Positions 1 through 64,000 of a DNA stretch of 64,000 nt are shown piece after piece. The DNA lies in contig NZ_KI911557.1 in NCBI RefSeq assembly GCF_000515215.1, forward strand, positions 4,831,741 through 4,895,740, in the 5' to 3' direction. Each line of letters opens with the position of its first letter. The first letter of the stretch is position 1. Below the pieces are notes generated by a model, which was not told the origin of the DNA, searched no databases, and saw nothing but the letters and a program-made list of their open reading frames with translations. The position numbers and the translations under genes were made by a program. Origin of the DNA: Methylomonas sp. 11b. GTDB lineage: Bacteria; Pseudomonadota; Gammaproteobacteria; Methylococcales; Methylomonadaceae.

Positions 1-2
1 CG

Positions 3-155
3 TTTGCCGACATACGTTTGGCGCGTTATCGCATCGAACACGTGGCCTTGTTGCCACAGGGCAGCATTGACGATTTTGTGGCCGGTTTGCAGATCAATAG
101 CTCGGCGGCGGGCGACGAGATGGCTGAGATGTTTGATTTCGATATTGCCTTGTAA
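3..155 (+). CDS. YjgN-like (DUF898) membrane protein, C-terminal end only
   Basis: The window opens inside this gene. Fifty codons remain, ending in MAEMFDFDIAL, with the stop directly abutting the ATG of the next gene (TAAATG). The tail with RLARYRIEH and a final MFDFDIAL resembles the C-terminus of YjgN/DUF898 inner-membrane proteins, whose function is unknown. A diverged second copy of the same tail ends at 860, so this is the first unit of a tandem duplication. The rest lies upstream of the window, so I cannot say whether this copy is intact. The family call rests on recognition of a short segment. Confidence 0.5.
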   Translation, partial: FADIRLARYRIEHVALLPQGSIDDFVAGLQINSSAAGDEMAEMFDFDIAL

Positions 156-521
156 ATGTGGCTCACGGCTGTGTACTACGACGGGCGGCAAGCCCGGCCA
201 CATCCTGTCACGCTCTGCGTGGAGGGCGACAAACTGTTGTTGCAGGGCCGGGACATTGTCCGTCGTGAAGATTTAACCAGTCTGAAAATTCCGCCGCCGC
301 TCGGCAGCACGCCGCGCCTGATTTTGTTCGCCGACGGCGGCCGTTGCGAAGTTGCCGATCGGCAAGGTTTTGCCGAGATGTTGCCGGATAGAGCACTGGC
401 CGGTATGGAAAATAGCTGGTGGTATGCGTTGGCAGTGTTGTTGTTAACTTTGAGTCTGCTTGTCGCGTTGTATTTGTTTGCTCTGCAGCATGTGACTCTG
501 CACATCATGTGGATGCGATGA
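156..521 (+). pseudogene. Truncated M48 peptidase, duplicate N-terminal part
   Basis: Codes for 121 residues nearly identical to the first ~115 of the intact M48 peptidase at 861, including the soluble N-terminal domain and the membrane segment beginning WWYALAVLLL. It lacks three codons near residue 78 relative to the intact copy. Similarity stops after LYLFAL and the frame ends in a short unrelated tail (HVTLHIMWMR). The HExxH zinc motif is absent, so it cannot be a peptidase. The reading frame continues past the stop straight into a yjgN-like remnant, marking the recombination joint. It could still yield a small membrane protein, but a duplication remnant is the simpler reading. Confidence 0.75.
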
Positions 522-860
522 GTGTTTTGGGGTACTTATCTGGCCTTGTTTTTACTGGCCTATCCCTGCGTCGCGGCGCGTTCGCAGAACTTAGTCAGAA
601 ATAACATGCAATTTGGACCGCTTGGTTTTTAGGCCCGGTTTGGGGCGCGGGAGATGGTGGGTATTATGTTTGGTAATGTACTGTGGACTTTGGGCTTGTA
701 CAAGCAGTTTGCCGCTATTCGCTTGGCGCTGTATCGCATCGAGTGCGTCGCACTATTAACGCGCGGGAGCATCGACGAGTGTGTAGCCGGTGTGCAAACC
801 AATACTTCCGCCGCCGGCGAGGAAATGGCTGAGATGTTTGATTTCGATATTGCCTTGTAA
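522..860 (+). pseudogene. YjgN-like (DUF898) remnant with in-frame stop
   Basis: Reading the frame from 522 gives VFWGTYLALFLLAYPCVAAR, then RSQNLVRNNMQFGPLGF, a TAG stop at 630-632, and then WTLGLYKQFAAIRLALYRIE to a MAEMFDFDIAL tail at 860. Both halves look like consecutive pieces of a DUF898 protein interrupted by a stop, with no 5' part. The tail is clearly diverged from the copy ending at 155, for example CVALLTRGSIDEC where the first copy has HVALLPQGSIDDF. Its stop abuts the ATG at 861. An ATG at 654 could start a 68-residue product, but I think this is a decaying gene. Confidence 0.65.
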
Positions 861-1874
861 ATGTGGCTCACGGCTGTGTACTACGACGGGCGGCAAGCCC
901 GGCCGCATCCGGTTACCCTCTGTGTGGAGGGCGACAAACTGTTGTTGCAGGGCCGGGACATTGTCCGTCGTGAAGATTTAGCCAGTCTGAAAATTCCGCC
1001 GCCGCTCGGCAGCACGCCGCGCCTGATTTTGTTCGCAGACGGCGGCCGTTGCGAAGTGGCCGATCGGCAAGGCTTTGCCGAGATGTTGCAGGATGCAGGT
1101 AATAGTGCGGTGGCCGGTATGGAGAATAGCTGGTGGTATGCGTTGGCGGCGCTGCTGCTAACTTTGAGCCTGCTTGCGGTTGTGTATTTGTTTGGACTGC
1201 CTTATGCGGCGCGGGTCGTGGCTGACCGGGTGCCGGTTTATCTGCTGGAGCGGATGGATAATCAGTTTTTCGCCAGCCTCGATCAAACCTTGTTGATGCC
1301 CAGTAAACTAGCCGAGGAACGTCGGCACACCGTTCAGGATGGCATGCAGCGCCTGGTCTTGCCTCCGGGTCAGGACCGTCCGGCGCACATTGAATTTCGC
1401 GCTAGCCCGACATTGGGCGCCAACGCCTTCGCTTTGCCCGGCGGCAGCGTACTTGTACTTGATGACTTGGTGAATTTGGCAAGTAACGACCAAGAAATTT
1501 TGGCGGTTCTGGCCCATGAAATGGGTCATGTTCATGAAAAACATGCCTTGCGACAAATGTTACAGGCTTCCGTGGTCGGTTTGGCGATGGCTTGGTACAT
1601 TGGCGATGTCAGTAGTCTGCTGGCCGTCGCGCCGACCGTATTATTACAAACCCGCTATTCGCGCGATTTCGAACGCCGGGCCGATGCTTTTTCCGCCGAA
1701 TTGTTGCGCGCTAACGGTATTCCGGTTAGCCGGCTGGCCGATATATTGGAAAAACTGGAGGCGGCTCACCAAACCGCGGCGCCGAAACAGCCGGTAGAGT
1801 CGGTTGAAGCGCTGGATTATTTATCCAGCCATCCCAACACCGAGGAACGGATCAAGCGCTTGCGCGGCTTGTAA
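861..1874 (+). CDS. M48 family membrane metallopeptidase
   Basis: A 337-residue zinc metallopeptidase. Residues 1-90 form a soluble N-terminal domain. Residues ~92-113 (YALAALLLTLSLLAVVYLFG) are a membrane segment, and the peptidase domain follows. The HEMGH zinc motif is at residues 219-223 in VLAHEMGHVHEKHAL, and a downstream ERRADAFSAELL helix supplies the usual third ligand Glu and the Asp. This is the architecture of single-pass Oma1/BepA-like M48 proteases thought to act in envelope quality control; the substrate is unknown. It starts immediately after the yjgN-like remnant, so translation was probably coupled to that gene. Its first third is duplicated at 156-521. Confidence 0.85.
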   Translation: MWLTAVYYDGRQARPHPVTLCVEGDKLLLQGRDIVRREDLASLKIPPPLGSTPRLILFADGGRCEVADRQGFAEMLQDAGNSAVAGMENSWWYALAALLLTLSLLAVVYLFGLPYAARVVADRVPVYLLERMDNQFFASLDQTLLMPSKLAEERRHTVQDGMQRLVLPPGQDRPAHIEFRASPTLGANAFALPGGSVLVLDDLVNLASNDQEILAVLAHEMGHVHEKHALRQMLQASVVGLAMAWYIGDVSSLLAVAPTVLLQTRYSRDFERRADAFSAELLRANGIPVSRLADILEKLEAAHQTAAPKQPVESVEALDYLSSHPNTEERIKRLRGL

Positions 1875-1923
1875 CATGCTCGGCAGCCGGATTAATTGAT
1901 ATGTATCAGGAGAACAAAAAACC

Positions 1924-2337
1924 ATGAAACGTCTTTATGTCCTAGCGCTGGTGGGGCTACTGGCAGCCGGCGGAACCGGCTGTGCCTATACTGCCAAGCC
2001 AGACCAGCAGGCGCAAAATCGCAAAGTGCATCACGTGGTCATAGTCTGGTTGAAACAGGCTGGTGATGAAAAACTGCGGCAACAATATATTCAAGACAGT
2101 GCAGGCTTGGCTAAATTGCCGGGCGTGCTGGCTTACGATGTCGGTACACCGGCGGCGATTAATCGTGGACGAACGAATGCTGCGTTAGATGAAAGCTATG
2201 ATGTGGCGATATCCAGCGTTTACGAAAGTCAGCAGGCTTACGAGGCGTTTTTAAAAAATCCGGACTATCTGCGCGTGGCGCAACAGGTGCTGCGGCCCTT
2301 AGTGGATAAGTATAGGGTTTACGATTTTATTGAATGA
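1924..2337 (+). CDS. Dabb (stress-responsive A/B barrel) domain protein, probable lipoprotein
   Basis: 137 residues. The N-terminus MKRLYVLALVGLLAAGG followed by TGCAY looks like a lipoprotein signal, although the lipobox (GTGC) is not canonical. The rest (HHVVIVWLKQAGDEK, then LPGVLAYDVGTPA, SYDVAISSVYES and a C-terminal VDKYRVYDFIE) matches the Dabb fold: a ferredoxin-like dimeric barrel found in stress proteins and some polyketide enzymes. A good ribosome site (AGGAGA) lies 8 bases before the ATG. It sits 49 bases behind the M48 peptidase on the same strand. The reaction, if any, cannot be predicted. Confidence 0.75.
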   Translation: MKRLYVLALVGLLAAGGTGCAYTAKPDQQAQNRKVHHVVIVWLKQAGDEKLRQQYIQDSAGLAKLPGVLAYDVGTPAAINRGRTNAALDESYDVAISSVYESQQAYEAFLKNPDYLRVAQQVLRPLVDKYRVYDFIE

Positions 2338-2351
2338 TACCGAGCAAGTTT

Positions 2352-2384
2352 GAGTCGGGTTGGGCGCTGGCCGCAACCCGACTC
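2352..2384. terminator. Shared hairpin between convergent genes
   Basis: An 11-bp perfect inverted repeat (GAGTCGGGTTG at 2352-2362, CAACCCGACTC at 2374-2384, 11-base loop) fills the gap between the Dabb gene and the converging eda gene. A T-rich stretch follows at 2391-2399 on the plus strand. It probably ends transcription from the left; for the right it lies just past the eda stop but lacks a clean U-tract. Confidence 0.6.
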
Positions 2385-2390
2385 TGTAGT

Positions 2391-3020
2391 CTATTTTTTC
2401 AAAGCGGAGGCTTCCGCGGCGCGGCGGGTAATTTCCGCCCAATCGCCGGCATCGACCAGTTCGGATGGTGCCATCCACGAGCCGCCCACGCAGGCGACAT
2501 TGCTTAGCGCCAGATATTCCACCGCGTTTTTCGGATTGACGCCGCCGGTCGGGCAGAAGGTCACTTGCGGCAAGGGGCCGCCGATGGATTTCAGCATCGG
2601 GATGCCGCCCGCCGCTTCGGCCGGGAAAAACTTCATCGCGGTAATGCCTCTGTCCATCAAACGCATTACTTCGCTGGGGGTGATGACGCCGGGCAAAATC
2701 GGTACGCCGGAAGCCAGAGCCGCATCCAGCAAACTGTCCGTGACGCCTGGGCTGACGATGAATTCTGCGCCGGCATCAATGGCGTTTTTCAGCGTTTGGG
2801 TATTGATAATGGTGCCGGCACCGACAATTGCGCCCGGTACTTCGGCTTTGATGCGGCGGATGGCATCCAGTGCTACCGGCGTGCGCAAGGTGATTTCCAA
2901 TACTTTTAATCCGCCTTCCACCAATGCGCGGGCCAAAGGCACGGCTTGATCGAGTTGATTGATTACCATCACCGGCATTACCGGCGAGGTGGTCATGACT
3001 TCTTTTATTGATACGGTCAT
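2391..3020 (-). CDS. eda: 2-keto-3-deoxy-6-phosphogluconate (KDPG) aldolase
   Basis: 209 residues, normal for Eda. It cleaves KDPG to pyruvate and glyceraldehyde-3-phosphate, the last step of the Entner-Doudoroff pathway. The sequence shows the class I aldolase pattern: catalytic Glu42 in LEITLRTP with Arg46, the GAGTI turn at 67-71, and the Schiff-base Lys130 in AMKFFPAE, followed by the phosphate-binding PTGGV segment. It is the last gene of the zwf-pgl-edd-gnd-eda set on the minus strand, 90 bases after gnd. Many Eda proteins also act on 2-keto-4-hydroxyglutarate; nothing here decides that. Confidence 0.96.
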
Positions 3021-3110
3021 TTCTTATTTTCCTAATGTGATGGTGCTTGGAAAACCCACGCCGTTAAGCGTGCGTGTTTGACAAAACAGTAACGGTCTAA
3101 TGCCTTAGCC

Positions 3111-4556
3111 TTAAACCGTATAGGTTGTCGATGCGGTTTTGCCGCCGTGTCCGGTCCAGTCGGTATGAAAAAACTCGCCTCTGGGTCGGTCGGTACGTTC
3201 ATACGAGTGCGCGCCGAAATAGTCTCTTTGTGCTTGCAGCAGATTGGCTGGCAGTCTTTCGGTGCGGTAGCCGTCAAAATAGGCCAAGGCAGACGAGAAG
3301 GCCGGCGTTGGAATGCCCAATTGTATGCCCAGTATCACGGCTTGGCGCCAGCCCGCTTCGGCTTGTTTCATGGCATCGACGAAGAAATCGGCCAGCAGCA
3401 AGTTTTCCAGATCGGGGTTTTGCTGGTAAGCCTGTTTGATGTCGTTCAGAAATTGGCTACGAATGATACAGCCGCCGCGCCACATCAAGGCAATCTCGCC
3501 GTAATTCAGCGCCAGTTTGTATTCCTTGGCGGCTTCGCGCATCAGCCGAAAACCTTGTGCGTAGGAAATGATTTTCGAAGCGTATAAGGCTTGGCGGATA
3601 GCCTGAATCATCGCCGCTTTGTCGCCGCTAAAGCTGGCGCTGGTTTTCGGCAAGGCTTTGGCTGCGCGGATGCGCTCGTCTTTTTGCGCGGACAAACAGC
3701 GGGCAAAGACAGATTCGCCGATCAGTGTCAGCGGGATACCTAGGTCCAGCGCATTGATGCCGGTCCATTTGCCGGTGCCTTTTTGGCCGGCGGTATCCAG
3801 AATGCTGTTCAGCAAGGGTTGGCCGTTGTCTTCTTTGTAAGCCAGGATGTTGGCGGTGATTTCGATCAAATAAGAGCTTAATTCGCCTTGATTCCACTCG
3901 GCGAAAATTGCCTGCATTTCATCGGTGCTTAAGTTCAGCCCTTCGGCCAACAATTGATACGCTTCGCATATCAGCTGCATGTCGCCGTACTCGATGCCGT
4001 TATGCACCATTTTTACGTAGTGGCCGGCGCCGTTATCGCCTACCCATTCGCAGCAGGGGTCGCCGTCGACATGGGCGCTGATCGCCTGAAAAATCGGCTT
4101 AACCGCCGGCCAGGCTGCTTGGTTACCGCCGGGCATGATAGACGGACCGTGCCGGGCGCCTTCTTCCCCGCCGGATACGCCGGTGCCTACGTAGAGTAAG
4201 CCTTTTTCCTGCAAATATTGAGTGCGGCGGTTGGTGTCGGTAAACAGCGAATTGCCGCCGTCGATGATGATGTCGCCGGCTGACAGCAAGGGCAGCAAGT
4301 CGTCGATGTATTGATCGACGACAGTACCGGCCTTGACCATTAACATCACCTTGCGCGGCGATTCCAGGCTATTGACCAACTGTTCCAGGGAATGCGTGCC
4401 AATGACTTGGGTGTTTTTAGCCGGGCCGTCGAGAAACTCATCGACTTTGCTGGTCGTGCGGTTATACACCGCCACTTTGAATCCGTGGTCGTTCATGTTC
4501 AGGACCAAATTTTGTCCCATGACGGCCAGGCCGATTAAACCGATATTTGCTTTCAT
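3111..4556 (-). CDS. gnd: 6-phosphogluconate dehydrogenase (decarboxylating)
   Basis: Converts 6-phosphogluconate to ribulose-5-phosphate, CO2 and NADPH or NADH. I place the start at 4556 (MKANIGLIGLAVMGQNL), giving 481 residues. This puts the Rossmann GLIGLAVMGQNL loop at the N-terminus as in the family; an upstream in-frame start at 4601 would only add a non-conserved 15-residue tail. The substrate-binding VSGGEEGARHGPSIMPGG segment and the KMVHNGIEYGDMQ helix (catalytic Lys, then His-Asn) are intact. It lies between edd and eda, so the two enzymes competing for 6-phosphogluconate are co-encoded. Cofactor preference cannot be read with confidence. Confidence 0.96.
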   Translation of the reverse strand: MKANIGLIGLAVMGQNLVLNMNDHGFKVAVYNRTTSKVDEFLDGPAKNTQVIGTHSLEQLVNSLESPRKVMLMVKAGTVVDQYIDDLLPLLSAGDIIIDGGNSLFTDTNRRTQYLQEKGLLYVGTGVSGGEEGARHGPSIMPGGNQAAWPAVKPIFQAISAHVDGDPCCEWVGDNGAGHYVKMVHNGIEYGDMQLICEAYQLLAEGLNLSTDEMQAIFAEWNQGELSSYLIEITANILAYKEDNGQPLLNSILDTAGQKGTGKWTGINALDLGIPLTLIGESVFARCLSAQKDERIRAAKALPKTSASFSGDKAAMIQAIRQALYASKIISYAQGFRLMREAAKEYKLALNYGEIALMWRGGCIIRSQFLNDIKQAYQQNPDLENLLLADFFVDAMKQAEAGWRQAVILGIQLGIPTPAFSSALAYFDGYRTERLPANLLQAQRDYFGAHSYERTDRPRGEFFHTDWTGHGGKTASTTYTV

Positions 4557-4629
4557 GTGCTTGCCTACTGTAAACGTTGTCGTTGTGGGGTTATGACACA
4601 ATGTTGCTTAATTCTGGTTTCAAGAAAGA

Positions 4630-4649
4630 CGTCCTTCCGTGGAAGGACG
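4630..4649 (-). terminator. Hairpin between edd and gnd
   Basis: Inverted repeat CGTCCTTC / GAAGGACG with a four-base loop. On the minus strand it is followed by a T-rich TCTTTCTTG. It lies between the edd stop and the gnd start and could partly terminate edd transcripts or protect an mRNA end, allowing different expression of gnd-eda. Confidence 0.5.
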
Positions 4650-4697
4650 GATTTGGCAAAGTGAAACTAAGACGGCATTGCTTAAAACGTATGAATA

Positions 4698-6518
4698 TCA
4701 GTCCACGAAAAACAGATTAGTCGCCCCGGTTTCCGAGGTGGATGCGTTTGCTCGCATTGCGCCAAACAGTTCGCGGCCCATGCCGAAATGGTGGCCGGTA
4801 GCGCTGTTCGGAGTCGGCACCCGGGCATCGAATTCGGCTTGATCCACTTGGACGTTGACTTCGCCGGTTTGGGTGTTTAAGGCAATGATGTCGCCGTCGC
4901 GGACTTTAGCCAGCGGACCGCCGTCTATGCATTCCGGCCACATGTGGATCGCCGACGGCACCTTGCCGGACGCGCCGGACATTCTGCCGTCCGTGACCAA
5001 GGCGACATGAAAGCCGCGGTCTTGCAATACGCCCAGCACCGGGGTCAGTTTATGCAATTCCGGCATGCCGTTGGCTTTCGGGCCCTGGAAGCGCAGCACT
5101 ACGATCACGTCTTTTTCCAGTTCGCCGCGTTTAAAGGCCGCTACCACGTCCAATTGGTCATCGAAGACCATCGCTGGCGCAGTCACTACCTGATGTTTTT
5201 CCGCAACAGCGGAAATTTTCGATACGCCGCGGCCCAGGTTGCCGTGCATCACATGCAGACCGCCACCCGTAGCGAAGGGTTGTTCTACGCTGCTAATCAC
5301 TTCCGGGTCCAGTGAGCTGGCAGGCCCTCGCTCCCAAACCAGTTTGTCGCCGTTCAAAGTGGGCACTTGGCTGTATTGAGCCATGCCGCGCTGGTCGCCG
5401 ATGGTCAGAATGTCACCGTGCAATAAACCATGCTCGAGCAATTCCTGGATCAATAAACCCATGCCGCCGGCGGCCTGGAACTGATTGACGTCGGCCGGGC
5501 CGTTCGGATAAATCTTGGTCAATAACGGGATGGCTTTTGACAGATTATCGAAATCGTCCCAGTTGATGATAATGCCCGCCGCGCGGGCGATGGCGATCAA
5601 ATGGATGGTGTGATTGGTCGAGCCGCCGGTGGCCAGCAAGCCGATAATCGCGTTGATGATGGCTTTTTCGTTGACGACGTGAGCAATCGGCCGGAAGTCG
5701 TCACCCAGCGCGGTGAATTTCAACACTTGTTTGGCGGCAGCCTTGGTCAGTTCGTCGCGCAACGGGGTATATGGGTTGACGAAGGAACTGCCGGGCAAGT
5801 GCAAGCCCATGATTTCCACCATCATCTGGTTACTGTTGGCGGTGCCGTAGAACGTGCAGGTACCGGGGCTATGGTAAGCCTTGGATTCCGATTCCAGCAG
5901 TTCTTTTTCGCCGACTTTGCCTTCGGCGAACTTTTGCCGAGTGCGGGATTTTTCCTTGTTGGAGATGCCGGTGGTCATCGGGCCGGCGGGTACAAAAACG
6001 GCCGGCAGATGGCCGAAGCTCAAGGCGCCGATCAGCAAGCCGGGCACGATTTTGTCGCACACGCCCAAATACAGGGCGGCGTCGAACATGTTGTGGCTCA
6101 AGCCGATAGCGGTGGAGAGCGCGATGACGTCGCGGCTGAACAGTGATAACTCCATGCCCGGCATGCCTTGCGTCACGCCGTCGCACATCGCTGGTACGCC
6201 GCCGGCAAATTGGGCGACACCGCCGGCTTCGCGTACGGCCTGCTTAATCAATTCCGGATAGTGTTGATACGGTTCGTGCGCCGACAGCATGTCGTTGTAG
6301 GCGGAGATAATGCCGACGTTGGCTTTCACGGCATGCGACAGGGCGTCTTTTTCAGCCGCTGAACACACGGCAAAACCGTGGGCCAGATTCGCGCAAGGCA
6401 GGTTGGTGCGTTGAGGGCCGTTGGCAATAGCGGCATCAATGCGGGCCAGATAGGCAGCGCGGCTTTCTCGGCTACGTTCCACCACGTCGGCGGTCACTTT
6501 TTCTAAAACAGGATGCAT
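4698..6518 (-). CDS. edd: 6-phosphogluconate dehydratase
   Basis: 606 residues, the usual Edd length. It dehydrates 6-phosphogluconate to KDPG using a [4Fe-4S] cluster. The IlvD/Edd family signature with [19 protein letters not shown] is present, as are the upstream [18 protein letters not shown] and the C-terminal [18 protein letters not shown] stretches with conserved Cys and Ser residues. Length and the [10 protein letters not shown]-terminus separate it from dihydroxyacid dehydratase (IlvD). It follows pgl by ~100 bases and precedes gnd; with eda at 2391 it completes the Entner-Doudoroff pathway. Confidence 0.96.
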
Positions 6519-6622
6519 AAGCTCTCCAGGGCAGCAGATGGGGTGGTGTCGACGCGCCGAACGGCGTTTTGGAATCGAGAGTAAGTGGTTATGCGCGTCT
6601 AACCCACCCTAAAATTAAGCGA

Positions 6623-7333
6623 CTAAGGTGCCCAATACAATTCCACCGGCACGTCTTCCTGATTCAATAAGGCCCGGATCGGCATGTCCTCTAACGGACC
6701 CGGTTTCTGGGCGCTGTTGAATACCGCCAACTTATCTTCGCCGGTGAACAAAATAACGATGCGTTCTGACTTTAATAAGGCGCTGCGGGTCAAGGTCAGG
6801 CGTTCCGTATTGGGGCCGGTCACTTCGCTCTGAATGGCGGTGATGGCTGCGGTCAGATTTTGATTGTCCTCGCTTAACGCATCGGCCAGACCTTCGGCGT
6901 GCGGAAACAGCGAGGCGGTATGACCGTCCGGTCCCATGCCGACGATGCTCAGCGTGAAAGGCTGCGGCAGTTTGGCGTAGCGGTCTTCGGTTTCGGCTTG
7001 GCCTTGTTTGGCTGTGCTAGCCAGGGTTTTCATACCGATAAACTCGACGTTTTTGGCGTTGTTGATCAGCAGACTGCGGCGGATTAATGCCTCGTTGCTG
7101 GCGCTGTGTTGATTATCCACCCAGCGTTCGTCCACCAATGCCACCTTGATTTTTTTCCAATTCAAATCGGATTTGGACAAAGCTTCGTAAAGCGGGGCAG
7201 GGGTAGTGCCGCCAGATACTAATAAAGTCGCTTGACCGTGTTTGCTGACGGCTTCGGATAAAACATCCTGGCATTCGGCGACCAAGGCGGTAAACAGGTG
7301 ACTACGTTGTTCGAAAAAAAATTCTCTAACCAT
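6623..7333 (-). CDS. pgl: 6-phosphogluconolactonase
   Basis: Hydrolyses 6-phosphogluconolactone made by Zwf. With the start at 7333 (MVREFFFEQRSHL) the protein has 236 residues, typical of the DevB/Pgl family. A longer frame reaching 7474 would overlap the end of zwf and adds a low-complexity tail, so I reject it. Motifs: LVSGGTTPAPLYEAL near residues 36-50, VALVDERWVDNQHSASN, and SIVGMGPDGHTASLFP carrying the conserved His. The gene starts 31 bases after the zwf stop, so the two are surely one transcript. Confidence 0.95.
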   Translation of the reverse strand: MVREFFFEQRSHLFTALVAECQDVLSEAVSKHGQATLLVSGGTTPAPLYEALSKSDLNWKKIKVALVDERWVDNQHSASNEALIRRSLLINNAKNVEFIGMKTLASTAKQGQAETEDRYAKLPQPFTLSIVGMGPDGHTASLFPHAEGLADALSEDNQNLTAAITAIQSEVTGPNTERLTLTRSALLKSERIVILFTGEDKLAVFNSAQKPGPLEDMPIRALLNQEDVPVELYWAP

Positions 7334-7364
7334 GTTCGTTGTTCTCGTGATGGATACAGATTGA

Positions 7365-8831
7365 TTACTCTTCCCAGGAGCGGCCGTCGCGGGCCAATAA
7401 TGCCACTGAGGCAATCGGCCCCCAGCTGCCCGCCGGGTAAGATTTTGGAGCGCTGTGGCTTTGTTCCCAGGCATCTTGGATCGAATCGACCCAGGCCCAG
7501 GCTTGTTCGATTTCCTCGCGGCTTAAAAACAGCGTCGGGTTGCCGCGCAGGGCTTCCAGAATCAGTTTTTCATAGCCGCCGAAGATGCTGTTCTTCTTGA
7601 AGGTTTCCGAGAAACTCAAGTCCAGCTTGGTTTGTTGCAATTTGATGTTGCCGTCTATGCCAGGCACCTTATTCAGCATCACCACGTCCACGCCTTCGTT
7701 GGGCTGTAAATGGATCACCAGTTTGTTGGCCGGCAAATCGCGGAAGCTGTCCTTGAAGATGTTATGCGGCAACTGCTTGAAGTTGACGACGATTTCGGTA
7801 CGCTTATTGGGCATCCGCTTGCCGGTACGCATATAAAACGGCACGCCGGCCCAGCGCCAGTTGTCGATGTCCACCCGAATCGCCACGAAGCTTTCGGTGG
7901 TGCTTTCTTTGTTGGCACCTTCCTCTTCCAGGTAACCCGGCACCGCCGAGCCTTTGATGAAACCGGCGGTATATTGGCCGCGTACGGTTTTCTCTTCGAC
8001 GTTGCGCGCAGTAATCGGCCGTAAGGCTTTTAATACCTTGATTTTTTCCATATGGATGCTTTCCGCTTCCAGATCGGCCGGCGGCTCCATCGCCACGAAG
8101 GTCAGAATCTGCAGCAAATGGTTTTGCAGCATGTCGCGCAGCTGGCCGGTTTTATCAAAATATTCCCAGCGGCCTTCGATGCCAATATCCTCGCCCACTG
8201 TGATCTGAATATGGTCGATGGTGTTGTGGTTCCAGTTGGTGGTAAAAATGGAATTGGCGAAACGCAGGGCCAGCAGGTTCAATACCGTTTCTTTGCCCAG
8301 GTAATGGTCGATACGGTAGACCTGATCTTCCTGGAATACTTCTTCGACGACATCGTTAATTTCCTTGGACGATTTCAGGTCATGGCCGATGGGTTTTTCC
8401 ATGACCATCCGCGATTCGGCGGTCAATACGCCGCAACTTTGCAGGCCCTGGCAAATGCTTTTGAATAGAAACGGCGCCACGGCGAAATAGTTGACCATCA
8501 CCCGCTTTTCCGGATCAACTGCGGCATTCAACTGTAGATATTGTTCCGGTTGAGTCAGGTCGATTTTCAGATACGATAATCTTTGCGACAGCCGGCCCCA
8601 GATTTCGGGGTTTATCTCTTTGTGTAAGAACGATTTCAGGCTGTTATGAGCAATTTGGACGAAGCCTTCGCTGGTTTCCTCCAGTCGATCAACGCCGATA
8701 ATGCGGGTATCGGCTTCCAGCAAATTGGATTTTTCCAGACGATACAACGAAATCAGTAACTTTCGTTTCGATAGATCACCCAATGCGCCGTAAATCACCA
8801 GGTCGCAAGGTTTGTAATTTTGATTTTTCAT
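7365..8831 (-). CDS. zwf: Glucose-6-phosphate 1-dehydrogenase
   Basis: 488 residues. It oxidises glucose-6-phosphate to 6-phosphogluconolactone and is the entry point for both the oxidative pentose phosphate and Entner-Doudoroff routes encoded downstream. The coenzyme-binding GALGDLSKRK is at residues 15-24, EKPIGHDL at ~145-152, and the active-site signature RIDHYLGKE at 173-181. It is the first gene of the minus-strand cluster; the 204 bases upstream (8832-9035) should hold the promoter, though I see no convincing operator there. Confidence 0.96.
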   Translation of the reverse strand: MKNQNYKPCDLVIYGALGDLSKRKLLISLYRLEKSNLLEADTRIIGVDRLEETSEGFVQIAHNSLKSFLHKEINPEIWGRLSQRLSYLKIDLTQPEQYLQLNAAVDPEKRVMVNYFAVAPFLFKSICQGLQSCGVLTAESRMVMEKPIGHDLKSSKEINDVVEEVFQEDQVYRIDHYLGKETVLNLLALRFANSIFTTNWNHNTIDHIQITVGEDIGIEGRWEYFDKTGQLRDMLQNHLLQILTFVAMEPPADLEAESIHMEKIKVLKALRPITARNVEEKTVRGQYTAGFIKGSAVPGYLEEEGANKESTTESFVAIRVDIDNWRWAGVPFYMRTGKRMPNKRTEIVVNFKQLPHNIFKDSFRDLPANKLVIHLQPNEGVDVVMLNKVPGIDGNIKLQQTKLDLSFSETFKKNSIFGGYEKLILEALRGNPTLFLSREEIEQAWAWVDSIQDAWEQSHSAPKSYPAGSWGPIASVALLARDGRSWEE

Positions 8832-9035
8832 CAGTGATACCAGGAATGAAGAAGAGGGTTGATCGGCTTTGGCATGTCGATTTCAGCGCGCAAAATAAAC
8901 GCACGTTGCAGGAAACTCTGGGCCCGGATCAGTCGAAAATGCCGCTATTATAATGTTCGTTGCCGGTTCGGAACAAGATCAAAGGCCGCCAGGGCCGGAT
9001 TTACTTGGGTTGGTGGCGCACGAAACGGTTGCTTA

Positions 9036-9599
9036 TTAGCCGAACATCTCGGTGGTATAACGATAGGCTTGCATCGTGTCCGACCAATAGGCGGCGGGTA
9101 AGCCGGCCTTTTGTTTTAGGTGTTGTAAAAACTGGGCGGGATCGGGTAAATCGTCCCATACCGAGGGCAGGAAAGTGCCGCGCCGGCCGCCTTCCTGCAA
9201 GATGATGCCGTCGATGCCGGGGCGAAGTTGCACGATTAGATCCGCTTCCGAAGCGAATTTCATCGCGACGGCGGGGCTAAGTACGGAAATATGCAGATCA
9301 AGATCGGCCAGTTCCTCGGCAGCCAGCGGCGGAAAACGCCGATCCCGGAAAGCGGCCGCAAAGGCGTTTTCCGCTACATCTTCCACCAAAGGCCTTACTG
9401 CTTCCAGCATGCCGATACAACCGCGCAATTGGCCGCGGCGTTCCAGCGTGACGAAAGTCGCGCAGATTTCGCGTAATTCCGCTGGATAGCTCTCCAAATC
9501 GACCGGTAACGGCCGACCGGTTTGCAGGCCGTGGGCTATGGATTGCCGGGCTAGTTCCAGCAACCGACTTTGCAAGGTTTTAGTCAACGACATAGGCAC
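9036..9599 (-). CDS. amrA: AmmeMemoRadiSam system protein A (AMMECR1 domain)
   Basis: 187 residues with the AMMECR1 fold: FVTLERRGQLRGCIGMLEA (the conserved LRGCIG motif), then FRDRRFPPLAAEELADLDLHI and a C-terminal block ending EMFG. The domain is widely conserved but its biochemistry is unresolved. The first 14-20 bases overlap the end of amrB; start codons at 9599 and 9593 are both possible. Together with the MEMO protein (9580) and a divergent radical SAM protein (10515) it forms the three-gene AmmeMemoRadiSam set. Confidence 0.88.
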   Translation of the reverse strand: MPMSLTKTLQSRLLELARQSIAHGLQTGRPLPVDLESYPAELREICATFVTLERRGQLRGCIGMLEAVRPLVEDVAENAFAAAFRDRRFPPLAAEELADLDLHISVLSPAVAMKFASEADLIVQLRPGIDGIILQEGGRRGTFLPSVWDDLPDPAQFLQHLKQKAGLPAAYWSDTMQAYRYTTEMFG

Positions 9600-10359
9600 C
9601 GTACCCCACGACTTGCTGTTTGTCGCCGGCCGTGTCGCCGGAATTGCGCAGATCTATGGTTTTAATAGACAGGCCTTTTTGTTTCAGTAGTTTCAACAAG
9701 CCGTTGACCGGTACCTTGCCGCAGGCGGCCTCGCCGCAGATTTCGGTGTATTGCAAATGCTCTATCATTCGGCTGGTCGCTTGGTCCAGGCGTTTGGCGG
9801 TGTCGTAGTCGTGATAATGGCTTAGGTCCGAGCTGATGACCAGTAAGGTTTCATCGCCGCCCCACAACAGCTCCAGCGCCTGACTGACTTGCTCGGGACT
9901 GGCGTCGCCGGCCACGATGGGGACCAAAGTGAATTGCTGTAACACGGCCTGTAAAAACGGCAGATGTACTTCCAGGCTATGTTCCAGGGTGTGGGCTTGT
10001 TCAATGTATTCGACAAACGGCAAATTCAATAAGGCTTCGATGGCGGCTTTATCTACCTCGACATCGCCGAGCGGTGTGGTGTAAGCGTGGGTTCTACTGA
10101 CAGCCAGACCGCGAAACGCCACGCGATGCGAGGGGCCAATCAATACCACGCGGGTAATGCTGGCAGCGGCCGGCTTTAAACGGGCATAAGCGGTAGCGGC
10201 TATCGGTCCGGAATACATATAGCCGGCATGCGGTACGATCATGGCTTTGGGTACTTTGCCGATTGGGCTGACGTCCTGTAAATAGCCGGACACCGCGTCA
10301 TGGAGCTGTTGGGGGTGGGCAGGATAAAACCGTCCTGCCACGGCGGGTTTTCTGTTCAT
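9580..10359 (-). CDS. amrB: AmmeMemoRadiSam system protein B (MEMO family)
   Basis: 259 residues of the MEMO family, structurally related to class III extradiol dioxygenases. It begins RKPAVAGRFYPAHPQQL and carries the metal-site histidines in VPHAGYMYSG, HTLEHSLEVHLPFLQ and SSDLSHYHDY, with GPSHRV between. Its C-terminus overlaps amrA by 14-20 bases. MEMO1 in animals is linked to copper and redox control; the bacterial role is not settled. Confidence 0.9.
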   Translation of the reverse strand: MNRKPAVAGRFYPAHPQQLHDAVSGYLQDVSPIGKVPKAMIVPHAGYMYSGPIAATAYARLKPAAASITRVVLIGPSHRVAFRGLAVSRTHAYTTPLGDVEVDKAAIEALLNLPFVEYIEQAHTLEHSLEVHLPFLQAVLQQFTLVPIVAGDASPEQVSQALELLWGGDETLLVISSDLSHYHDYDTAKRLDQATSRMIEHLQYTEICGEAACGKVPVNGLLKLLKQKGLSIKTIDLRNSGDTAGDKQQVVGYGAYVVD

Positions 10360-10514
10360 GCGCTGATCCTTTTTTAAAGTTTTAATACGATCAGAGGCCG
10401 GGCGGACCGTGGCCTATCAAAAAATTGAATACCACGCTCGCCCAGGGTTTATTCTACTGCTAACTCTTGCAGATAACGACCCGATTTTATGCTTGGGGTT
10501 CAAGGAGCATCGCC

Positions 10515-11597
10515 ATGACTACTTTACTCAGCGCGGATACCGCAGCCACCCGTTATTGGCATGTCTTGGCGGACGGCAAGGTGCAGTGCGACTTGTGTCC
10601 GCGCTTTTGCAAATTGCATGAAGGCCAACGTGGCTTGTGTTTTGTGCGCCAGAATTTGGACGGGCAAATCGTGATGACCAGCTACGGTCGTTCCAGCGGT
10701 TTTGCTATCGATCCTATCGAGAAAAAGCCGCTAAACCATTTTTTACCCGGCACGCCGATTTTTTCCTTCGGTACCGCCGGCTGCAATTTGGCCTGCAAGT
10801 TTTGCCAGAATTGGGACATCAGCAAGTCGCGGGAAATGGACACCTTGATGAGCCGGGCAGCGCCGGAAGCAATAGCCAGGGCCGCTTTGGAACATGGTTG
10901 CAGCAGCGTCGCCTATACCTACAACGATCCGGTGATTTTCCACGAATACGCTATCGACACGGCTCAAGCCTGCCGGGAGCTGGGATTGAAGTCTGTGACG
11001 GTTACGGCCGGCTATGTCTGTGCAGAGCCGCGCGCCGAGTTTTATCGCTACATGGATGCCGCCAATGTCGATCTAAAAGCATTTTCCGAAGATTTTTATC
11101 ACAAGATCACCGGTGGCCATTTGCAAGCGGTACTGGAAACGCTGCAATATTTAAAACATGAAACCCCGGTCTGGTTGGAGTTGACTACGTTGCTGATTCC
11201 CGGCGCAAACGATTCCGAGACGGAATTGGAAGCCATGACGCAATGGGTGGTGGAACATTTGGGATCGGATGTACCCATGCATTTCACTGCGTTCCATCCG
11301 GATTGGAAAATGACGGATACACCGCCCACGCCGCGATCCACATTATTGCTGGCGCGCAGCATTGCCTTGAAAAACGGCGTGCGTTACGCCTATGTCGGCA
11401 ATGTTCACGACAAGTCGGCAGAGAGCACTTATTGCCATAGTTGCGGCAAAATTTTGATCGGTCGCGATTGGTATGAGTTGTCGGATTGGAATTTGGATGC
11501 CGCCGGCAATTGCCGGTTTTGCGGTAGTTCCTGCGCGGGCGTATTCAATCCCTTACCGGGCGATTGGGGCGCTAAACGCCAGGCGGTAAGGCTTTAA
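10515..11597 (+). CDS. amrS: AmmeMemoRadiSam system radical SAM enzyme
   Basis: Radical SAM protein related to pyruvate formate-lyase activating enzymes. The start at 10515 is chosen because AAGGAG lies eight bases upstream; an in-frame ATG at 10467 has no such site. The protein then has 360 residues. The cluster-binding motif C90-x3-C94-x2-C97 (CNLACKFCQNW) is intact. Extra cysteines occur at both ends (C25, C28, C32, C42, and CHSCGK...CRFCGSSC near the C-terminus), suggesting further metal or Fe-S sites. It is divergent from amrB-amrA across 155 bases. The substrate is unknown. Confidence 0.9.
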   Translation: MTTLLSADTAATRYWHVLADGKVQCDLCPRFCKLHEGQRGLCFVRQNLDGQIVMTSYGRSSGFAIDPIEKKPLNHFLPGTPIFSFGTAGCNLACKFCQNWDISKSREMDTLMSRAAPEAIARAALEHGCSSVAYTYNDPVIFHEYAIDTAQACRELGLKSVTVTAGYVCAEPRAEFYRYMDAANVDLKAFSEDFYHKITGGHLQAVLETLQYLKHETPVWLELTTLLIPGANDSETELEAMTQWVVEHLGSDVPMHFTAFHPDWKMTDTPPTPRSTLLLARSIALKNGVRYAYVGNVHDKSAESTYCHSCGKILIGRDWYELSDWNLDAAGNCRFCGSSCAGVFNPLPGDWGAKRQAVRL

Positions 11598-11612
11598 TTG
11601 GCTGATTTACTG

Positions 11613-12407
11613 CTAAGACCAGGCATCCGCATTGATTTGGCCGATAGCCTGAAATGTCGGTTTGCAGAATAAGTAACCTTGAAATAACGTGACGCCGCAG
11701 GCCAACAGAAAATCGCGCTCGGCCTTGGTTTCAATGCCTTCCGCCAGCACTTCAATGCCGAGTTCGCGGCAGATTTGCACAACCCCGGCGACAATCGCCT
11801 GCTTGGGCTTACTGAGATTGATGTCGCGTACTAAATCCATGTCCAGTTTCAGTACATCCGGCTGGAATTCGGCGAGCAGGTTCAGGCCGGCGTAGCCCGC
11901 GCCGAAATCGTCGATTGCGGTTTTAAACCCGAAGCGCCGGTATTCGGTGAATATATCGATTAAATGCGGACGGTCGGACACATCCTCGCCCTCGACCACT
12001 TCGAAGATGATGCGGTCTTTGGAAAAATTGTAGCGTTGCGCAGCCTCAAAAGTTGAACGGATGCAGGCTTCGGGTTGGTAAACGGCATTCGGCATGAAAT
12101 TAATCGACACAAATTCTTGGATACCCAATCTCGCTGCGCCTTCCACAGCTTTAATCCGGCAGTTTTGGTCGAAGCGATAGCGGTTGGCATCGGTCACTTT
12201 GCCTAATATCGATGCGGCCGATTCGCCGTTAACGCCGCGCACCAGGGCTTCGTGAGCAAAAATGGTTCGGGCAAAAAAATTGACGATGGGTTGATAGGCA
12301 AAACTAAAGTCGAAATCCAGTTCCTCCAAGTCTCGGCAACGGTTGCAACCGGGTAGGTCGTTACTGGTGTGGGCTTGCGGGGAATTTGGCGCGGTTTTTT
12401 CTGGCAT
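11613..12407 (-). CDS. EAL-domain cyclic-di-GMP phosphodiesterase
   Basis: 264 residues, essentially one EAL domain after a short N-terminal stretch with a CNRC motif. Catalytic features are preserved: the EAL Glu in AHEALVRG, Asn in SINFMPN, Glu in FEVVEGEDV, the AIDDFGAGYAGL loop, Lys in LKLDMDLV, AEGIET and FQGYLF. It should hydrolyse c-di-GMP to pGpG in the cytoplasm. The sequence type resembles EAL domains linked to BLUF sensors, but no BLUF domain is present. It converges with amrS (15-base gap) and is divergent from the OmpA-V4R-Roadblock operon, with which it may be functionally linked (inference). Confidence 0.88.
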   Translation of the reverse strand: MPEKTAPNSPQAHTSNDLPGCNRCRDLEELDFDFSFAYQPIVNFFARTIFAHEALVRGVNGESAASILGKVTDANRYRFDQNCRIKAVEGAARLGIQEFVSINFMPNAVYQPEACIRSTFEAAQRYNFSKDRIIFEVVEGEDVSDRPHLIDIFTEYRRFGFKTAIDDFGAGYAGLNLLAEFQPDVLKLDMDLVRDINLSKPKQAIVAGVVQICRELGIEVLAEGIETKAERDFLLACGVTLFQGYLFCKPTFQAIGQINADAWS

Positions 12408-12733
12408 AGCGTATTCTCGAAATCGATATCAGGATGTTAGCCATCCTTGCTTAAGCGGGGGCGTTCTTTGCGGTCATAATTATCAAGTGTAGCGAAGTTC
12501 ATTGGAATAAATGTTTAATTCGCAAGCTTTTGAGGCTACTGGATCAGCTTGATTTCAGGATTCACTTAAGTAGTTAAGTGTCAAATCCTAAGATTTAATT
12601 ATTTGAACCAGCATGAACTTTGATTATGCGTGGAAACTTGCATATGATAGTCCAACAAATTTAAGTCGGTGCCTGCTCACACTGTCCCTGCAAATATTCA
12701 GCAGGCTTGGCAAACGGAACTTAAGGGAATTCC
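12408..12733. other. Divergent promoter region, EAL gene / OmpA-V4R-Roadblock operon
   Basis: 326 bases without a gene separating two divergent transcription units. It is AT-rich in its middle and contains one clear palindrome (12563-12580, listed separately). No open frame looks coding. Promoters for both sides must lie here; I cannot place -35/-10 boxes with confidence. Confidence 0.6.
12563..12580. promoter_or_regulatory. 18-bp palindrome, candidate operator
   Basis: CACTTAA-GTAG-TTAAGTG, a perfect 7-bp inverted repeat, with looser flanking symmetry (AGGATT on the left, AATCCT on the right). It lies about 150 bases before the OmpA-like gene and ~155 bases before the EAL gene. The symmetry suits a dimeric regulator. 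No T-tract follows, so a terminator is unlikely. Confidence 0.4.
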
Positions 12734-13579
12734 ATGAAAAAACCTCGATCACTCGATCACGACGGCCTGGATGGCATCATTCCGTCTACGGACAAAGCGC
12801 GGCTTAAATCCGGCAATCCGCAAGGCAAATCAGACAAAACCCTAAAAAAGCCTATGCACAGCAATGTGCCATGGTTGCTTGGTGTGATTGGTTCACTGGC
12901 CTTGCTTGCGGTATTTGTGCCGGATTTAACGCAAAAGCCGGAAGCCGTTACCCAGGCCGCAGCCCTAAATAATCAGGCAACGGCAGTCAAAAGCCCGGCG
13001 TCAGAGCCGCTTGTAGCCGCGGAAAATACTGATACCCCAGCGCCGCAGCCCCCAGCCGAAGCGGCTCCAACAATGGTTGCCGAGGCTAAATCGGATCACG
13101 CGCTTGCAGCAAATCAAAACGCGCAACAGGCGGCCGCCGGCGATGCTGACATTCAGACCCCTGATGCTTTGCCTGAGTTACCCACCGAACCGACAGCGGC
13201 GGGTATTCCCAAAGCGTCACCGGATACCGCTGCGCAAACCTCTGTCACGACGCCTTTTACCGTGTATTTCAAATTCGATTCCAGCAAATTGACGCCGGAA
13301 TCAGCTAATAGCGGCAACGAACTATTGAGCGCGGCCAAAGGCTGCCAGAAGCGGATAAAGCTGATCGGGCATACCTGCAATTTGGGTAGCGATGCCGCCA
13401 ACTTACAGTTGGGCTTGACGCGGGCCAATGCCGTTAAAAAACTGTTGATCGCCAAAGGTATCGGCTCAACAGCCATCTTCACCGCATCGGAGGGCATGAG
13501 AAAACCGGCGGCGCCGAACGATACCAAAGAGGGCCAGGCCTTAAATCGTCGGGTCGAATTGCAGTGTGTGGATAATTAA
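12734..13579 (+). CDS. OmpA-family domain protein with N-terminal membrane anchor
   Basis: 281 residues. A short cytoplasmic basic segment (1-48) precedes one membrane span at ~52-70 (WLLGVIGSLALLAVFVPDL), then a long Ala/Pro-rich linker (~75-175), then an OmpA-like peptidoglycan-binding domain starting YFKFDSSKLTPESANSG, with the LIGHTCNLGSDAANLQLGLTR core and a terminal NRRVELQC. The anchor is an inner-membrane type rather than a cleaved signal. AAGGGA lies seven bases before the ATG. It is the first gene of a four-gene operon with cytoplasmic V4R and Roadblock proteins, so it may connect the cell wall to that module (inference). Confidence 0.8.
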   Translation: MKKPRSLDHDGLDGIIPSTDKARLKSGNPQGKSDKTLKKPMHSNVPWLLGVIGSLALLAVFVPDLTQKPEAVTQAAALNNQATAVKSPASEPLVAAENTDTPAPQPPAEAAPTMVAEAKSDHALAANQNAQQAAAGDADIQTPDALPELPTEPTAAGIPKASPDTAAQTSVTTPFTVYFKFDSSKLTPESANSGNELLSAAKGCQKRIKLIGHTCNLGSDAANLQLGLTRANAVKKLLIAKGIGSTAIFTASEGMRKPAAPNDTKEGQALNRRVELQCVDN

Positions 13580-13602
13580 CCGAATTGAAGAGGGTAGACG
13601 CC

Positions 13603-14151
13603 ATGATACAAAACAGTAAATCAGACTATCAGATAGCCCAACAGCAAATTCTCGACGGCATTATTTCAGGCGAGTTCGATATCGAAAACCGCAAAGATTT
13701 GGGGCCCTTAATTCCAATCCGCTTGTTTCAAGCTCTGCGCATGGTGGCGCTGGGATCGAACGTGGAAGACATATTAGGGCAGGGCGCGCCGTCGCTGGTT
13801 TACCATTCCGGCCAGAGTTTGGGCTTGGCCATGGGGCAGATTGCCGCCGCCAATATCGATAAGGATTTGGAAACCTATGTCGGCAAAATCAAATTGCTGT
13901 GCCGACAGCTCAGCATTGGCTTGGTAGTGCCGGATAAAGTGGACTTGTCAGCGGGGGTGTTGGAGTTAAGGGTGGACGAATGCGTATCCTGCGCCGGCAT
14001 TCATCACGTTTCCGCGCCTATCTGCCATTTCGAAGCCGGCATGGTCGGCGGCATCGTCAGAACCTTTTTCAATCGCAATGTGAAGGCGACCGAAACCAAG
14101 TGCAATGCGCTGGGCGACAAGACTTGTTTAATCCGCGTCGATTTACTGTAG
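13603..14151 (+). CDS. V4R (4-vinyl reductase-like) domain protein
   Basis: 182 residues from the ATG at 13603, preceded by AAGAGGGT; a TTG at 13585 would add six residues but overlaps that ribosome site. The core LVYHSGQSLGLAMGQIA through VDECVSCAGIHHVSAPICHFEAGMV and a C-terminal TKCNALGDKTCLIRV fits the V4R fold, a small-molecule or metal sensing domain found in XylR-type regulators and BchJ. Five cysteines (CVSC, PIC, KC, TC) could bind a metal or hydrophobic ligand. The gene lies 23 bases after the OmpA-like gene and 33 before the first Roadblock gene. Confidence 0.8.
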   Translation: MIQNSKSDYQIAQQQILDGIISGEFDIENRKDLGPLIPIRLFQALRMVALGSNVEDILGQGAPSLVYHSGQSLGLAMGQIAAANIDKDLETYVGKIKLLCRQLSIGLVVPDKVDLSAGVLELRVDECVSCAGIHHVSAPICHFEAGMVGGIVRTFFNRNVKATETKCNALGDKTCLIRVDLL

Positions 14152-14184
14152 GTTGATAATTATTAAAAGAATCAGGAGAGCAGC

Positions 14185-14598
14185 ATGAGTAGTAATGTCC
14201 AATTTCTCGACCCGCGAAAATCTCAGAACAACGAAATCGATTCCATTTTGCGTAATCTGATGAACATCCAGGGCGTATCGGCGGCGGCCATTGTCGACAG
14301 CGACGGCTTTGTCACGCATATCCACCGCGATTTCGAAATCAACACCGACGCCATCGGCGCCTCCGTGCAGGTGGTATTCGGCGCGGCGGCGAAAGCGGCG
14401 CAACACGTCGGCCATCATTTGACCAATATGGTGATTTGCGAAAACAACGATGGTTATATTTTATCCACGCCGATTGACGGGGGCTTCATTTTGGCTCTGG
14501 TAACCCAGCGGGAAGCCTTGTTGGGGCGGGTGCGGTTTGAATTGAAAGAAACCATTCCGGTATTGAAAAAATTGTTCACCAGTTATCTGGCCAATTAA
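14185..14598 (+). CDS. Roadblock/LC7 domain protein (first of two)
   Basis: 137 residues. NEIDSILRNLMNIQGVSAAA through VDSDGFVTHIHRD and a C-terminal ILALVTQREALLGRVRFEL matches the Roadblock/LC7 (MglB-like) fold that regulates small GTPases or acts as a dimerisation scaffold. A strong site (AGGAG) precedes the ATG. It is third in the operon, after the V4R gene and 20 bases before a second Roadblock-like gene. No MglA-type GTPase is visible anywhere in the window, so its partner is unknown. Confidence 0.82.
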   Translation: MSSNVQFLDPRKSQNNEIDSILRNLMNIQGVSAAAIVDSDGFVTHIHRDFEINTDAIGASVQVVFGAAAKAAQHVGHHLTNMVICENNDGYILSTPIDGGFILALVTQREALLGRVRFELKETIPVLKKLFTSYLAN

Positions 14599-14618
14599 CC
14601 GCTGCCTAGAGCCTGAAT

Positions 14619-15062
14619 ATGCATTGGTTTGAATCGCAGTTGGCGCAGCTCGATACGCTCGCCGACGACTATCTCGCCGCGCGCCGACAACCGGCGGCCG
14701 ACATCGTCAATGTCAGCGAAGCCACCCGCCTAAAGCGCGCGGCATTTATCGACGCCGTGCAGTCTGTGGTGGATAAAGTGGTCAAGATCGATGGCGTAAG
14801 CGCTTGCGCAGCCTACCACGACGGCCTGATTCTGGCCCAATCTGCGGAAGCGTCCAATATGGATGCGTTCGGGGCGATTATTCAGGAAACCATTCGTGCC
14901 GCTCAGCACGGTGAAAGCTCGCTGGGTCTGGGCGAGATCGAACAGATCGTCATTGTCGGTGCCGTCAACAAGCTGGCAATGCTCAGCGTCGGGCCTATCA
15001 TTTTGTGTATCTCCAGTCCTAAGGGCGTCAATTTGGCCTCTGTGTTGAGTCAGGCCAAATAG
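14619..15062 (+). CDS. Roadblock/LC7-like protein (second of two)
   Basis: 147 residues. An N-terminal helical stretch of ~45 residues precedes a Roadblock-like core: DAVQSVVDKVVKIDGVSACA, YHDGLILAQSAEASNMDAFG, IEQIVIVGAVNKLAMLSVG and ILCISSPKGVNLASVLSQ. Only modestly similar to the preceding protein, it may form a heterodimer with it (inference). Its stop is immediately followed by a hairpin, so it is the last gene of the operon. Confidence 0.75.
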   Translation: MHWFESQLAQLDTLADDYLAARRQPAADIVNVSEATRLKRAAFIDAVQSVVDKVVKIDGVSACAAYHDGLILAQSAEASNMDAFGAIIQETIRAAQHGESSLGLGEIEQIVIVGAVNKLAMLSVGPIILCISSPKGVNLASVLSQAK

Positions 15063-15078
15063 ACAGCGGCAGCTGTCT
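15061..15078 (+). terminator. Terminator of the OmpA-V4R-Roadblock operon
   Basis: A perfect 7-bp stem AGACAGC-GGCA-GCTGTCT overlaps the stop codon of the last gene; a pyrimidine-rich stretch (GTTTCTTCCTTC) follows ~10 bases later. Confidence 0.55.
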
Positions 15079-15230
15079 ACAACCGTCGTTTCTTCCTTCT
15101 CGCCGAGTGGTTGCGAGAAACGCCATTCCCCTTGTTCGTAGAAATTGCCCTCCGTTGCCAACTGAACTAAGCTGATTAGTGAACGGTGGGTGTTGTCCCG
15201 CGGTTTCAAAAAAGAATAACTAGATCTTCG

Positions 15231-15327
15231 TTATTTACCCGGCCCTATTGATCACGGGTCTGCCGTTCGGGCTGAGTTCGTCGAAGTCCAGGCCGGTGTG
15301 GGCAATGTTTAAGGGCCGGGTTAATAA
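15231..15327. repeat. MITE-like element, copy A
   Basis: 97 bp bounded by imperfect terminal inverted repeats (left TTATTTACCCGGCCCTA, right AAGGGCCGGGTTAATAA; 15 of 17 positions complementary). The interior carries GATCACGGGT, TGCCGTTCGGGCT and CGAAGTCCA, shared with copy B at 56279. No coding capacity. It ends only 21 bases before the receptor ATG at 15349, so that gene's leader or promoter overlaps it. Confidence 0.8.
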
Positions 15328-15348
15328 ATCACTGAGGGGGGATGCAAA

Positions 15349-17811
15349 ATGAAAGACTGTTGGTCTCAATTTGGCGTCGGCTTGGCTATCAGACTGGTTT
15401 TTGTGTTTAGTGTGTTGCGTCAGCCCATAACGCTGGCGGCGGAATTCGGCGGCGACTTCGAAGCTGAATCCCAGGCTGGTCAGACGTTTTCGGCTGATAT
15501 GAAAGCGGCTGACGATACCGTTACCGGCACCAATCTTGCCGAACAGGCCGATGACGCCAGCAGGGATGTCGCCGATATGGATTTGGTGGAGCTGGTAAAT
15601 GTCAAGGTATCGCCGTTCGATGTCTCCTCTCAGCTCGATAGCGGGTACCTCGCCTCGAATTCAGTGTCCGGCTCCCGTTTCGATGCGCCGATCAGCGACT
15701 TGCCGTTTGCGCTGCAAGCCTTCACCGAGTCCTTCATCAAGGATCAAAAGCCCCGCGATATTTTCGACATAGCCCGATATTCGCCAGGAGTCACTTACCG
15801 CAGCAACGACTTCAACGAAGGCAACGCTAACTTGGCCATTCGCGGCTTCGCGGTTGGATCTTTGGCCGGCGGCAATATCCACACGCTGCGCGACGGCGTC
15901 CACGGTCCGTCCATTCTGGATTTCACCAATATCTCGCGGCTTGAAGTGGTCAAGGGGCCGGCATCGTTTTTGTACGGTCAGGTTGCGCCCGGTGGTATCG
16001 TCAACGTCATCACCAAAAATCCGCAACGTCAATTTGCCGCCAATGCGGATGCGCGTTACGGCTCCTACGGCGAGTACCGTTTCGATGTCGACGTCACTGG
16101 ACCGGCTACAAAAACCTTGTCCTACCGGTTGGCGGCGTCCTACGACCAGGATATGCATTACTGGGAGCCCTACGATGCGCATTCCTGGAATATCTCGCCT
16201 TCTTTGCTTTGGCAACCCAGCGACCGCCTCAGCGTCTCGGTGAAATACGAAAACTTCGAAAAAATTGAAGAGCCGCAATTGATGCAAAAGCCCGGCTACA
16301 GCACCCAGGCCGGCGTGTTGCCTTCTGCCGCGGACCCCAACCTCTCCGGCGTCGATGTTCCAGGCTTGCCCAATAATTGGAACAGCATGGCCTACAGCGA
16401 CTATCGGCATAGCAACACCCATAATCTCAGCACCTGGATAGATTTCAAGGCCGACGAACACTGGAATCTGCGTACCGGCTATTCGCATCTGGAATACGAT
16501 GTCGATGCGTTGTTTACCGGTAACTTGGGCATGAGTAATAACACCACGTTGATGCAGGGTCGCCGGGTCAGGCAGCAAGCCTATAGCAACCGTGACGACA
16601 CGATAGAACTGCAAGGCGTCGGCAAGTATGACCTAGGCTTCGCCAGTTTGCGCTTGCTGCTGGGCGGTCAATACATCGATCGCAACTTCCATCGCACTGC
16701 CGGCCAGGCGCCTAACGATCCGGCCTTGGGCAGCATTCCCACCGCTTCGCCCTTGCCTTTGTGGGATCTTGGCAATCCCAGCACCTGGAACCGCAATACG
16801 GCGATACCCTTATCCCGGCTGACGACCAGCGGCTCCGACGAGAATTTGAATGCGGTGGACAAATCGGTCTACGGCAGCTCTACCTTCGGTTTTTTCGATG
16901 ACCGATTGTTGTTGTTGACCGGTTGGCGCTGGACTTCGACAGAAAGCCAATACACAAACCGCCAGACCGGCCAGACCCAAGCTTCCACCGCGAGCACGGT
17001 CACACCCCAATATGGCTTACTCTACAAACTGACACCCGAATGGTCGTTGTTCGCCAGCTACGCCGAATCCTTTGTGCCTGGCACTTTTCCGGTCAACAAT
17101 CTCGATGGCACCTCGTCGATTCCTAAGCCGACCGAGGGCTGGGGCTACGATGTCGGCATTAAGGCCGACTGGTTGGGCGGTCGGTTGTCCAGCACGCTGA
17201 CTTACTTCGAGATCTTAAATAAAAACATCGTCAACGATATGGCGTTGACCAACTCCGCCGGCGGCATCACCATCTACGGTCTGCAAAGCGGCGAACAGCG
17301 TTCCAGGGGTATTGAATGGGACGCCACCGCTAAACTGACAGACGACTGGCAACTCTATCTATCCTACAGCTACATGGACGCCAGGATCACCGAATTCAGC
17401 GGTCGGGACCATGCCATCCTCGCCCAAGATCCCAGCACGCTCGACGCGGCTGGGCGGGCTAACTACAAGAACGTCAATCGTTTCCACAACGCTCCGCTGC
17501 AAATGAGCGCACCGCATCTGGCCAACCTGTGGACGCGTTATGACTTTAGTGTGGAGGCGCTGCGCGGCCTGCATCTGGGCGGCGGTGTCAATCTGGTCTT
17601 CGATCAGACTTTGTTACCCGATAGCCCGGCTAGCTCGCGGCAAACTTATGCCTTGTTGAACGCCTTGATTGGTTATACCTGGGAAGTGGGCGGGCATAGT
17701 ATGAGCGTGGATCTGATGGGCAAAAATCTGCTTGACGAACAATACCGGCCTTCGCAAAGCAGCCGTAGCAGGCCCCGCGAGTTGATGATCAACTTTTTGG
17801 TGAAGTTCTGA
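15349..17811 (+). CDS. TonB-dependent siderophore receptor
   Basis: 820 residues. A signal-like hydrophobic N-terminus (to ~residue 30) precedes an acidic linker, then the plug domain: SDLPFALQAFTESFIKD, DIFDIARYSPGVTYRSND, LAIRGFAVG, ISRLEVVKGPASFLYG and GGIVNVITKNP. The 22-strand barrel runs to the C-terminal aromatic residue (NFLVKF). The pattern fits FhuA/FpvA-type siderophore receptors; the ligand is not predictable. GAGGGGG lies just upstream of the ATG. There is no Fur box, but a MITE-like element sits directly upstream. It is followed by yfiR and two signalling proteins on the same strand, suggesting the receptor and c-di-GMP signalling are linked. Confidence 0.9.
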   Translation: MKDCWSQFGVGLAIRLVFVFSVLRQPITLAAEFGGDFEAESQAGQTFSADMKAADDTVTGTNLAEQADDASRDVADMDLVELVNVKVSPFDVSSQLDSGYLASNSVSGSRFDAPISDLPFALQAFTESFIKDQKPRDIFDIARYSPGVTYRSNDFNEGNANLAIRGFAVGSLAGGNIHTLRDGVHGPSILDFTNISRLEVVKGPASFLYGQVAPGGIVNVITKNPQRQFAANADARYGSYGEYRFDVDVTGPATKTLSYRLAASYDQDMHYWEPYDAHSWNISPSLLWQPSDRLSVSVKYENFEKIEEPQLMQKPGYSTQAGVLPSAADPNLSGVDVPGLPNNWNSMAYSDYRHSNTHNLSTWIDFKADEHWNLRTGYSHLEYDVDALFTGNLGMSNNTTLMQGRRVRQQAYSNRDDTIELQGVGKYDLGFASLRLLLGGQYIDRNFHRTAGQAPNDPALGSIPTASPLPLWDLGNPSTWNRNTAIPLSRLTTSGSDENLNAVDKSVYGSSTFGFFDDRLLLLTGWRWTSTESQYTNRQTGQTQASTASTVTPQYGLLYKLTPEWSLFASYAESFVPGTFPVNNLDGTSSIPKPTEGWGYDVGIKADWLGGRLSSTLTYFEILNKNIVNDMALTNSAGGITIYGLQSGEQRSRGIEWDATAKLTDDWQLYLSYSYMDARITEFSGRDHAILAQDPSTLDAAGRANYKNVNRFHNAPLQMSAPHLANLWTRYDFSVEALRGLHLGGGVNLVFDQTLLPDSPASSRQTYALLNALIGYTWEVGGHSMSVDLMGKNLLDEQYRPSQSSRSRPRELMINFLVKF

Positions 17812-17826
17812 CCAGGGGCTAAGACT

Positions 17827-17937
17827 ATGAAACTAGCCGACTATTGGTATCGGTTCGCTGCGGTAAGCCGGTGCGCCTTGGACGTTGCCGATATTGGGAT
17901 TTATGCTGGATGTGTTACGCAAGGAGTAGGGGTTTGA
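17827..17937 (+). CDS. Possible 36-aa leader peptide overlapping yfiR
   Basis: ATG at 17827 (MKLADYWYRFAAVSRC...) with AGGGGC ten bases upstream, stopping at TGA 17935-17937. The stop overlaps the proposed TTG start of yfiR in the sequence TTGA. This would suit translational coupling. The peptide has no recognisable domain. It could equally be a chance frame in the receptor-yfiR gap. Confidence 0.3.
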   Translation: MKLADYWYRFAAVSRCALDVADIGIYAGCVTQGVGV

Positions 17938-18554
17938 GCGCGAATGGGGAGCTGTGTTGCGAACACTGCGCCGGCAATAGGGTATGTTCGAGGCGCAATG
18001 CCAAGGCAGTTCTTTGGCTGGTTGCGCTACTGCTGTTGCCCGGGTTGGCAGTCGGCCAGGAGGTGGTAGTAGATAACCCCTACAAAGTAAAAGCGGCTTT
18101 TCTGCGCAATTTTGCCCATTACGTCGTTTGGCCGGAACAGGCGCTTCCAGCCGGCAATGCGCCTTGGTGTATCGGTATTCTCGGACCCGATCCGTTTGGC
18201 GATATTTTGGAAACGACCTTGCGGGGACGGATGGAGCAGGGTCGTACTTTTGTCATTGTTCGCGCCGCTACCCTGGCAGAGTTGCCGCCGTGTCAGATTG
18301 TGTTCATGACTTATGCGGATCCCGCAAAACGGCGCACGGCGCTTGCTGTATTAAAACAGCAACCGGTTCTGACGGTCAGTGACGAGCCGGAATTCTTGCC
18401 GGATGGTGGAGTCATAGGGTTTCAAGTGACGGATAGGGTACGGATGAGCATCAACCTCGACCAAGCCCGAGCGGTTTCCTTGACGATTCAGACCAAAATG
18501 TTGGAAGTTTCCAGCGAGATTTTGGAAAACGGCGAGCTGCGCCGAATGAGATAA
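17934..18554 (+). CDS. YfiR family periplasmic protein
   Basis: I choose the TTG at 17934 because AAGGAG lies eight bases before it; a TTG at 17844 lacks such a site. The 206-residue product has a signal-type segment (AVLWLVALLLLPGLAVGQ) followed by the YfiR/DUF4154 domain: YKVKAAFLRNFAHYVVWPE, CIGILGPDPFGDIL, FMTYADPAK, then GGVIGFQVTDRVRMSINLDQA and a C-terminal MLEVSSEIL. In Pseudomonas YfiR represses the membrane diguanylate cyclase YfiN from the periplasm. Here the next gene, four bases on, is a hybrid kinase with a YfiN-like sensor, so YfiR probably controls that kinase (inference). Confidence 0.85.
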   Translation: MSANGELCCEHCAGNRVCSRRNAKAVLWLVALLLLPGLAVGQEVVVDNPYKVKAAFLRNFAHYVVWPEQALPAGNAPWCIGILGPDPFGDILETTLRGRMEQGRTFVIVRAATLAELPPCQIVFMTYADPAKRRTALAVLKQQPVLTVSDEPEFLPDGGVIGFQVTDRVRMSINLDQARAVSLTIQTKMLEVSSEILENGELRRMR

Positions 18555-18557
18555 GCC

Positions 18558-21500
18558 ATGTCCATCCATGCCACTATTTACAACAGACTTGCGGCCGTGC
18601 TTTGGGGGGCGGCGCTGTTGGCGTTTGTGTTGGCTGTGGCTGGGCTGGCACTGTTTCACCGCATGACCTTGGAACAACGCGTCCGGCAGATCATGGAACC
18701 TTACGCGCAGTTGGTCGCCGTGGGTACAGAGGCGGCGGTGGCTTTCGAAGACCCCGTGCGGGCTCAGGAAGTTCTGGATACCTTGCGCGCCAATCCGCAA
18801 ATTCAAGAGGCGGATATTTTTTTGGATATAGGAAGGATGCTGGCCAGCCTCAACCACACCGCCTCCGAGCCGCCGCGGAATATGCCGGCCTTGCCCGATG
18901 GTATTTATCTAAACCACGATACCGCAGAGTTGCTGCAGGGGCTAAGCAAAGGCGGGCGTCTGCGCATTGTGATGGGTTTGGAGCAATTGAGTCAGCAAAC
19001 GCACCAGTTATTCTGGTTATTCGGTGCCGGCATGCTGGTGCTGTTGGCGGCTACCTTAGGGCAACTGGCGGTGCTGCGACGCACTATCATCCGGCCGATT
19101 GCTTCCTTAACAGTCGCTACCGAGCGTGTTCGGCAATCCGCCGACTACCGGCATCGAGTGCCCGCCGTCGGTACCGATGAGGTAGCGCGTTTGGCGCAAA
19201 GTTTCAACGCGATGATGGCTGCGGTGGAGGAACGCGAAATCGAATTGTCCCGGCTTAACGTCTTTCATCGCACGATTTTGGACAATGCGGCCTACGCTAT
19301 TGTCTCTACCTCCACGGACGGCACTATCACCAGCTTCAATTTAGCGGCGGAGCGCTTGTTGGGTTATACGGCGGATGAGTTGATAGGCAAACAAATGCCG
19401 GCGCTTTGGCATGATAAAGCCGAGGTCGAGCGGTATGCTCAGAAATTGACTGAAGAACTGGGTGTCTTGATTCGTCCGGGATTCGAAGTCTTTACCGCGC
19501 GTCCCCAACGCCATCTACCCGAAGAAAACGAGTGGACTTTTATCCGCAAGAACGGCATACGCGTGCCGGTGAATCTTTCCATAACGGCCTTGCAGAATGA
19601 GGGCGGCGGCATCAGCGGATTCGTCGGCTTGATCTACGATCTTACCGAGCGTAAACAGGCCCAGCACCAACTGCAATTGCTGACTTTTGCCCTGGATCAG
19701 GTGAAGGAATCCATATTTCTGATGCCGGAGAACGATCCGAAGTTTCTCTATGCCAGTCGGGGTGCCGCCACCAAGCTAGGATACAGCCGTGATGAGCTCA
19801 CCAGCGGTATGGGCGTGTTTGACATTGATCCCGGCTGGTCGCCGGAAGTGTGGGAGACATTCTGGCCAGAGTTGTCTGTGCGCCGCCAAATGCAATTCGA
19901 AACCCATCACCGGACGCGTGATGGCCGCGTGTTCCCGGTAGAAGTGACCGGTAACTACTTTGAGTTCGACGGGAAGATATACAACCTGGCAATTTGCCGG
20001 GATATTAGCGAGCGCAAAAACGCCGAGAAATTGTTGTCTGAATACGCCGCGATTGTTGAATCCACTGAAGATGCCATCATCGGTAAAACCCTCGACAGCA
20101 TCATCACCAGCTGGAACAAGGGTGCGGAGCGCATGTTCGGCTACAGCGCCGACGAGATTGTCGGCGATTCGATTGCTATCCTGATACCCGACGAGTGCCG
20201 GAATGAAGAGAGGGAAATCCTGGATAGAGTGCGACGCGGAGAATCGATCAGACATTATGAGACGGTCCGCCGCTGTAAGCATGGGCAATTGATTGATGTC
20301 TCGGTAACGGTGTCGCCGCTGCGAAATTCGCAAGGCCAAATTGTCGGGGCTTCCAAAATTGCCCGCGATATCACTGATCGCAAACGCGCGGAAAACGAAC
20401 TGATACGCTATCGAAATGAGTTGGAAAATACGGTACAGCAACGCACGGCCGAACTGCTGCTGGCTCGCGATGCCGCCGAAGCGGCTAATAAAGCCAAGAG
20501 TGTGTTTCTGGCCAATATGAGCCACGAACTGCGCACACCGATGAACGCTATTCTCGGCTTTTCCGGCATTCTGCTGAAAAACTCCCGGCTTCAGGACAGT
20601 GATCGCGCCAACGTCGAAATTATCAATCGTAGCGGCGAACACTTGCTGAACTTGATCAATGAAGTGTTGGAAATGGCCAAGATAGAAGCTGGCCGCGTCC
20701 AACTGGAAGAGGCGCCGTTCGATTTGGGGGAAATGGTGCTGGATGTGATAAAGATGATGCAGGTACGCGCTGCCGAGAAAAACCTGCAATTAGTCGTCGA
20801 TCAGTCTTCGGCATTTCCGCGCTATATCATCGGGGACCAGGCCCGCTTGCGCCAGGTATTGATCAATCTGGTGGGCAACGCGTTGAAATTTACCCAGCAA
20901 GGTGGGGTCGTAATACGCCTGTCCACCAAGAACAACGCTATTGCCCATCTGTTGATTGAAGTGGAGGATTCCGGTCCTGGTATTACGGCTGAAGATCAAA
21001 AGCACATTTTCGAACCCTTTGTGCAGATCGGGCCGCTTGCCGACAACAAAGGCACGGGGTTGGGTTTAAGCATCACCCGGCAATTTGTGCAATTGATGAA
21101 GGGCTCTATCAGTCTGGAAAGTACACCGGGAAAGGGTTCGCTGTTTCGGATCGATGTGCCGCTGAAGCAGGCGCAGGCAGCCGATATTACCGATTTGTAC
21201 CGATTGGAAGAACGCATGGTTCTGGGGCTGATGCCGGGGCAGGATAATTATCGGATTCTGATAATCGAAGATCAGCTGGAGAATCAATTATTGCTGGTGA
21301 ATCTGATGGAAGCGGTGGGCTTTCAGGTTAAGGTAGCCGAAAATGGCGAGTTGGGCGTGGCATTATTCCAAAGCTGGCAGCCGCACTTAATCTGGATGGA
21401 TAGGCAGATGCCGGTCATGGATGGTTTGGAAGCGACTAGAATCATTCGAACCTTGCCGGGCGGCAAACAGGTGAAAATAGTGGCGGTCACGGCGTCGGCT

Positions 21501-21857
21501 TTCACCGAGCAACGGACGGATATCATGGCGGCCGGCATGGACGACTTAATCTGTAAGCCTTACCGAGCCAACGAAATCTACGACTGTCTGACCCGGCTAT
21601 TGGGCGTGCGCTATGTTTATGCCGACCCGCCGGCAATGCTGCCCGAGGACCTGATTTTGACCCCGGAGATGTTCGCAGTAGTGCCGCAGAATTTACGCGA
21701 GGATTTGGAGTTGGCGGTGAAAAATCTGGATAGTGAGCGTATAGGTGGCATTATTCAGCAGATTGCGGCGTACGATCTGCGGGTGACCGCCGCATTGACT
21801 CGGCTTGCCGAAAGTTATGAGTATCCGACGATACTCAAGGTACTGGGGACGAACTAA
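18558..21857 (+). CDS. Hybrid sensor histidine kinase (CHASE8-like, HAMP, 3 PAS, HisKA, HATPase, REC)
   Basis: 1099 residues. Two membrane spans (~12-32 and ~152-172) bracket a periplasmic region with [19 protein letters not shown], typical of the CHASE8-type sensor of YfiN. HAMP follows (~175-225), then three PAS domains (~235-610), HisKA with [17 protein letters not shown] (His ~655), HATPase ([22 protein letters not shown]) and a C-terminal receiver with Asp near 947 in [13 protein letters not shown]. All catalytic residues are present. It sits between yfiR and a receiver-GGDEF-EAL gene. The arrangement suggests the kinase occupies the place of YfiN and passes phosphate to the next protein. 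Confidence 0.92.
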
Positions 21858-21863
21858 AACATC

Positions 21864-24593
21864 ATGATAAATACAGGCAAAATTCTGGTCGTTGACGACA
21901 CTTCGGCGTCTTTGAAGTTGCTGTCGGACCTTCTCAAGGCCGAAGGGTATGAGGTGCGCTCGGCGATAAACGGCGAGCTGGCGGTTAATTTTGCCATCGC
22001 CAATCCGCCTGATTTGGTGTTGCTGGATATTCTGATGCCCGGTATGGGGGGCTTTGAGGTTTGCCGTTTGCTCAAAGCGCATCCCGATACCCGCAATGTG
22101 CCGATTATTTTCATCAGTGCGCTGTCCGAGCCGGATGAAAAAGTCCAAGGCTTCAAGCTAGGCGCGGTGGATTTCGTCACCAAGCCTTATCAACGTGAGG
22201 AGTTGCTGGCGCGCGTGCGCACGCATCTGGAAATCGACCGCTTGCGCAATCATTTGGAAGAACTGGTGGAACAGCGCAGCCACCAACTACTGGAAAGCGA
22301 GAAAAAGCTCAGGACCAGTCTGAACGACCTGGTGGCGGCTCATAGCCTAATGCACACCTTGCTGCACACTATTCCCGATCTGGTCTGGTTAAAGGACCCA
22401 CAGGGCGTGTATATCACCTGCAATCTGCAATTCGAACGCTTATACGGCGCCAAGGAAGCCGACATTGTCGGCAAGACCGATTACGAGTTTACCTCCAGGG
22501 AACTGGCCGACTTTTTCCGGGAGAATGATCGCAAAGCCCTGGCCGCCGGCCAGGTTTGCGCCAACGAAGAATGGCTGACTTTCGCTGATAACGGTTACTA
22601 CGGCTTGTTCGAAACCCTGAAGACACCGGTGTTGAATCAGGACGGCAAACCGATAGGCGTGCTCGGAATTGCCCGCGACGTGACCGAGCGTAAGGCGGCA
22701 GAAGCGAAAGTCCAACGCCACATGCAGCTGTATGCGGCCTTGAGTCAGTGCAATAAAGCCATCGTACACAGCGCCGACGAAACCGAATTGTTCCTGGAAA
22801 TCTGCCGCGCCGCCGTGGAGTTTGGTGGTATGAAAATGGCATGGGTTGGTTTATTTGCCGCTGATCGGTGCTGCATACGCCCGGTCGCCAGTTTCGGCAA
22901 AGGTGCGGAAGAGTTGGCCACGATAGACATGTCCATGGCTGCCGACAGCGCTTTCGGCCACAGCCCTACCAGCATCGCGATCCGCGAACAACGCCCTTAC
23001 TGGTGCCAGGATTTTATTAACGATCCGATTACCGTGCCATGGCGAAAACAAGGTTTGCGTGCCGGCTGGGCCGCGTCGGCTTCGTTGCCGTTACTCAGAA
23101 ACGACAGGGTGGTCGGTGCATTCGTACTATACGCTGACGAGGTTAACGCCTTCGACGATGCTGCGCGCGACCTGTTGGTCGAAATGTCGATGGATATTAA
23201 CTTTGCCTTGGAAAATTTCAGCCGCGCGTTGGCCCAAAAACAAGCGGAAGCGGAGATCGAGCGCCTAGCGTTTTACGATCCGCTAACCAATCTACCGAAT
23301 CGCCGTCTGCTTTACGATCGCCTGCAACAAGCAATAGTGACTAATGCCCGGCATGATAAACACGGCGCGGCCTTGTTTATCGACCTGGATAACTTCAAAG
23401 CGCTTAACGACACCAAAGGCCATACGATTGGCGACTTGCTACTGATCGAAGTCGCCCAACGTCTCCGAGATTGTGTGCGCGAAGGCGATACTGTCGCCAG
23501 GCTGGGCGGAGACGAATTTGTGATGATCCTCAACGGTCTGAGCCCGGATGAAACGCTGGCGTCTGCTCATACCAAAAAGCTGGCCGGCAAAATCCTTTCT
23601 GCTATTGATCAACCCTATTCGTTGCAGGGATACGATCACCATTGTTCGGCCAGCATGGGGATCTGCATGTTCCGCAATCAACCTATTACGGCGGAAGAAT
23701 TACTGAAATACACCGATACCGCCCTATACCAAGCCAAGCGCGGCGGCCGTAACAAGCTGTTGTTTTACGATCCGGTCATGCAGGCCGCCTTGGAAACACG
23801 CGCGGTATTGGAAAGCAATTTGCGCGTGGCACTGAGCGAGCGGCAATTGGTGCTGTATTACCAGATGCAAGTTAACCACGCCGGTCAGATTCTCGGCGCG
23901 GAGGTATTGATACGTTGGCAGCACCCGCAACGCGGTTTGGTTTCGCCTTTGGAATTTATTCCACTGGCCGAGGACACCGGTTTGATCTTGCCGATAGGCA
24001 AATGGGTTATGGACTCGGCTTGCGCCCAGCTCAAAGCTTGGGAAAGCGATCCGGTTAAGTCTAAATTACAGCTTGCGGTTAACGTCAGTGCCATGCAGTT
24101 TCATCAAGAGGATTTCGCGGAGCAAGTGCAGCGAACCTTGGCGCGCTACGATTTGAGTCCTAATCGGCTGAAACTTGAGCTCACCGAGAGTTTGGTGCTG
24201 GATGACATTGACGATGCGATTGTGAAAATGCAGCGACTGCGAGATTTTGGCGTGCGTTTCTCAATGGACGACTTTGGCACCGGTTATTCGTCCCTGTACT
24301 ATCTGACCAAGTTACCGATTGATCAGTTGAAGATCGACCAGTCCTTCGTGCGCAATATTACCTTGTCCCAAAGTGATGCGGTGATTGTGCAAACCATCAT
24401 CGGCATGGCCGACAACTTGGGTATCGAAAGTATCGCCGAAGGCGTTGAAACCGAAGAGCAGTTGAGATTCTTGGAACAGCAAGGGTGTCATTTATATCAG
24501 GGCTACTTGTTCGGTAGGCCGGTACCCTTGGCTGATTTTGAAGCCCAATGCGATTATTCGGTGCAGCTCGGTTTACGGGCTAAAGAAAGTTAG
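21864..24593 (+). CDS. Response regulator with PAS, GAF, GGDEF and EAL domains
   Basis: 909 residues. Domains in order: receiver (1-120; ILVVDD, Asp in LVLLDILMPGMGG, Lys in VTKPY), coiled linker, PAS (~155-275), GAF (~285-455), GGDEF (~460-625; GGDEF at ~547 with an inhibitory RxxD, REGD, five residues before it) and EAL (~640-895). The EAL motif is EVL, but the other catalytic residues are kept (NVSAMQF, ELTESLV, MDDFGTGYSS, LKIDQSF, AEGVET). It can plausibly both make and break c-di-GMP under control of phosphorylation. Six bases separate it from the hybrid kinase, its likely partner. Confidence 0.93.
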   Translation: MINTGKILVVDDTSASLKLLSDLLKAEGYEVRSAINGELAVNFAIANPPDLVLLDILMPGMGGFEVCRLLKAHPDTRNVPIIFISALSEPDEKVQGFKLGAVDFVTKPYQREELLARVRTHLEIDRLRNHLEELVEQRSHQLLESEKKLRTSLNDLVAAHSLMHTLLHTIPDLVWLKDPQGVYITCNLQFERLYGAKEADIVGKTDYEFTSRELADFFRENDRKALAAGQVCANEEWLTFADNGYYGLFETLKTPVLNQDGKPIGVLGIARDVTERKAAEAKVQRHMQLYAALSQCNKAIVHSADETELFLEICRAAVEFGGMKMAWVGLFAADRCCIRPVASFGKGAEELATIDMSMAADSAFGHSPTSIAIREQRPYWCQDFINDPITVPWRKQGLRAGWAASASLPLLRNDRVVGAFVLYADEVNAFDDAARDLLVEMSMDINFALENFSRALAQKQAEAEIERLAFYDPLTNLPNRRLLYDRLQQAIVTNARHDKHGAALFIDLDNFKALNDTKGHTIGDLLLIEVAQRLRDCVREGDTVARLGGDEFVMILNGLSPDETLASAHTKKLAGKILSAIDQPYSLQGYDHHCSASMGICMFRNQPITAEELLKYTDTALYQAKRGGRNKLLFYDPVMQAALETRAVLESNLRVALSERQLVLYYQMQVNHAGQILGAEVLIRWQHPQRGLVSPLEFIPLAEDTGLILPIGKWVMDSACAQLKAWESDPVKSKLQLAVNVSAMQFHQEDFAEQVQRTLARYDLSPNRLKLELTESLVLDDIDDAIVKMQRLRDFGVRFSMDDFGTGYSSLYYLTKLPIDQLKIDQSFVRNITLSQSDAVIVQTIIGMADNLGIESIAEGVETEEQLRFLEQQGCHLYQGYLFGRPVPLADFEAQCDYSVQLGLRAKES

Positions 24594-24891
24594 AGGTGGA
24601 TGACTTGCCCATCTTCTGCCTGCACAAAGGCTGAGGCTTGGCGGTATAGTCTATGTGTCTATGCTGCTTACTTTGTTTTCAAGCGCCGATTCCCAAGACA
24701 TCAAAAGCGTAGGCTGGCAAACTTGGAGTGGCTCAGGTGTTGTTGCCGCTTCGAAGAGATAGCCTTGAAACGCAATTTTGAACCTGTTGTCGCTGGCATG
24801 CGATTAGATTAAGTTACCCAGGTAAAACGGCAACAACCAGTGGTTGAGCTGTAAATAATCATTATAAAAATAATAAGCTAAGGGGTTGTTG

Positions 24892-27800
24892 GTGGGCAGC
24901 GAGGGAAAACAAAAAAAGTGCGAAGTCGTCGGTATTGGCGCTTCGGCGGGTGGGCTGCAGGCCTTAATCCCGGCTATTTCCGCATTAAAGCCGCGAGGGA
25001 AATTTGCCTATGTTTTGGCTCACCATCTATCGCCCGATAAGCCCTGTTCACTGATAGAACTGTTGCAGAATAAATGTGCGCTCAAGGTCTCCTGGGCTCA
25101 GGATGGTACTGAACTAGTGCCCGATCACCTGTATGCCTGTCCACCGGGACACAATATCGAGGTGGTGGATGACAAATTGCTAGTGTTTCATGCCGAAGAA
25201 GCGCAACCCATCGCGCCGTCGATAGATCGATTATTTCGTTCCATCGCTGACAGCCGCCAGGAAAAAGCCATTGTTGTCGTTCTATCCGGCTCGGGACATG
25301 ATGGTACCTTGGGCGCTGAAGCAGTGGCCGCGGCCGAAGGCTTGGTTATCTTGCAAAACCCGGCAGACGCCGTGCATAGCGCAATGCCCGAGTCGGTCAT
25401 CAAATTAGGTTTTGCGGATTTGGTGGGTAGCTCGCAACAGATTGCCGAGTGGTTGAATCACACCGATGACATCGATGGCGTCATCAACGATGAAGTGATG
25501 GGTTCCGCGAACGCATTTTCCGAACTAATCCGTTTGGTCCACCACACCACTGGGCTGGATGTAAACAGTTACAAGGAAGGCACCTTGCGTCGCCAGGCAT
25601 TTCGCCGGTTTCGCAGCCTGGAAATCGACTCCTTGGAACATTATGTCGATTATGTCAGAGAACATCCGGAAGAGCTTAGCCTATTGCAACAGCGCTTTAT
25701 GGTATCGGTCTCATCGTTCTTTCGGGATGAAACCGCCTTTGCGGCATTGGAGGCCGCATTGCGGATTTTAGTCGTTGGTAAAGCCGCCGGCGATTCGATC
25801 AGGGTTTGGGTGCCGGGCTGTGCAACCGGTGAAGAACCTTATTCCATCGCGATGGTTTTGGCCGAGATCTTGGGAGACAGGTTAAGCCTTTTCGAGGTGC
25901 GGGTGTTTGCGACCGACATTCGCGATGAAGCCATCGAGTTTGCCCGGGCCGGGATATACACATCCAGAGAAATGACCAATTTGGGCGCGGAGCGGCAGAA
26001 ACGCTGGTTTAAAAATGAGGGGAGCGGTTGGCGGATTCAGCCGGTCATCCGTGAATTATGCATATTTTCCACGCACAACATTATCCATCACCCACCCTTC
26101 ATTAATATGGATTTGGTGAGTTGCCGGAATTTGCTGATTTATTTCAAACCGGCGCAGCAATCGGATTTGATCAACGCTTTTCATTACGCCCTGAAACCTG
26201 ACGGCTTGTTGTTTTTGGGAAAATCAGAATCAGTAGGGCTAAATTCGCCTTTGTTTGAGATATTGGATGGCAGTAACAAACTCTATCGCCGGCGGGCTGT
26301 GGAAACGCGGCATGTACTTCGCTATTCGCCGTTTAATACTGCCATCGAAACCAACGGAGCCAAGTTGACTATGGGCAACGCGCACTATCGGCAAGCGTTA
26401 ACCGAGCTAGCTATTAATGCTTTGATGCGGGATTTCGCGCCGGCCGGCGTGCTGATCAATGATAATTTTGAACCCTTACGCTTTTTCGGCAATGGTCGCC
26501 GCTTTTTCGGTTTGCCTGAAGAAAGTACCGATTTTTCAGTGTTTTCGCTGTGTTTGCCCGAGTTGCGAAATGAGCTGAAAGCGCTCTGTTTCAGGTTGAT
26601 GCAAGAAAACCTGAACGTTGCCGAGGGTGTAACGCTCGACATAAGTATTGATGGCGCAGCATGCCGGGTTAGGCCGAAAGTCACACGCGTTGAGCAGACG
26701 CCGGGCAGCCATGAGTTTGGCATCTTGATTACGTTTATCGAGGTAGCACCGGTTTTGCTAGCCGAAAATACGTTGGTAACAGCCGAACAACCCAACGCCG
26801 AAATAGAACAAATTCGCCGAGAATTGGCGGATAGTCGCGAACTGTTGCACAGCGTGATTAACCAACTCGAATCTGCCAATACCGAATTGCAAATACTGCG
26901 GGAGGAAGTGCAATGCTCCAGCGAAGAATTACAGGCCTCCAATGAGGAATTGCAAGCCTCGAATGAAGAATTAACCACGCTAAACGATGAGTTGCGGGTC
27001 AAGTCAGTGGAGTCTGCCCAACTCAATGCCACGCTGACGAGTATCCAAAATTCCCTGCGCAGCAGTCTGGTTCTTGTCGACAAAGAAGGGCATATCACGC
27101 GCTACAACGCCTTCGCTACCCGCGTGTTCGGCTTGGTCCCCGACGATATTGGGCAATTTTTGTACGGGATTCCCTGTCATATCCCCATACCCAGGTTACG
27201 AGATTACGTAAGCAACGTCGTAGCTAGTGGCGAGTCGGTGGTGGAACAGATTCACCACGGTGATTTTCATTTTTTGATGCAAATTGATCCGTTCGAAAAC
27301 GAATTGGGCGATATTGCCGGCGCCGTGTTGAGCTTTTCCGATATATCTGAATTGTATTCCGCCGAAGAAGCCCAAAGAAATATCGAAGCCCGCTTCCGGC
27401 TGTTTATGGATAACAGTTCCGCTGCGGCTTGGATTAAAGACAAAGACGGTCGTTACGTGTATTTGAATAGAGTATTCGAGCAGCGCTTTCATACCAAGCT
27501 CCAAGACTGGCAGGGCAAAACCGACTTTGATATGTGGCCGAAAAGCGTTGCCGAAGAATTGCGCGCCAATGACCTGTTAGTCGTGCAGACGGGTCAGGCT
27601 TTAGAAATAGATGAAACGATCATCGAAAAAGATGGGTGCGAACAAATTTGGCACAGCAGCAAGTTTAGCTTCTGCGACGTGGAGGGCCGGTGTTATGTCG
27701 CCGGGGTGGCGACAGAAGTGACGTCTCAGAGGCAAGCAGAGAGAGCGCTACGCGACAGCGAGCAACGCGTGCGTTTGGCCATGGACGCAGCCAGGGGCGG

Positions 27801-29727
27801 TTCGTGGGAATGGGAATTGGCGACTAATCGGAACTATTGGTCTGACGAGATATGGGATTTATACAATATCCCCTACGGCTCGGTGGAACCCAGTTATGCG
27901 GCATGGCGCAAAACGGTGCATCCGGACGATATCGCACAGGTAGAGGCCATTAACTCAGAAGCGGTCGCGCGTGCCGTGGCATTTGAATCGGAATGGCGGG
28001 TACTGCTCCCGGCAGGCCAGGAGTCGCGCTGGCTCATGGCTCGTGGTCGGCCCATCCTGAATGAGGATGGCAGCGTGCTCAAATACATCGGTGTGGTGAT
28101 CGATATTTCCGCACGGAAGAAATCCGAAGAGCAATTGCGCAAAAATATCCAGTTGGAAGAAGAACTAAACCACTTGCAGGGTCTTTTGGAGTCCACTTTT
28201 GCGGGGTATTGGGACTGGAATATTTCTAAAGGCACTGAATATTTTAGTGATACGTTTAGTCGCATGTTGGGCTACCTGAGCGACGAACTTCCTAATGTCC
28301 CTGAAACCTGGCAAAAACTCATTTTTAGCGAGGATTTACCCAGTGTCCTTGAGAAGTTCGAGCGCCATGTGGCCAGTCATGGTGCAGAACCTTATTACAA
28401 CGAAGTAAGGTATCGACACAAAAACGGCTCCACGGTGTGGGTGATTTGCGCAGGCCGGGTGGTACAGTGGGCGGAAACCGGCGAGCCGCTTCGAATGGTG
28501 GGGTGTCATATCGATATTACGCAGATGCACCAGCGCTTGGACGAACTGGTTGAAGCGAATCTGCGTGCCGATACCGCCAACCAGGCAAAAACGGCATTTT
28601 TGGCCAATATGAGTCACGAAATTCGCACCCCGCTCAATGCCATTGTCGGTCTCACCCATATTTTGTCTCGCAAAGTGACGGACCCTGAGCAAACCAATTT
28701 CTTGAAGCAGATTGGCGACTCGGCCCAACATTTGCTTGGCGTGATCAGCGATATTCTCGATTTGTCCAAGATCGAGGCAGAAAAGTTGGTGTTGGAATCC
28801 GTGGAGTTTGATTTAGGTGAAGCGGCGGCCAAGGTCCGGACGATTATGCACGAACTGGCTGAAAACAAAGGCCTGAGCTTAAGCGTGGATTGCGCAACTT
28901 TAAACTATCTATTGTGTGGAGATCCGATCCGCTTTAGTCAGGCGTTAATAAACTACATCAGCAACGCGATCAAGTTTACTGACAAAGGTTTTGTGCAGGT
29001 TCGGATTTTCCCGGTCAGCGAACAGGGCGATAAAGTGCTGTTGAGGGTGGAAGTGCGTGACAGCGGTCGCGGCATCCCGTCGGATATGATTCCAAAGTTG
29101 TTCTCCGCGTTCGAGCAAATCGATACTTCCATCACCCGCAAGCACGGCGGTACCGGCTTGGGCTTGGCAATTACCAAACGGCTCGCTGAGCTAATGGGCG
29201 GTCAGGCCGACGCCACGAGCGCGGTAGGACACGGCAGTACATTTTGGTTTACCGCTTGGTTAACCAAGGGCAGCCATATTAGCGGCAGCAGGCAATTGTT
29301 GGATGGCAGCGACGATACAGCGGAGCAGATTTTGCTTAGCCAATATGCCGGTACCCGTTTGTTGCTGGTAGAAGACGAACCGATCAATCAAGCGGTTGGC
29401 GTCATTCTGCTGGAAGCGGCCGGTTTTGAGGTCACGGTAGCGGATAATGGTGCCGACGCACTGGCGCTGGCCAAACAACAGCGGTTTGCTTTAGTGATTA
29501 TGGACATGCAGATGCCGGTGATGGATGGGCTTGAGGCTACCCGGCAGATCCGCTTGCTGGACGGCTGGCAAAATGTACCGATTATTGCGATGACCGCAAA
29601 TGCTTTTGCTGAAGACCGTGAATTGTGTTTGCAAGCGGGTATGAATGATTTTCTCTCCAAACCGTTTGATCCCGCCAGCCTTTGTGCTCGACTGTTGTAT
29701 TGGTTGGAGCACAGTGCGCGGGCTTGA
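24892..29727 (+). CDS. CheB-CheR-PAS-histidine kinase-REC fusion protein
   Basis: About 1611 residues. I prefer GTG 24892 because AAGGGG ends six bases before it; TTGs at 24886/24889 are too close. Order: CheB methylesterase (GIGASAGG Ser, LAHHLSPDK His, [11 protein letters not shown]sp), CheR methyltransferase ([34 protein letters not shown]), a coiled coil rich in [11 protein letters not shown], several PAS domains (~740-1210), HisKA ([14 protein letters not shown], His ~1241), HATPase, and a receiver with Asp in [10 protein letters not shown]. Every catalytic site is present. No chemoreceptor or other che gene is nearby, so it is an orphan. Such fusions are known, but their substrates are mostly unknown. 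Confidence 0.93.
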
Positions 29728-29798
29728 ATTGGAAGCTTTGCTGCTCGTTCTCAATGCGCATCATGGCGTTGTTGGTTTTTACTGTAAATTCCCTGGAG

Positions 29799-29828
29799 TC
29801 GTCATTCCCGCGAAGGCGGGAGCGACGA
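29799..29828. repeat. 30-bp palindromic repeat, copy 1, with partial MITE end
   Basis: Starts TCGTCATTCCCGCGAAGG and ends GCGGGAGCGACGA, pairing as a hairpin. Related copies in the opposite orientation lie at 33599 and 33853. Directly after it, 29829-29849 (TATTTAAGGACCGGGTCAAT) resembles the right end of the MITE-like elements, so the two repeat types are joined here. It lies just upstream of the GTG at 29877. Confidence 0.7.
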
Positions 29829-29876
29829 TATTTAAGGACCGGGTCAATAATCTCAACTACCTGGAATGACGTTGCC

Positions 29877-30722
29877 GTGATTCGAATTTCCATACTTGTA
29901 GCCGCTATTGCCATCCTTAGTGCTTGTGCAGCGCCGGATGAAAATCCGAAGACGCCATTGACACTGGAAGCGGCTGTTGCCGGTAAGTGGCGTGATCCCG
30001 CTAATGTCGCTCGCGACAAGTGGCGGCATCCTTTGCAAACGCTGGCGTTTTTCGGCGTAAATCCTGGGCAGACAGTGATCGAAATTACGCCGGGTTATGG
30101 CTGGTATGCCGAGATTCTGGCGCCTCTGCTCAGAGTAAATGGCCATTACGTCGCCGCCGTGATAAACCCTGATAGCGCTGTCAAGCAAAGCGCCAGGAAT
30201 TACTACGCGAAGCAACTTAACGCGCTTGAGCGTCAATTTCTAGCCTTGCCAAACCTATACGGTAGTCCGGAGATCCGGCTTTTTGATGAAGCTAAGCCAA
30301 CCTTCGGCGCACCCGCGTCAGCGGATGTGGTATTGACGTTTCGCAATGTTCACAACTGGCGGGAAGCGGATAGCGTGGCATTGATGTTCAAGGGTTTTTT
30401 CGACGTGCTTAAACCCGGCGGCACGCTGGGTCTGGTGGAGCACCGGGCAAATGGCGACGTGGCGGACGACGATTTTTCAGGCTATATCGGGCAAAATCAA
30501 CTGATTGCCTGGGCCAGTGCGGCCGGCTTTGTGTTACAGGCTGCCAGCGAGATCAATGCCAACCCGTTGGACAGCAAAGATCACGAGGGCGGGGTATGGA
30601 GTTTGCCGCCAGCATTCAGCAACGGCAGCAAGGATAGAGACAAATATGCCGCGATTGGCGAAAGTGATCGAATGACCTTGCGGTTTATAAAGCCTGGAGC
30701 GGCGCTCAGTGCTGTTAAATAG
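29877..30722 (+). CDS. Lipoprotein-anchored SAM methyltransferase-like protein (COG4798 type)
   Basis: From GTG 29877 (VIRISILVAAIAILSAC) the protein has 281 residues and a clear lipoprotein signal with lipobox LSAC. A longer upstream frame runs through the repeat and is not credible. After the anchor comes a class I methyltransferase-like fold: VIEITPGYGWYAEILAPLL (motif I), a long helical insert, ADVVLTFRNVHNWREAD, and LKPGGTLGLVEHRA. It resembles the predicted methyltransferases of COG4798. The puzzle is that SAM is not expected outside the cytoplasm, so the exported enzyme may bind something else. Confidence 0.75.
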   Translation: MIRISILVAAIAILSACAAPDENPKTPLTLEAAVAGKWRDPANVARDKWRHPLQTLAFFGVNPGQTVIEITPGYGWYAEILAPLLRVNGHYVAAVINPDSAVKQSARNYYAKQLNALERQFLALPNLYGSPEIRLFDEAKPTFGAPASADVVLTFRNVHNWREADSVALMFKGFFDVLKPGGTLGLVEHRANGDVADDDFSGYIGQNQLIAWASAAGFVLQAASEINANPLDSKDHEGGVWSLPPAFSNGSKDRDKYAAIGESDRMTLRFIKPGAALSAVK

Positions 30723-30831
30723 GCGTTGGAGTTAACCCGCAAAAAGATATTTGCTGACAGATAACGTTGACTATTTCGAATAGAAGGGATTTACTCCGTA
30801 ACAAATTTTCTTTGTCAAAGGTGCTGAATCG

Positions 30832-31218
30832 ATGAACGAAACACTGATTGCCGTAGCTGTTGAAAACGGTGGGAATATTGCGCCGCATGCCGGCAGGGCA
30901 TCGCGCTGGCTGGTCTATGTTGCTGGACAAGCAGCGGAGGCGAGTCTGGCCTGGACGCTTGATCTAACCGAGATTGGCAGCCTGCACGAATGGCATGTGC
31001 GCGGCGACGGCAATCGGCACCCACTGCATTATGTGGATATAGCGATTGCCGGATCGGCGGGAGACGGGGTAAAGCGTAACCTGCTGGAGAGAAATACCGA
31101 ACTGCATACCACCAGCGAGACATCGCCATTGAAAGCGGTGGCCGCCTATCTGGCCGGCGAACTTGTCGATGGCCTGCCGCACGAGGAAGCACATTGCCTA
31201 AAAACTAGCGATCAGTGA
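30832..31218 (+). CDS. NifX/NifB-type dinitrogenase cofactor-binding domain protein
   Basis: 128 residues. LIAVAVENGGNIAPHAGRAS through WHVRGDGNRHPLHYVDIAIAG and LAGELVDGLPHEEAH matches the small domain (PF02579) shared by NifX, NifY, VnfX and the C-terminus of NifB, which bind iron-molybdenum cofactor precursors. No other nitrogenase gene is in the window, so it may be a stand-alone metal-cluster binding protein. It begins 109 bases after the methyltransferase-like gene and converges with a TonB-dependent receptor. Confidence 0.8.
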   Translation: MNETLIAVAVENGGNIAPHAGRASRWLVYVAGQAAEASLAWTLDLTEIGSLHEWHVRGDGNRHPLHYVDIAIAGSAGDGVKRNLLERNTELHTTSETSPLKAVAAYLAGELVDGLPHEEAHCLKTSDQ

Positions 31219-31249
31219 TTCGAACTTAAATAGCGTCGCTCCACACAGA

Positions 31250-31299
31250 CGGGAGCCCGGATGCCTGACTAGGTTTGCTACGCGGCCCTTGGGCTCCAA
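31250..31299. terminator. Possible hairpin between convergent genes
   Basis: GGAGCCC (31250-31256) pairs with GGGCTCC (31293-31299) across a 36-base loop in the gap between the NifX-like gene and the converging receptor gene. The loop is long and no T-run is obvious, so this is tentative. Confidence 0.3.
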
Positions 31300-31353
31300 G
31301 GAATTTAAGTGGCTGTGTCAAAACCGGCTCGGCGCAGTCGTTTTACTACAAAC

Positions 31354-33363
31354 TCAAAACTCCCAAACCACTTTGCCGTAAACGCCGCGTTGCACTTCGG
31401 TGGCTTGGGTGAAGGTTTCCTGGACATATTCCAAATGCTGGTTATCCAATAGATTTTGGCCGACCAGCGATAGCTCGACAGCTTGATTCAGCTTCCAGGC
31501 CAGGCGCAAATCCAGGGTGGTGTAGGCTCTAATATAGGCTGGCCCGCTGAGGGTAAAGGCGCTGGCATTGTCCACATACCGCAGCCAGGCATCCAGGGTA
31601 ATGTCCTCGGTGGGATTGAGCATCGCGCGCAACGAGGTTTTGTGCTGCGGCGATACCGCTTCCTGGTAATACGGATTGCTGGAAAGCTCGGTTTTAAGCA
31701 CGCTATAACTCAGGTCCCAGCGCCACCAATCCAGCATCTTCCAAACCACTGCGGTTTCCACGCCATAGGTTTTGCCCTTGCCGGTGTTGTCGATGATCAA
31801 CGGCTGTTTGATAAAAAACGGCACATTTGCCGGGTCTGTCGCCCCTGGATGGTAAGAGCGCAGATTTTCATAATCGTTATAAAACAGCGATAAATCTATG
31901 GAAAAACTATTGCTGGGCGTGTATCGATAGCCGGTTTCATAGGCCAGCACCTCTTCGGCTTGGTAAGCGTTGGAACCGGTTACCGCGAGGGCGAGCGGTA
32001 AAGGCGTGCTGTTGGGGTTGGTCAGCGGCGGCACGACCTGACCGATCAGTTCCATGTGGGCATCCACCCGAGAAGGAATTCGCACGCCGCGGGAGACCGC
32101 CGCCCACAGCCGGTGATTGGGGTCCGGTCCCCAGAGTAGGCGGGCTGTAGGTTGCACTTCTATGCCGGTGTAGTCGTTATGCTCCAGTTTGGAACCCAGC
32201 GTGAGCCACAGTTGTTCGTCAACTAACGTCAATTGGTCCTGCAGGAACGTACTAAAATAACTCTCACCGCGTTGAGGTGGCGTAAAATTAACAATAATTT
32301 GCTTAACTTGGTTTTCTTTGGTGTAGGTATACCGGTAGCCAGCCCCCCAGACTATGTCGTTCCAGTCGTTTAAAGCAAAGCGGTGTTGAAAATCCACATC
32401 TCCGGTATAGCGTTCCTCTTCAATATAACTTTCTCTGCGGTCGTAACTGTCAAAGTACAGTTGCAGGGCGTAATTTGACGTATCGGAAATGCGATGTTGC
32501 AGACGACTAAGCAAGTTGCCGCCGGTGGCTTGGACCTGGTCGGAAATGGTTTCTCGATAGGGAGTCGTGAGCGCGGCTAAACCGATTTGTTGGTTTAAAT
32601 CGCTATGATAAACATCGCCTTGCACGGTGGCGGAGTCGGCGGCGGACCAGTCTGAGTCTATGCGAAAGCCGCCTTGCATTTTGCTCCAGGCATCGCCGGC
32701 GGGCTGGCCGGCAGGTCTGCTGAGGGCGTCGCGCTCAAAACCTTTGATATACGCCCGGCCGCTGGTGGATTCGTTGAGTTTGCCGCCGTAACGGAATGAA
32801 CCGAAGCCGCGTTCCTCGCTGCCGCCGCCGGCGCTGAGCAAGCCGCCTTGGGTATCTGCGGCATGTTTGGTAATGATGTTGATCAAGCCATTTACAGCGT
32901 TGGCTCCCCATAGCGCTGCCCCGGAGCCGCGAATTACCTCGATGCGCTCCACGTCTTCCAGCATCACATCTTGCATTTCCCAATACACACCCGAGAAAGC
33001 CGGCGTGTAGATATTTCTACCGTCGATCAGCACCAGTAATTTATTGGAAAACCGGCCATTAAAACCGCGTGAGCTGACGGCCCATTTGTTGGCGTCTATG
33101 CGGCCGACGTCAATGCCGGGCGCCAGACGCAGTGCGTCCGGAATGTTGGTGGCGCCGGCGCGTTTGATGTCGTCGTTGCTGATGACAAATACCGCAGCCG
33201 CCGCATCGCCCAGCGCTTGGGCTTTTTTTGAAACGGATGTGATTTTTACCGATAGCAGTTCTTCTATATTCAACTCGGTTAAATCGGTATCGGCCGAAGC
33301 AATTTCCGCATGGACAGCCAAACATAGCGCACCTATCCAAACGGTGTAAAAGGTATTTTTCAT
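31354..33363 (-). CDS. TonB-dependent receptor
   Basis: 669 residues from ATG 33363, which places a good signal peptide (MKNTFYTVWIGALCLAVHAE) first; a start at 33474 would add 37 unlikely residues. The mature N-terminus DLTELNIEELLSVKITSVSKK is a frequent TonB-box-proximal pattern. The plug continues with IPDALRLAPGIDVGRID, SRGFNGRFSNKLLVLIDGR, DVERIEVIRGSGAALWG and NAVNGLINIITK. The barrel ends KVVWEF. The substrate is not predictable: sequences like this occur among vitamin B12, siderophore and metal receptors. No Fur box or riboswitch is visible upstream. Confidence 0.88.
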   Translation of the reverse strand: MKNTFYTVWIGALCLAVHAEIASADTDLTELNIEELLSVKITSVSKKAQALGDAAAAVFVISNDDIKRAGATNIPDALRLAPGIDVGRIDANKWAVSSRGFNGRFSNKLLVLIDGRNIYTPAFSGVYWEMQDVMLEDVERIEVIRGSGAALWGANAVNGLINIITKHAADTQGGLLSAGGGSEERGFGSFRYGGKLNESTSGRAYIKGFERDALSRPAGQPAGDAWSKMQGGFRIDSDWSAADSATVQGDVYHSDLNQQIGLAALTTPYRETISDQVQATGGNLLSRLQHRISDTSNYALQLYFDSYDRRESYIEEERYTGDVDFQHRFALNDWNDIVWGAGYRYTYTKENQVKQIIVNFTPPQRGESYFSTFLQDQLTLVDEQLWLTLGSKLEHNDYTGIEVQPTARLLWGPDPNHRLWAAVSRGVRIPSRVDAHMELIGQVVPPLTNPNSTPLPLALAVTGSNAYQAEEVLAYETGYRYTPSNSFSIDLSLFYNDYENLRSYHPGATDPANVPFFIKQPLIIDNTGKGKTYGVETAVVWKMLDWWRWDLSYSVLKTELSSNPYYQEAVSPQHKTSLRAMLNPTEDITLDAWLRYVDNASAFTLSGPAYIRAYTTLDLRLAWKLNQAVELSLVGQNLLDNQHLEYVQETFTQATEVQRGVYGKVVWEF

Positions 33364-33598
33364 TCTGTAGCAAATGGGGCATGGCGAGAGACAGAGTGTC
33401 TCTCGGGTTAATTCTTCAGTTGCAAATGTAGCGCAGCATCGGTTTATCACAAAGTTTTTGTAACATTTATTCATTCTACTTTGTTAGATGCGCAAAGGTG
33501 CTGGCCATTCCGGCAGCGATTGGCGTAATCCAGGCCCCATGGCTGGGGCGAAGCTTGCCATCCATGGCATTGGAGGTCCGCTCTTGCGCCGTTAACTA

Positions 33599-33628
33599 TC
33601 GTGGTTCCCGCCTTAGCGGAAATGACGA
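33599..33628. repeat. 30-bp palindromic repeat, copy 2 (degenerate)
   Basis: TCGTGGTTCCCGCCTTAGCG and following bases to AATGACGA match the reverse complement of copy 1 (29799) with a few mismatches. The stem is weaker than in the other copies. Confidence 0.6.
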
Positions 33629-33852
33629 ATGCAAGATATTAAACGCTGGGTAAATGGGTCAATCTAATGGCTGACAGTGTTGCTGATTGTAAAGATTCGG
33701 TGAAGCGTGGGGCGTTGAGGGCTAAGCAAATGGCGGAGGGCGAATCCCGTTGGCCGTTGGAGGGATGAGGTTAAAGTTTTCATCGGCATGCCAACTGAAG
33801 TGGCAAGAGGACTGAAGTTGACGCGGTTTGTTGTTACCAGGCCCCTACATAT

Positions 33853-33882
33853 TGTCGCTCCCGTTTTCGCGGGAATGACGAT
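33853..33882. repeat. 30-bp palindromic repeat, copy 3
   Basis: TTGTCGCTCCCGTTTTCGCG and following bases to GAATGACGA match the reverse complement of copy 1 with about three differences and can form a hairpin (CCCG with CGGG). It lies 40 bases beyond the end of the PiuC-like gene. Confidence 0.65.
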
Positions 33883-33921
33883 ACTGGGCCTATAAGAGCC
33901 GGGATTACCATCAGGCGTGTT

Positions 33922-34605
33922 TCACACCTCCGCCCACATCCTTAGCAGGTTGTGGTAACAACCGGTCAGGTTGACGGTCGGGGCGCTGTCGCCCTGCGTG
34001 TTGCGCAATTCGAGGATAGCCATATCCATTTCAAATAAAAGGCGGCGACGCTCGGTTTCCCGTACCATGCTTTCCAGCCAGAAGAACGAGGCCAGCCGCG
34101 CGCCGCGCGTCACCGGCGCCACCCGGTGCAGGCTGGAGCCGGGGTATAGCACCATATCTCCAGCCGCCAGCTTCACGGCATGCTCGCCGTAGGTGTCTTC
34201 GATGACCAGTTCGCCGCCTTCGTAACTGTCCGGGTCGGCGAGGAAAATCGTCGCCGACAAATCGGTGCGTACCCGTTCGCCGCTGATCGGGCAGTGGCGG
34301 ATGGCGTTATCGATGTGGTTGCCGAAGGTGTTGTGTTCACCGGCATAGCGATTGAACAAAGGCGGGAAAATCTTTTTCGGCAGTGCCGCCGACAGAAACA
34401 GTGGGTTGCGATTCAAGGCGCCCAGCAAAATGGCGCGGGCGGCGTGACTTTGCTCGGTTTGCTCCGGCAGTTGCCAGTTGTTTTTGACCTGTGCCGACTG
34501 ACTGCCGGCAGTGATGCGGCCATCCGCCCAAGGCGCGTCGGCCAGAATGTCGCCAAGCTGTTGCAGTTCGGTAGGGGAAAGAACTTCCGGAATTTGGATC
34601 AACAT
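33922..34605 (-). CDS. PiuC/YbiX-type Fe(II)/2-oxoglutarate-dependent oxygenase
   Basis: 227 residues. The family-typical opening [19 protein letters not shown] precedes the iron-binding HxD in [11 protein letters not shown] and the distal [20 protein letters not shown] with the second His and the 2-oxoglutarate Arg. Members (PiuC in Pseudomonas, YbiX beside fiu in E. coli) are regularly encoded next to catecholate siderophore receptors; their substrate is unproven. Here it ends a three-gene set: Fiu-like receptor, PepSY membrane protein, this gene (three bases after the PepSY gene). Control by the Fur box at 37771 is likely. Confidence 0.92.
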
Positions 34606-34608
34606 GGT

Positions 34609-35319
34609 CTAGCCCGAGATGGCTTGCATGGCAAAAAACACCGCCAAACTCATGGAGCCCAGCCCTAATCCGGCGGCGGCTAAACGGTTGCCGTGCAGCC
34701 TGGTCCACAGCAAAGTGCCGGTCAAGGCCAGCAGGATCAGGCCGCCCGCCAAGGTATCCACCAATAAGACCCAGCCGACGCCCATGCCGGTGCCCTTATG
34801 CAGATTATTCAGAGTAGTCAACAAGTTTGCCTCGCCTTGCTTGACCGTGACAAAGGCGTTGCCTTCCCAGTAGTCGGCGGACAACATCTTTTGCGGATTG
34901 CGGATATTGATTTGCCAGGATGCCGGTTGCTGAACGGCTTGATTGTTCCAGGTCACGGTTTTACCGGGTTCCTTGCGGATTTTGGCGTGAGATGTATCTA
35001 CACTTAAAGTTTGGCCTAGCCAGGCGGCCAGCGCTTTCGGGTCCGTGGGATGAGGTTCCGGCAATGCCAGTTGGATTTCTTTTTGTTCCATGCGGCCGAC
35101 GGGGATTTTCAGTACGTCGCGGTGGTTCATTAAAATGCCGGTAAAACCGAATAATAAGCCCAGCGCCGCGCCCCATAGCCCGAACCAGGCATGGGTGCGG
35201 CGCAGCCATTTCAGGAAGGCGCCTCGCGACAGGTTTTTCGGTAAAAACAGATAGCCGCCGTTGGTTTTCTTGGGCGGGCGGGCGGCTGGCGTCAATAATG
35301 AATCGGTTGCGGTGTTCAT
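34609..35319 (-). CDS. PepSY-associated membrane protein
   Basis: 236 residues. KWLRRTHAWFGLWGAALGLL begins the first span and carries the His typical of PepSY-TM proteins; spans lie at ~45-65, ~183-205 and ~212-232. Between them is a periplasmic PepSY-like segment and the LNNLHKGTGMGVGWVLLVD motif with a second His. These proteins are often encoded beside TonB-dependent siderophore receptors and are thought to assist iron reduction or release in the periplasm. It lies between the receptor and the oxygenase on the minus strand. Confidence 0.85.
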   Translation of the reverse strand: MNTATDSLLTPAARPPKKTNGGYLFLPKNLSRGAFLKWLRRTHAWFGLWGAALGLLFGFTGILMNHRDVLKIPVGRMEQKEIQLALPEPHPTDPKALAAWLGQTLSVDTSHAKIRKEPGKTVTWNNQAVQQPASWQINIRNPQKMLSADYWEGNAFVTVKQGEANLLTTLNNLHKGTGMGVGWVLLVDTLAGGLILLALTGTLLWTRLHGNRLAAAGLGLGSMSLAVFFAMQAISG

Positions 35320-35437
35320 GGGTCGGGTTCCAAAATCTGACTATGGCAATTGCAAATAAGGGTTTTGCGGATCGGGTGGAACGGTTAAACAATCTCGCTA
35401 CTGGCGGATGTTGCTTAACCGTTCGAACACGCAGCGT

Positions 35438-37630
35438 TTAGTATTTAAAGCTCACCGTCAATTGCCCGGACACCGGCATACCCGGCAAGGCCGAGTTGGT
35501 TTGTCCGGATTCGTAATAGACGGTATCGGTCAGGTTAAACACATTGAGTTGCACGTCGTAATGTTTTTGGTGATAGGCCACCACCGCATCCAGGCGGGCG
35601 TAACCCGGCAATACCGCTTCGTTGACGCTGTCGGCATAGCGGTGGCTGGCGTAGTACACACCGCCGCCGACTTCCCAGTTGTCGGTCAAGTGGTAGGTGC
35701 TCCAGGCTACGCCGCTGTGCTCCGGCACGTTGACGGCCGTCATCCCCTCAAACGATTTCACTAAGCCGCTGACCGAGCCGGTGGCCGTGGTCGTAGATTT
35801 GCTGATTTTCGAATCAAGATAGGCATAGGTCAGCGATACGTCCCACTTCGGCAATATTTCGCCGGCTAATCCGGCCTCGAAGCCGTCGGTACTTTGCTCT
35901 CCCGCCAGGATTTGCAGGTTGGAATCGAGCGGCGAGGTGGTGCGGGCATTGGTTTTTTCCAGTCGGAACAAGGCTGCGGTAGCGGACAGTTTGCCGTCGA
36001 ATAACTCCCATTTGCCACCGATTTCGTAGTTGTGGTTTTGCTCGGGCGGCAGGTTGGCATTATTGGCCGAGAGACTGAGACTCTCGGCGGACGGATTGAA
36101 GGATTTGCCGTAACTGAAATAATAGGACTGGGCCTTGCTGGGTTGCCAAACGATACCGCCGCGCGGGCTCCATTGATCGACACTACTATTGAAGTCGGCG
36201 GTACCTATCCTGTCTGTCTGTTGCGCGTCGAACACGTCGTAACGGGTGCCGGCTAACAGTTTCCATTCCGGGTTGATCTCGAATTGATCCAACACATAGC
36301 CGGCGTAGGTTTGGGCTTGCGTCAGGCGATCCGTGGCCAGTGTACCGCTGAAGTGGTACGCCAAGCCGGTGACGCTGGCGGTAAGACGCGGATTGAATAT
36401 CGAAACGCGGCTGACGCCGGTCGAGTTTTTCGATTTGAAATCGTAGTCTTCCCAGCCGAATTCGCTGCCGAACATCAAGGTATTGTTAAAGCCGAACAAG
36501 GGCTTTTTGTAGACAAAATCGGTCTGGTTGTAGACGTTTTCCTGGGTGTTCAGGCGTAAGGCTTGCGAGCGGGCGATAGTACCGGCATCGGCGCCGCTAT
36601 AGGCCGCTGCGCCGGAATACAGATGCGTCAGGTATTTGCGTTCGTAGTCGCCGTAGCGGATCGAGTTTTTCACCGAAAAATCCTGGTTGAAACGGTGGGT
36701 TAATGCCACCGTGGCCACATTGACATCGGTGTCCATCATCCGGTTATCGGTAAAGCCATAAAAGGTGTTGATAGGCACGCCGGCCGGCCGGCCTCGATAC
36801 ATAGGCACGCCGTAATCGAATACGCCTTCTTCCTGTTGATGCAGTAGATTTAGAGTTAAATCGGTATCGGCGCTAATGTCCCATTTGAACGAAGGCGCGA
36901 TACCCCAGCGATTGCTGTAGTTGTAGTCGCGATAGGAATCGGCATCCTGGTACATGACATTCAGCCGGGCCGATAAATCTTGATATTTGGTTTCGGCGTC
37001 GATGGCGGTGCGTTTGAAATCGTACAAGCCATAGGTAAAACTGCCGTTAATCCCGGTTTTACCGGTGGGTTTCTTCGCGACTTGATTGATCACGCCGCCG
37101 GTGGCGCCGCGGCCGAATAATATCGAGGAAGCGCCTTTCAACACTTCGGCTTTTTCAATGAAAAATGTGTCGCGATTGTACTGGCCGTTGTCCTTGACGC
37201 CGTCCAGGTATTGATCCGAGCTGGCGGCGAAACCGCGCAAGGTAATCGAATCGCCGGTACGGCCGCCTTCGCCGGCGGCAATCGTCAGGCCGCTGACGTT
37301 GCGTAAAGCGTCGCGCAGGTTGAAGGCGTTTTGCGACTCGATCAGTTCTTTTTTAACCACGCTGACAGACTGCGGAATGTCGCGCAGTGCCATCTCGGTT
37401 TTACTGCCGGTGGTCGAGGTTTCGGCTTTGAAACGAATGGCTTGCTTTTCGCGGTTGGCTTTGACTTTGACGTCTTCCAAAACCACTTCTTGATCATTGT
37501 TGGCCGCTACATCGGCGGTCGAGTCGGCGGCGAATGCCGCCCCGCTCAGAGCCGCGCCCAGCGGCAAGAGCGCCCCTAAGCGCCACTTGGCAGGGGTGTT
37601 TTTTTTAGTGGTCGAATGGTTTGCAGACAT
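35438..37630 (-). CDS. Fiu-like catecholate siderophore TonB-dependent receptor
   Basis: 730 residues. The signal peptide covers ~34 residues (RLGALLPLGAALSGAAFAAD). The plug has MALRDIPQSVSVVKKELIE, LRDALRNVSGLTIAAGEGG, SITLRGFAASSDQYLDGVKD, KAEVLKGASSILFGRGATGG and the barrel ends GQLTVSFKY. The resemblance is to Fiu/PiuA, which import iron-bound catecholates. The neighbouring PepSY and PiuC-type genes support this. A Fur box about 140 bases upstream predicts repression by iron. Confidence 0.92.
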   Translation of the reverse strand: MSANHSTTKKNTPAKWRLGALLPLGAALSGAAFAADSTADVAANNDQEVVLEDVKVKANREKQAIRFKAETSTTGSKTEMALRDIPQSVSVVKKELIESQNAFNLRDALRNVSGLTIAAGEGGRTGDSITLRGFAASSDQYLDGVKDNGQYNRDTFFIEKAEVLKGASSILFGRGATGGVINQVAKKPTGKTGINGSFTYGLYDFKRTAIDAETKYQDLSARLNVMYQDADSYRDYNYSNRWGIAPSFKWDISADTDLTLNLLHQQEEGVFDYGVPMYRGRPAGVPINTFYGFTDNRMMDTDVNVATVALTHRFNQDFSVKNSIRYGDYERKYLTHLYSGAAAYSGADAGTIARSQALRLNTQENVYNQTDFVYKKPLFGFNNTLMFGSEFGWEDYDFKSKNSTGVSRVSIFNPRLTASVTGLAYHFSGTLATDRLTQAQTYAGYVLDQFEINPEWKLLAGTRYDVFDAQQTDRIGTADFNSSVDQWSPRGGIVWQPSKAQSYYFSYGKSFNPSAESLSLSANNANLPPEQNHNYEIGGKWELFDGKLSATAALFRLEKTNARTTSPLDSNLQILAGEQSTDGFEAGLAGEILPKWDVSLTYAYLDSKISKSTTTATGSVSGLVKSFEGMTAVNVPEHSGVAWSTYHLTDNWEVGGGVYYASHRYADSVNEAVLPGYARLDAVVAYHQKHYDVQLNVFNLTDTVYYESGQTNSALPGMPVSGQLTVSFKY

Positions 37631-37770
37631 AGTATTCCCGTGACTAAATAAATGTTGCTGGCTGCCTGGCTGGGAATGCTGGGTGGCTAAGATTTTACGA
37701 ACCGACAGTTATTGTCCATCGGTTATTGATCGCTATTCGAGCTATGCGGCTCCAAAAAGCCAAGAAATAA

Positions 37771-37800
37771 GATCATTCTCAAATAATAACGATTCTCATT
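37771..37800. promoter_or_regulatory. Fur box for the Fiu-like receptor
   Basis: On the minus strand it reads ATGAGAATCGTTATTATTTG, then AGAATGATC, i.e. overlapping GAGAAT/ATTATT hexamer units of the Fur consensus (GATAATGATAATCATTATC). It is ~140 bases upstream of the receptor ATG at 37630. Confidence 0.7.
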
Positions 37801-38016
37801 TTATTTTTTTTGAGGCTAATGTCAACTCCGGAATTTGTGTGCAGACCGTTTCCCCATTCGAAATCAAAGTTTGGGTAGGCTTACATCTTTGAAAGCATTC
37901 GAGCCGTTTCGGGAGCTCGGTAGCCTAAAGGTTTGCGGAAAGCAGCCTTACGCCTGCAAAAAAAATGGCGAATTAACGGCTGAAATTTTCAAGGGCGAAG
38001 AAATACTTTACTTTTC

Positions 38017-38040
38017 AAATGAGAATAATTATCATTTGAG
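38017..38040. promoter_or_regulatory. Fur box for the small-gene pair
   Basis: AAATGAGAATAATTATCATT followed by TGAG: a near-palindrome very close to the Fur consensus. It ends 26 bases before the GTG at 38067, so Fur would block initiation directly. Confidence 0.8.
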
Positions 38041-38066
38041 TCAGATTAAAAATCAGCTGCCGTGAC

Positions 38067-38279
38067 GTGAAAAGATTATTCCCCTTATTTAGAGAACCCG
38101 AGGCTGTGCGCTTGGCAATCGCTCCGGAAGTTTTGGCGGCGTTGGTCGAAAAAGGCGAAATCCATGCCACGGATTTCCGATGTCTTGATCTAGGGTCGAA
38201 ACAAATCGTTTGGAAAATGTTCTTGTCTCAGACAAAAGCCAAGCTCAGTCGTGGTTTAGCGAATCCGGAGCGGCAATAG
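38067..38279 (+). CDS. Small Fur-box-associated protein, unknown function
   Basis: 70 residues from a GTG (MKRLFPLFREPEAVRLAIAP). The conserved-looking part is LAALVEKGEIHATDFRCLDL followed by GSKQIVWKMFLSQTK. One cysteine, no membrane span, no signal. I do not recognise the family. A strong Fur box lies 26 bases upstream and a second small gene follows after 59 bases, so it is probably expressed under iron limitation. The start codon is uncertain, as no clear ribosome site is visible. Confidence 0.6.
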   Translation: MKRLFPLFREPEAVRLAIAPEVLAALVEKGEIHATDFRCLDLGSKQIVWKMFLSQTKAKLSRGLANPERQ

Positions 38280-38338
38280 TTTTTAATGCGCTTAAAAGTT
38301 TTTACCCAATCCCAGACGATTTTTGAAGGAGTAAACGT

Positions 38339-38584
38339 ATGAGCAAGAAACCCTGTACCCACGAATGTTTGGCGGCGACGGAGTTAAGTAAGGTATTGAT
38401 TTGCCGCGAATGCGGCGTCGTCCACCTGCATTTGCAGAACATGTCCTTGCGCCTGGAAGTTGCCGACTTCCTGAGCTTTGCCGACACCATGTCCGAAGCC
38501 GCGCACCAGGCCAGAGCCGGTCAAAAAGACAAAAGCAAACGCGCCGGATTTACTGTTGTTAAATCCAGCACCAGACTGAATTAG
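38339..38584 (+). CDS. Small protein with CxxC / Cys-His pairs, unknown function
   Basis: 81 residues, preceded by GAAGGAG eight bases before the ATG. It begins MSKKPCTHECLAATELSKVL and continues ICRECGVVHLHLQNMSLRLE. The cysteines and histidines (C6, H8, C10, C23, C26, H30) suggest a small metal-binding ribbon, after which comes a helix and a basic tail (KDKSKRAGF). It is second in the Fur-box unit and is followed by a terminator. I cannot name a family. Confidence 0.65.
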   Translation: MSKKPCTHECLAATELSKVLICRECGVVHLHLQNMSLRLEVADFLSFADTMSEAAHQARAGQKDKSKRAGFTVVKSSTRLN

Positions 38585-38597
38585 CGAAACGCCACTT

Positions 38598-38620
38598 GCC
38601 GGAAAATCCCCGGCGGTTTT
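38598..38620 (+). terminator. Rho-independent terminator of the small-gene pair
   Basis: GCCGG (38598-38602) pairs with CCGGC (38610-38614) around AAAATCC, followed by GGTTTT. It lies 14 bases after the stop at 38584. Confidence 0.6.
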
Positions 38621-38701
38621 CCTAAAATAGTCGCCCCTGAATAAATCAATTGGTTAGAATTTATTCAGGGTCAACTTAATAGTCGGATGGCGTAATAGCC
38701 T

Positions 38702-39258
38702 TCAGAAACTACCAATCCTGCTTTCGCTGTATATGCTCGCATCCAGAGAGACTGCTCTGTCCGCCATGCCTATGGTTTCCGCTCTATGGGCGATGGTTAA
38801 TCGAGTGATGTTTAACGAATTGATTGCCAAATTCACCTTCCGCTCTTTTTCGACATCCAAGTGGCTGGTTGCTTCGTCCAGGACCAGTACCGACGATGGC
38901 GATGTGTTCGCCGGGTTGGATGGACCGATGCAAATTGCGAAATACCGATGGCATACTCGCGTTTCTTTAACACCGCAAAAAGGCTCATTTGCCAATGTAA
39001 AATACAGGGGGGACTGAGTTGGTCGAATTCCGCCAATTCCAGGCGTAGCGGCCTGCACGAAAACCCGAGAGCCGCTCCAATGCCGACCAAATCCATCATA
39101 GTGGATCCGCGTAGCGACACCGCATACTTTGCGCGCAATTCGCTCATGGGGTGTTCGGTGCCGTGGCAAGCGGCGACATAGCCCAAACAGGCCAAGCCGC
39201 ATTCGGCCGCGGTGGTTTGCAAGTATGACGAATGATACGAGTTGCTAACGTGTTTCAT
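38702..39258 (-). pseudogene. C39-peptidase ABC exporter, internally deleted
   Basis: From ATG 39258 the first ~90 residues are a C39 bacteriocin-processing peptidase: YLQTTAAECGLACLGYVAAC (catalytic Cys), then DLVGIGAALGFSCRPLRLEL and PPCILHWQMSLFAVL (catalytic His). Coding then breaks down. In another frame, near 38900-38740, the C-terminal end of the ATPase appears: VLVLDEATSHLDVEKERKVN (Walker B), then RLTIAHRAETIGMADRAVSL. The transmembrane domain, Walker A and signature, some 450-500 residues, are missing. The ATG overlaps the stop of the M16 peptidase gene (ATGA), so the two were once translationally coupled. The intact ancestor was a CvaB/RaxB-type peptide exporter. Confidence 0.85.
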
Positions 39259-42011
39259 TGTGCGGAATCGACAAACACTTCCAGCAACTGATCGGGATTG
39301 ATGTGGCGCGCAATCGCCGCATTCACCTGAGCCAGCGTCAAGGCTTCCACATGGGTATTGAGTTCGGCGTAGTACTGCATATCGCGGCGCAAGCGCAATA
39401 GCAGATTCAGCTTAGCAAACAACTTGTCGTGATCCAGCGTGCTCAGGTCGTTGCGATGTCGCCAGTTATCTTTTGCGTTGCTGAACTCCGTATCTGTGAG
39501 GCCATTTTTCACCAGCAGGGCCAGTTCCTCGTGCACGGCTTTGGAGAGCTGTTGCCGCAGGGCCGGCGCATAGGTCGCGCTGATAGTCAGGGTGGAGCGC
39601 GGTTCAAAGGCAGACGCGCTGATCTTGCTAGCCACGCCGTACGAAATACCCTCTTGTTGACGCAGGCGGCGACCGAGGCGGGATTGCAGCGCATCCTCGC
39701 CCAGTGCGAAATTAACCAGCGTTAACGCCAGGGCGTCAGTCTCGTTCGCTTGCAATGGCTGTCTGAGCTGCGCCGTGTAAATACCGTGCGCGCCCTCGGG
39801 TAAAGCAATGACATGCTGGCCGGGAGCCAATGCGGCGTAAGGCACGGGTGGCCGTTGGTAGGCCTGCTTGCTGCGCCATGGGCCTAGCAGGCTCTCCAAC
39901 TGCTGGTGTGTCGCCTTTGCATCAAACTCCCCGGACAGCACCAACTCCCCATTCGCGCCGTAATAATCGGCATGGAAGGCTTTTACATCGTTCAATTCGA
40001 TACCTTCCAACGCAGCGAGCGCTTCTGCCATGCCGGGCTCGCGACGGATGTCGCCGATAGGGTATTGGCTGGTGAATGCGGTCACGGCTTGTTCCGCAAC
40101 GACTTGCGGTTTTGCGCCCTGGCTTTGGTAGGCGATACGCAACTGATTGCCGACTTCCTTGAATCCCTGCTCCGGCAGCGCCGGATGATGAAGAATATCG
40201 ACCAGAACGCCAAGAAACTCCGGTAACGAGTTGGCGGGCAGATCGAAGCGAATCGCCAAGCGGTCATCAACTGGCGTCATCGACAAGTGGGTATCCAAAC
40301 CCACCAAGCGATCAAACAGTTGTTGCCGATCTAAATTGGCCGAACCGTGCGCCAGCAGGCTACCGGTTACGTCCGCTAAAATACGTTTGCCAAGCATACT
40401 GTCCGCCGTGCCCATACGCAGATTCCACAGACCCTGCACCCTACCGGTCGGTATAGGTTTGGGCCAGAGGGCAATCGCCAGCGACTCGTTAATGCTAAAG
40501 CGCTCGATTTGCGCATCAAGGGCTGCCGCCGTCGCATCGTTAGCCGTTGGTATCGCGGTTTCCGGCAGGTGCGCCGGCACAGACGCGGCGGATGGTTCGC
40601 CGGTTGTTGCGTGCGGTACCACGGATTCCTTTTCCGCCGCGATACTTGCCGCATGCCTTTTGCTCATCAACTGGGCAACCGGGATACTCTGCTGGAAAAT
40701 CGTTTTGGCCGTTTGCTGAATCTCCGGCAAAGACACTTCTTGGGCCGCGTCGATGCTCTCGAACCACAGCCGCCAGTCGCCGATGGATGCAAATTCAGCC
40801 AATCGGTAGCCAAAGGCGGCGGCTTGAGATTGCACGTGTAACGCTTCGTTGCGTATCAAGTTTTTGGCACGTTCCAGTTCTTTTTCCGTGAACGCGTTAT
40901 CGCCCAGCGACTGCACTTGGACTGCTAAGGTGTTTTGGAGTTGTTCCAACGTTTCACTGTCGGCTGTCAGCGGGAGCGCAGTGACTTCGAATGCACCCCC
41001 ATTGCGTAATAGCAATGGCATTGCCGAGACAGAGGCCGCCTGTCCGGCGCTAACCAGCGACTCATGTAAACGACTGGCCGGCGAACCGGCCAGCAACCCG
41101 CTCAGTAGGCCGATTGCCGCAACATGCTTGGCATCGAACGAATGCCGTAACGGATAAAATAATGAGACGGAAGCGACATCGCCGTCGCCGCGAAAACTCG
41201 GTTGCGAATCGCTACTCTCCTGCCCGGACGCCGCTTGGAATGGCGTTACTTGCCCGATTTTGGGCGATTCAATCTCACCAAAATGAGTTTCCAATTGCTT
41301 CCAGGTTTCGGCAACGTCAAATCGACCGGTAATGACCAACAGCGCATTGTCGGGGCGATAGTGTGACCGATAAAAAGCCCGGACGTCGTCGATGGCGATA
41401 CTGCGCAATTCAGCTTCGTTACCTATCGGCGGGCGTACATAGGGGGCAAAGCGAGTGACAACCGGCAGTATTTGTTGCGCTAATTTTTGCTGATGATTGC
41501 TATCGCCAAGCTCCTTTTCTCGCAATACCACTGGTAATTCTCTGGCAATATCCGCTTCCGTAATCTTCAGTTTTTGCATGCGCAAGGCCTCTTGTTCCAG
41601 CAGCCAGTTCAAAGTGGGCTGGTCGCTTGAAAAGGCCGTGTGGTAGATAGTGCGGTCGAAATTGGTATTGCCGTTATAGGCAATGTTGCGGCGCGCCATC
41701 TCGCTAACCAGCGCATGATTGCCCGGCGTCGTGGGCGCGCTAAACAGCAAATGCTCCAGCAAATGCGCGAGGCCGGCCTTTCCTTCGGGATCGGCGAGCG
41801 AACCGCTGAAGTACACCAGTGTCACCGCCGTCCGCTCGGCCTTACTATCGGGAACCAACAAGGCCCGGAAACCGTTCTCGAATTGCCGTTCGATCGCGCC
41901 GTATTTCTCGGTGGCGGCGCTGTTTGTTTTATTTTCCGTGGCGTGCCCGGTAACAACATTGACGAAAGATAGTATTAAAAACGCTATTGAGGTCGAGCGG
42001 GTACGATTCAT
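39255..42011 (-). CDS. M16 family periplasmic zinc metallopeptidase
   Basis: 918 residues from ATG 42011, chosen because a signal peptide (MNRTRSTSIAFLILSFVNVV, then TGHA) starts there and AGGA precedes it; upstream extension is not protein-like. The first M16 domain has the inverted zinc motif HLLEH at residues 83-87, with a downstream Glu in the RELPVVLREKELG helix. A second pair of M16-like domains, inactive as usual, fills residues ~480-918. The size resembles pitrilysin-like two-half enzymes. It lies between a truncated HlyD gene and a broken C39-ABC exporter, so it may have processed the exported peptide (inference). The frame itself looks intact. Confidence 0.88.
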   Translation of the reverse strand: MNRTRSTSIAFLILSFVNVVTGHATENKTNSAATEKYGAIERQFENGFRALLVPDSKAERTAVTLVYFSGSLADPEGKAGLAHLLEHLLFSAPTTPGNHALVSEMARRNIAYNGNTNFDRTIYHTAFSSDQPTLNWLLEQEALRMQKLKITEADIARELPVVLREKELGDSNHQQKLAQQILPVVTRFAPYVRPPIGNEAELRSIAIDDVRAFYRSHYRPDNALLVITGRFDVAETWKQLETHFGEIESPKIGQVTPFQAASGQESSDSQPSFRGDGDVASVSLFYPLRHSFDAKHVAAIGLLSGLLAGSPASRLHESLVSAGQAASVSAMPLLLRNGGAFEVTALPLTADSETLEQLQNTLAVQVQSLGDNAFTEKELERAKNLIRNEALHVQSQAAAFGYRLAEFASIGDWRLWFESIDAAQEVSLPEIQQTAKTIFQQSIPVAQLMSKRHAASIAAEKESVVPHATTGEPSAASVPAHLPETAIPTANDATAAALDAQIERFSINESLAIALWPKPIPTGRVQGLWNLRMGTADSMLGKRILADVTGSLLAHGSANLDRQQLFDRLVGLDTHLSMTPVDDRLAIRFDLPANSLPEFLGVLVDILHHPALPEQGFKEVGNQLRIAYQSQGAKPQVVAEQAVTAFTSQYPIGDIRREPGMAEALAALEGIELNDVKAFHADYYGANGELVLSGEFDAKATHQQLESLLGPWRSKQAYQRPPVPYAALAPGQHVIALPEGAHGIYTAQLRQPLQANETDALALTLVNFALGEDALQSRLGRRLRQQEGISYGVASKISASAFEPRSTLTISATYAPALRQQLSKAVHEELALLVKNGLTDTEFSNAKDNWRHRNDLSTLDHDKLFAKLNLLLRLRRDMQYYAELNTHVEALTLAQVNAAIARHINPDQLLEVFVDSAQ

Positions 42012-42051
42012 GGGTAAGATTCCTGTCCATGGTTGGATAAGTCGAGGTTTG

Positions 42052-42384
42052 TTAAATGATGAAAGATGGCGTTCGTCTCTCAATGTAAAATAAGGTGTCT
42101 CCGGCATGAACCGTTTGACCTTCTTCAACATGAACGGCCGAAATAAGCCCTGGCGCCGGCGTGGCAATAATAATCGCACCGCCATTTGGGACCAACATGC
42201 CGATAGCGTTGGTTCGTTTGGTATAAGACGCAAAGCTGATAAATAAAACGGTTGCAGCGACCAGCGTCAACACAATCGCGAATACCAGCCACGACGACCA
42301 AGACCTTGCCAGCAGGATGTCGCCTTCCAAGCGTCCGGTCTGCGCTGCCATGGCTTCCGCGCGATAAAGATTCGTCGAGAACAT
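42052..42384 (-). pseudogene. HlyD/CvaA-type membrane fusion protein, truncated
   Basis: 110 residues: a cytoplasmic start (MFSTNLYRAEAMAAQTGRLE), one membrane span (~31-52, WLVFAIVLTLVAATVLFISF) and the beginning of the biotinyl-lipoyl-like domain (NAIGMLVPNGGAIIIATPAP, GLISAVHVEEGQTVHAGDTL). It stops after FYIERRTPSFII, where a full HlyD would continue for ~300 residues of coiled coil and barrel. The next gene, M16, starts 41 bases later. It is the third piece of the decayed peptide-export cassette. Confidence 0.8.
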
Positions 42385-42444
42385 GCGTCCTGCCTATCGG
42401 ATTTCGATGTTTGACAGCGAAGCGTGTCGTTGGGCCGCTTAAGC

Positions 42445-42570
42445 GATAAATCCGGCCTTATTAATCCTATGTGCCCCGTCCGGGCTGAGCGCGTCGAGGC
42501 CTGAGCGGGTTGGCCCTTCAGTACCCTCAAGGGCATGGAGGCTAACGGTGTTTAAGGGCTGGGTTAATAA
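42445..42570. repeat. MITE-like element, copy C (diverged)
   Basis: About 126 bp. The left end GATAAATCCGGCCTTATTAA and the right end TTTAAGGGCTGGGTTAATAA are imperfect inverted repeats of the same type as copies A and B. The interior shares a CCGGGCTGAGCGCGTCGAGG-like stretch with copy A but is more diverged. It lies directly after the start of a frame at 42663. Confidence 0.65.
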
Positions 42571-42663
42571 CGTAGAGCTAAAAATCAGCTGTTCGATGGA
42601 ATTTGCGGCTGTAGTGATAACGCCGCAAACAAAATGGCGGCTAGCGAAAAATGATATGGTCAT
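42571..42663 (-). pseudogene. Start of an unknown gene cut off at a MITE-like element
   Basis: ATG 42663 is preceded by CCAGGGGACTTT, one of the better ribosome sites in this area. It begins MTISFFASRHFVCGVITTAA and runs about 31 codons before entering the MITE-like element at 42570; the frame then continues through the element to 42439. This may be the 5' remnant of the first gene of the export cassette, possibly a precursor peptide or another small gene, but I see no double-glycine leader. Confidence 0.35.
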
Positions 42664-43303
42664 AAAGTCCCCTGGATGAATTGATTAGCACCGTGAGGGC
42701 TGGCTAGTCAGGAGACATGGCTGGCAATACGCCTTCTGCGCGAAGGCTGAGTTGACTTTAAGGAAGTTCTCTCTCGCTGTCAACTCATATTATGCGGTAG
42801 GTCTTGTTTGTTTAGTTTTGCAGCAGCCAAGGCTTCGACTGAATAACCAATCTTGTATTTGCCCGTCTTGAACTGTCTATCGAAGCCGAGCAGATTTAAA
42901 CAATCGTCGCCGGCACTTAATCGACAATGTCGGCTAGCAAGCCTGGGATTACGCGGCCACCCGATTAACGTTCTGCGCGGGTGGGCCGTAAATTAGTCAT
43001 GGTCGATCACGCTGATCGCCTGCGGCTTCCGCTTTAACTTCGACGGTTGGCAGCGTCTTGTCGCTGTCGGTTTCGGCGGCCTATGCGCCGGGCCGGCTGA
43101 GTAAAAATAGGAGGTTCGCGGCTAGCGGTGAGGTAACGAACGCAAGGAATATATTGTACCGTTTCGCGAACGGTGCGGTTCGCAAGCTCACCGGCAGCCT
43201 AAGCCAGCGCCTGTTGCGAGCAGAGGTAGACTGGGCAAAATTGCCTACCATTCAAATCCGCGTGGGCACAAAACCCCGTGCCCACCTTACAGGACTTTGA
43301 CAT
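42664..43303. other. Intergenic stretch without a supported gene
   Basis: 640 bases. Two structures stand out: a spaced inverted repeat GAGTTGAC/GTCAACTC (42749-42756 and 42779-42786) and a hairpin GTGGGCAC/GTGCCCAC (43262-43285) just beyond the end of the next minus-strand gene. A plus-strand frame at 43058-43300 (80 codons) runs through the hairpin and does not look coding. Confidence 0.5.
43262..43285. terminator. Hairpin beyond the HEPN-like gene
   Basis: Perfect 8-bp stem GTGGGCAC / GTGCCCAC with loop AAAACCCC, 19 bases past the stop at 43304. There is no U-tract, so it may be a processed end or a repeat rather than an intrinsic terminator. Confidence 0.4.
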
Positions 43304-43885
43304 TCACTTCTGCCAGATCGGCTCGCCTGGACCGGCACCGCCAGGGAACTCCCATCCCATCACGGTCACGGAATCAATGACGGTGCAGATGAGAACAACG
43401 ACGTGATCATGGACCCGCCTTAGCCATTCGATGTCGATTCGAGTATCGAACTTGCCATCCTTCTTGTCGAAGTAGTACAGGTCCGTAGCTCCTGATGAAT
43501 CGGGAGCGTGCCATGATCCATGGCACAGCGCATTGCGAATCTTGGAGGCCTTCTTGATGTCTTCAACGAGTCCTTCGAGGTTCTTGAAGTCTGATTCCTG
43601 ATGATCTCGCATGACCTTGCCATAGACCTCTGCGAGCGGCCAAAGAGTGTCTGTTAGAGCTTGGTGCAACTGCTTGTCCCACTTCGCCAAATGCTCGATT
43701 GCATCTTTTTCGTCGAATATTGTTGTGGCGGTGAATGCGAAGATGGCTTTGCCGAGCACTTCCTCAAGGAGCCCGAACGCCGCGATCGTGCGCCCAAGTT
43801 GCTCCCAAAACTCCGCCGGGAAAAGGTCCGTGGGCCACTTCCGTGGTAGTCGTGCTTGGTCTATGACTGACGGTGATCTTGGCAT
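43304..43885 (-). CDS. HEPN-like protein, unknown function
   Basis: 193 residues, mostly helical: FWEQLGRTIAAFGLLEEVLG, a middle stretch with AKWDKQLHQALTDTLWPLAE, and KASKIRNALCHGSWHAPDSS. The RNALCH hexamer fits the Rx4-6H signature of HEPN domains, many of which are RNases in toxin-antitoxin or defence systems; others are non-catalytic. No antitoxin is visible. It lies next to an SMI1/KNR4 gene and attC-like sequences, as if in an integron cassette (inference). I am confident it is a gene, less so of the fold. Confidence 0.6.
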   Translation of the reverse strand: MPRSPSVIDQARLPRKWPTDLFPAEFWEQLGRTIAAFGLLEEVLGKAIFAFTATTIFDEKDAIEHLAKWDKQLHQALTDTLWPLAEVYGKVMRDHQESDFKNLEGLVEDIKKASKIRNALCHGSWHAPDSSGATDLYYFDKKDGKFDTRIDIEWLRRVHDHVVVLICTVIDSVTVMGWEFPGGAGPGEPIWQK

Positions 43886-44015
43886 GATGTTGTGCGTAGT
43901 TCGGGCAGATGAAAGAAGATGCCATGAGGCCTAGTGTTCAAGGTAACCGGCCTTGCGCGGTTGTTTCTGGGAACGTGACAATATTTACGTGCATTTATGG
44001 CCTCTTTGTGGTGAC

Positions 44016-44036
44016 GCCCAACACTGGAGTTAAGCC
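44016..44036 (-). other. attC-like 3' half-site
   Basis: On the minus strand GGCTTAACTCCAGTGTTGGG, then C, closely resembles the right half of integron attC sites (GGCTTAACTCAAGCGTTAGR). It overlaps the stop of the SMI1 gene. I did not find a matching left half, so it is incomplete or degenerate. Confidence 0.35.
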
Positions 44037-44479
44037 TTATCACGCGCAAACCGCGTCCTGAGCCGCTCAATCGCGTCAGCAGACTTCGTGGCAGCTCTCA
44101 ATACGGATTCTAAGCCAGGCTTCCAATGCGTCAATCGTTCAGTCTCGTGGTGCCAGTGAAACACGTGTGGCTCAACACTCCCATCCACAACACGCGCTAC
44201 TAAGTGATTTCCCGTTCCGTTTGAGGCGAGGGCAATCATCCCAAGCTCGCGAATGCGCTTTCCTCAAGCGCCACGCAAATTCTCATACGTAATCGCACCG
44301 GCCGTCTTCCTCGGGTTGGAGGGATCGAACACGGGAAAGAATCTCCATCCACCGGGCAATTCATTGCAGTTATTGATGCTCCAAATGGCTTTTAGCTCCG
44401 CAGGAAACACAACGCCAAGCTCTGCCTCGGCGCTATGTATGAGCTCTTCGGTCGCAAACTCGCGATGATGTTTAGTCAT
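44030..44479 (-). pseudogene. SMI1/KNR4 family protein interrupted by an in-frame TGA
   Basis: From ATG 44479: MTKHHREFATEELIHSAEAE, then LGVVFPAELKAIWSINNCNE, a typical SMI1/KNR4 N-terminus. After AITYENLRGA there is TGA (44266-44264). The same frame then continues GKRIRELGMIALASNGTGNH, VEPHVFHWHHETERLTHW and so on to 44030, the expected C-terminal half. So one nonsense codon splits a 149-codon gene; no frameshift is involved. These proteins are common immunity proteins in contact-dependent toxin systems and are frequent integron cassettes. The downstream half could restart at an internal Met (44239). Confidence 0.8.
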
Positions 44480-44482
44480 AAG

Positions 44483-44555
44483 GTCTAACTAGTTGTTAAG
44501 CGGTTTCCGTATATCACCAAGCAAATACGCACTTTTTCAATAACTGATTGGTTAG
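44483..44555 (-). other. attC-like recombination site
   Basis: On the minus strand it ends CCGCTTAACAACTAGTTAGA, then C, giving a perfect GTTRRRY core (GTTAGAC) four bases before the SMI1 ATG. The other end reads GCTAAC. The ~73-base spacing is in the range of attC sites, but internal symmetry is poor. Confidence 0.35.
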
Positions 44556-44743
44556 CATGCAATTTTCCTGTCTGTATACCACTGGGCAACCAAAACCAAT
44601 GACCGTTAACGGAGCAATTTGCGTCATTGAATCACTGGATCGACCGACTGCAACAGGGCTTGTGTTCGCTGCCAGTTTATTCGATTTTTCTCCCAACAAC
44701 ACCATCGCCCTGCCGGAAAATCTGTGGCATCGAATCGTAAGGT

Positions 44744-44761
44744 GCCGCCATCCCTGGCGGC
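44744..44761. terminator. Strong hairpin upstream of the hmuV end
   Basis: GCCGCCA-TCCC-TGGCGGC, perfect 7-bp GC-rich stem followed on the plus strand by TGTTGTTAA. It lies ~80 bases beyond the hmuV stop, so it may end the long heme transcript, although the U-tract is weak. Confidence 0.4.
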
Positions 44762-44839
44762 TGTTGTTAACGCATTCGTCCGAACACGCTAAAACGGATA
44801 TTCCGGCTTAATCGAGCTACAGCCGTATCGCCGACTTTC

Positions 44840-45655
44840 TCATTGCGCCGGAATACCCGGCGCGGTTTGCCGTTGCGGAATCACCAACGGCGCGTCCGGG
44901 ATTTGCGGATGACTACTGATGCTGACCGGGTAAGCGAACACTTGCCGGATCAGCTTGCTGTTCAGGGTTTGCGCGGGCGTGCCGATGGCGGCCAGCCGGC
45001 CTTGATGCAATAGCGCGATACGGTCGGCGTATAGCGCGGCCAGGTTCAGGTCGTGCAAGACCGCCAGCACGCCAGCCTGTTGTTCATCCGCGAAGCGGCG
45101 GGCGATGGCCAACACCGCGTGCTGGTGGGCCAGGTCCAGCGCCGAGGTCGGTTCGTCCAGCAACAAATAGCGGTGCAGCGGGTCTTGTGGCTCCCAGATT
45201 TGCGCCAGCACCCGCGCCAGTTGCACCCGCTGGCGTTCGCCGCCGGACAGCGTGGTGTAGATGCGTTCGGCCAGATGGCCGGTATCGGTCATCGCCAGTG
45301 CATGTTCGGCGATGGCCCGATTTTGCGCGGCGCTGTGGCTTTTGCGTTGCGGGCTGCGGCCCATTAGGGCCACTTCGCGCACCGTGAAGCGGAATGCCAG
45401 CCCGGAGCTTTGCGGCAACACGCCGCGCAGCAACGCCGCTCGCTGCGGCGGCCATGCGGCCAGCGGCCGGCCGTTCATCGTCACTTGGCCGGCGAACGGC
45501 GCCAACTCGCCGCTGATGGCCCGTAGCAGGCTGGATTTGCCGGCGCCGTTCGGGCCGGCCACGGCCAGTACTTCGCCGGGGCGCAGCTCCAGCGTCACGC
45601 CGTCCAGCAAGGTTTTCGCGCCGACGCGTAAGCTCAGGTCTATGGCTTGCAGCAT
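44840..45655 (-). CDS. hmuV: Heme ABC transporter ATP-binding protein
   Basis: 271 residues. Walker A is GPNGAGKSSLL, the Q-loop is in GVLPQSSGLAF, the signature is TLSGGERQRVQLARVL, and Walker B is RYLLLDEPTSALDL followed by the H-loop in VLAVLHDLNLAA. The sequence pattern and the partner genes hmuU and hmuT identify HmuV, which powers heme import across the inner membrane. Its start is one base after the hmuU stop. It is the last gene of the heme cluster. Confidence 0.95.
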   Translation of the reverse strand: MLQAIDLSLRVGAKTLLDGVTLELRPGEVLAVAGPNGAGKSSLLRAISGELAPFAGQVTMNGRPLAAWPPQRAALLRGVLPQSSGLAFRFTVREVALMGRSPQRKSHSAAQNRAIAEHALAMTDTGHLAERIYTTLSGGERQRVQLARVLAQIWEPQDPLHRYLLLDEPTSALDLAHQHAVLAIARRFADEQQAGVLAVLHDLNLAALYADRIALLHQGRLAAIGTPAQTLNSKLIRQVFAYPVSISSHPQIPDAPLVIPQRQTAPGIPAQ

Positions 45656-45656
45656 G

Positions 45657-46751
45657 TCAATGGCCCATCAATTTTTGCCGGAACAGCAGCCACAGAAAAA
45701 ACGGGCTGCCGAGCAGGCCGGTGACGATGCCAATTGGAATCTCGGCCGGCGCCGCCAACGTGCGGGCCAGATAGTCGGCGCAGATCAGCAGCAAAGCGCC
45801 GAGTAGCGCCGACGCGGGTAATAGCCCGCGGTGGTCCGGCCCCAGTGCCAGCCGCAATAGATGCGGCACCACCAGGCCTATGAATCCGATCACGCCGGAC
45901 AAGGCCACCGCCGCGCCGACGCCAAGCGCGACCAAGGCCACCACGCCGGTTTTGATGCGTTCGACCGGAAATCCCAAATGGCCAGCTTCGGCCTCGCCGA
46001 GCAGCAAGGCGTTCAAGGCATCGGCCAGCCACGGCAACAGCAGCAAACTGGCCAGTAAAAACGGCGCGCCGATGGCGACGCCGTCCCAGCCGGCGCCGTT
46101 CAGGCTGCCCAGGCTCCAGAAGGTCAAGCTGCGCAATTGGTCGTCGTCGGCCAGATAGACCAGTAAGCCGGTGGCCGAGCCGGCCAGCGCGTTGATAGCA
46201 ATGCCGGACAGTAACAGCGAGGCTACGTCCAGCCGCTCGCCGCTGTCGGCCAGCCGGTACACCAGCCAACTGACCGCAAAGCCGCCAACTATGGCCGCGA
46301 CCGGCAATAAATAGGCGCCGAATGCGCCGGCTACAGCGCCAAACAGACTGTCGCGCAAAACGATGACAGCCGCCGCGGCCAGCGCCGCGCCGCTGGAAAC
46401 GCCGATCAAGGCCGGATCGGCCAGCGGATTGCGGAATAAACCCTGCATCGCCGCGCCGGACGCGGCCAAGGCTCCCCCGACCAGCAATCCCAACACCAGG
46501 CGCGGCGCGCGAATCGCCAACAGCACCGCTTGCTGGTCGGCGCCGAACGGCCAGGGCAGGGCGATACCCAAGCGGTCGGCGACGATGGCGACGGCCTGGC
46601 CGGCCGAGATGACGACCGCGCCGCTGCCGAGTGCGGCCAAAGCGGCGATAACCAGCAGCAATGCCAGCAGCCAGCACAGGCCGGCGCGGCTCAATGCCGG
46701 CTTCAGCCGAAGACGCGGTCCGGCCGTCGCCATCACGGCATGAACGGTCAT
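45657..46751 (-). CDS. hmuU: Heme ABC transporter permease
   Basis: 364 residues with about ten membrane spans, FecCD/BtuC type: AIRAPRLVLGLLVGGALAAS, GAAMQGLFRNPLADPALIGV and SGVIGFIGLVVPHLLRLALG. This is the usual permease architecture for heme, B12 and siderophore importers; the neighbours make it heme. Its ATG overlaps the hmuT stop by four bases (ATGA), and hmuV follows after one base. High GC here produces long overlapping frames that are not genes. Confidence 0.95.
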   Translation of the reverse strand: MTVHAVMATAGPRLRLKPALSRAGLCWLLALLLVIAALAALGSGAVVISAGQAVAIVADRLGIALPWPFGADQQAVLLAIRAPRLVLGLLVGGALAASGAAMQGLFRNPLADPALIGVSSGAALAAAAVIVLRDSLFGAVAGAFGAYLLPVAAIVGGFAVSWLVYRLADSGERLDVASLLLSGIAINALAGSATGLLVYLADDDQLRSLTFWSLGSLNGAGWDGVAIGAPFLLASLLLLPWLADALNALLLGEAEAGHLGFPVERIKTGVVALVALGVGAAVALSGVIGFIGLVVPHLLRLALGPDHRGLLPASALLGALLLICADYLARTLAAPAEIPIGIVTGLLGSPFFLWLLFRQKLMGH

Positions 46752-47647
46752 CGGCCGGCACCCGCGTCGGCGGCTACTGCCGGTTCGTCGTGCAGTCGTT
46801 TGGCCAGTTCCAGCACCGCCTGACCGCTGTGCAAGCCAAAGCCGAGCAAGGCCAGGGTATCGACCACGAAGACTTTACGCTGCCGGCCGGCTGGGGTTTG
46901 GGCGATGCCGGGTTGTCGGTAGAACGCCTCCAGACCGCCGATGGCGTTGGCGACCACGTCGGTTAACAAAATCACGTCCGGCGCGGCGGCGATCATCGCT
47001 TCCGTGCCGATGGGTTTGTTGCCTTGCAGTTCGCCGGCAGCATTGCGGGCGCCGGCCAGCGCCAACACCGCGTCGGCGGCGGTGCCGCGGCCGGATGCCA
47101 GCGGTGCGCCGTGAGCCGCCGCCATCAAAAACAGCACCTTGGGTTGTTCACGGCTTTGCGCGCGCCACTGCGCTAACCTGTCGAAGTCGGCTTGCACTTG
47201 GCCGGCCAGTTCCCGGCCTTGCTCTGGTTTATCCAGCAAGCCGGCAATCGCGCCGATTTTGGCGGCAATGCCGGCGGCGGAATAATCTTCGGCCAGCGTT
47301 TCGATACGCACGCCGGCCGCGCGCAATTGTTCCAGCACCGCCGGCGGCCCGGCGTGGGCGCTGGCCAGCAGCAGGTCGGGACGCAGCGACAGAACGCCTT
47401 CGGCCGACAGCGTGCGCATGTAGCCGACTTGCGGCAGCGCCTGGGCGGTGGCCGGCATCAGGCTGGTGCTATCGACGCCGACCAGGTGCTCGGCGCCGTC
47501 CAGGGCGTAGACGATTTCGGTCAACGCGCCGCCGACCGAGACGATGCGGCCCGGCCCGGCGGCGGCCGGCACGACGGCCGATAGCCAGAGGACGGCCGCG
47601 CATGCCGCTTGCGCAAGTTTATGGCTTAGGGATGTGGTCTGTTTCAT
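46748..47647 (-). CDS. hmuT: Heme ABC transporter periplasmic binding protein
   Basis: 299 residues. Signal peptide MKQTTSLSHKLAQAACAAVL through AVVPAAAG; then RIVSVGGALTEIVYALDGAE, LVGVDSTSLMPATAQALPQV, GYMRTLSAEGVLSLRPDLLL and a C-terminal LLGFGLHSGQAVLELAKRLH. It belongs to the TroA-like type III binding proteins, HmuT branch, delivering heme to HmuU. It overlaps hmuU by four bases and lies ~100 bases after hugZ. Confidence 0.94.
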   Translation of the reverse strand: MKQTTSLSHKLAQAACAAVLWLSAVVPAAAGPGRIVSVGGALTEIVYALDGAEHLVGVDSTSLMPATAQALPQVGYMRTLSAEGVLSLRPDLLLASAHAGPPAVLEQLRAAGVRIETLAEDYSAAGIAAKIGAIAGLLDKPEQGRELAGQVQADFDRLAQWRAQSREQPKVLFLMAAAHGAPLASGRGTAADAVLALAGARNAAGELQGNKPIGTEAMIAAAPDVILLTDVVANAIGGLEAFYRQPGIAQTPAGRQRKVFVVDTLALLGFGLHSGQAVLELAKRLHDEPAVAADAGAGR

Positions 47648-47749
47648 GTTGGGGTTTTAGATGCTCTCTACAAATCAAAAGTCGGCGCGAGTCGCGACCA
47701 AGTCCTTCCTACCGAATGCCTAGCCTCCGCGCATTACGTGGTTTTGCAA

Positions 47750-48295
47750 TTAAGCCGGGGCATCGGCTTCCGCTTCGGCTTTCCGCTGTTTATGGCCGAC
47801 ATCGTTGACGTGGCGGATTTGAGCCAGATCGTCGCCTTGAATCGAAAATGCCTTGGCAAAGCCTTGCACGAAACTGCCGCGTTGCGGACGGATAAAGAAC
47901 AGATGAAAGTCCTGCATGTTTTGTAACTGTTTTATGAACGCGCCGAATTTTTCCTCGAATAAGCCCATGATGTAGGCGAAAGCGTCGGTATCGCGGTCGA
48001 TCTCGCCGGCCAAGCAGTGATAGGTAACCCGCTGCCGGGCGAACAAATGCGCGGCTTTGTCCTCGTCCTCGACGAACAACAGACAAACCCGGCCGTTGTG
48101 CAACAGGTTTTGGGTGTGAGCCGATAGTTCGCTGACATACACGTAATATTGGCCGTCGTGCCGCACATAGGCGGCGTAACTGGCTTCGGGTTCGCCGGAG
48201 GCGCTGACCGTGGCCATTAGCGCGGAGGAAAATGTTTGCGGCAGTGCGGTATAGGCTGCTCTGACTTGTTCGAGATCGATGGTCTTGTGGTTCAT
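47750..48295 (-). CDS. hugZ: HugZ/HutZ family heme utilisation protein
   Basis: 181 residues from ATG 48295 (MNHKTIDLEQVRAAYTALPQ), preceded by CAGGA; a start at 48322 would add nine residues. The split-barrel flavin-reductase-like fold is seen in ALMATVSASGEPEASYAAYV, YYVYVSELSAHTQNLLHNGR and VCLLFVEDE. The C-terminal FVQGFAKAFSIQGDDL corresponds to the heme-contacting loop of HugZ/HutZ, which degrade heme to biliverdin-like products. It lies between hmuS and hmuT. Its tail is rich in Glu and Ala. Confidence 0.9.
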   Translation of the reverse strand: MNHKTIDLEQVRAAYTALPQTFSSALMATVSASGEPEASYAAYVRHDGQYYVYVSELSAHTQNLLHNGRVCLLFVEDEDKAAHLFARQRVTYHCLAGEIDRDTDAFAYIMGLFEEKFGAFIKQLQNMQDFHLFFIRPQRGSFVQGFAKAFSIQGDDLAQIRHVNDVGHKQRKAEAEADAPA

Positions 48296-48364
48296 GCGGG
48301 GTTCCTGGTGTGGGGGTATCAATAAAACGTATCGGTTTACGGGTTTAGGTAGCGATGCAAAATG

Positions 48365-49378
48365 CTAGGAACCTCCCGTAACCGCCAAGGCCAGTAGCAA
48401 GTCGCGCCAGAAAACGCTTTCGCCGTCGGTTTCGTCGTAACCGCCGAAGACGGAGGCGATGGTCTGTTGGTTTTGGCCGCGAATCAGCAGACCGGTCAAA
48501 GCCTGTTGCCCGCAAGTGAGTTGGACGATGTCCGCGCCGGCCACGGCCATTTCGTTAAGATGCAGATTGAAATCCCGGTCCAGAACATTGAACCAGGGTC
48601 CGGTAATTTTCAGGTTTTGAATCGGGCCGTCGTGCAATTGCATCGCGCCGGGATTGCCGACTAGAACTTGTATCGGCAACAGCAGTTCCGCCAGTTGGAG
48701 CATGAGCTCGCGTAGTGCCGGTACGGCAATCCGGCCGGTGACGACAGCCTCGGTCGTGTCGGCTAGCAGCAAGCGCCGCCAGTGCTCCGGTAAATCCTTG
48801 GATGGGGCGATGGCGCCAAGCGCCGGCTTGGCGCCATCGGTGGGTAGTGCCAGATTGGGCGACTGATCGTCGGCACGAAAGATGTCGATCAAGCGCCGGT
48901 AAAGGCCGGCATCGGAATGCTCGGTGAGATAAATCTTGTGCACGGCTTCGCCGCCTGAGTCGAAAAATTGCAGGCTGTGGCGCGGGCCGAGATGCGTTTC
49001 TTCCATCACTGCGAAACCCGAATGCCAAACGCCGGTCGATAGGCACAGTTCGATATGGTGTCCGGTAATCAGGATAAAGTCGCCGCATGGGCATATGTCC
49101 TCGTAGAGCCCGGTTTTTTCGTGCACCGCAAAAGCGTTGCGGGTCAAAGCCATCACCGGACCCAGCGTGCCAACCGCGCTCAGCAGCGCGGGCCAGTGTT
49201 CCCGCAAACGGGTGACCCGGTTGCCGCAGTCGGTTGCCAGCAGTTCGGCTTCGCTGACGCCCAAAGTCGCCGCGGCGTCGCGAATCCGCATATGCGGGTG
49301 ATCGGCGCGCAGGTCTTGCCAAGCTTGTTTCAAAGTGTCCGCGCTGGATTCGGGATGTTTAATCATGGATTTTGCCAT
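48365..49378 (-). CDS. hmuS: HmuS/HemS-type hemin-degrading factor
   Basis: 337 residues, close to the HemS/HmuS norm of ~345. It has two tandem repeats of the ChuX/HutX fold. The first holds GPVMALTRNAFAVHEKTGLY and a following GHHIELCLSTGVW; the second holds GNPGAMQLHDGPIQNLKITG with PWFNVLDRDFNLHLN. These proteins bind heme in the cytoplasm and transfer or degrade it. Together with hugZ the locus encodes two heme-handling enzymes. Confidence 0.93.
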   Translation of the reverse strand: MAKSMIKHPESSADTLKQAWQDLRADHPHMRIRDAAATLGVSEAELLATDCGNRVTRLREHWPALLSAVGTLGPVMALTRNAFAVHEKTGLYEDICPCGDFILITGHHIELCLSTGVWHSGFAVMEETHLGPRHSLQFFDSGGEAVHKIYLTEHSDAGLYRRLIDIFRADDQSPNLALPTDGAKPALGAIAPSKDLPEHWRRLLLADTTEAVVTGRIAVPALRELMLQLAELLLPIQVLVGNPGAMQLHDGPIQNLKITGPWFNVLDRDFNLHLNEMAVAGADIVQLTCGQQALTGLLIRGQNQQTIASVFGGYDETDGESVFWRDLLLALAVTGGS

Positions 49379-49438
49379 TACGCTGAGCTCCGTTAAGCGA
49401 ATGCGCTGTATGTTTCCAAGTCAGCGCAGGTTAGGGAC

Positions 49439-49470
49439 TTTGCAGCCGGGCCGCGCGGCCCGGCTGCAAA
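49439..49470. terminator. 32-bp perfect palindrome after the PEP-CTERM gene
   Basis: A perfect palindrome reading TTTGCAGCCGGGCCGC on each strand, 18 bases past the stop at 49489. It is very GC-rich with no loop to speak of. It probably terminates or stabilises the PEP-CTERM transcript before hmuS. Confidence 0.6.
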
Positions 49471-49488
49471 GCGTTTACAGGTCGACGT

Positions 49489-50220
49489 TTACGCCGCCAG
49501 GCCTTTTTTACGATTTAAACCCAGCAAGCCCATGAAGCCGGCGCCGAATAGCCATACTGCCGCGGGCAGCGGCACACTGGTTACGGGATCGGTGCTGGGG
49601 CCGATGTCGATAGCCACTTGACCCAAACTCAAGCTATGTCCGGCACTGTTAAACGAGAACAGATAATTGCTTGCCGGTCCGGATAAGTCCCAATAGGCCA
49701 GGTATTGCACCAGTTCGACAGGGCCGAACGAACTTTCGTAGTCGTCATCGTAGAAAGTTTGCGTCGTAAAGGTAGGCGCTACACCATTAAGTAACAGGCT
49801 GTTGTAGTCCATCTGTATGCCCCAGGTTTCGAATTGCAATGCCGCTCTTAATGGCTCGTTGTTGGTAGAGCCGCTTAGCGAAGCCGTGAAATTCTCGGTG
49901 ACGCTGAAGCTGTACAAATTGCCCGATCCGGCCGCGAATGTGCCGGCGTTCCAGCCGATATTGGCGTCGGTGGTGCCGGCGCTGCCCACGTCCGCCGCTG
50001 CGGTGCGGATGCCGGGATAAGAGTTATCCACGAAGCTGTCCCATTCCGCATACAGCGTGCCGGCATCGCCACGGTTCCAGTTGCCCCAGCTGGCTTCGCT
50101 TGGGGTGTCGAAGCCGTAGCCGGCGGCGTAAGGGTCGGGACCATTGGTCAAGTCAGCCGAAGCGCTACCGGAAACGGCCAACAGGCCGGCGATTAAGGTC
50201 AGTTTTTGTGCAGTTTTCAT
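49489..50220 (-). CDS. PEP-CTERM (VPLPA type) exported protein
   Basis: 243 residues. Signal peptide MKTAQKLTLIAGLLAVSGSA, then SA. A Gly/Ser/Asn-rich body contains NWNRGDAGTLYAEWDSFVDN and YAAGYGFDTPSEASWG. The C-terminus carries VPLPAAVWLFGAGFMGLLGL plus NRKKGLAA, the tripartite VPLPA-CTERM sorting signal for exosortase. Such proteins are usually tied to exopolysaccharide or the cell surface. Its place inside the heme cluster, between hmuS and the receptor genes, is unusual and suggests surface heme capture (inference); no heme-binding motif is obvious. Confidence 0.88.
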   Translation of the reverse strand: MKTAQKLTLIAGLLAVSGSASADLTNGPDPYAAGYGFDTPSEASWGNWNRGDAGTLYAEWDSFVDNSYPGIRTAAADVGSAGTTDANIGWNAGTFAAGSGNLYSFSVTENFTASLSGSTNNEPLRAALQFETWGIQMDYNSLLLNGVAPTFTTQTFYDDDYESSFGPVELVQYLAYWDLSGPASNYLFSFNSAGHSLSLGQVAIDIGPSTDPVTSVPLPAAVWLFGAGFMGLLGLNRKKGLAA

Positions 50221-50366
50221 GGTTGGTTTCCTATGTGAGTAAATTGACGCATCTCTTCACCGCGAAGACGATCCGTTGCTGTCGTCAAAAATAGCTTCCG
50301 CCGCTTCGGCCCCGTGCCGGCTATCCGCGCTGGCCAATGGCCTTTGCGGTGGCGGAAATTTAAAAC

Positions 50367-50627
50367 TCAGTGCGGCTCTCGGCATCCGAGCAGCGGGTTG
50401 GTGTCGCGATTGCCGTTCGGCGCGTCTTGCACCTGAAAGTCCAGGACATAGCGGTACTGTTTGCCGCAATAGATGATCACTTCCTTTTGCCCGCGTTTTA
50501 ACAAGCGCATCTCTATCCGCAATTCGCCAAAGCCTTCGTGCTCCAGCAATTCTTCGAACAGTGTTTCCAATTTTTTTTGGGCCTCTTTCTTGGCCCTGTA
50601 TCCCTTGGTCATAAGATTTTTCTCCAT
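50367..50627 (-). CDS. Small protein coupled to the heme receptor, unknown
   Basis: 86 residues from ATG 50627, whose A is shared with the TGA stop of the receptor gene (TGATG), so translation is coupled; Met6 is an alternative start. MTKGYRAKKEAQKKLETLFE and a following ELRIEMRLLKRGQKEVIIYC show an N-terminal charged helix then beta strands; the C-terminus is GNRDTNPLLGCREPH. It has no signal or span. I do not recognise a family. The linkage suggests a cytoplasmic helper in heme uptake. Confidence 0.65.
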   Translation of the reverse strand: MEKNLMTKGYRAKKEAQKKLETLFEELLEHEGFGELRIEMRLLKRGQKEVIIYCGKQYRYVLDFQVQDAPNGNRDTNPLLGCREPH

Positions 50628-53125
50628 CAAAAGGCCAGTTTTACCGTGACGCCAAGATTGCGGCCGGGCCGCGAATAGCGGTCGGCCCAGTGCTCCGCGC
50701 CGGCGAAATTGCCCAACGTGGTATGCGGATCGCCGGCGCGGGTGTTGATGTCTTCCCAATCGATATATTTCTTGTCGAGCAGGTTGAATACCCCGAAATT
50801 GAATGAGAGATGCTTGCTGGCGTTGTAGTAGGCATTGAAATCGATGACGCCGTAACCGCTGGGCAGAAATAGGGCGTCAGCCGGCGCGGTATTGGCTTGT
50901 TTGGCGCCGACCAAGGTCAGGTTCACTTCCGTGCCCCAGTCGCCGCTGGGTTGGTCGTAGCGTAGGCCGACGACGGCTTTCATCGGGCTAATTTGTCTGA
51001 GGGCCTCGTCGTCGTTGCGTTGGGTCTTGAGATTCATGCCTTCAGTAAAGGAACCGCTGAACAGCAGGCTGGCGCCGATTAGCGACGGATTTAGCCAGTC
51101 CAGATAAAACCGGCTTTTGATTTCGATACCCTGAATGCGGATCGAGTCAGGGCTATTGATGTTTTGATAGGTGGTAAAACCCAACGGCGGACAGGCCGCG
51201 GTCGCCGGGTTACAAATCACCGCGTTGTAGATGAAGTTGTCGTAATCGTTACGAAACAGGCTTATGTCGAAAGTCCCGGCAGCGCCCTGTCCGCGCAAAC
51301 CCACTTCGGCACCGACGCTGGTCTCCGGCTGAATGTTGTAATTGGGAAGATTGGTGTATCCGCCGGTGATATTGGTAAAGCCGAGATTGCTCTCGCTGAA
51401 GTTGGGACCGCGAAAGCCATGCGTATACTGGCCGTGCACCGTGAATATCTCGTTGAGATGTAGCAAGGTGCCGAATTTGGGTAGAAAGGCGTTGGCGTCG
51501 ATAATGCTCGGTACTATTGGGTCTGCACCTTCTGCTACCGCGCTCGCCGAAGCTTTTTCGAATAAATAATCGGATTTGGGCAACAAGCGGAAATATTCCC
51601 AGCGGCCGCCGGGGACCAACTCCACTCGCTTATCGAACAGACCAATATTATCCTCAAGGTAAGCGCCGGCCTTGGTCACCGTAGATAAGGGAAAATCCCG
51701 TACCGGAAACTCGTCCGGCGTTACGGTCTTGCTGATCCGGCCTTTGGGACAAATGCTATTCGGACGTCCGGTGCGCGGGTTAACCGAGCCGCTGACGCAA
51801 GTAAAGCTACCGTCGCGTTGTTGCGCTATGCTGTTTTTGCTGATTTGGCCGCCGTATTGCAGCGCATGCGTGGTCTCGCCTAAAGCAAAGTTTTTCCCCA
51901 GTTTTAGCTCGCCGCCGAAGTCGTCGTTGGCATAATCGAAAATCCGCTCGGTGAGCGTGTTGCCGTCCACGTTGGCGGTGCGATCTTGCAGAGTGACTTG
52001 CCCGGTAGCGGATTTTTGCGTGTAAAACTTCCACAGCACATCGTTGAACAGCGGCGTATCCAGATGCTTTAGGGTGTGATCCAGCGTCAGCCGCCAACGC
52101 GATTGGGTATCGGTAGTGAGCATGCTGTTGACGTTGCGCAGGCTGATGTCGGCACCGCGCAGATACAAAGCGTCGATATCGGATCGACTGTCCAGCCATT
52201 CGCCGGTCAGGCGCAACACGTTGTCGTCGTTAAATCGGTACAGCAGCTTGGCTAGCAGGTTATAGCCGAGGTTTTCTTGCGGGCTGGGCGTGGTGCGACG
52301 GCCGTCGGCAAAATCCGCCGTGCCCTTGTTATCGGTCTCGTTACTTTGATTGTGGGTGAATAGCACCATGCTTTCCCAGCCGCCCAGCGCGCCGGCCACG
52401 GTGCCGGTTTGCACGAAACCGTTGTCCGAGGTGTTGTAATTCAGCTTCACACCGGTGTAATGATCTTTACCAAATACGCTTAAATAATCGCGCGGGTCTT
52501 TGGTGACAAAGTTTACGGTGCCGCCCATGGCGTCGCCGCCGTAATAGGCCGAGCCGGAGCCGCGCACGATTTCCACGGCTTTTAAGGCGTCCATGTCCAC
52601 CGCGTTGCGGTTGGCGCTGGCAAACGAGCCGATGCGGAAGGCTTCCGGCAGGCGTACGCCGTCGATCTGCATCAACACCCGGTTGCCGCCCAGGCCGCGT
52701 ATGGTAAAGCCGCTGGCCCCGAAGCGCTGTGGGTCGTTGCCGACGTTGACGCCGGGTTCGTAGCGAATCAGGTCCTTGATATTACGCACCATGCGCTGTT
52801 CCATGGTTGCGGCGTCTATGGTCGATTCGGTGCCGGGAGCTAGCTTAGCCGTCGGCTTTTCGGCTTTGGCCTTTACCGTGACGGGGGCTAGTTCCGCATC
52901 CGGGGATTCATCGACATTGTCTATTGCAGCATCGTCGGCAGCCTTGGCGGTTATCGCGCTTAGCAGCAATAGGGCGCAGATTGTCTGGCCGGCAAGCGGA
53001 CAGAAACGGCTGAATTTCGAAGCGTTAACAACGGGACGTCGACCGGTCTGGCTACGCCGCGCGCGAAGACAGTAGTCCGCGCGGGGCATAGTCAACCAAG
53101 GTCGAACGCTTAAAGATAAAAGCAT
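50627..53125 (-). CDS. TonB-dependent heme/hemoglobin receptor
   Basis: 832 residues from ATG 53125 (start uncertain; 53089 also possible). The signal segment is CPLAGQTICALLLLSAITAK. The plug has LIRYEPGVNVGNDPQRFGAS, GFTIRGLGGNRVLMQIDGVR and VEIVRGSGSAYYGGDAMGGT. In the barrel, GFRGPNFSESNLG replaces the FRAP...NPNL region conserved in heme receptors. The C-terminus is GVTVKLAF. The family is the hemoglobin/transferrin/lactoferrin receptor group; the flanking hmu and hem genes make heme the likely ligand. Confidence 0.9.
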   Translation of the reverse strand: MLLSLSVRPWLTMPRADYCLRARRSQTGRRPVVNASKFSRFCPLAGQTICALLLLSAITAKAADDAAIDNVDESPDAELAPVTVKAKAEKPTAKLAPGTESTIDAATMEQRMVRNIKDLIRYEPGVNVGNDPQRFGASGFTIRGLGGNRVLMQIDGVRLPEAFRIGSFASANRNAVDMDALKAVEIVRGSGSAYYGGDAMGGTVNFVTKDPRDYLSVFGKDHYTGVKLNYNTSDNGFVQTGTVAGALGGWESMVLFTHNQSNETDNKGTADFADGRRTTPSPQENLGYNLLAKLLYRFNDDNVLRLTGEWLDSRSDIDALYLRGADISLRNVNSMLTTDTQSRWRLTLDHTLKHLDTPLFNDVLWKFYTQKSATGQVTLQDRTANVDGNTLTERIFDYANDDFGGELKLGKNFALGETTHALQYGGQISKNSIAQQRDGSFTCVSGSVNPRTGRPNSICPKGRISKTVTPDEFPVRDFPLSTVTKAGAYLEDNIGLFDKRVELVPGGRWEYFRLLPKSDYLFEKASASAVAEGADPIVPSIIDANAFLPKFGTLLHLNEIFTVHGQYTHGFRGPNFSESNLGFTNITGGYTNLPNYNIQPETSVGAEVGLRGQGAAGTFDISLFRNDYDNFIYNAVICNPATAACPPLGFTTYQNINSPDSIRIQGIEIKSRFYLDWLNPSLIGASLLFSGSFTEGMNLKTQRNDDEALRQISPMKAVVGLRYDQPSGDWGTEVNLTLVGAKQANTAPADALFLPSGYGVIDFNAYYNASKHLSFNFGVFNLLDKKYIDWEDINTRAGDPHTTLGNFAGAEHWADRYSRPGRNLGVTVKLAF

Positions 53126-53261
53126 AGCGATTCCAACAGGCAGTGCAGTCTCAAATGCTGGCTGCCTGGCGCGAATGGCTAGGTGGCTGTTGTGTCTGGT
53201 TTTGTAATCGCGGCTAACGTCGCGCTTACGGTTTTGGCCCTTGAGTTTAACGGGCTATGTG

Positions 53262-53363
53262 CGGCCGGTTTCGGGATGTCTGACGCTTAGACATCCTGGC
53301 TTGTTTGCCATTGCAAGTCGGCAGTCCTTGCCTTGTCTAGGTCAGACATCCCGAAACCAGCCG
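53262..53363. repeat. Large spaced inverted repeat between exbD and the heme receptor
   Basis: CGGCCGGTTTCGGGATGTCT, then GAC (53262-53284), is the reverse complement, with one mismatch, of 53341-53363. The arms are 23 bp and the spacer is 56 bp. A shorter repeat (GTCTGACGCTTAGACAT) lies inside the left arm. It fills the 296-base gap of the heme cluster. It may be a small mobile element, an mRNA stability structure or a terminator. Confidence 0.7.
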
Positions 53364-53421
53364 TAATTTTTCTTCGTGTGACCTTGGCTCCCCTTTAGCA
53401 GCGGGGAAGCCAGGGCTTGTT

Positions 53422-53844
53422 TTACTTTTTGTCCGGTTCGGAAACGAAACCGATTTTACTGACCCCGGCTTTGGCCGCATCCGCCAGCGTTTCGGCGACG
53501 AAGTGGTACGGCACGTTTTGATCGGCACGGATATGCAATTCCGGTTGCTGCGGCGATTGCGCGATTTCAGCCAGGCGTTGATTCAAAACGGTGCGGTCGA
53601 TTGCTTCCTGATTCCAGAACAATTGGCCGTCGCCATCCACCGATAATGCAACCGGATCGTCGCTGGGTTGTTGCGGAGCGCTGCTGGCTTTGGGCAGATC
53701 GATTTTCACCGCATGCGTCATCAGTGGCGCGGTGATCATGAAAATCACCAGCAGTACCAGCATCACGTCGATTAACGGGATCATATTGATTTCGGCGACG
53801 GTGTGGCCGCCGCCCTTGTTTTGATCGAAGCCGCCGAATGCCAT
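53422..53844 (-). CDS. exbD: Biopolymer transport protein ExbD
   Basis: 140 residues from ATG 53844 (MAFGGFDQNKGGGHTVAEIN). The single span with the essential Asp lies at ~20-42 (MIPLIDVMLVLLVIFMITAP). The periplasmic part ends VSKIGFVSEPDKK. The ATG overlaps the exbB stop (TAATG). With ExbB and TonB it converts proton motive force into transport energy for outer-membrane receptors, here presumably the heme receptor. Confidence 0.94.
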   Translation of the reverse strand: MAFGGFDQNKGGGHTVAEINMIPLIDVMLVLLVIFMITAPLMTHAVKIDLPKASSAPQQPSDDPVALSVDGDGQLFWNQEAIDRTVLNQRLAEIAQSPQQPELHIRADQNVPYHFVAETLADAAKAGVSKIGFVSEPDKK

Positions 53845-54584
53845 TAGTGTTCTCCGTTCGCAAAGGCCAGTTCGACGCCGGCAACGGCGGCGGCTGGCGC
53901 GCTGGCGATGGTGGCGCCGGTGGTTAAAAAGGCAAACAGGTCGTGGGCAAAGCCGTCCAAACGGGCTAACAACAAGCGATTGCTGCGCACGCAATCGTTA
54001 TAAGCCAGTACCGCCGGAATCGCGACCGCCAGACCTAAGCCGGTCATGATCAGCGCTTCGCCGACCGGGCCGGCGATTTGATCGAGTCCACCTAAGCCAC
54101 CTTGGCCGATGTTGACCAAAGCGTGATAGACACCCCAGACCGTGCCGAACAAACCAATAAAAGGCGCGGTGCTGGCGATGGAGGCCAGCGCGGTCAGGCC
54201 CCATTCCAGTTGCGCGGTTTCGTCGTCGATGACGCGGCGCATCGAGCGGGTCAGGAACTCGGCGGTCGAGCCGGACTGTTGTAAACCATGGCTGCCGTGG
54301 CGGGCATGATGTTGCGAGGCGGCCAGCGCGTGGCGGGTCAGGTTCGAAAATGGGTCTGCCTGGGCGCCGCCCGCCAGATGTCCGGCGACATCGGCAAGCG
54401 TGTCGCTGGCCCAGAATTTCTGTAAAAACAGTTCGGCGCGGCGGCGGACTTGGATGCCATTCCAGGCTTTGACCACGACGAAATACCAGCTGGCGACCGA
54501 CATGATCAGCAGCAAGCTGAATAGGAAGGCGCCGACACTGTCGGTTTGCGCCAGGAAATGGTCGAGACTTTGATTGAGTGCCAT
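53844..54584 (-). CDS. exbB: MotA/TolQ/ExbB proton channel protein
   Basis: 246 residues, three membrane spans: ~20-38 (VGAFLFSLLLIMSVASWYFV), ~137-160 (LASIASTAPFIGLFGTVWGV) and ~178-198 (EALIMTGLGLAVAIPAVLAY). The conserved TAPFIGLFGTVWG and Glu in the third segment are present. It lies between tonB (3-base gap) and exbD. TolQ is the alternative, but the neighbours favour ExbB. Confidence 0.93.
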   Translation of the reverse strand: MALNQSLDHFLAQTDSVGAFLFSLLLIMSVASWYFVVVKAWNGIQVRRRAELFLQKFWASDTLADVAGHLAGGAQADPFSNLTRHALAASQHHARHGSHGLQQSGSTAEFLTRSMRRVIDDETAQLEWGLTALASIASTAPFIGLFGTVWGVYHALVNIGQGGLGGLDQIAGPVGEALIMTGLGLAVAIPAVLAYNDCVRSNRLLLARLDGFAHDLFAFLTTGATIASAPAAAVAGVELAFANGEH

Positions 54585-54587
54585 GAT

Positions 54588-55373
54588 TTATCCTTCGAGA
54601 GAGAATGAAATGGGAACCACGACCCAGGCGGAAACCACCTGTTCGCCGCGGCGGGCGGGGACGAAACGCCATTTTTGAACGGTTTCTTGGGCGGCTTGGT
54701 CGAGGCGTTCGTGGCCGCTGGATTTACGTAGCAAGACTTGTTCGACCTGACCGTCGCTATTGACCAATACGCGCAGCAATACCTTGCCTTGTTCGCCGAG
54801 TTGCCGCGATGCGCTGGGGTAGGCCGGGGCCGGGTTGTTCAAATAGTCGGCGTTGAGATTGGGCAAGGTCATCGGTGCCGATGCGGCCTCGCTGGTGCTG
54901 GCTGAACTGGGTGCCGAGGCAGAGGTAGCAGTAGTAGCCGCAGGTGCGGGTTCGGCACGCGGCGGCTCTGGTGTCGGTTCGGGTGCCGCGATTGCTGTCG
55001 GAGCATTGCTGGCAGTTGTCAGCAGGTTTGGTTTTTTAATGGGCTTCGGCGGCGTTTTGGGTTTGCTGACGGCTTTTTCAATCGGCTGCTGAGGCTGCTG
55101 CACCGGTGGTTTGGCCGGTGCTTGCTGAGTTTGCGTATCGCCTATCCACTGCACCATGATCGGTTGCGGTGGCGTGACAGGCTCTTGCTTTTCGCTGTTC
55201 GGCATGAGACCGAACCAGGCCAAATGCAAGCCGAGGGCGATGACAAATCCCAGGCCGCGTTCGTTATATTCGGCTTTTGGAGTAACGGTTATCGATTTAG
55301 AAGGCCCTTCGTTGGCTACGAAGCGCATGGGGGCCAGGCAGGCAAGCTGGCGAAAACTGGCAGTCGGTAACAT
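54588..55373 (-). CDS. tonB: TonB energy transducer
   Basis: 261 residues. The N-terminal anchor is ~43-57 (GFVIALGLHLAWFGL). A Pro/Gln/Lys-rich periplasmic linker (~65-170) includes PKTPPKPIKKP and PEPTPEPPRAEPAPA. The TonB C-terminal domain follows: NPAPAYPSASRQLGEQGKVL, LRVLVNSDGQVEQVLLRKSS and WRFVPARRGEQ. AGAGG lies five bases before the ATG. It is upstream of exbB-exbD and downstream of hemP, suggesting a dedicated heme-uptake TonB. Confidence 0.93.
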   Translation of the reverse strand: MLPTASFRQLACLAPMRFVANEGPSKSITVTPKAEYNERGLGFVIALGLHLAWFGLMPNSEKQEPVTPPQPIMVQWIGDTQTQQAPAKPPVQQPQQPIEKAVSKPKTPPKPIKKPNLLTTASNAPTAIAAPEPTPEPPRAEPAPAATTATSASAPSSASTSEAASAPMTLPNLNADYLNNPAPAYPSASRQLGEQGKVLLRVLVNSDGQVEQVLLRKSSGHERLDQAAQETVQKWRFVPARRGEQVVSAWVVVPISFSLEG

Positions 55374-55455
55374 ACAGGCCTCTCGATTAACTGATCTGAA
55401 AACGATTGGCTGGCTACCCTAAGGTTGGCTGGCTGGTGTTGTCGGGTCTAGCGGT

Positions 55456-55647
55456 TTATTTGGTCAAAATTAATTTGCCGTTACTAGTAATGCGCAGGCG
55501 ATATTCGTCGCCTTGATGTTCGATCACTATTTCGTTTTGGGTGCCGAACAATAAACGGCTATTCAGCCGCTGCCTGCCTTGCAGTATTTCCGGCGGCGTT
55601 TCGGCGGTTGATGGGCCAAGTCGCACTGGGTTAGACGGGTTTTTCAT
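55456..55647 (-). CDS. hemP: Hemin uptake protein HemP
   Basis: 63 residues. The conserved C-terminus VIEHQGDEYRLRITSNGKLI plus LTK and the SRLLFGTQNEI stretch are diagnostic of HemP, a small cytoplasmic protein near heme receptors. In other bacteria HemP activates heme receptor expression. It lies 37 bases after the 99-residue gene and ~80 before tonB; the Fur box at 56073 controls the unit. Confidence 0.9.
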   Translation of the reverse strand: MKNPSNPVRLGPSTAETPPEILQGRQRLNSRLLFGTQNEIVIEHQGDEYRLRITSNGKLILTK

Positions 55648-55684
55648 AGGACTAAAAATGGTGACGAATAAATGCCAAACCCGC

Positions 55685-55984
55685 TCAATGCGCTGCTACC
55701 GGCTGCTGGTGAGCCGATTTGCGCTCTAACAGCAGATTGGTGACTGTTTGCCAGTGTTCCAGAAGTTGCAGGTACATATCGCGGCTGGAAGCACTATGTG
55801 CCAGTTCCGGGTGGCTTAGCAGGCGCCCCAGTTGCTGCACGATCAGATGTGCAAGCTTCGGGTTGTGATGGCCGTTGATGAATTGGGTCATTAACACACA
55901 GGTCGCGGCATGAATTTGCGCCACATCGCGGCTTTTCGGCGCGCCGATAGAGTTGTCTTCGAACATGATGACCTCGGGTTGCAT
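55685..55984 (-). CDS. Small helical protein, first gene after Fur box, unknown function
   Basis: 99 residues (93 if Met at 55966 is used). Mostly helical: SRDVAQIHAATCVLMTQFIN, LAHLIVQQLGRLLSHPELAH and MYLQLLEHWQTVTNLLLERK. No signal or span. I do not recognise a named family. It precedes hemP, so it belongs to the iron-regulated heme unit. Confidence 0.65.
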   Translation of the reverse strand: MQPEVIMFEDNSIGAPKSRDVAQIHAATCVLMTQFINGHHNPKLAHLIVQQLGRLLSHPELAHSASSRDMYLQLLEHWQTVTNLLLERKSAHQQPVAAH

Positions 55985-56072
55985 AAGTTAGAAAATAAAC
56001 TGCCGCACACTGGATAACTTAGGAGGCTGTGCAGGTGCGGCAATGACAGCACGAGAGATGGCTGTCGGATAC

Positions 56073-56093
56073 AAATGATAATGATTATCATCT
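56073..56093. promoter_or_regulatory. Fur box of the heme uptake unit
   Basis: AAATGATAATGATTATCATC is close to the 19-bp Fur consensus and nearly palindromic. It is ~90 bases upstream of the 55984 start, on the promoter side. Confidence 0.85.
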
Positions 56094-56278
56094 TCTTGTC
56101 AAGCAAAAGTATTTTGCTGTTAGTGGTTTGGGGATTTTTAGGAAGCGGTTGGCAGGGCCGATGCTATTCGGAATGCGATAGAAGTGCTTTGTGTGCGGTA
56201 AACCAGCTGAAAATAGGGCTATGCCCATAGCAGCGCAAGTCGCCACCGTACGTCCGGCTGATAGCGTGGATTCCGCTT

Positions 56279-56390
56279 TTATTAACCCGGCCCTATTTAT
56301 CACGGGTATGCCGTTCGGGCTATGCTCCTCGAAGTCCAAGCTGGTGTGCCCTTCGACAAGGCGAACGGTATTTAAGGGCCGGGTTAATAT
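56279..56390. repeat. MITE-like element, copy B
   Basis: 112 bp. The left end TTATTAACCCGGCCCTA and the right end AAGGGCCGGGTTAATAT are near-perfect inverted repeats. The interior shares TATCACGGGT, TGCCGTTCGGGCT and CGAAGTCCAA with copy A and adds a CTTCGACAAGGCGAACGG stretch. It ends six bases before the oxyR stop. Confidence 0.85.
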
Positions 56391-56396
56391 TTAGCT

Positions 56397-57272
56397 TTAG
56401 GGTAGTGGTTTATAAGCCAGCAGTCCCGCCAGCGTTTCCAGTAGTTCGCCACGTGGATGATTCTTGATCCAGACCAGCGCGATTTGCCGGCTGGGCCGTT
56501 GGCGGATGTTGATATAACGAATGTCCGGATCATCAGGCTGCACGGCGACCGAAGGCATCAGCGTCACGCCGACGCCGTTTTTGACCATGAAACGCAAGGT
56601 TTCCAGGCTGGATGCCCGAAAGTCGTGTTCCACGAAGCGGGACGGATGACACAATTTTAGCGCCTGATCGCGTAAACAATGTCCCTCATCCAGCAACAGC
56701 AGATTTTCTTTGGCCACTGTGTTCAGGTCAATTTCTTCCTGCTCGGCAAGTGGATGGTCGGCGCACACCGCCAGGGTGAAAGGGTCTTCGAATAGGGTTC
56801 GAGATTCCAAATTCGCCTGTTCGACGGGTAAAGCCAGCAAGGCCGCATCCAGCTTTTTGTCGAGCAGTAAGGCGACGAGAGCGTTGGTTTTTTCCTCGAC
56901 CAGTTGGATTTTCAGATCAGGGTAATGCTGCTTGATGCGAAAAACGTATTCCGGCAACACGTAACTTGCCAGCGATGGAAACGCTCCCAAGGACAGCATG
57001 TTGCGATGCCGATCACTGGCGTGTGCGGCGATTTGGCGAATGGAGCGAGCATCGTCAAGTATGCGGCGGGCGATCGGTAAAATTTCCCGGCAAATTTCGG
57101 TGGTTTCCACCGCATTTTTTTCGCGCAGGAACAAATCCACGCCCAAATAATCCTCGAGTTTCTTAATCTGCGTGCTCAACGTAGGCTGACTAATCGAACA
57201 ATGCTCAGCCGCTTGACTGAAATTTTTCAACTCCGCTACTGCCACTAGATAGCTTAAATCTCGCAAGTTCAT
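56397..57272 (-). CDS. oxyR: LysR-family hydrogen peroxide sensor OxyR
   Basis: 291 residues. The winged helix-turn-helix is at ~1-60 (NFSQAAEHCSISQPTLSTQI). The redox cysteines are C199 and C208 in DEGHCLRDQALKLC, exactly at the E. coli OxyR positions, so the peroxide-driven disulfide switch should work. It is transcribed divergently from katG, its classic target. It activates peroxide defence genes when oxidised. Confidence 0.95.
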   Translation of the reverse strand: MNLRDLSYLVAVAELKNFSQAAEHCSISQPTLSTQIKKLEDYLGVDLFLREKNAVETTEICREILPIARRILDDARSIRQIAAHASDRHRNMLSLGAFPSLASYVLPEYVFRIKQHYPDLKIQLVEEKTNALVALLLDKKLDAALLALPVEQANLESRTLFEDPFTLAVCADHPLAEQEEIDLNTVAKENLLLLDEGHCLRDQALKLCHPSRFVEHDFRASSLETLRFMVKNGVGVTLMPSVAVQPDDPDIRYINIRQRPSRQIALVWIKNHPRGELLETLAGLLAYKPLP

Positions 57273-59778
<2,506 letters not shown>

Positions 59779-59787
59779 GCTTGGCTT

Positions 59788-59834
59788 GCAAGGCACCAAA
59801 TTTGGCCGAGATTGGGTCAAGTCGGGTGCCTTGC
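59788..59834 (+). terminator. Long-loop inverted repeat after katG
   Basis: GCAAGGCACC (59788-59797) pairs with GGTGCCTTGC (59825-59834) across 27 bases, just past the katG stop. There is no T-run; it may be a transcript end. Confidence 0.45.
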
Positions 59835-59932
59835 GCAAAAAGACCTTTCATCGTCAACTTAACAGACTAGCTTCAACCCCTGTCGCTTGTGCCAAGTGTC
59901 ACCATCGTCCGTCATAGAGAAAAAGTAAAAAA

Positions 59933-59954
59933 AGGGCAATCCAAAGATTGCCCT
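59933..59954 (-). terminator. Rho-independent terminator of the DUF2076 gene
   Basis: AGGGCAATC-CAAA-GATTGCCCT, a perfect 9-bp stem; on the minus strand it is followed by a run of seven Ts. It lies 23 bases beyond the stop at 59977. Confidence 0.85.
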
Positions 59955-59976
59955 GTGAGGGAGAACTCAAGGTGAA

Positions 59977-60630
59977 TCAAATCCAGTCGGAGTCGTCGCT
60001 TTCGTCCGGCACGCTATAGTCTGCGTCGCTAAGCGAAAAATCGTCACTATTATCCAAGTTGCTTTGCTGGATGGCGTCGTCGCCGTAATAGTTATTGACC
60101 ACGGTTTGTTCCTGAACGCCGCTGTGCTCGCCAAGTGCTTGCTGGCCCAAGGCGTTGGAACCGTGATGCCCCATCAGACTTTCGATGCCCTGGAATAAAA
60201 ACGAACCGGCTACGACACCGGCTGCTGTGGTCGCGACATTGCCCAGAAAACTGCCGCCAGCGCCACCACCACCGAAAAAGCCAGGCGATTGCGCGGGAGC
60301 AGCAGCTCTCGGCACTTGATAATTGCCGACACCGGGCACCGCACCGCTATTGTTAGTGGGTTGAGCCCAAGGATCGTTGCCCAGAAACCCGCTACGTTGT
60401 GAGCCTGTACCGGCTTGCAATTGATTTTGCAACTCGGCGATTTGTGCTTTAGCCGCAGTCAAAGCTTGATCCTGCAACAAGGCGCGTTGGACCAGCAGAT
60501 ACGCGGCATCGGGTTGTTTGGCCACCGCATCTCTAATCAACGCTTCGGCCTCGGCGTCTTTTTGCGTGAGCCTTACTTCGTTCAGTTGATTCAGAAACTG
60601 GCTGAGCTGGTTGCGTTCCTGTGAATTCAT
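59977..60630 (-). CDS. DUF2076 domain protein
   Basis: 217 residues. The N-terminus MNSQERNQLSQFLNQLNEVR through AVAKQPDAAYLLVQRALLQD and a Gly-rich middle (FFGGGGAGGSFLGNVATTAA, then GVVAGSFLFQGIESLMG) match DUF2076, a family of unknown function whose hydrophobic Gly-rich segment may insert in membranes. The C-terminus is very acidic (DNSDDFSLSDADY, DESDDSDW). It is monocistronic with its own terminator. Confidence 0.88.
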   Translation of the reverse strand: MNSQERNQLSQFLNQLNEVRLTQKDAEAEALIRDAVAKQPDAAYLLVQRALLQDQALTAAKAQIAELQNQLQAGTGSQRSGFLGNDPWAQPTNNSGAVPGVGNYQVPRAAAPAQSPGFFGGGGAGGSFLGNVATTAAGVVAGSFLFQGIESLMGHHGSNALGQQALGEHSGVQEQTVVNNYYGDDAIQQSNLDNSDDFSLSDADYSVPDESDDSDWI

Positions 60631-60822
60631 TCAATAACTCCTATCGTGAAGATATAACCCGGCTAACTGCCGGCATGGGCAAAGACTTCAAAATGGCTGC
60701 AAAGTTTCCTTCACAGTTGGGTGAAGCTACAGAAGTTTCAATAGCCGGATCGAAATAATTACCTGTGATTACAATTCTTTTAAGCTGTAGCCGGTAAGCG
60801 ATTCTATCGCCGCCACTCCTGT

Positions 60823-63678
60823 TTGATCCGCTGGAAGGTCTATTTGCCAGAGCGAGAGGGACGATTGCAGTTATCGCTTCAAATGGGCAGCACCTTCGTA
60901 GCGACTAGCCGAAAAACAGCATTGCCTGTTAATCCGGTTAGCGTACAATCCAGAGTGCTTATCGATAGTCGTTTCAAACCCACTTCAATCGTTAGTCAGC
61001 AGCCGGCCGCTAAATCATACGTGAGCAGTAACCCGAACAAACAAGCAGCAATTCAAGCGGCACAGCTGCGGCAACTGTTTGCGGCAAGCAATGTGTCATT
61101 GATTAGCAGTACGCTATTGGCGGCGATTCTGGCCTATATGCAGCGCGACATGATTGCGGCCCCCGTGGTGCTCAGTTGGTTGACGCTGATTGTGTTGGTG
61201 GCGGTTTCCCGCACTTTGCTGGTCAAGGCATATCGATCCGCCGCGCCGGAAGTCGGGGAAAGCACTCGGTTCTGGATGAAAAGATTTCGGATTGGGGTGC
61301 TGGCTGTGGGCTTGGTGTGGGGAGCGGCCGGTTTTCTGATGTTTCCGGCCAACAATTCGCAACATCAACTCTTCTTGGTTTTTATGCTGGCGGGTTTGTC
61401 GGCCGGCGGCGTGGTGGCATTTTCCGCCGATCTGCTCAGCGCGGTGCTATTTTCTTTGAGCTCGCTGCTGCCCATCATTGTTCGCTTGTTCATGTCAGGC
61501 AATGGATTGTTTGTGGCGATGAGCGTGGCAGGGTCTTTATACCTGTGCTTCATGGTGATCAGCTTGCGTCGTATCAATCGAAGTATCACCGAGAATATTG
61601 TGCTGCATCTGGATGCCGCGGAAAGAGAGGAGGCCATGCGTATCAGTGAGCAGCGCTATCGCTTGTTGCTGAAACACTCGCCCATCGGTATTTTTCATTA
61701 CGACACCGATCTGATCGTTACTTACTGTAACGAACCGTTCGCCGCTATTTTGCAGAATACCGTCGATAACATTGTCGGATTGGATATTAAGGGGTTTAAA
61801 GACGGTTCAATACTCGCCGCCTTGCATCAGGCATTGAACGGTGAAAAGGTGAGTTATGAAGGCGAATTCCGGCCGGCGCTGGATGCCGCCGGCATAGTGA
61901 TAGACATGATCTGCGCGCCGTCGCGCGACGGTGCCGGCAAAATTGTTGGCGGGATTGCTATTATTCGGGACATCAGCGAGCGTAAGCAGGCGGAAGAAAT
62001 GCTGCGTATCAGCGCCATCGCCTTCGAATCGCAGGCGGCGATGATCGTCACCTCCCCGGACGGAGTGATCCTGCGGGTGAATCGGGCCTTTATCGCGCTG
62101 ACCGGCTACAGCTCGGAAGAAGTGCTGGGCCAAACGCCGCAAATGCTCAACTCCGGGCGCCACGACAAGGGCTTCTTTGCGGCTATGTGGACCGTATTGC
62201 AGGAGACCGGCCATTGGCAAGGCGAAATCTGGAATCGCCGCAAAAACGGCTTGATCGTCGCCGAATGGCTGACGATAGCAGCCGTAGTCGCACCCGATGG
62301 CCGCGTTACCCATTATGTCGGTACATTTTCGGATATTACCGAGAACAAGGAGGCGGTGGCGGAAATCCACCGTTTGGCTTATTACGATCCTTTAACCCAT
62401 TTGCCTAACCGGCGTTTACTGCAAGATCGTTTGGGCCAGGAGTTGGTTGCCGGCGCCCGCAACGGCCTATATGGTGCGATTCTGTTCTTGGATCTGGATA
62501 ATTTCAAGACGCTTAACGACACGCGCGGGCACGATGCCGGTGACCAGTTATTGGTCGAAGTGGCGCGGCGTTTACGCACTAGCGTGCGCGAATGTGACAT
62601 CGTCGGACGCCTGGGTGGCGATGAGTTTTTGGTGTTGCTGGCGGATTTGAGCGCCGATGTCGAGCTTGCCGCGATGCAAACCAAGCAAGTCGGCGAAAAA
62701 CTGTTGGACGCGTTGGCTCATCCTTACGATTTAAACGGCTATGAGTTCCATTGTTCGGCCAGTATCGGCATTCGCTTGTACCGCGATCATGAGGGTGCGG
62801 AAGAATTACTCCGGCACGCCGATCTTGCCATGTATCAAGCCAAAATTGCCGGGCGCAATACCGTGCGCTTCTTCGATCCGAGCATGCAGGCGTTGGCCAC
62901 GGCTCGCGCCGATTTAGAAAAAGATTTGCGCCTTGCTCTGGCTCATAATCAGTTCAAGCTGTATTTTCAACCGCAGATGTATCGAAACCATCAAGTGGTG
63001 GGCGCCGAGGCGCTGTTGCGTTGGCAGCATCCGCAACGCGGATTGGTATCGCCGTTGGAGTTTATTTCCCTGGCGGAAAAAACCAGTTTGATTCTGCCGA
63101 TTGGCCAGTGCGTGTTGGAAGCCGCCTGCACGCAACTGAAGCAGTGGGAGGAACATGCCTATTCGCAGCAGTTTCGGTTAGCCGTCAATGTCAGTGCGCG
63201 CCAGTTTAGATCGGCGGATTTTGTCGAGCAGGTGCGGCGGGCGCTGGATAACAATGGCGTTAACCCGGACTTGCTGGAACTAGAACTGACTGAAAGTCTG
63301 GTACTGGAGAATATCAACGACACTATCCTGAAGATGCATGCACTCAGAGAGATAGGGGTGCGCTTTTCGTTGGACGACTTCGGTACCGGATACTCGTCGT
63401 TTTCCTATCTGACGCAGTTGCCGTTCGACCAGTTAAAAATTGACCGCTCCTTTGTGCATAACATCGGTGTCAAGACCAGCGATGCGGTGATCGTGCAAAC
63501 CATCATCGGCATGGCCCATAACTTGGGGATAGAGGTGATTGCCGAAGGGGTCGAAACCGATGCGCAACGTTTGTTTCTGGAACAGCACGGCTGCCACGCC
63601 TGTCAGGGATTTTTGTTCAGCAAGCCGGTGCCGATAGACGAGTTTATGGCCTGGAGCCGGCGTTTGCCCAAGTGTTAA
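60823..63678 (+). CDS. Membrane PAS-PAS-GGDEF-EAL protein
   Basis: Up to 951 residues. The start is uncertain: TTG 60823 gives the longest form, ATG 60883 or GTG 61021 are possible; the first ~65 residues look poorly conserved. About six spans (~90-260) form an N-terminal membrane sensor. Two PAS domains follow (~275-510), then GGDEF (GGDEF at ~597 with RECD, an RxxD inhibitory site, five residues earlier) and EAL (GAEALLRWQHP, NVSARQF, ELTESLV, LDDFGTGYSS, LKIDRSF, AEGVET). Both catalytic domains look intact. It resembles the GGDEF-EAL half of the 21864 protein. A heme oxygenase gene follows. Confidence 0.9.
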   Translation: MIRWKVYLPEREGRLQLSLQMGSTFVATSRKTALPVNPVSVQSRVLIDSRFKPTSIVSQQPAAKSYVSSNPNKQAAIQAAQLRQLFAASNVSLISSTLLAAILAYMQRDMIAAPVVLSWLTLIVLVAVSRTLLVKAYRSAAPEVGESTRFWMKRFRIGVLAVGLVWGAAGFLMFPANNSQHQLFLVFMLAGLSAGGVVAFSADLLSAVLFSLSSLLPIIVRLFMSGNGLFVAMSVAGSLYLCFMVISLRRINRSITENIVLHLDAAEREEAMRISEQRYRLLLKHSPIGIFHYDTDLIVTYCNEPFAAILQNTVDNIVGLDIKGFKDGSILAALHQALNGEKVSYEGEFRPALDAAGIVIDMICAPSRDGAGKIVGGIAIIRDISERKQAEEMLRISAIAFESQAAMIVTSPDGVILRVNRAFIALTGYSSEEVLGQTPQMLNSGRHDKGFFAAMWTVLQETGHWQGEIWNRRKNGLIVAEWLTIAAVVAPDGRVTHYVGTFSDITENKEAVAEIHRLAYYDPLTHLPNRRLLQDRLGQELVAGARNGLYGAILFLDLDNFKTLNDTRGHDAGDQLLVEVARRLRTSVRECDIVGRLGGDEFLVLLADLSADVELAAMQTKQVGEKLLDALAHPYDLNGYEFHCSASIGIRLYRDHEGAEELLRHADLAMYQAKIAGRNTVRFFDPSMQALATARADLEKDLRLALAHNQFKLYFQPQMYRNHQVVGAEALLRWQHPQRGLVSPLEFISLAEKTSLILPIGQCVLEAACTQLKQWEEHAYSQQFRLAVNVSARQFRSADFVEQVRRALDNNGVNPDLLELELTESLVLENINDTILKMHALREIGVRFSLDDFGTGYSSFSYLTQLPFDQLKIDRSFVHNIGVKTSDAVIVQTIIGMAHNLGIEVIAEGVETDAQRLFLEQHGCHACQGFLFSKPVPIDEFMAWSRRLPKC

Positions 63679-63796
63679 CCCAGCCTGTCAATGTAGCCGC
63701 TCCGGCTATCAGGCCATGCACCTGGCCTTCAGCGGAATTGTTGGTATATTCCCGTTTACTGCTGTTTTTACTAAATAGGGTTTGCCGGGGCTCTGA

Positions 63797-64000
63797 ATGA
63801 AATCGTCCGATACACATCCGTACAATTCCTGGCAGGCAGTCCGCAAGGCGTTGAAAGGCGCAACCGATGACTATCATAACCGCTTAAATCAACACAGTTT
63901 GCTGGTTGGAATAACCCAGACAGGCTATTCACTGGATAAATACCGAAAACTTTTATCCGCTTACTACCATCTCTATCAGGCTTTGGAAGATCGGTTAATT
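63797..64000 (+). CDS. Biliverdin-producing heme oxygenase, N-terminal part
   Basis: The window ends 68 codons into this gene. ATG 63797 starts MKSSDTHPYNSWQAVRKALK, and GATDDYHNRLNQHSLL carries the likely axial heme His. The following YRKLLSAYYHLYQALEDRL fits the bacterial heme oxygenase (BphO/HemO) helix pattern. It opens heme to biliverdin, releasing iron and CO. It follows the GGDEF-EAL gene; what comes after it is outside the window. In many genomes a bacteriophytochrome lies next to such a gene. Confidence 0.7.
   Translation, partial: MKSSDTHPYNSWQAVRKALKGATDDYHNRLNQHSLLVGITQTGYSLDKYRKLLSAYYHLYQALEDRLI

Follow-up and report, generated by a model that had tools for sequence, protein, structure and literature searches.

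In the Streptomyces conservons (CvnA-D) a Roadblock protein and its partners are described, in a 2014 survey (PMC4316618), as a membrane-associated complex, and the same survey counts 328 of 749 MglB homologs as uncoupled from a GTPase gene and states that no such orphan MglB had been characterised. In the Ragulator (LAMTOR) complex an anchored protein gathers Roadblock heterodimers (PMC5680233), and Asgard archaea with TRAPPC3-like proteins also hold Roadblock proteins, whose genes, according to that report (PMC10933270), generally do not share an operon with those of GTPases. Here we describe a four-gene unit of methanotrophs, found in a window of 64,000 nucleotides (the whole stretch of Methylomonas sp. 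11b DNA that was analysed), which joins two Roadblock genes to genes for an OmpA-domain and a V4R protein. The unit appears to be undescribed; an earlier sequence-only reading of this DNA knew of no described system with this composition, and none was found among the open-licence papers searched.

Reading of the ORFs in the window gives four genes on one strand in the order OmpA-domain, V4R, RB1 and RB2 (Table 1), and their identities are as the sequence-only reading had named them, with all four products above the curated Pfam cut-offs: the OmpA domain at 1.2e-18, V4R (PF02830) at 1.4e-15 (57.6 bits versus a cut-off of 31), and both Roadblock proteins above the Robl_LC7 profile cut-off of 23 bits, RB1 at 9.6e-9 (35.3 bits) and RB2 at 1.4e-5 (25.2 bits), the weakest of the four matches. 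The V4R ORF is listed with a TTG start at 13585, and its length is counted here from the ATG at 13603. None of the four ORFs encodes a GTPase, as had been claimed, and no MglA-like GTPase gene is present among the neighbours read or among the genes common to the compared loci (below).

Table 1. Features of the four-gene unit and its surroundings (window positions).
Feature	Position	Strand	Remarks
EAL gene	11613..12407	-	divergent from operon
Promoter-like site TTGATT-17-TATGAT	12620..12648	+	second half inside conserved upstream block
OmpA-domain protein	12734..13579	+	281 aa; single predicted membrane segment; predicted N-in/C-out
Tail motif LDHDGLDG, candidate docking peptide	12752..12775	+	codons 7-14
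Hydrophobic segment	12866..12922	+	residues 45-63; hydropathy only
OmpA domain	13265..13549	+	residues 178-272
Cys215	13376..13378	+	replaces Asp of GHTD/GYTD in aligned solved OmpA domains
V4R protein	13603..14151	+	182 aa counted from ATG
RB1, Roadblock/LC7 protein	14185..14598	+	137 aa
RB2, second Roadblock/LC7 protein	14619..15062	+	147 aa
RB2 N-terminal extension	14619..14672	+	codons 1-18; conserved MHWF.S....L..LA..Y

The signals that bound the operon are less distinct. The promoter-like site is weak on its own, since four such sites were found where 3.8 are expected. By eye, the block that it enters, ACTTGCATATGATAG, is present upstream of the operon in close relatives (L001, L002, L004-L009 and L017, with one change in L018) and absent upstream in L003 and the more distant loci, and no GG-N10-GC sigma-54 promoter is visible in it. 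The terminator that had been placed at the operon end was not recovered: a scan from 15062 to 15500 gives no terminator-like site, the hairpin at 15060-15079 is not immediately followed by a T-run, and the 61-base stretch there folds no better than its shuffles (z -0.95). A repeat element was also considered; the motif at 15265 occurs once only in the window.

Gene order and strand are kept at 32/32 orthologous loci, 24 in the genus (L001-L024) and eight in other genera of the family (L025-L032, with V4R matches of at least 68% identity); ten weaker V4R places (33-43% identity) and a further two (E 2.1e-5 and 2.5e-4) fall outside this count. The sequence-only reading had named conservation confined to close strains as the finding that would undo its proposal, and the order is instead kept in other genera, at V4R identities down to 68%. 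A separate scan of a genome collection, in which misses are expected because the search runs through two short peptide patterns, gave 25 loci: three from Aquificaceae, one each from Fredinandcohnia and Cytobacillus, and 20 of the operon type, whose titles name Methylomonas, Methylobacter, Methylococcales or Methylococcaceae and, in one case, an "uncultured proteobacterium". Sixteen of these 20 named loci, which overlap in part with the genomes of the 32 loci, were used for comparison of flanks (L058, L059, L061 and L068 being left out as near copies); at four loci (L065, L066, L069 and L073) a simple choice of ORFs displaced one gene, and separate reading finds all four. Flanking genes differ among the 16 loci while the four-gene order stays, and no gene besides the four is common to them all.

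Could the four genes nonetheless be neighbours by descent only, with no joint function? The module is confined, in the sampled genomes, to one order and mostly to one genus, as such a history would have it, but the constant order at 32/32 loci with different flanks, the joint presence of the genes, and the correlation of the inter-protein distances of the four proteins across the 32 loci (r 0.66-0.91) largely refute this explanation, which we consider very improbable. Chance neighbourhood is ruled out by the 32/32 order amid changed flanks. The four genes form a unit, though a narrow one: of the 311 genomes sampled in the order, the RB1 profile matches 33, namely the 24 genus and eight other family genomes with a close V4R match, plus one genome of another family (G1000). 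At this single locus OmpA-RB1-RB2 is kept, with the tail motif, the three periplasmic cysteines (below) and the RB2 N-terminal pattern; an AAA protein gene and a protoglobin gene lie upstream, and no V4R match was found within the 15 kb read around the three genes. V4R is thus not a constant core of the module, as one copy is without it at the locus.

The link to the envelope that had been proposed is supported through the OmpA-domain protein, which has one hydrophobic segment. Its most conserved part is the short N-terminal tail: mean identity among 10 orthologs is 83% for residues 7-15 versus 48% for the OmpA domain, and 19, 18 and 17% for residues 17-44, the membrane segment and the linker, respectively. 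The motif LDxDGLDG is matched by pattern at 31/32 loci, and at the remaining one (L015, genome G035) the DNA of the motif exists with no in-frame ATG, GTG or TTG start before it. Across 201 family genomes the motif's DNA pattern occurs at 23 places in 22 genomes, 21 of them at the OmpA-domain gene of the operon; stray matches do occur, since a backwards-read control pattern has six places in the 201 genomes. Because the motif exceeds the OmpA domain in conservation and is kept in the G1000 copy that has no V4R, it probably partners with the Roadblock pair; docking might equally well take place at the N-terminal stretches of V4R or RB2.

In canonical OmpA domains the GHTD Asp has a role in peptidoglycan binding. 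In the module this Asp is a Cys at 32/32 loci and in the G1000 copy; all 29 distinct OmpA-type proteins from the retrieved loci have Cys at this place and so provide no contrast. The sequence-only reading had called the protein peptidoglycan-binding and had proposed that the module reports the state of the cell wall to the cytoplasm. The domain itself is well over its cut-off and, at E values no higher than 0.001, resembles 42 distinct sequences of solved structure. Arg230, which is invariant and also kept in G1000, is the putative counterpart of a PapS Arg that is reported to be needed for mDAP binding and to have an equivalent in A. baumannii OmpA. The domain and its conserved Arg thus stand on the side of peptidoglycan binding and the lost Asp against it; simple wall sensing is weakened because the GHTD Asp is Cys in all 33, and the linker, long and variable, might extend as far as the wall, yet does not show a wall signal. 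We think wall sensing quite unlikely.

The periplasmic part has three cysteines with near-constant spacing at 32/32 loci and in G1000, and a His stands two residues before the middle one in 29/32 (GHTC; GYTC in the other three). These residues would suit a periplasmic sensor of thiols or of a metal such as copper, in which the three cysteines form a disulfide plus a reactive thiol, or a metal site, whose state is passed through the membrane to the Roadblock pair. On the other hand, cysteines in an OmpA-type domain may do no more than form a structural disulfide, and the 16 compared loci share only the four genes and so point to no partner for metal or redox sensing; we regard such a sensor as unlikely.

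The V4R protein is cysteine-rich, as had been noted, with six Cys invariant among 10 aligned orthologs. Cys141, Cys167 and Cys175, together with Glu164, form a DmpR/MsvR-like set, with Cys100, Cys127 and Cys130 in addition. The spacings of 26 and 8 are those of the DmpR zinc cysteines (published as Cys151/177/185) and of the MaMsvR cysteines; the Glu of the DmpR/PoxR zinc site (Glu172) lies five residues before the second Cys, whereas Glu164 of the module lies three before. In DmpR/PoxR-type sensors a His and a Trp anchor the phenol hydroxyl; the module protein contains no Trp at all, and phenol sensing is unlikely. An NCBIfam MsvR match covers V4R residues 73-177 only, with 48.5 bits versus a cut-off of 220. 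Among V4R proteins more widely, a separate V4R clade in the family lies directly beside a Roadblock gene in 5/5 loci with enough flank, no adjoining Roadblock gene was found for relatives of the second V4R clade in G857 and G751, and for V4R genes of other clades a Roadblock neighbour is the exception. The operon-type V4R profile has one match among 369 genomes of the class, the window's own, and the clade-2b profile has matches in three of 398 genomes of the phylum, one of which is again the window's own.

RB1 and RB2 resemble each other only remotely (hhalign probability 56%, E 1.1e-4), a likeness that is compatible with a heterodimer but is no proof of one. Robl_LC7 matches with E no higher than 0.1 were obtained for all 10 aligned RB2 orthologs, and the G1000 copy scores 41.7 bits; three of the 10 have MAPKK1_Int matches as well (E up to 0.1, the best being 3.3e-6), and the window's RB1 and RB2 are under the cut-off of that family (13.7 and 12.6 bits versus 25). 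Comparison of the RB1 profile with solved MglB is not significant (E 0.66-0.74), and the NCBIfam MglB model gives 19 bits versus a cut-off of 200.

The proposal that the device is GTPase-free holds for the operon and is weakened at the level of the genome. An Arf-family search had as its sole match in the window's genome (G000) one inside a 909-aa frame, which we take to be translation factor IF-2, and a query with the MglA-like protein of G009 gave no match there. The idea that the genome has no GTPase was dropped on finding a small GTPase that the Arf-family search had not listed: 178 aa (Pfam ATP_bind_1 4.7e-12, Ras 3.2e-5), encoded outside the operon, one gene away from a third Roadblock gene and about 600 kb from the operon if the chromosome is circular. 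RB1 and RB2 might then be a GAP, GEF or anchor for this GTPase, brought to the membrane on a V4R or OmpA trigger. Besides its Roadblock neighbour, the GTPase is enriched in operon-bearing genomes, both in the genus (22/24 versus 5/13 operon-less genomes, Fisher p 0.001) and in the family sample (21/24 versus 83/177, p 0.00014), an association with two confounders, descent and small genomes that have neither, and in G005 and G034 the GTPase gene is some 10 kb away from the operon. However, three operon-bearing genomes that are 99-100% complete (G082, G090 and G187) have no match to the small GTPase at E 1e-20 or to the G009 MglA-like GTPase at E 0.001, and G008 (99% complete) lacks the small GTPase at E 1e-5 and has the MglA-like one; the small GTPase is also widespread without the operon and is already near a Roadblock gene of its own. 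We judge a GTPase acting in trans in this way to be unlikely.

The divergent EAL gene, which had been offered as a c-di-GMP output, is present in the window without belonging to the unit: it lies beside only 9/24 genus loci, is matched weakly at 1/8 loci of other genera, and is found at 4/16 named loci, once as a 1059-aa protein; its absence beside most copies of the module weakens such an output, and it was rejected for having too few adjoining copies.

From the observed gene content, order, conservation, motif and cysteines we infer the following binding and signalling, for and against which we are evenly divided: the module would be a single inner-membrane signalling platform composed of a tethered Roadblock heterodimer and an exchangeable sensor. 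The OmpA-domain protein is predicted to span the inner membrane once, with a cytoplasmic tail of ~44 residues and a periplasmic OmpA domain, and its LDxDGLDG tail would dock on the RB1-RB2 heterodimer, by comparison with p18, which gathers Roadblock dimers in Ragulator. V4R, with its zinc-type cysteine site, would be a plug-in cytoplasmic sensor through which redox state or a small hydrophobic ligand would alter the state of the Roadblock proteins. In G1000 the haem-type sensor (protoglobin) gene lies upstream in the same gene run, and from its position we would guess that protoglobin stands in for the absent V4R; no report joining Roadblock and protoglobin was found in the open-licence literature. 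Least certain is the cysteine-bearing OmpA domain, which may anchor the platform at the periplasm or read its thiol/metal state, and which would not act as a peptidoglycan clamp of the standard kind. Candidates for the output are a GTPase whose gene lies elsewhere and some other partner.

Roadblock proteins without a nearby GTPase gene are common in bacteria, and the module is a compact case in which the partners are defined and conservation is seen repeatedly. Its short tail motif is a candidate for docking, and one natural copy has no V4R at the locus, so the role of GTPase-less Roadblock proteins is directly testable in methanotrophs, including named isolates.

With MglA-MglB of Myxococcus and Thermus the module shares Roadblock proteins in bacterial signalling, with slight sequence likeness to MglB, but it has two unlike Roadblock genes, an added membrane protein and V4R, and no MglA-like GTPase in the operon. 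Unlike the conservons, the operon has no histidine kinase, GTPase or counterpart of the fourth protein; their nearer match is the separate Roadblock-GTPase cluster of the window's genome. An OmpA C-terminal domain is common to the module and Pal/OmpA/YiaD-type peptidoglycan-binding proteins, whereas the module protein is probably a single-pass inner-membrane protein with a conserved tail motif and Cys for the GHTD Asp, and is under the cut-offs of all 25 NCBIfam models listed. With DmpR/PoxR/MopR and MsvR the module V4R shares its domain type and the 26/8 spacing of its cysteines, although it has no DNA-binding or AAA+ domain. TRAPP/Bet3 and the Asgard TRAPPC3-like proteins have a V4R-related fold, alike at the level of the V4R superfamily, and the module differs from them in having no longin protein. 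Its likeness to Ragulator is in layout only, with an OmpA-domain anchor in place of lipidated p18 and no Rag GTPase. A hybrid of the Ragulator and TRAPP layouts, in which an envelope-spanning protein's motif gathers the Roadblock heterodimer, exchangeable sensors (V4R, perhaps protoglobin) plug in, and periplasmic thiol/metal state and cytoplasmic ligand are read jointly with no dedicated GTPase, is rather unlikely as a whole.

The four genes that the sequence-only reading grouped as OmpA-V4R-Roadblock-Roadblock hold up as such: they lie on one strand, and their proteins all exceed the curated Pfam cut-offs, RB2 by a narrow margin. Robl_LC7 is also matched by 10 of 10 aligned RB2 orthologs (E up to 0.1), RB2 of the most distant copy reaches 41.7 bits, and the solved Roadblock protein 7yh1_D is found by the RB1 profile at E 2.7e-4 and by the RB2 profile at E 0.012. 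A terminator had also been read at the end of the module, and neither scan nor folding supports it. The long inverted repeat beyond RB2 folds better than most shuffles (z -2.1), and its loop motif occurs once within the window.

Coordinates of the module, its surroundings and related loci (L, extracted locus; G, genome, G000 being the window's own)
Location	Coordinates	Feature
Window	12734-15062 (+)	Module of four protein genes
Window		OmpA-domain protein, 281 aa, first gene
Window	ATG at 13603	V4R protein, 182 aa from this ATG
Window		RB1, Roadblock/LC7 protein, 137 aa
Window		RB2, Roadblock/LC7 protein, 147 aa
Window	~15235-15325	Long inverted repeat 3' of RB2, ahead of a gene that reads as a TonB-type receptor
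Window	9036-11597	Three genes, presumably an AMMECR1, Memo, radical SAM trio
Window	11613-12407 (minus)	EAL protein; scores 395.6 bits with the model of RimA (S6 modification phosphodiesterase), whose cut-off is 430
L049, L051, L053, L055, L056		Roadblock-V4R two-gene pairs, second V4R clade
L150 (G1000:C1:2669000-2684000)	6950-11478	Module version without V4R at the locus
L099 (G012)	4549-6434	Roadblock gene adjoining protoglobin and PilZN protein
G000	C1:33112	Third Roadblock of this genome
L095 (G000:C1:26000-40000)	~3884-12147	Third Roadblock, small GTPase, PAS protein and phosphonate-type binding protein in one run, with a class I adenylate cyclase-like protein (by reading only)
L131 (G005)	~7791-12906	NiFe hydrogenase and maturation protease-like genes (by reading only) between GTPase-Roadblock cluster and module

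The gene order proved to be conserved. A V4R match is present in 24 of the 37 genus genomes, counting the window's own (5.41 Mb, single contig), and order and strand are identical at all 24 loci; a V4R match was also found in 33 of the 201 genomes sampled from the family, and the four genes stand in order at 8 loci of other genera with V4R identities of 68-84%. Only the four module genes are common to the 16 named loci compared (simple ORF choice displaced one of them in 4 of the 16, where a separate check found all four), while the AMMECR1-Memo-radical SAM-like trio occurs at 5, the EAL cluster at 4, and at least 8 different surroundings were counted; an EAL gene match adjoins the module at 9 of the 24 genus loci. 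Pairwise distances of the four proteins also correlate across the 32 loci (r 0.66 to 0.91). Taken together, the order has been kept as the surroundings changed.

The module is narrow in range and centred on methanotrophs. At E 1e-15 the RB1 profile matches 33 of 311 genomes of the order, namely 24 from the genus and 8 from other genera of the family, all with the module, plus G1000, a genome of another family. The operon-type V4R profile found no genome beyond the window's own among 369 genomes of the class at E 1e-5, and a pattern-based scan of 84,980 species genomes returned 20 operon-type loci, all four genes being present at each, together with five other V4R loci, 3 from Aquificaceae and 2 of Bacillus type.

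The most hydrophobic segment of the OmpA protein begins at residue 45. Among 10 orthologs mean pairwise identity is 83% over residues 7-15, 19% over residues 17-44, 18% in the predicted membrane segment, 17% in the linker and 48% in the OmpA domain. The motif LDxDGLDG of the predicted cytoplasmic tail, searched as a DNA pattern, occurs at 23 places in 22 of the 201 family genomes, 21 of them at the module OmpA gene and the other two (G027, G093) starting with a Phe codon; the control, the pattern read backwards, gave 6 places in the same genomes. The exact pattern misses three of the sample's 24 operon-bearing genomes (G013, G015, G170), in which one position of the motif is Val, Ile or Asn. 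On the predicted periplasmic side three cysteines are present at 32 of 32 loci, and at two of these loci a further Cys lies within the membrane segment or close to it. The Asp of the usual GHTD motif contacts mDAP; where four solved relatives have GHTD or GYTD, the module proteins instead have GHTC (29 of 32 loci) or GYTC (3 of 32). An Arg is required for mDAP binding according to PMC11369160, and the invariant Arg230 is its presumed counterpart.

Cys141, Cys167 and Cys175 of the V4R protein have the spacing (26 and 8) of the DmpR zinc ligands Cys151, Cys177 and Cys185 (PMC7264223) and of Cys206, Cys232 and Cys240, the conserved cysteines of the MaMsvR V4R domain, whose mutagenesis suggested a role in rearrangements affecting DNA binding (PMC3729527). 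Glu164 is invariant in 24 aligned relatives, but its distance to the second Cys is 3 residues, against 5 for Glu172 of DmpR; further cysteines are Cys100 and the CxxC pair Cys127/Cys130. A profile of the 24 relatives finds the solved MJ1460 (E 2.2e-4) and YslB (E 3.8e-4). Cavities described for the V4R fold contain palmitic acid in the case of mouse TRAPPC3 and phenols in that of PoxR (PMC10933270); phenol anchoring as in DmpR is unlikely here, because the module V4R has no Trp.

In a second V4R clade of the family the V4R gene lies directly 3' of a Roadblock gene at each of the 5 loci whose flank is long enough (L052 and L054, which stop short of the expected Roadblock place, are not counted). 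No Roadblock was found with this clade's relatives outside the family (G857, G751), near L047, L048 and L050 of another clade, or near the five V4R loci of Aquificaceae, Fredinandcohnia and Cytobacillus, L047 and L077 having little upstream flank; the pairing is thus not general among V4R proteins. By reading only, the V4R gene lies just 3' of a chemoreceptor-like gene in L080 and L081 (Fredinandcohnia, Cytobacillus) and beside tetrapyrrole-type genes in L077 (Aquificaceae).

In G1000 the OmpA, RB1 and RB2 genes adjoin one another, and the V4R profile has no match in the 15 kb read around them. Upstream on the same strand are a protoglobin and an AAA_22/FGE-sulfatase protein, the reading frame of the latter sharing 4 bases with that of OmpA. 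The OmpA protein of this copy retains all three periplasmic cysteines and the tail motif, here LDPDGLDG, and its RB2 retains the N-terminal pattern. This single locus suggests that the motif's partner is the Roadblock pair and not V4R, and that the sensor part is exchangeable.

One gene separates the third Roadblock of the window's genome from a 178-aa small GTPase, which might possibly serve the module in trans. It occurs in 104 of 201 family genomes. Within the genus it is in 22 of 24 operon-bearing against 5 of 13 operon-less genomes (Fisher p 0.001), 8 of these 13 being 3.3 Mb or less; the corresponding figures for the family sample are 21 of 24 and 83 of 177 (p 0.00014), and both tests ignore kinship. 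In G005 and G034 the GTPase lies ~10 kb from the operon. Three operon-bearing genomes that are 99-100% complete (G082, G090, G187) have no match to it at E 1e-20, nor to the MglA-like GTPase of G009, so that, as to the GTPases searched, it is not obligatory. The genus misses are G008, which has the MglA-like GTPase, and G030 (78% complete), in which neither was found.

The genomic case for the module is strong, and its function is so far a prediction. We favour, at about an even chance, a Roadblock heterodimer that would be tethered at the membrane, with an exchangeable cytoplasmic sensor joining this platform; signal, partner binding and output we infer at most. All four proteins have domains of known families, and the open-licence papers searched seem to contain no description of this gene composition; what appears to be novel is the assembly, together with the tail motif. 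In Ragulator, anchored p18 wraps Roadblock heterodimers (PMC5680233); the module is alike in layout without being a member.
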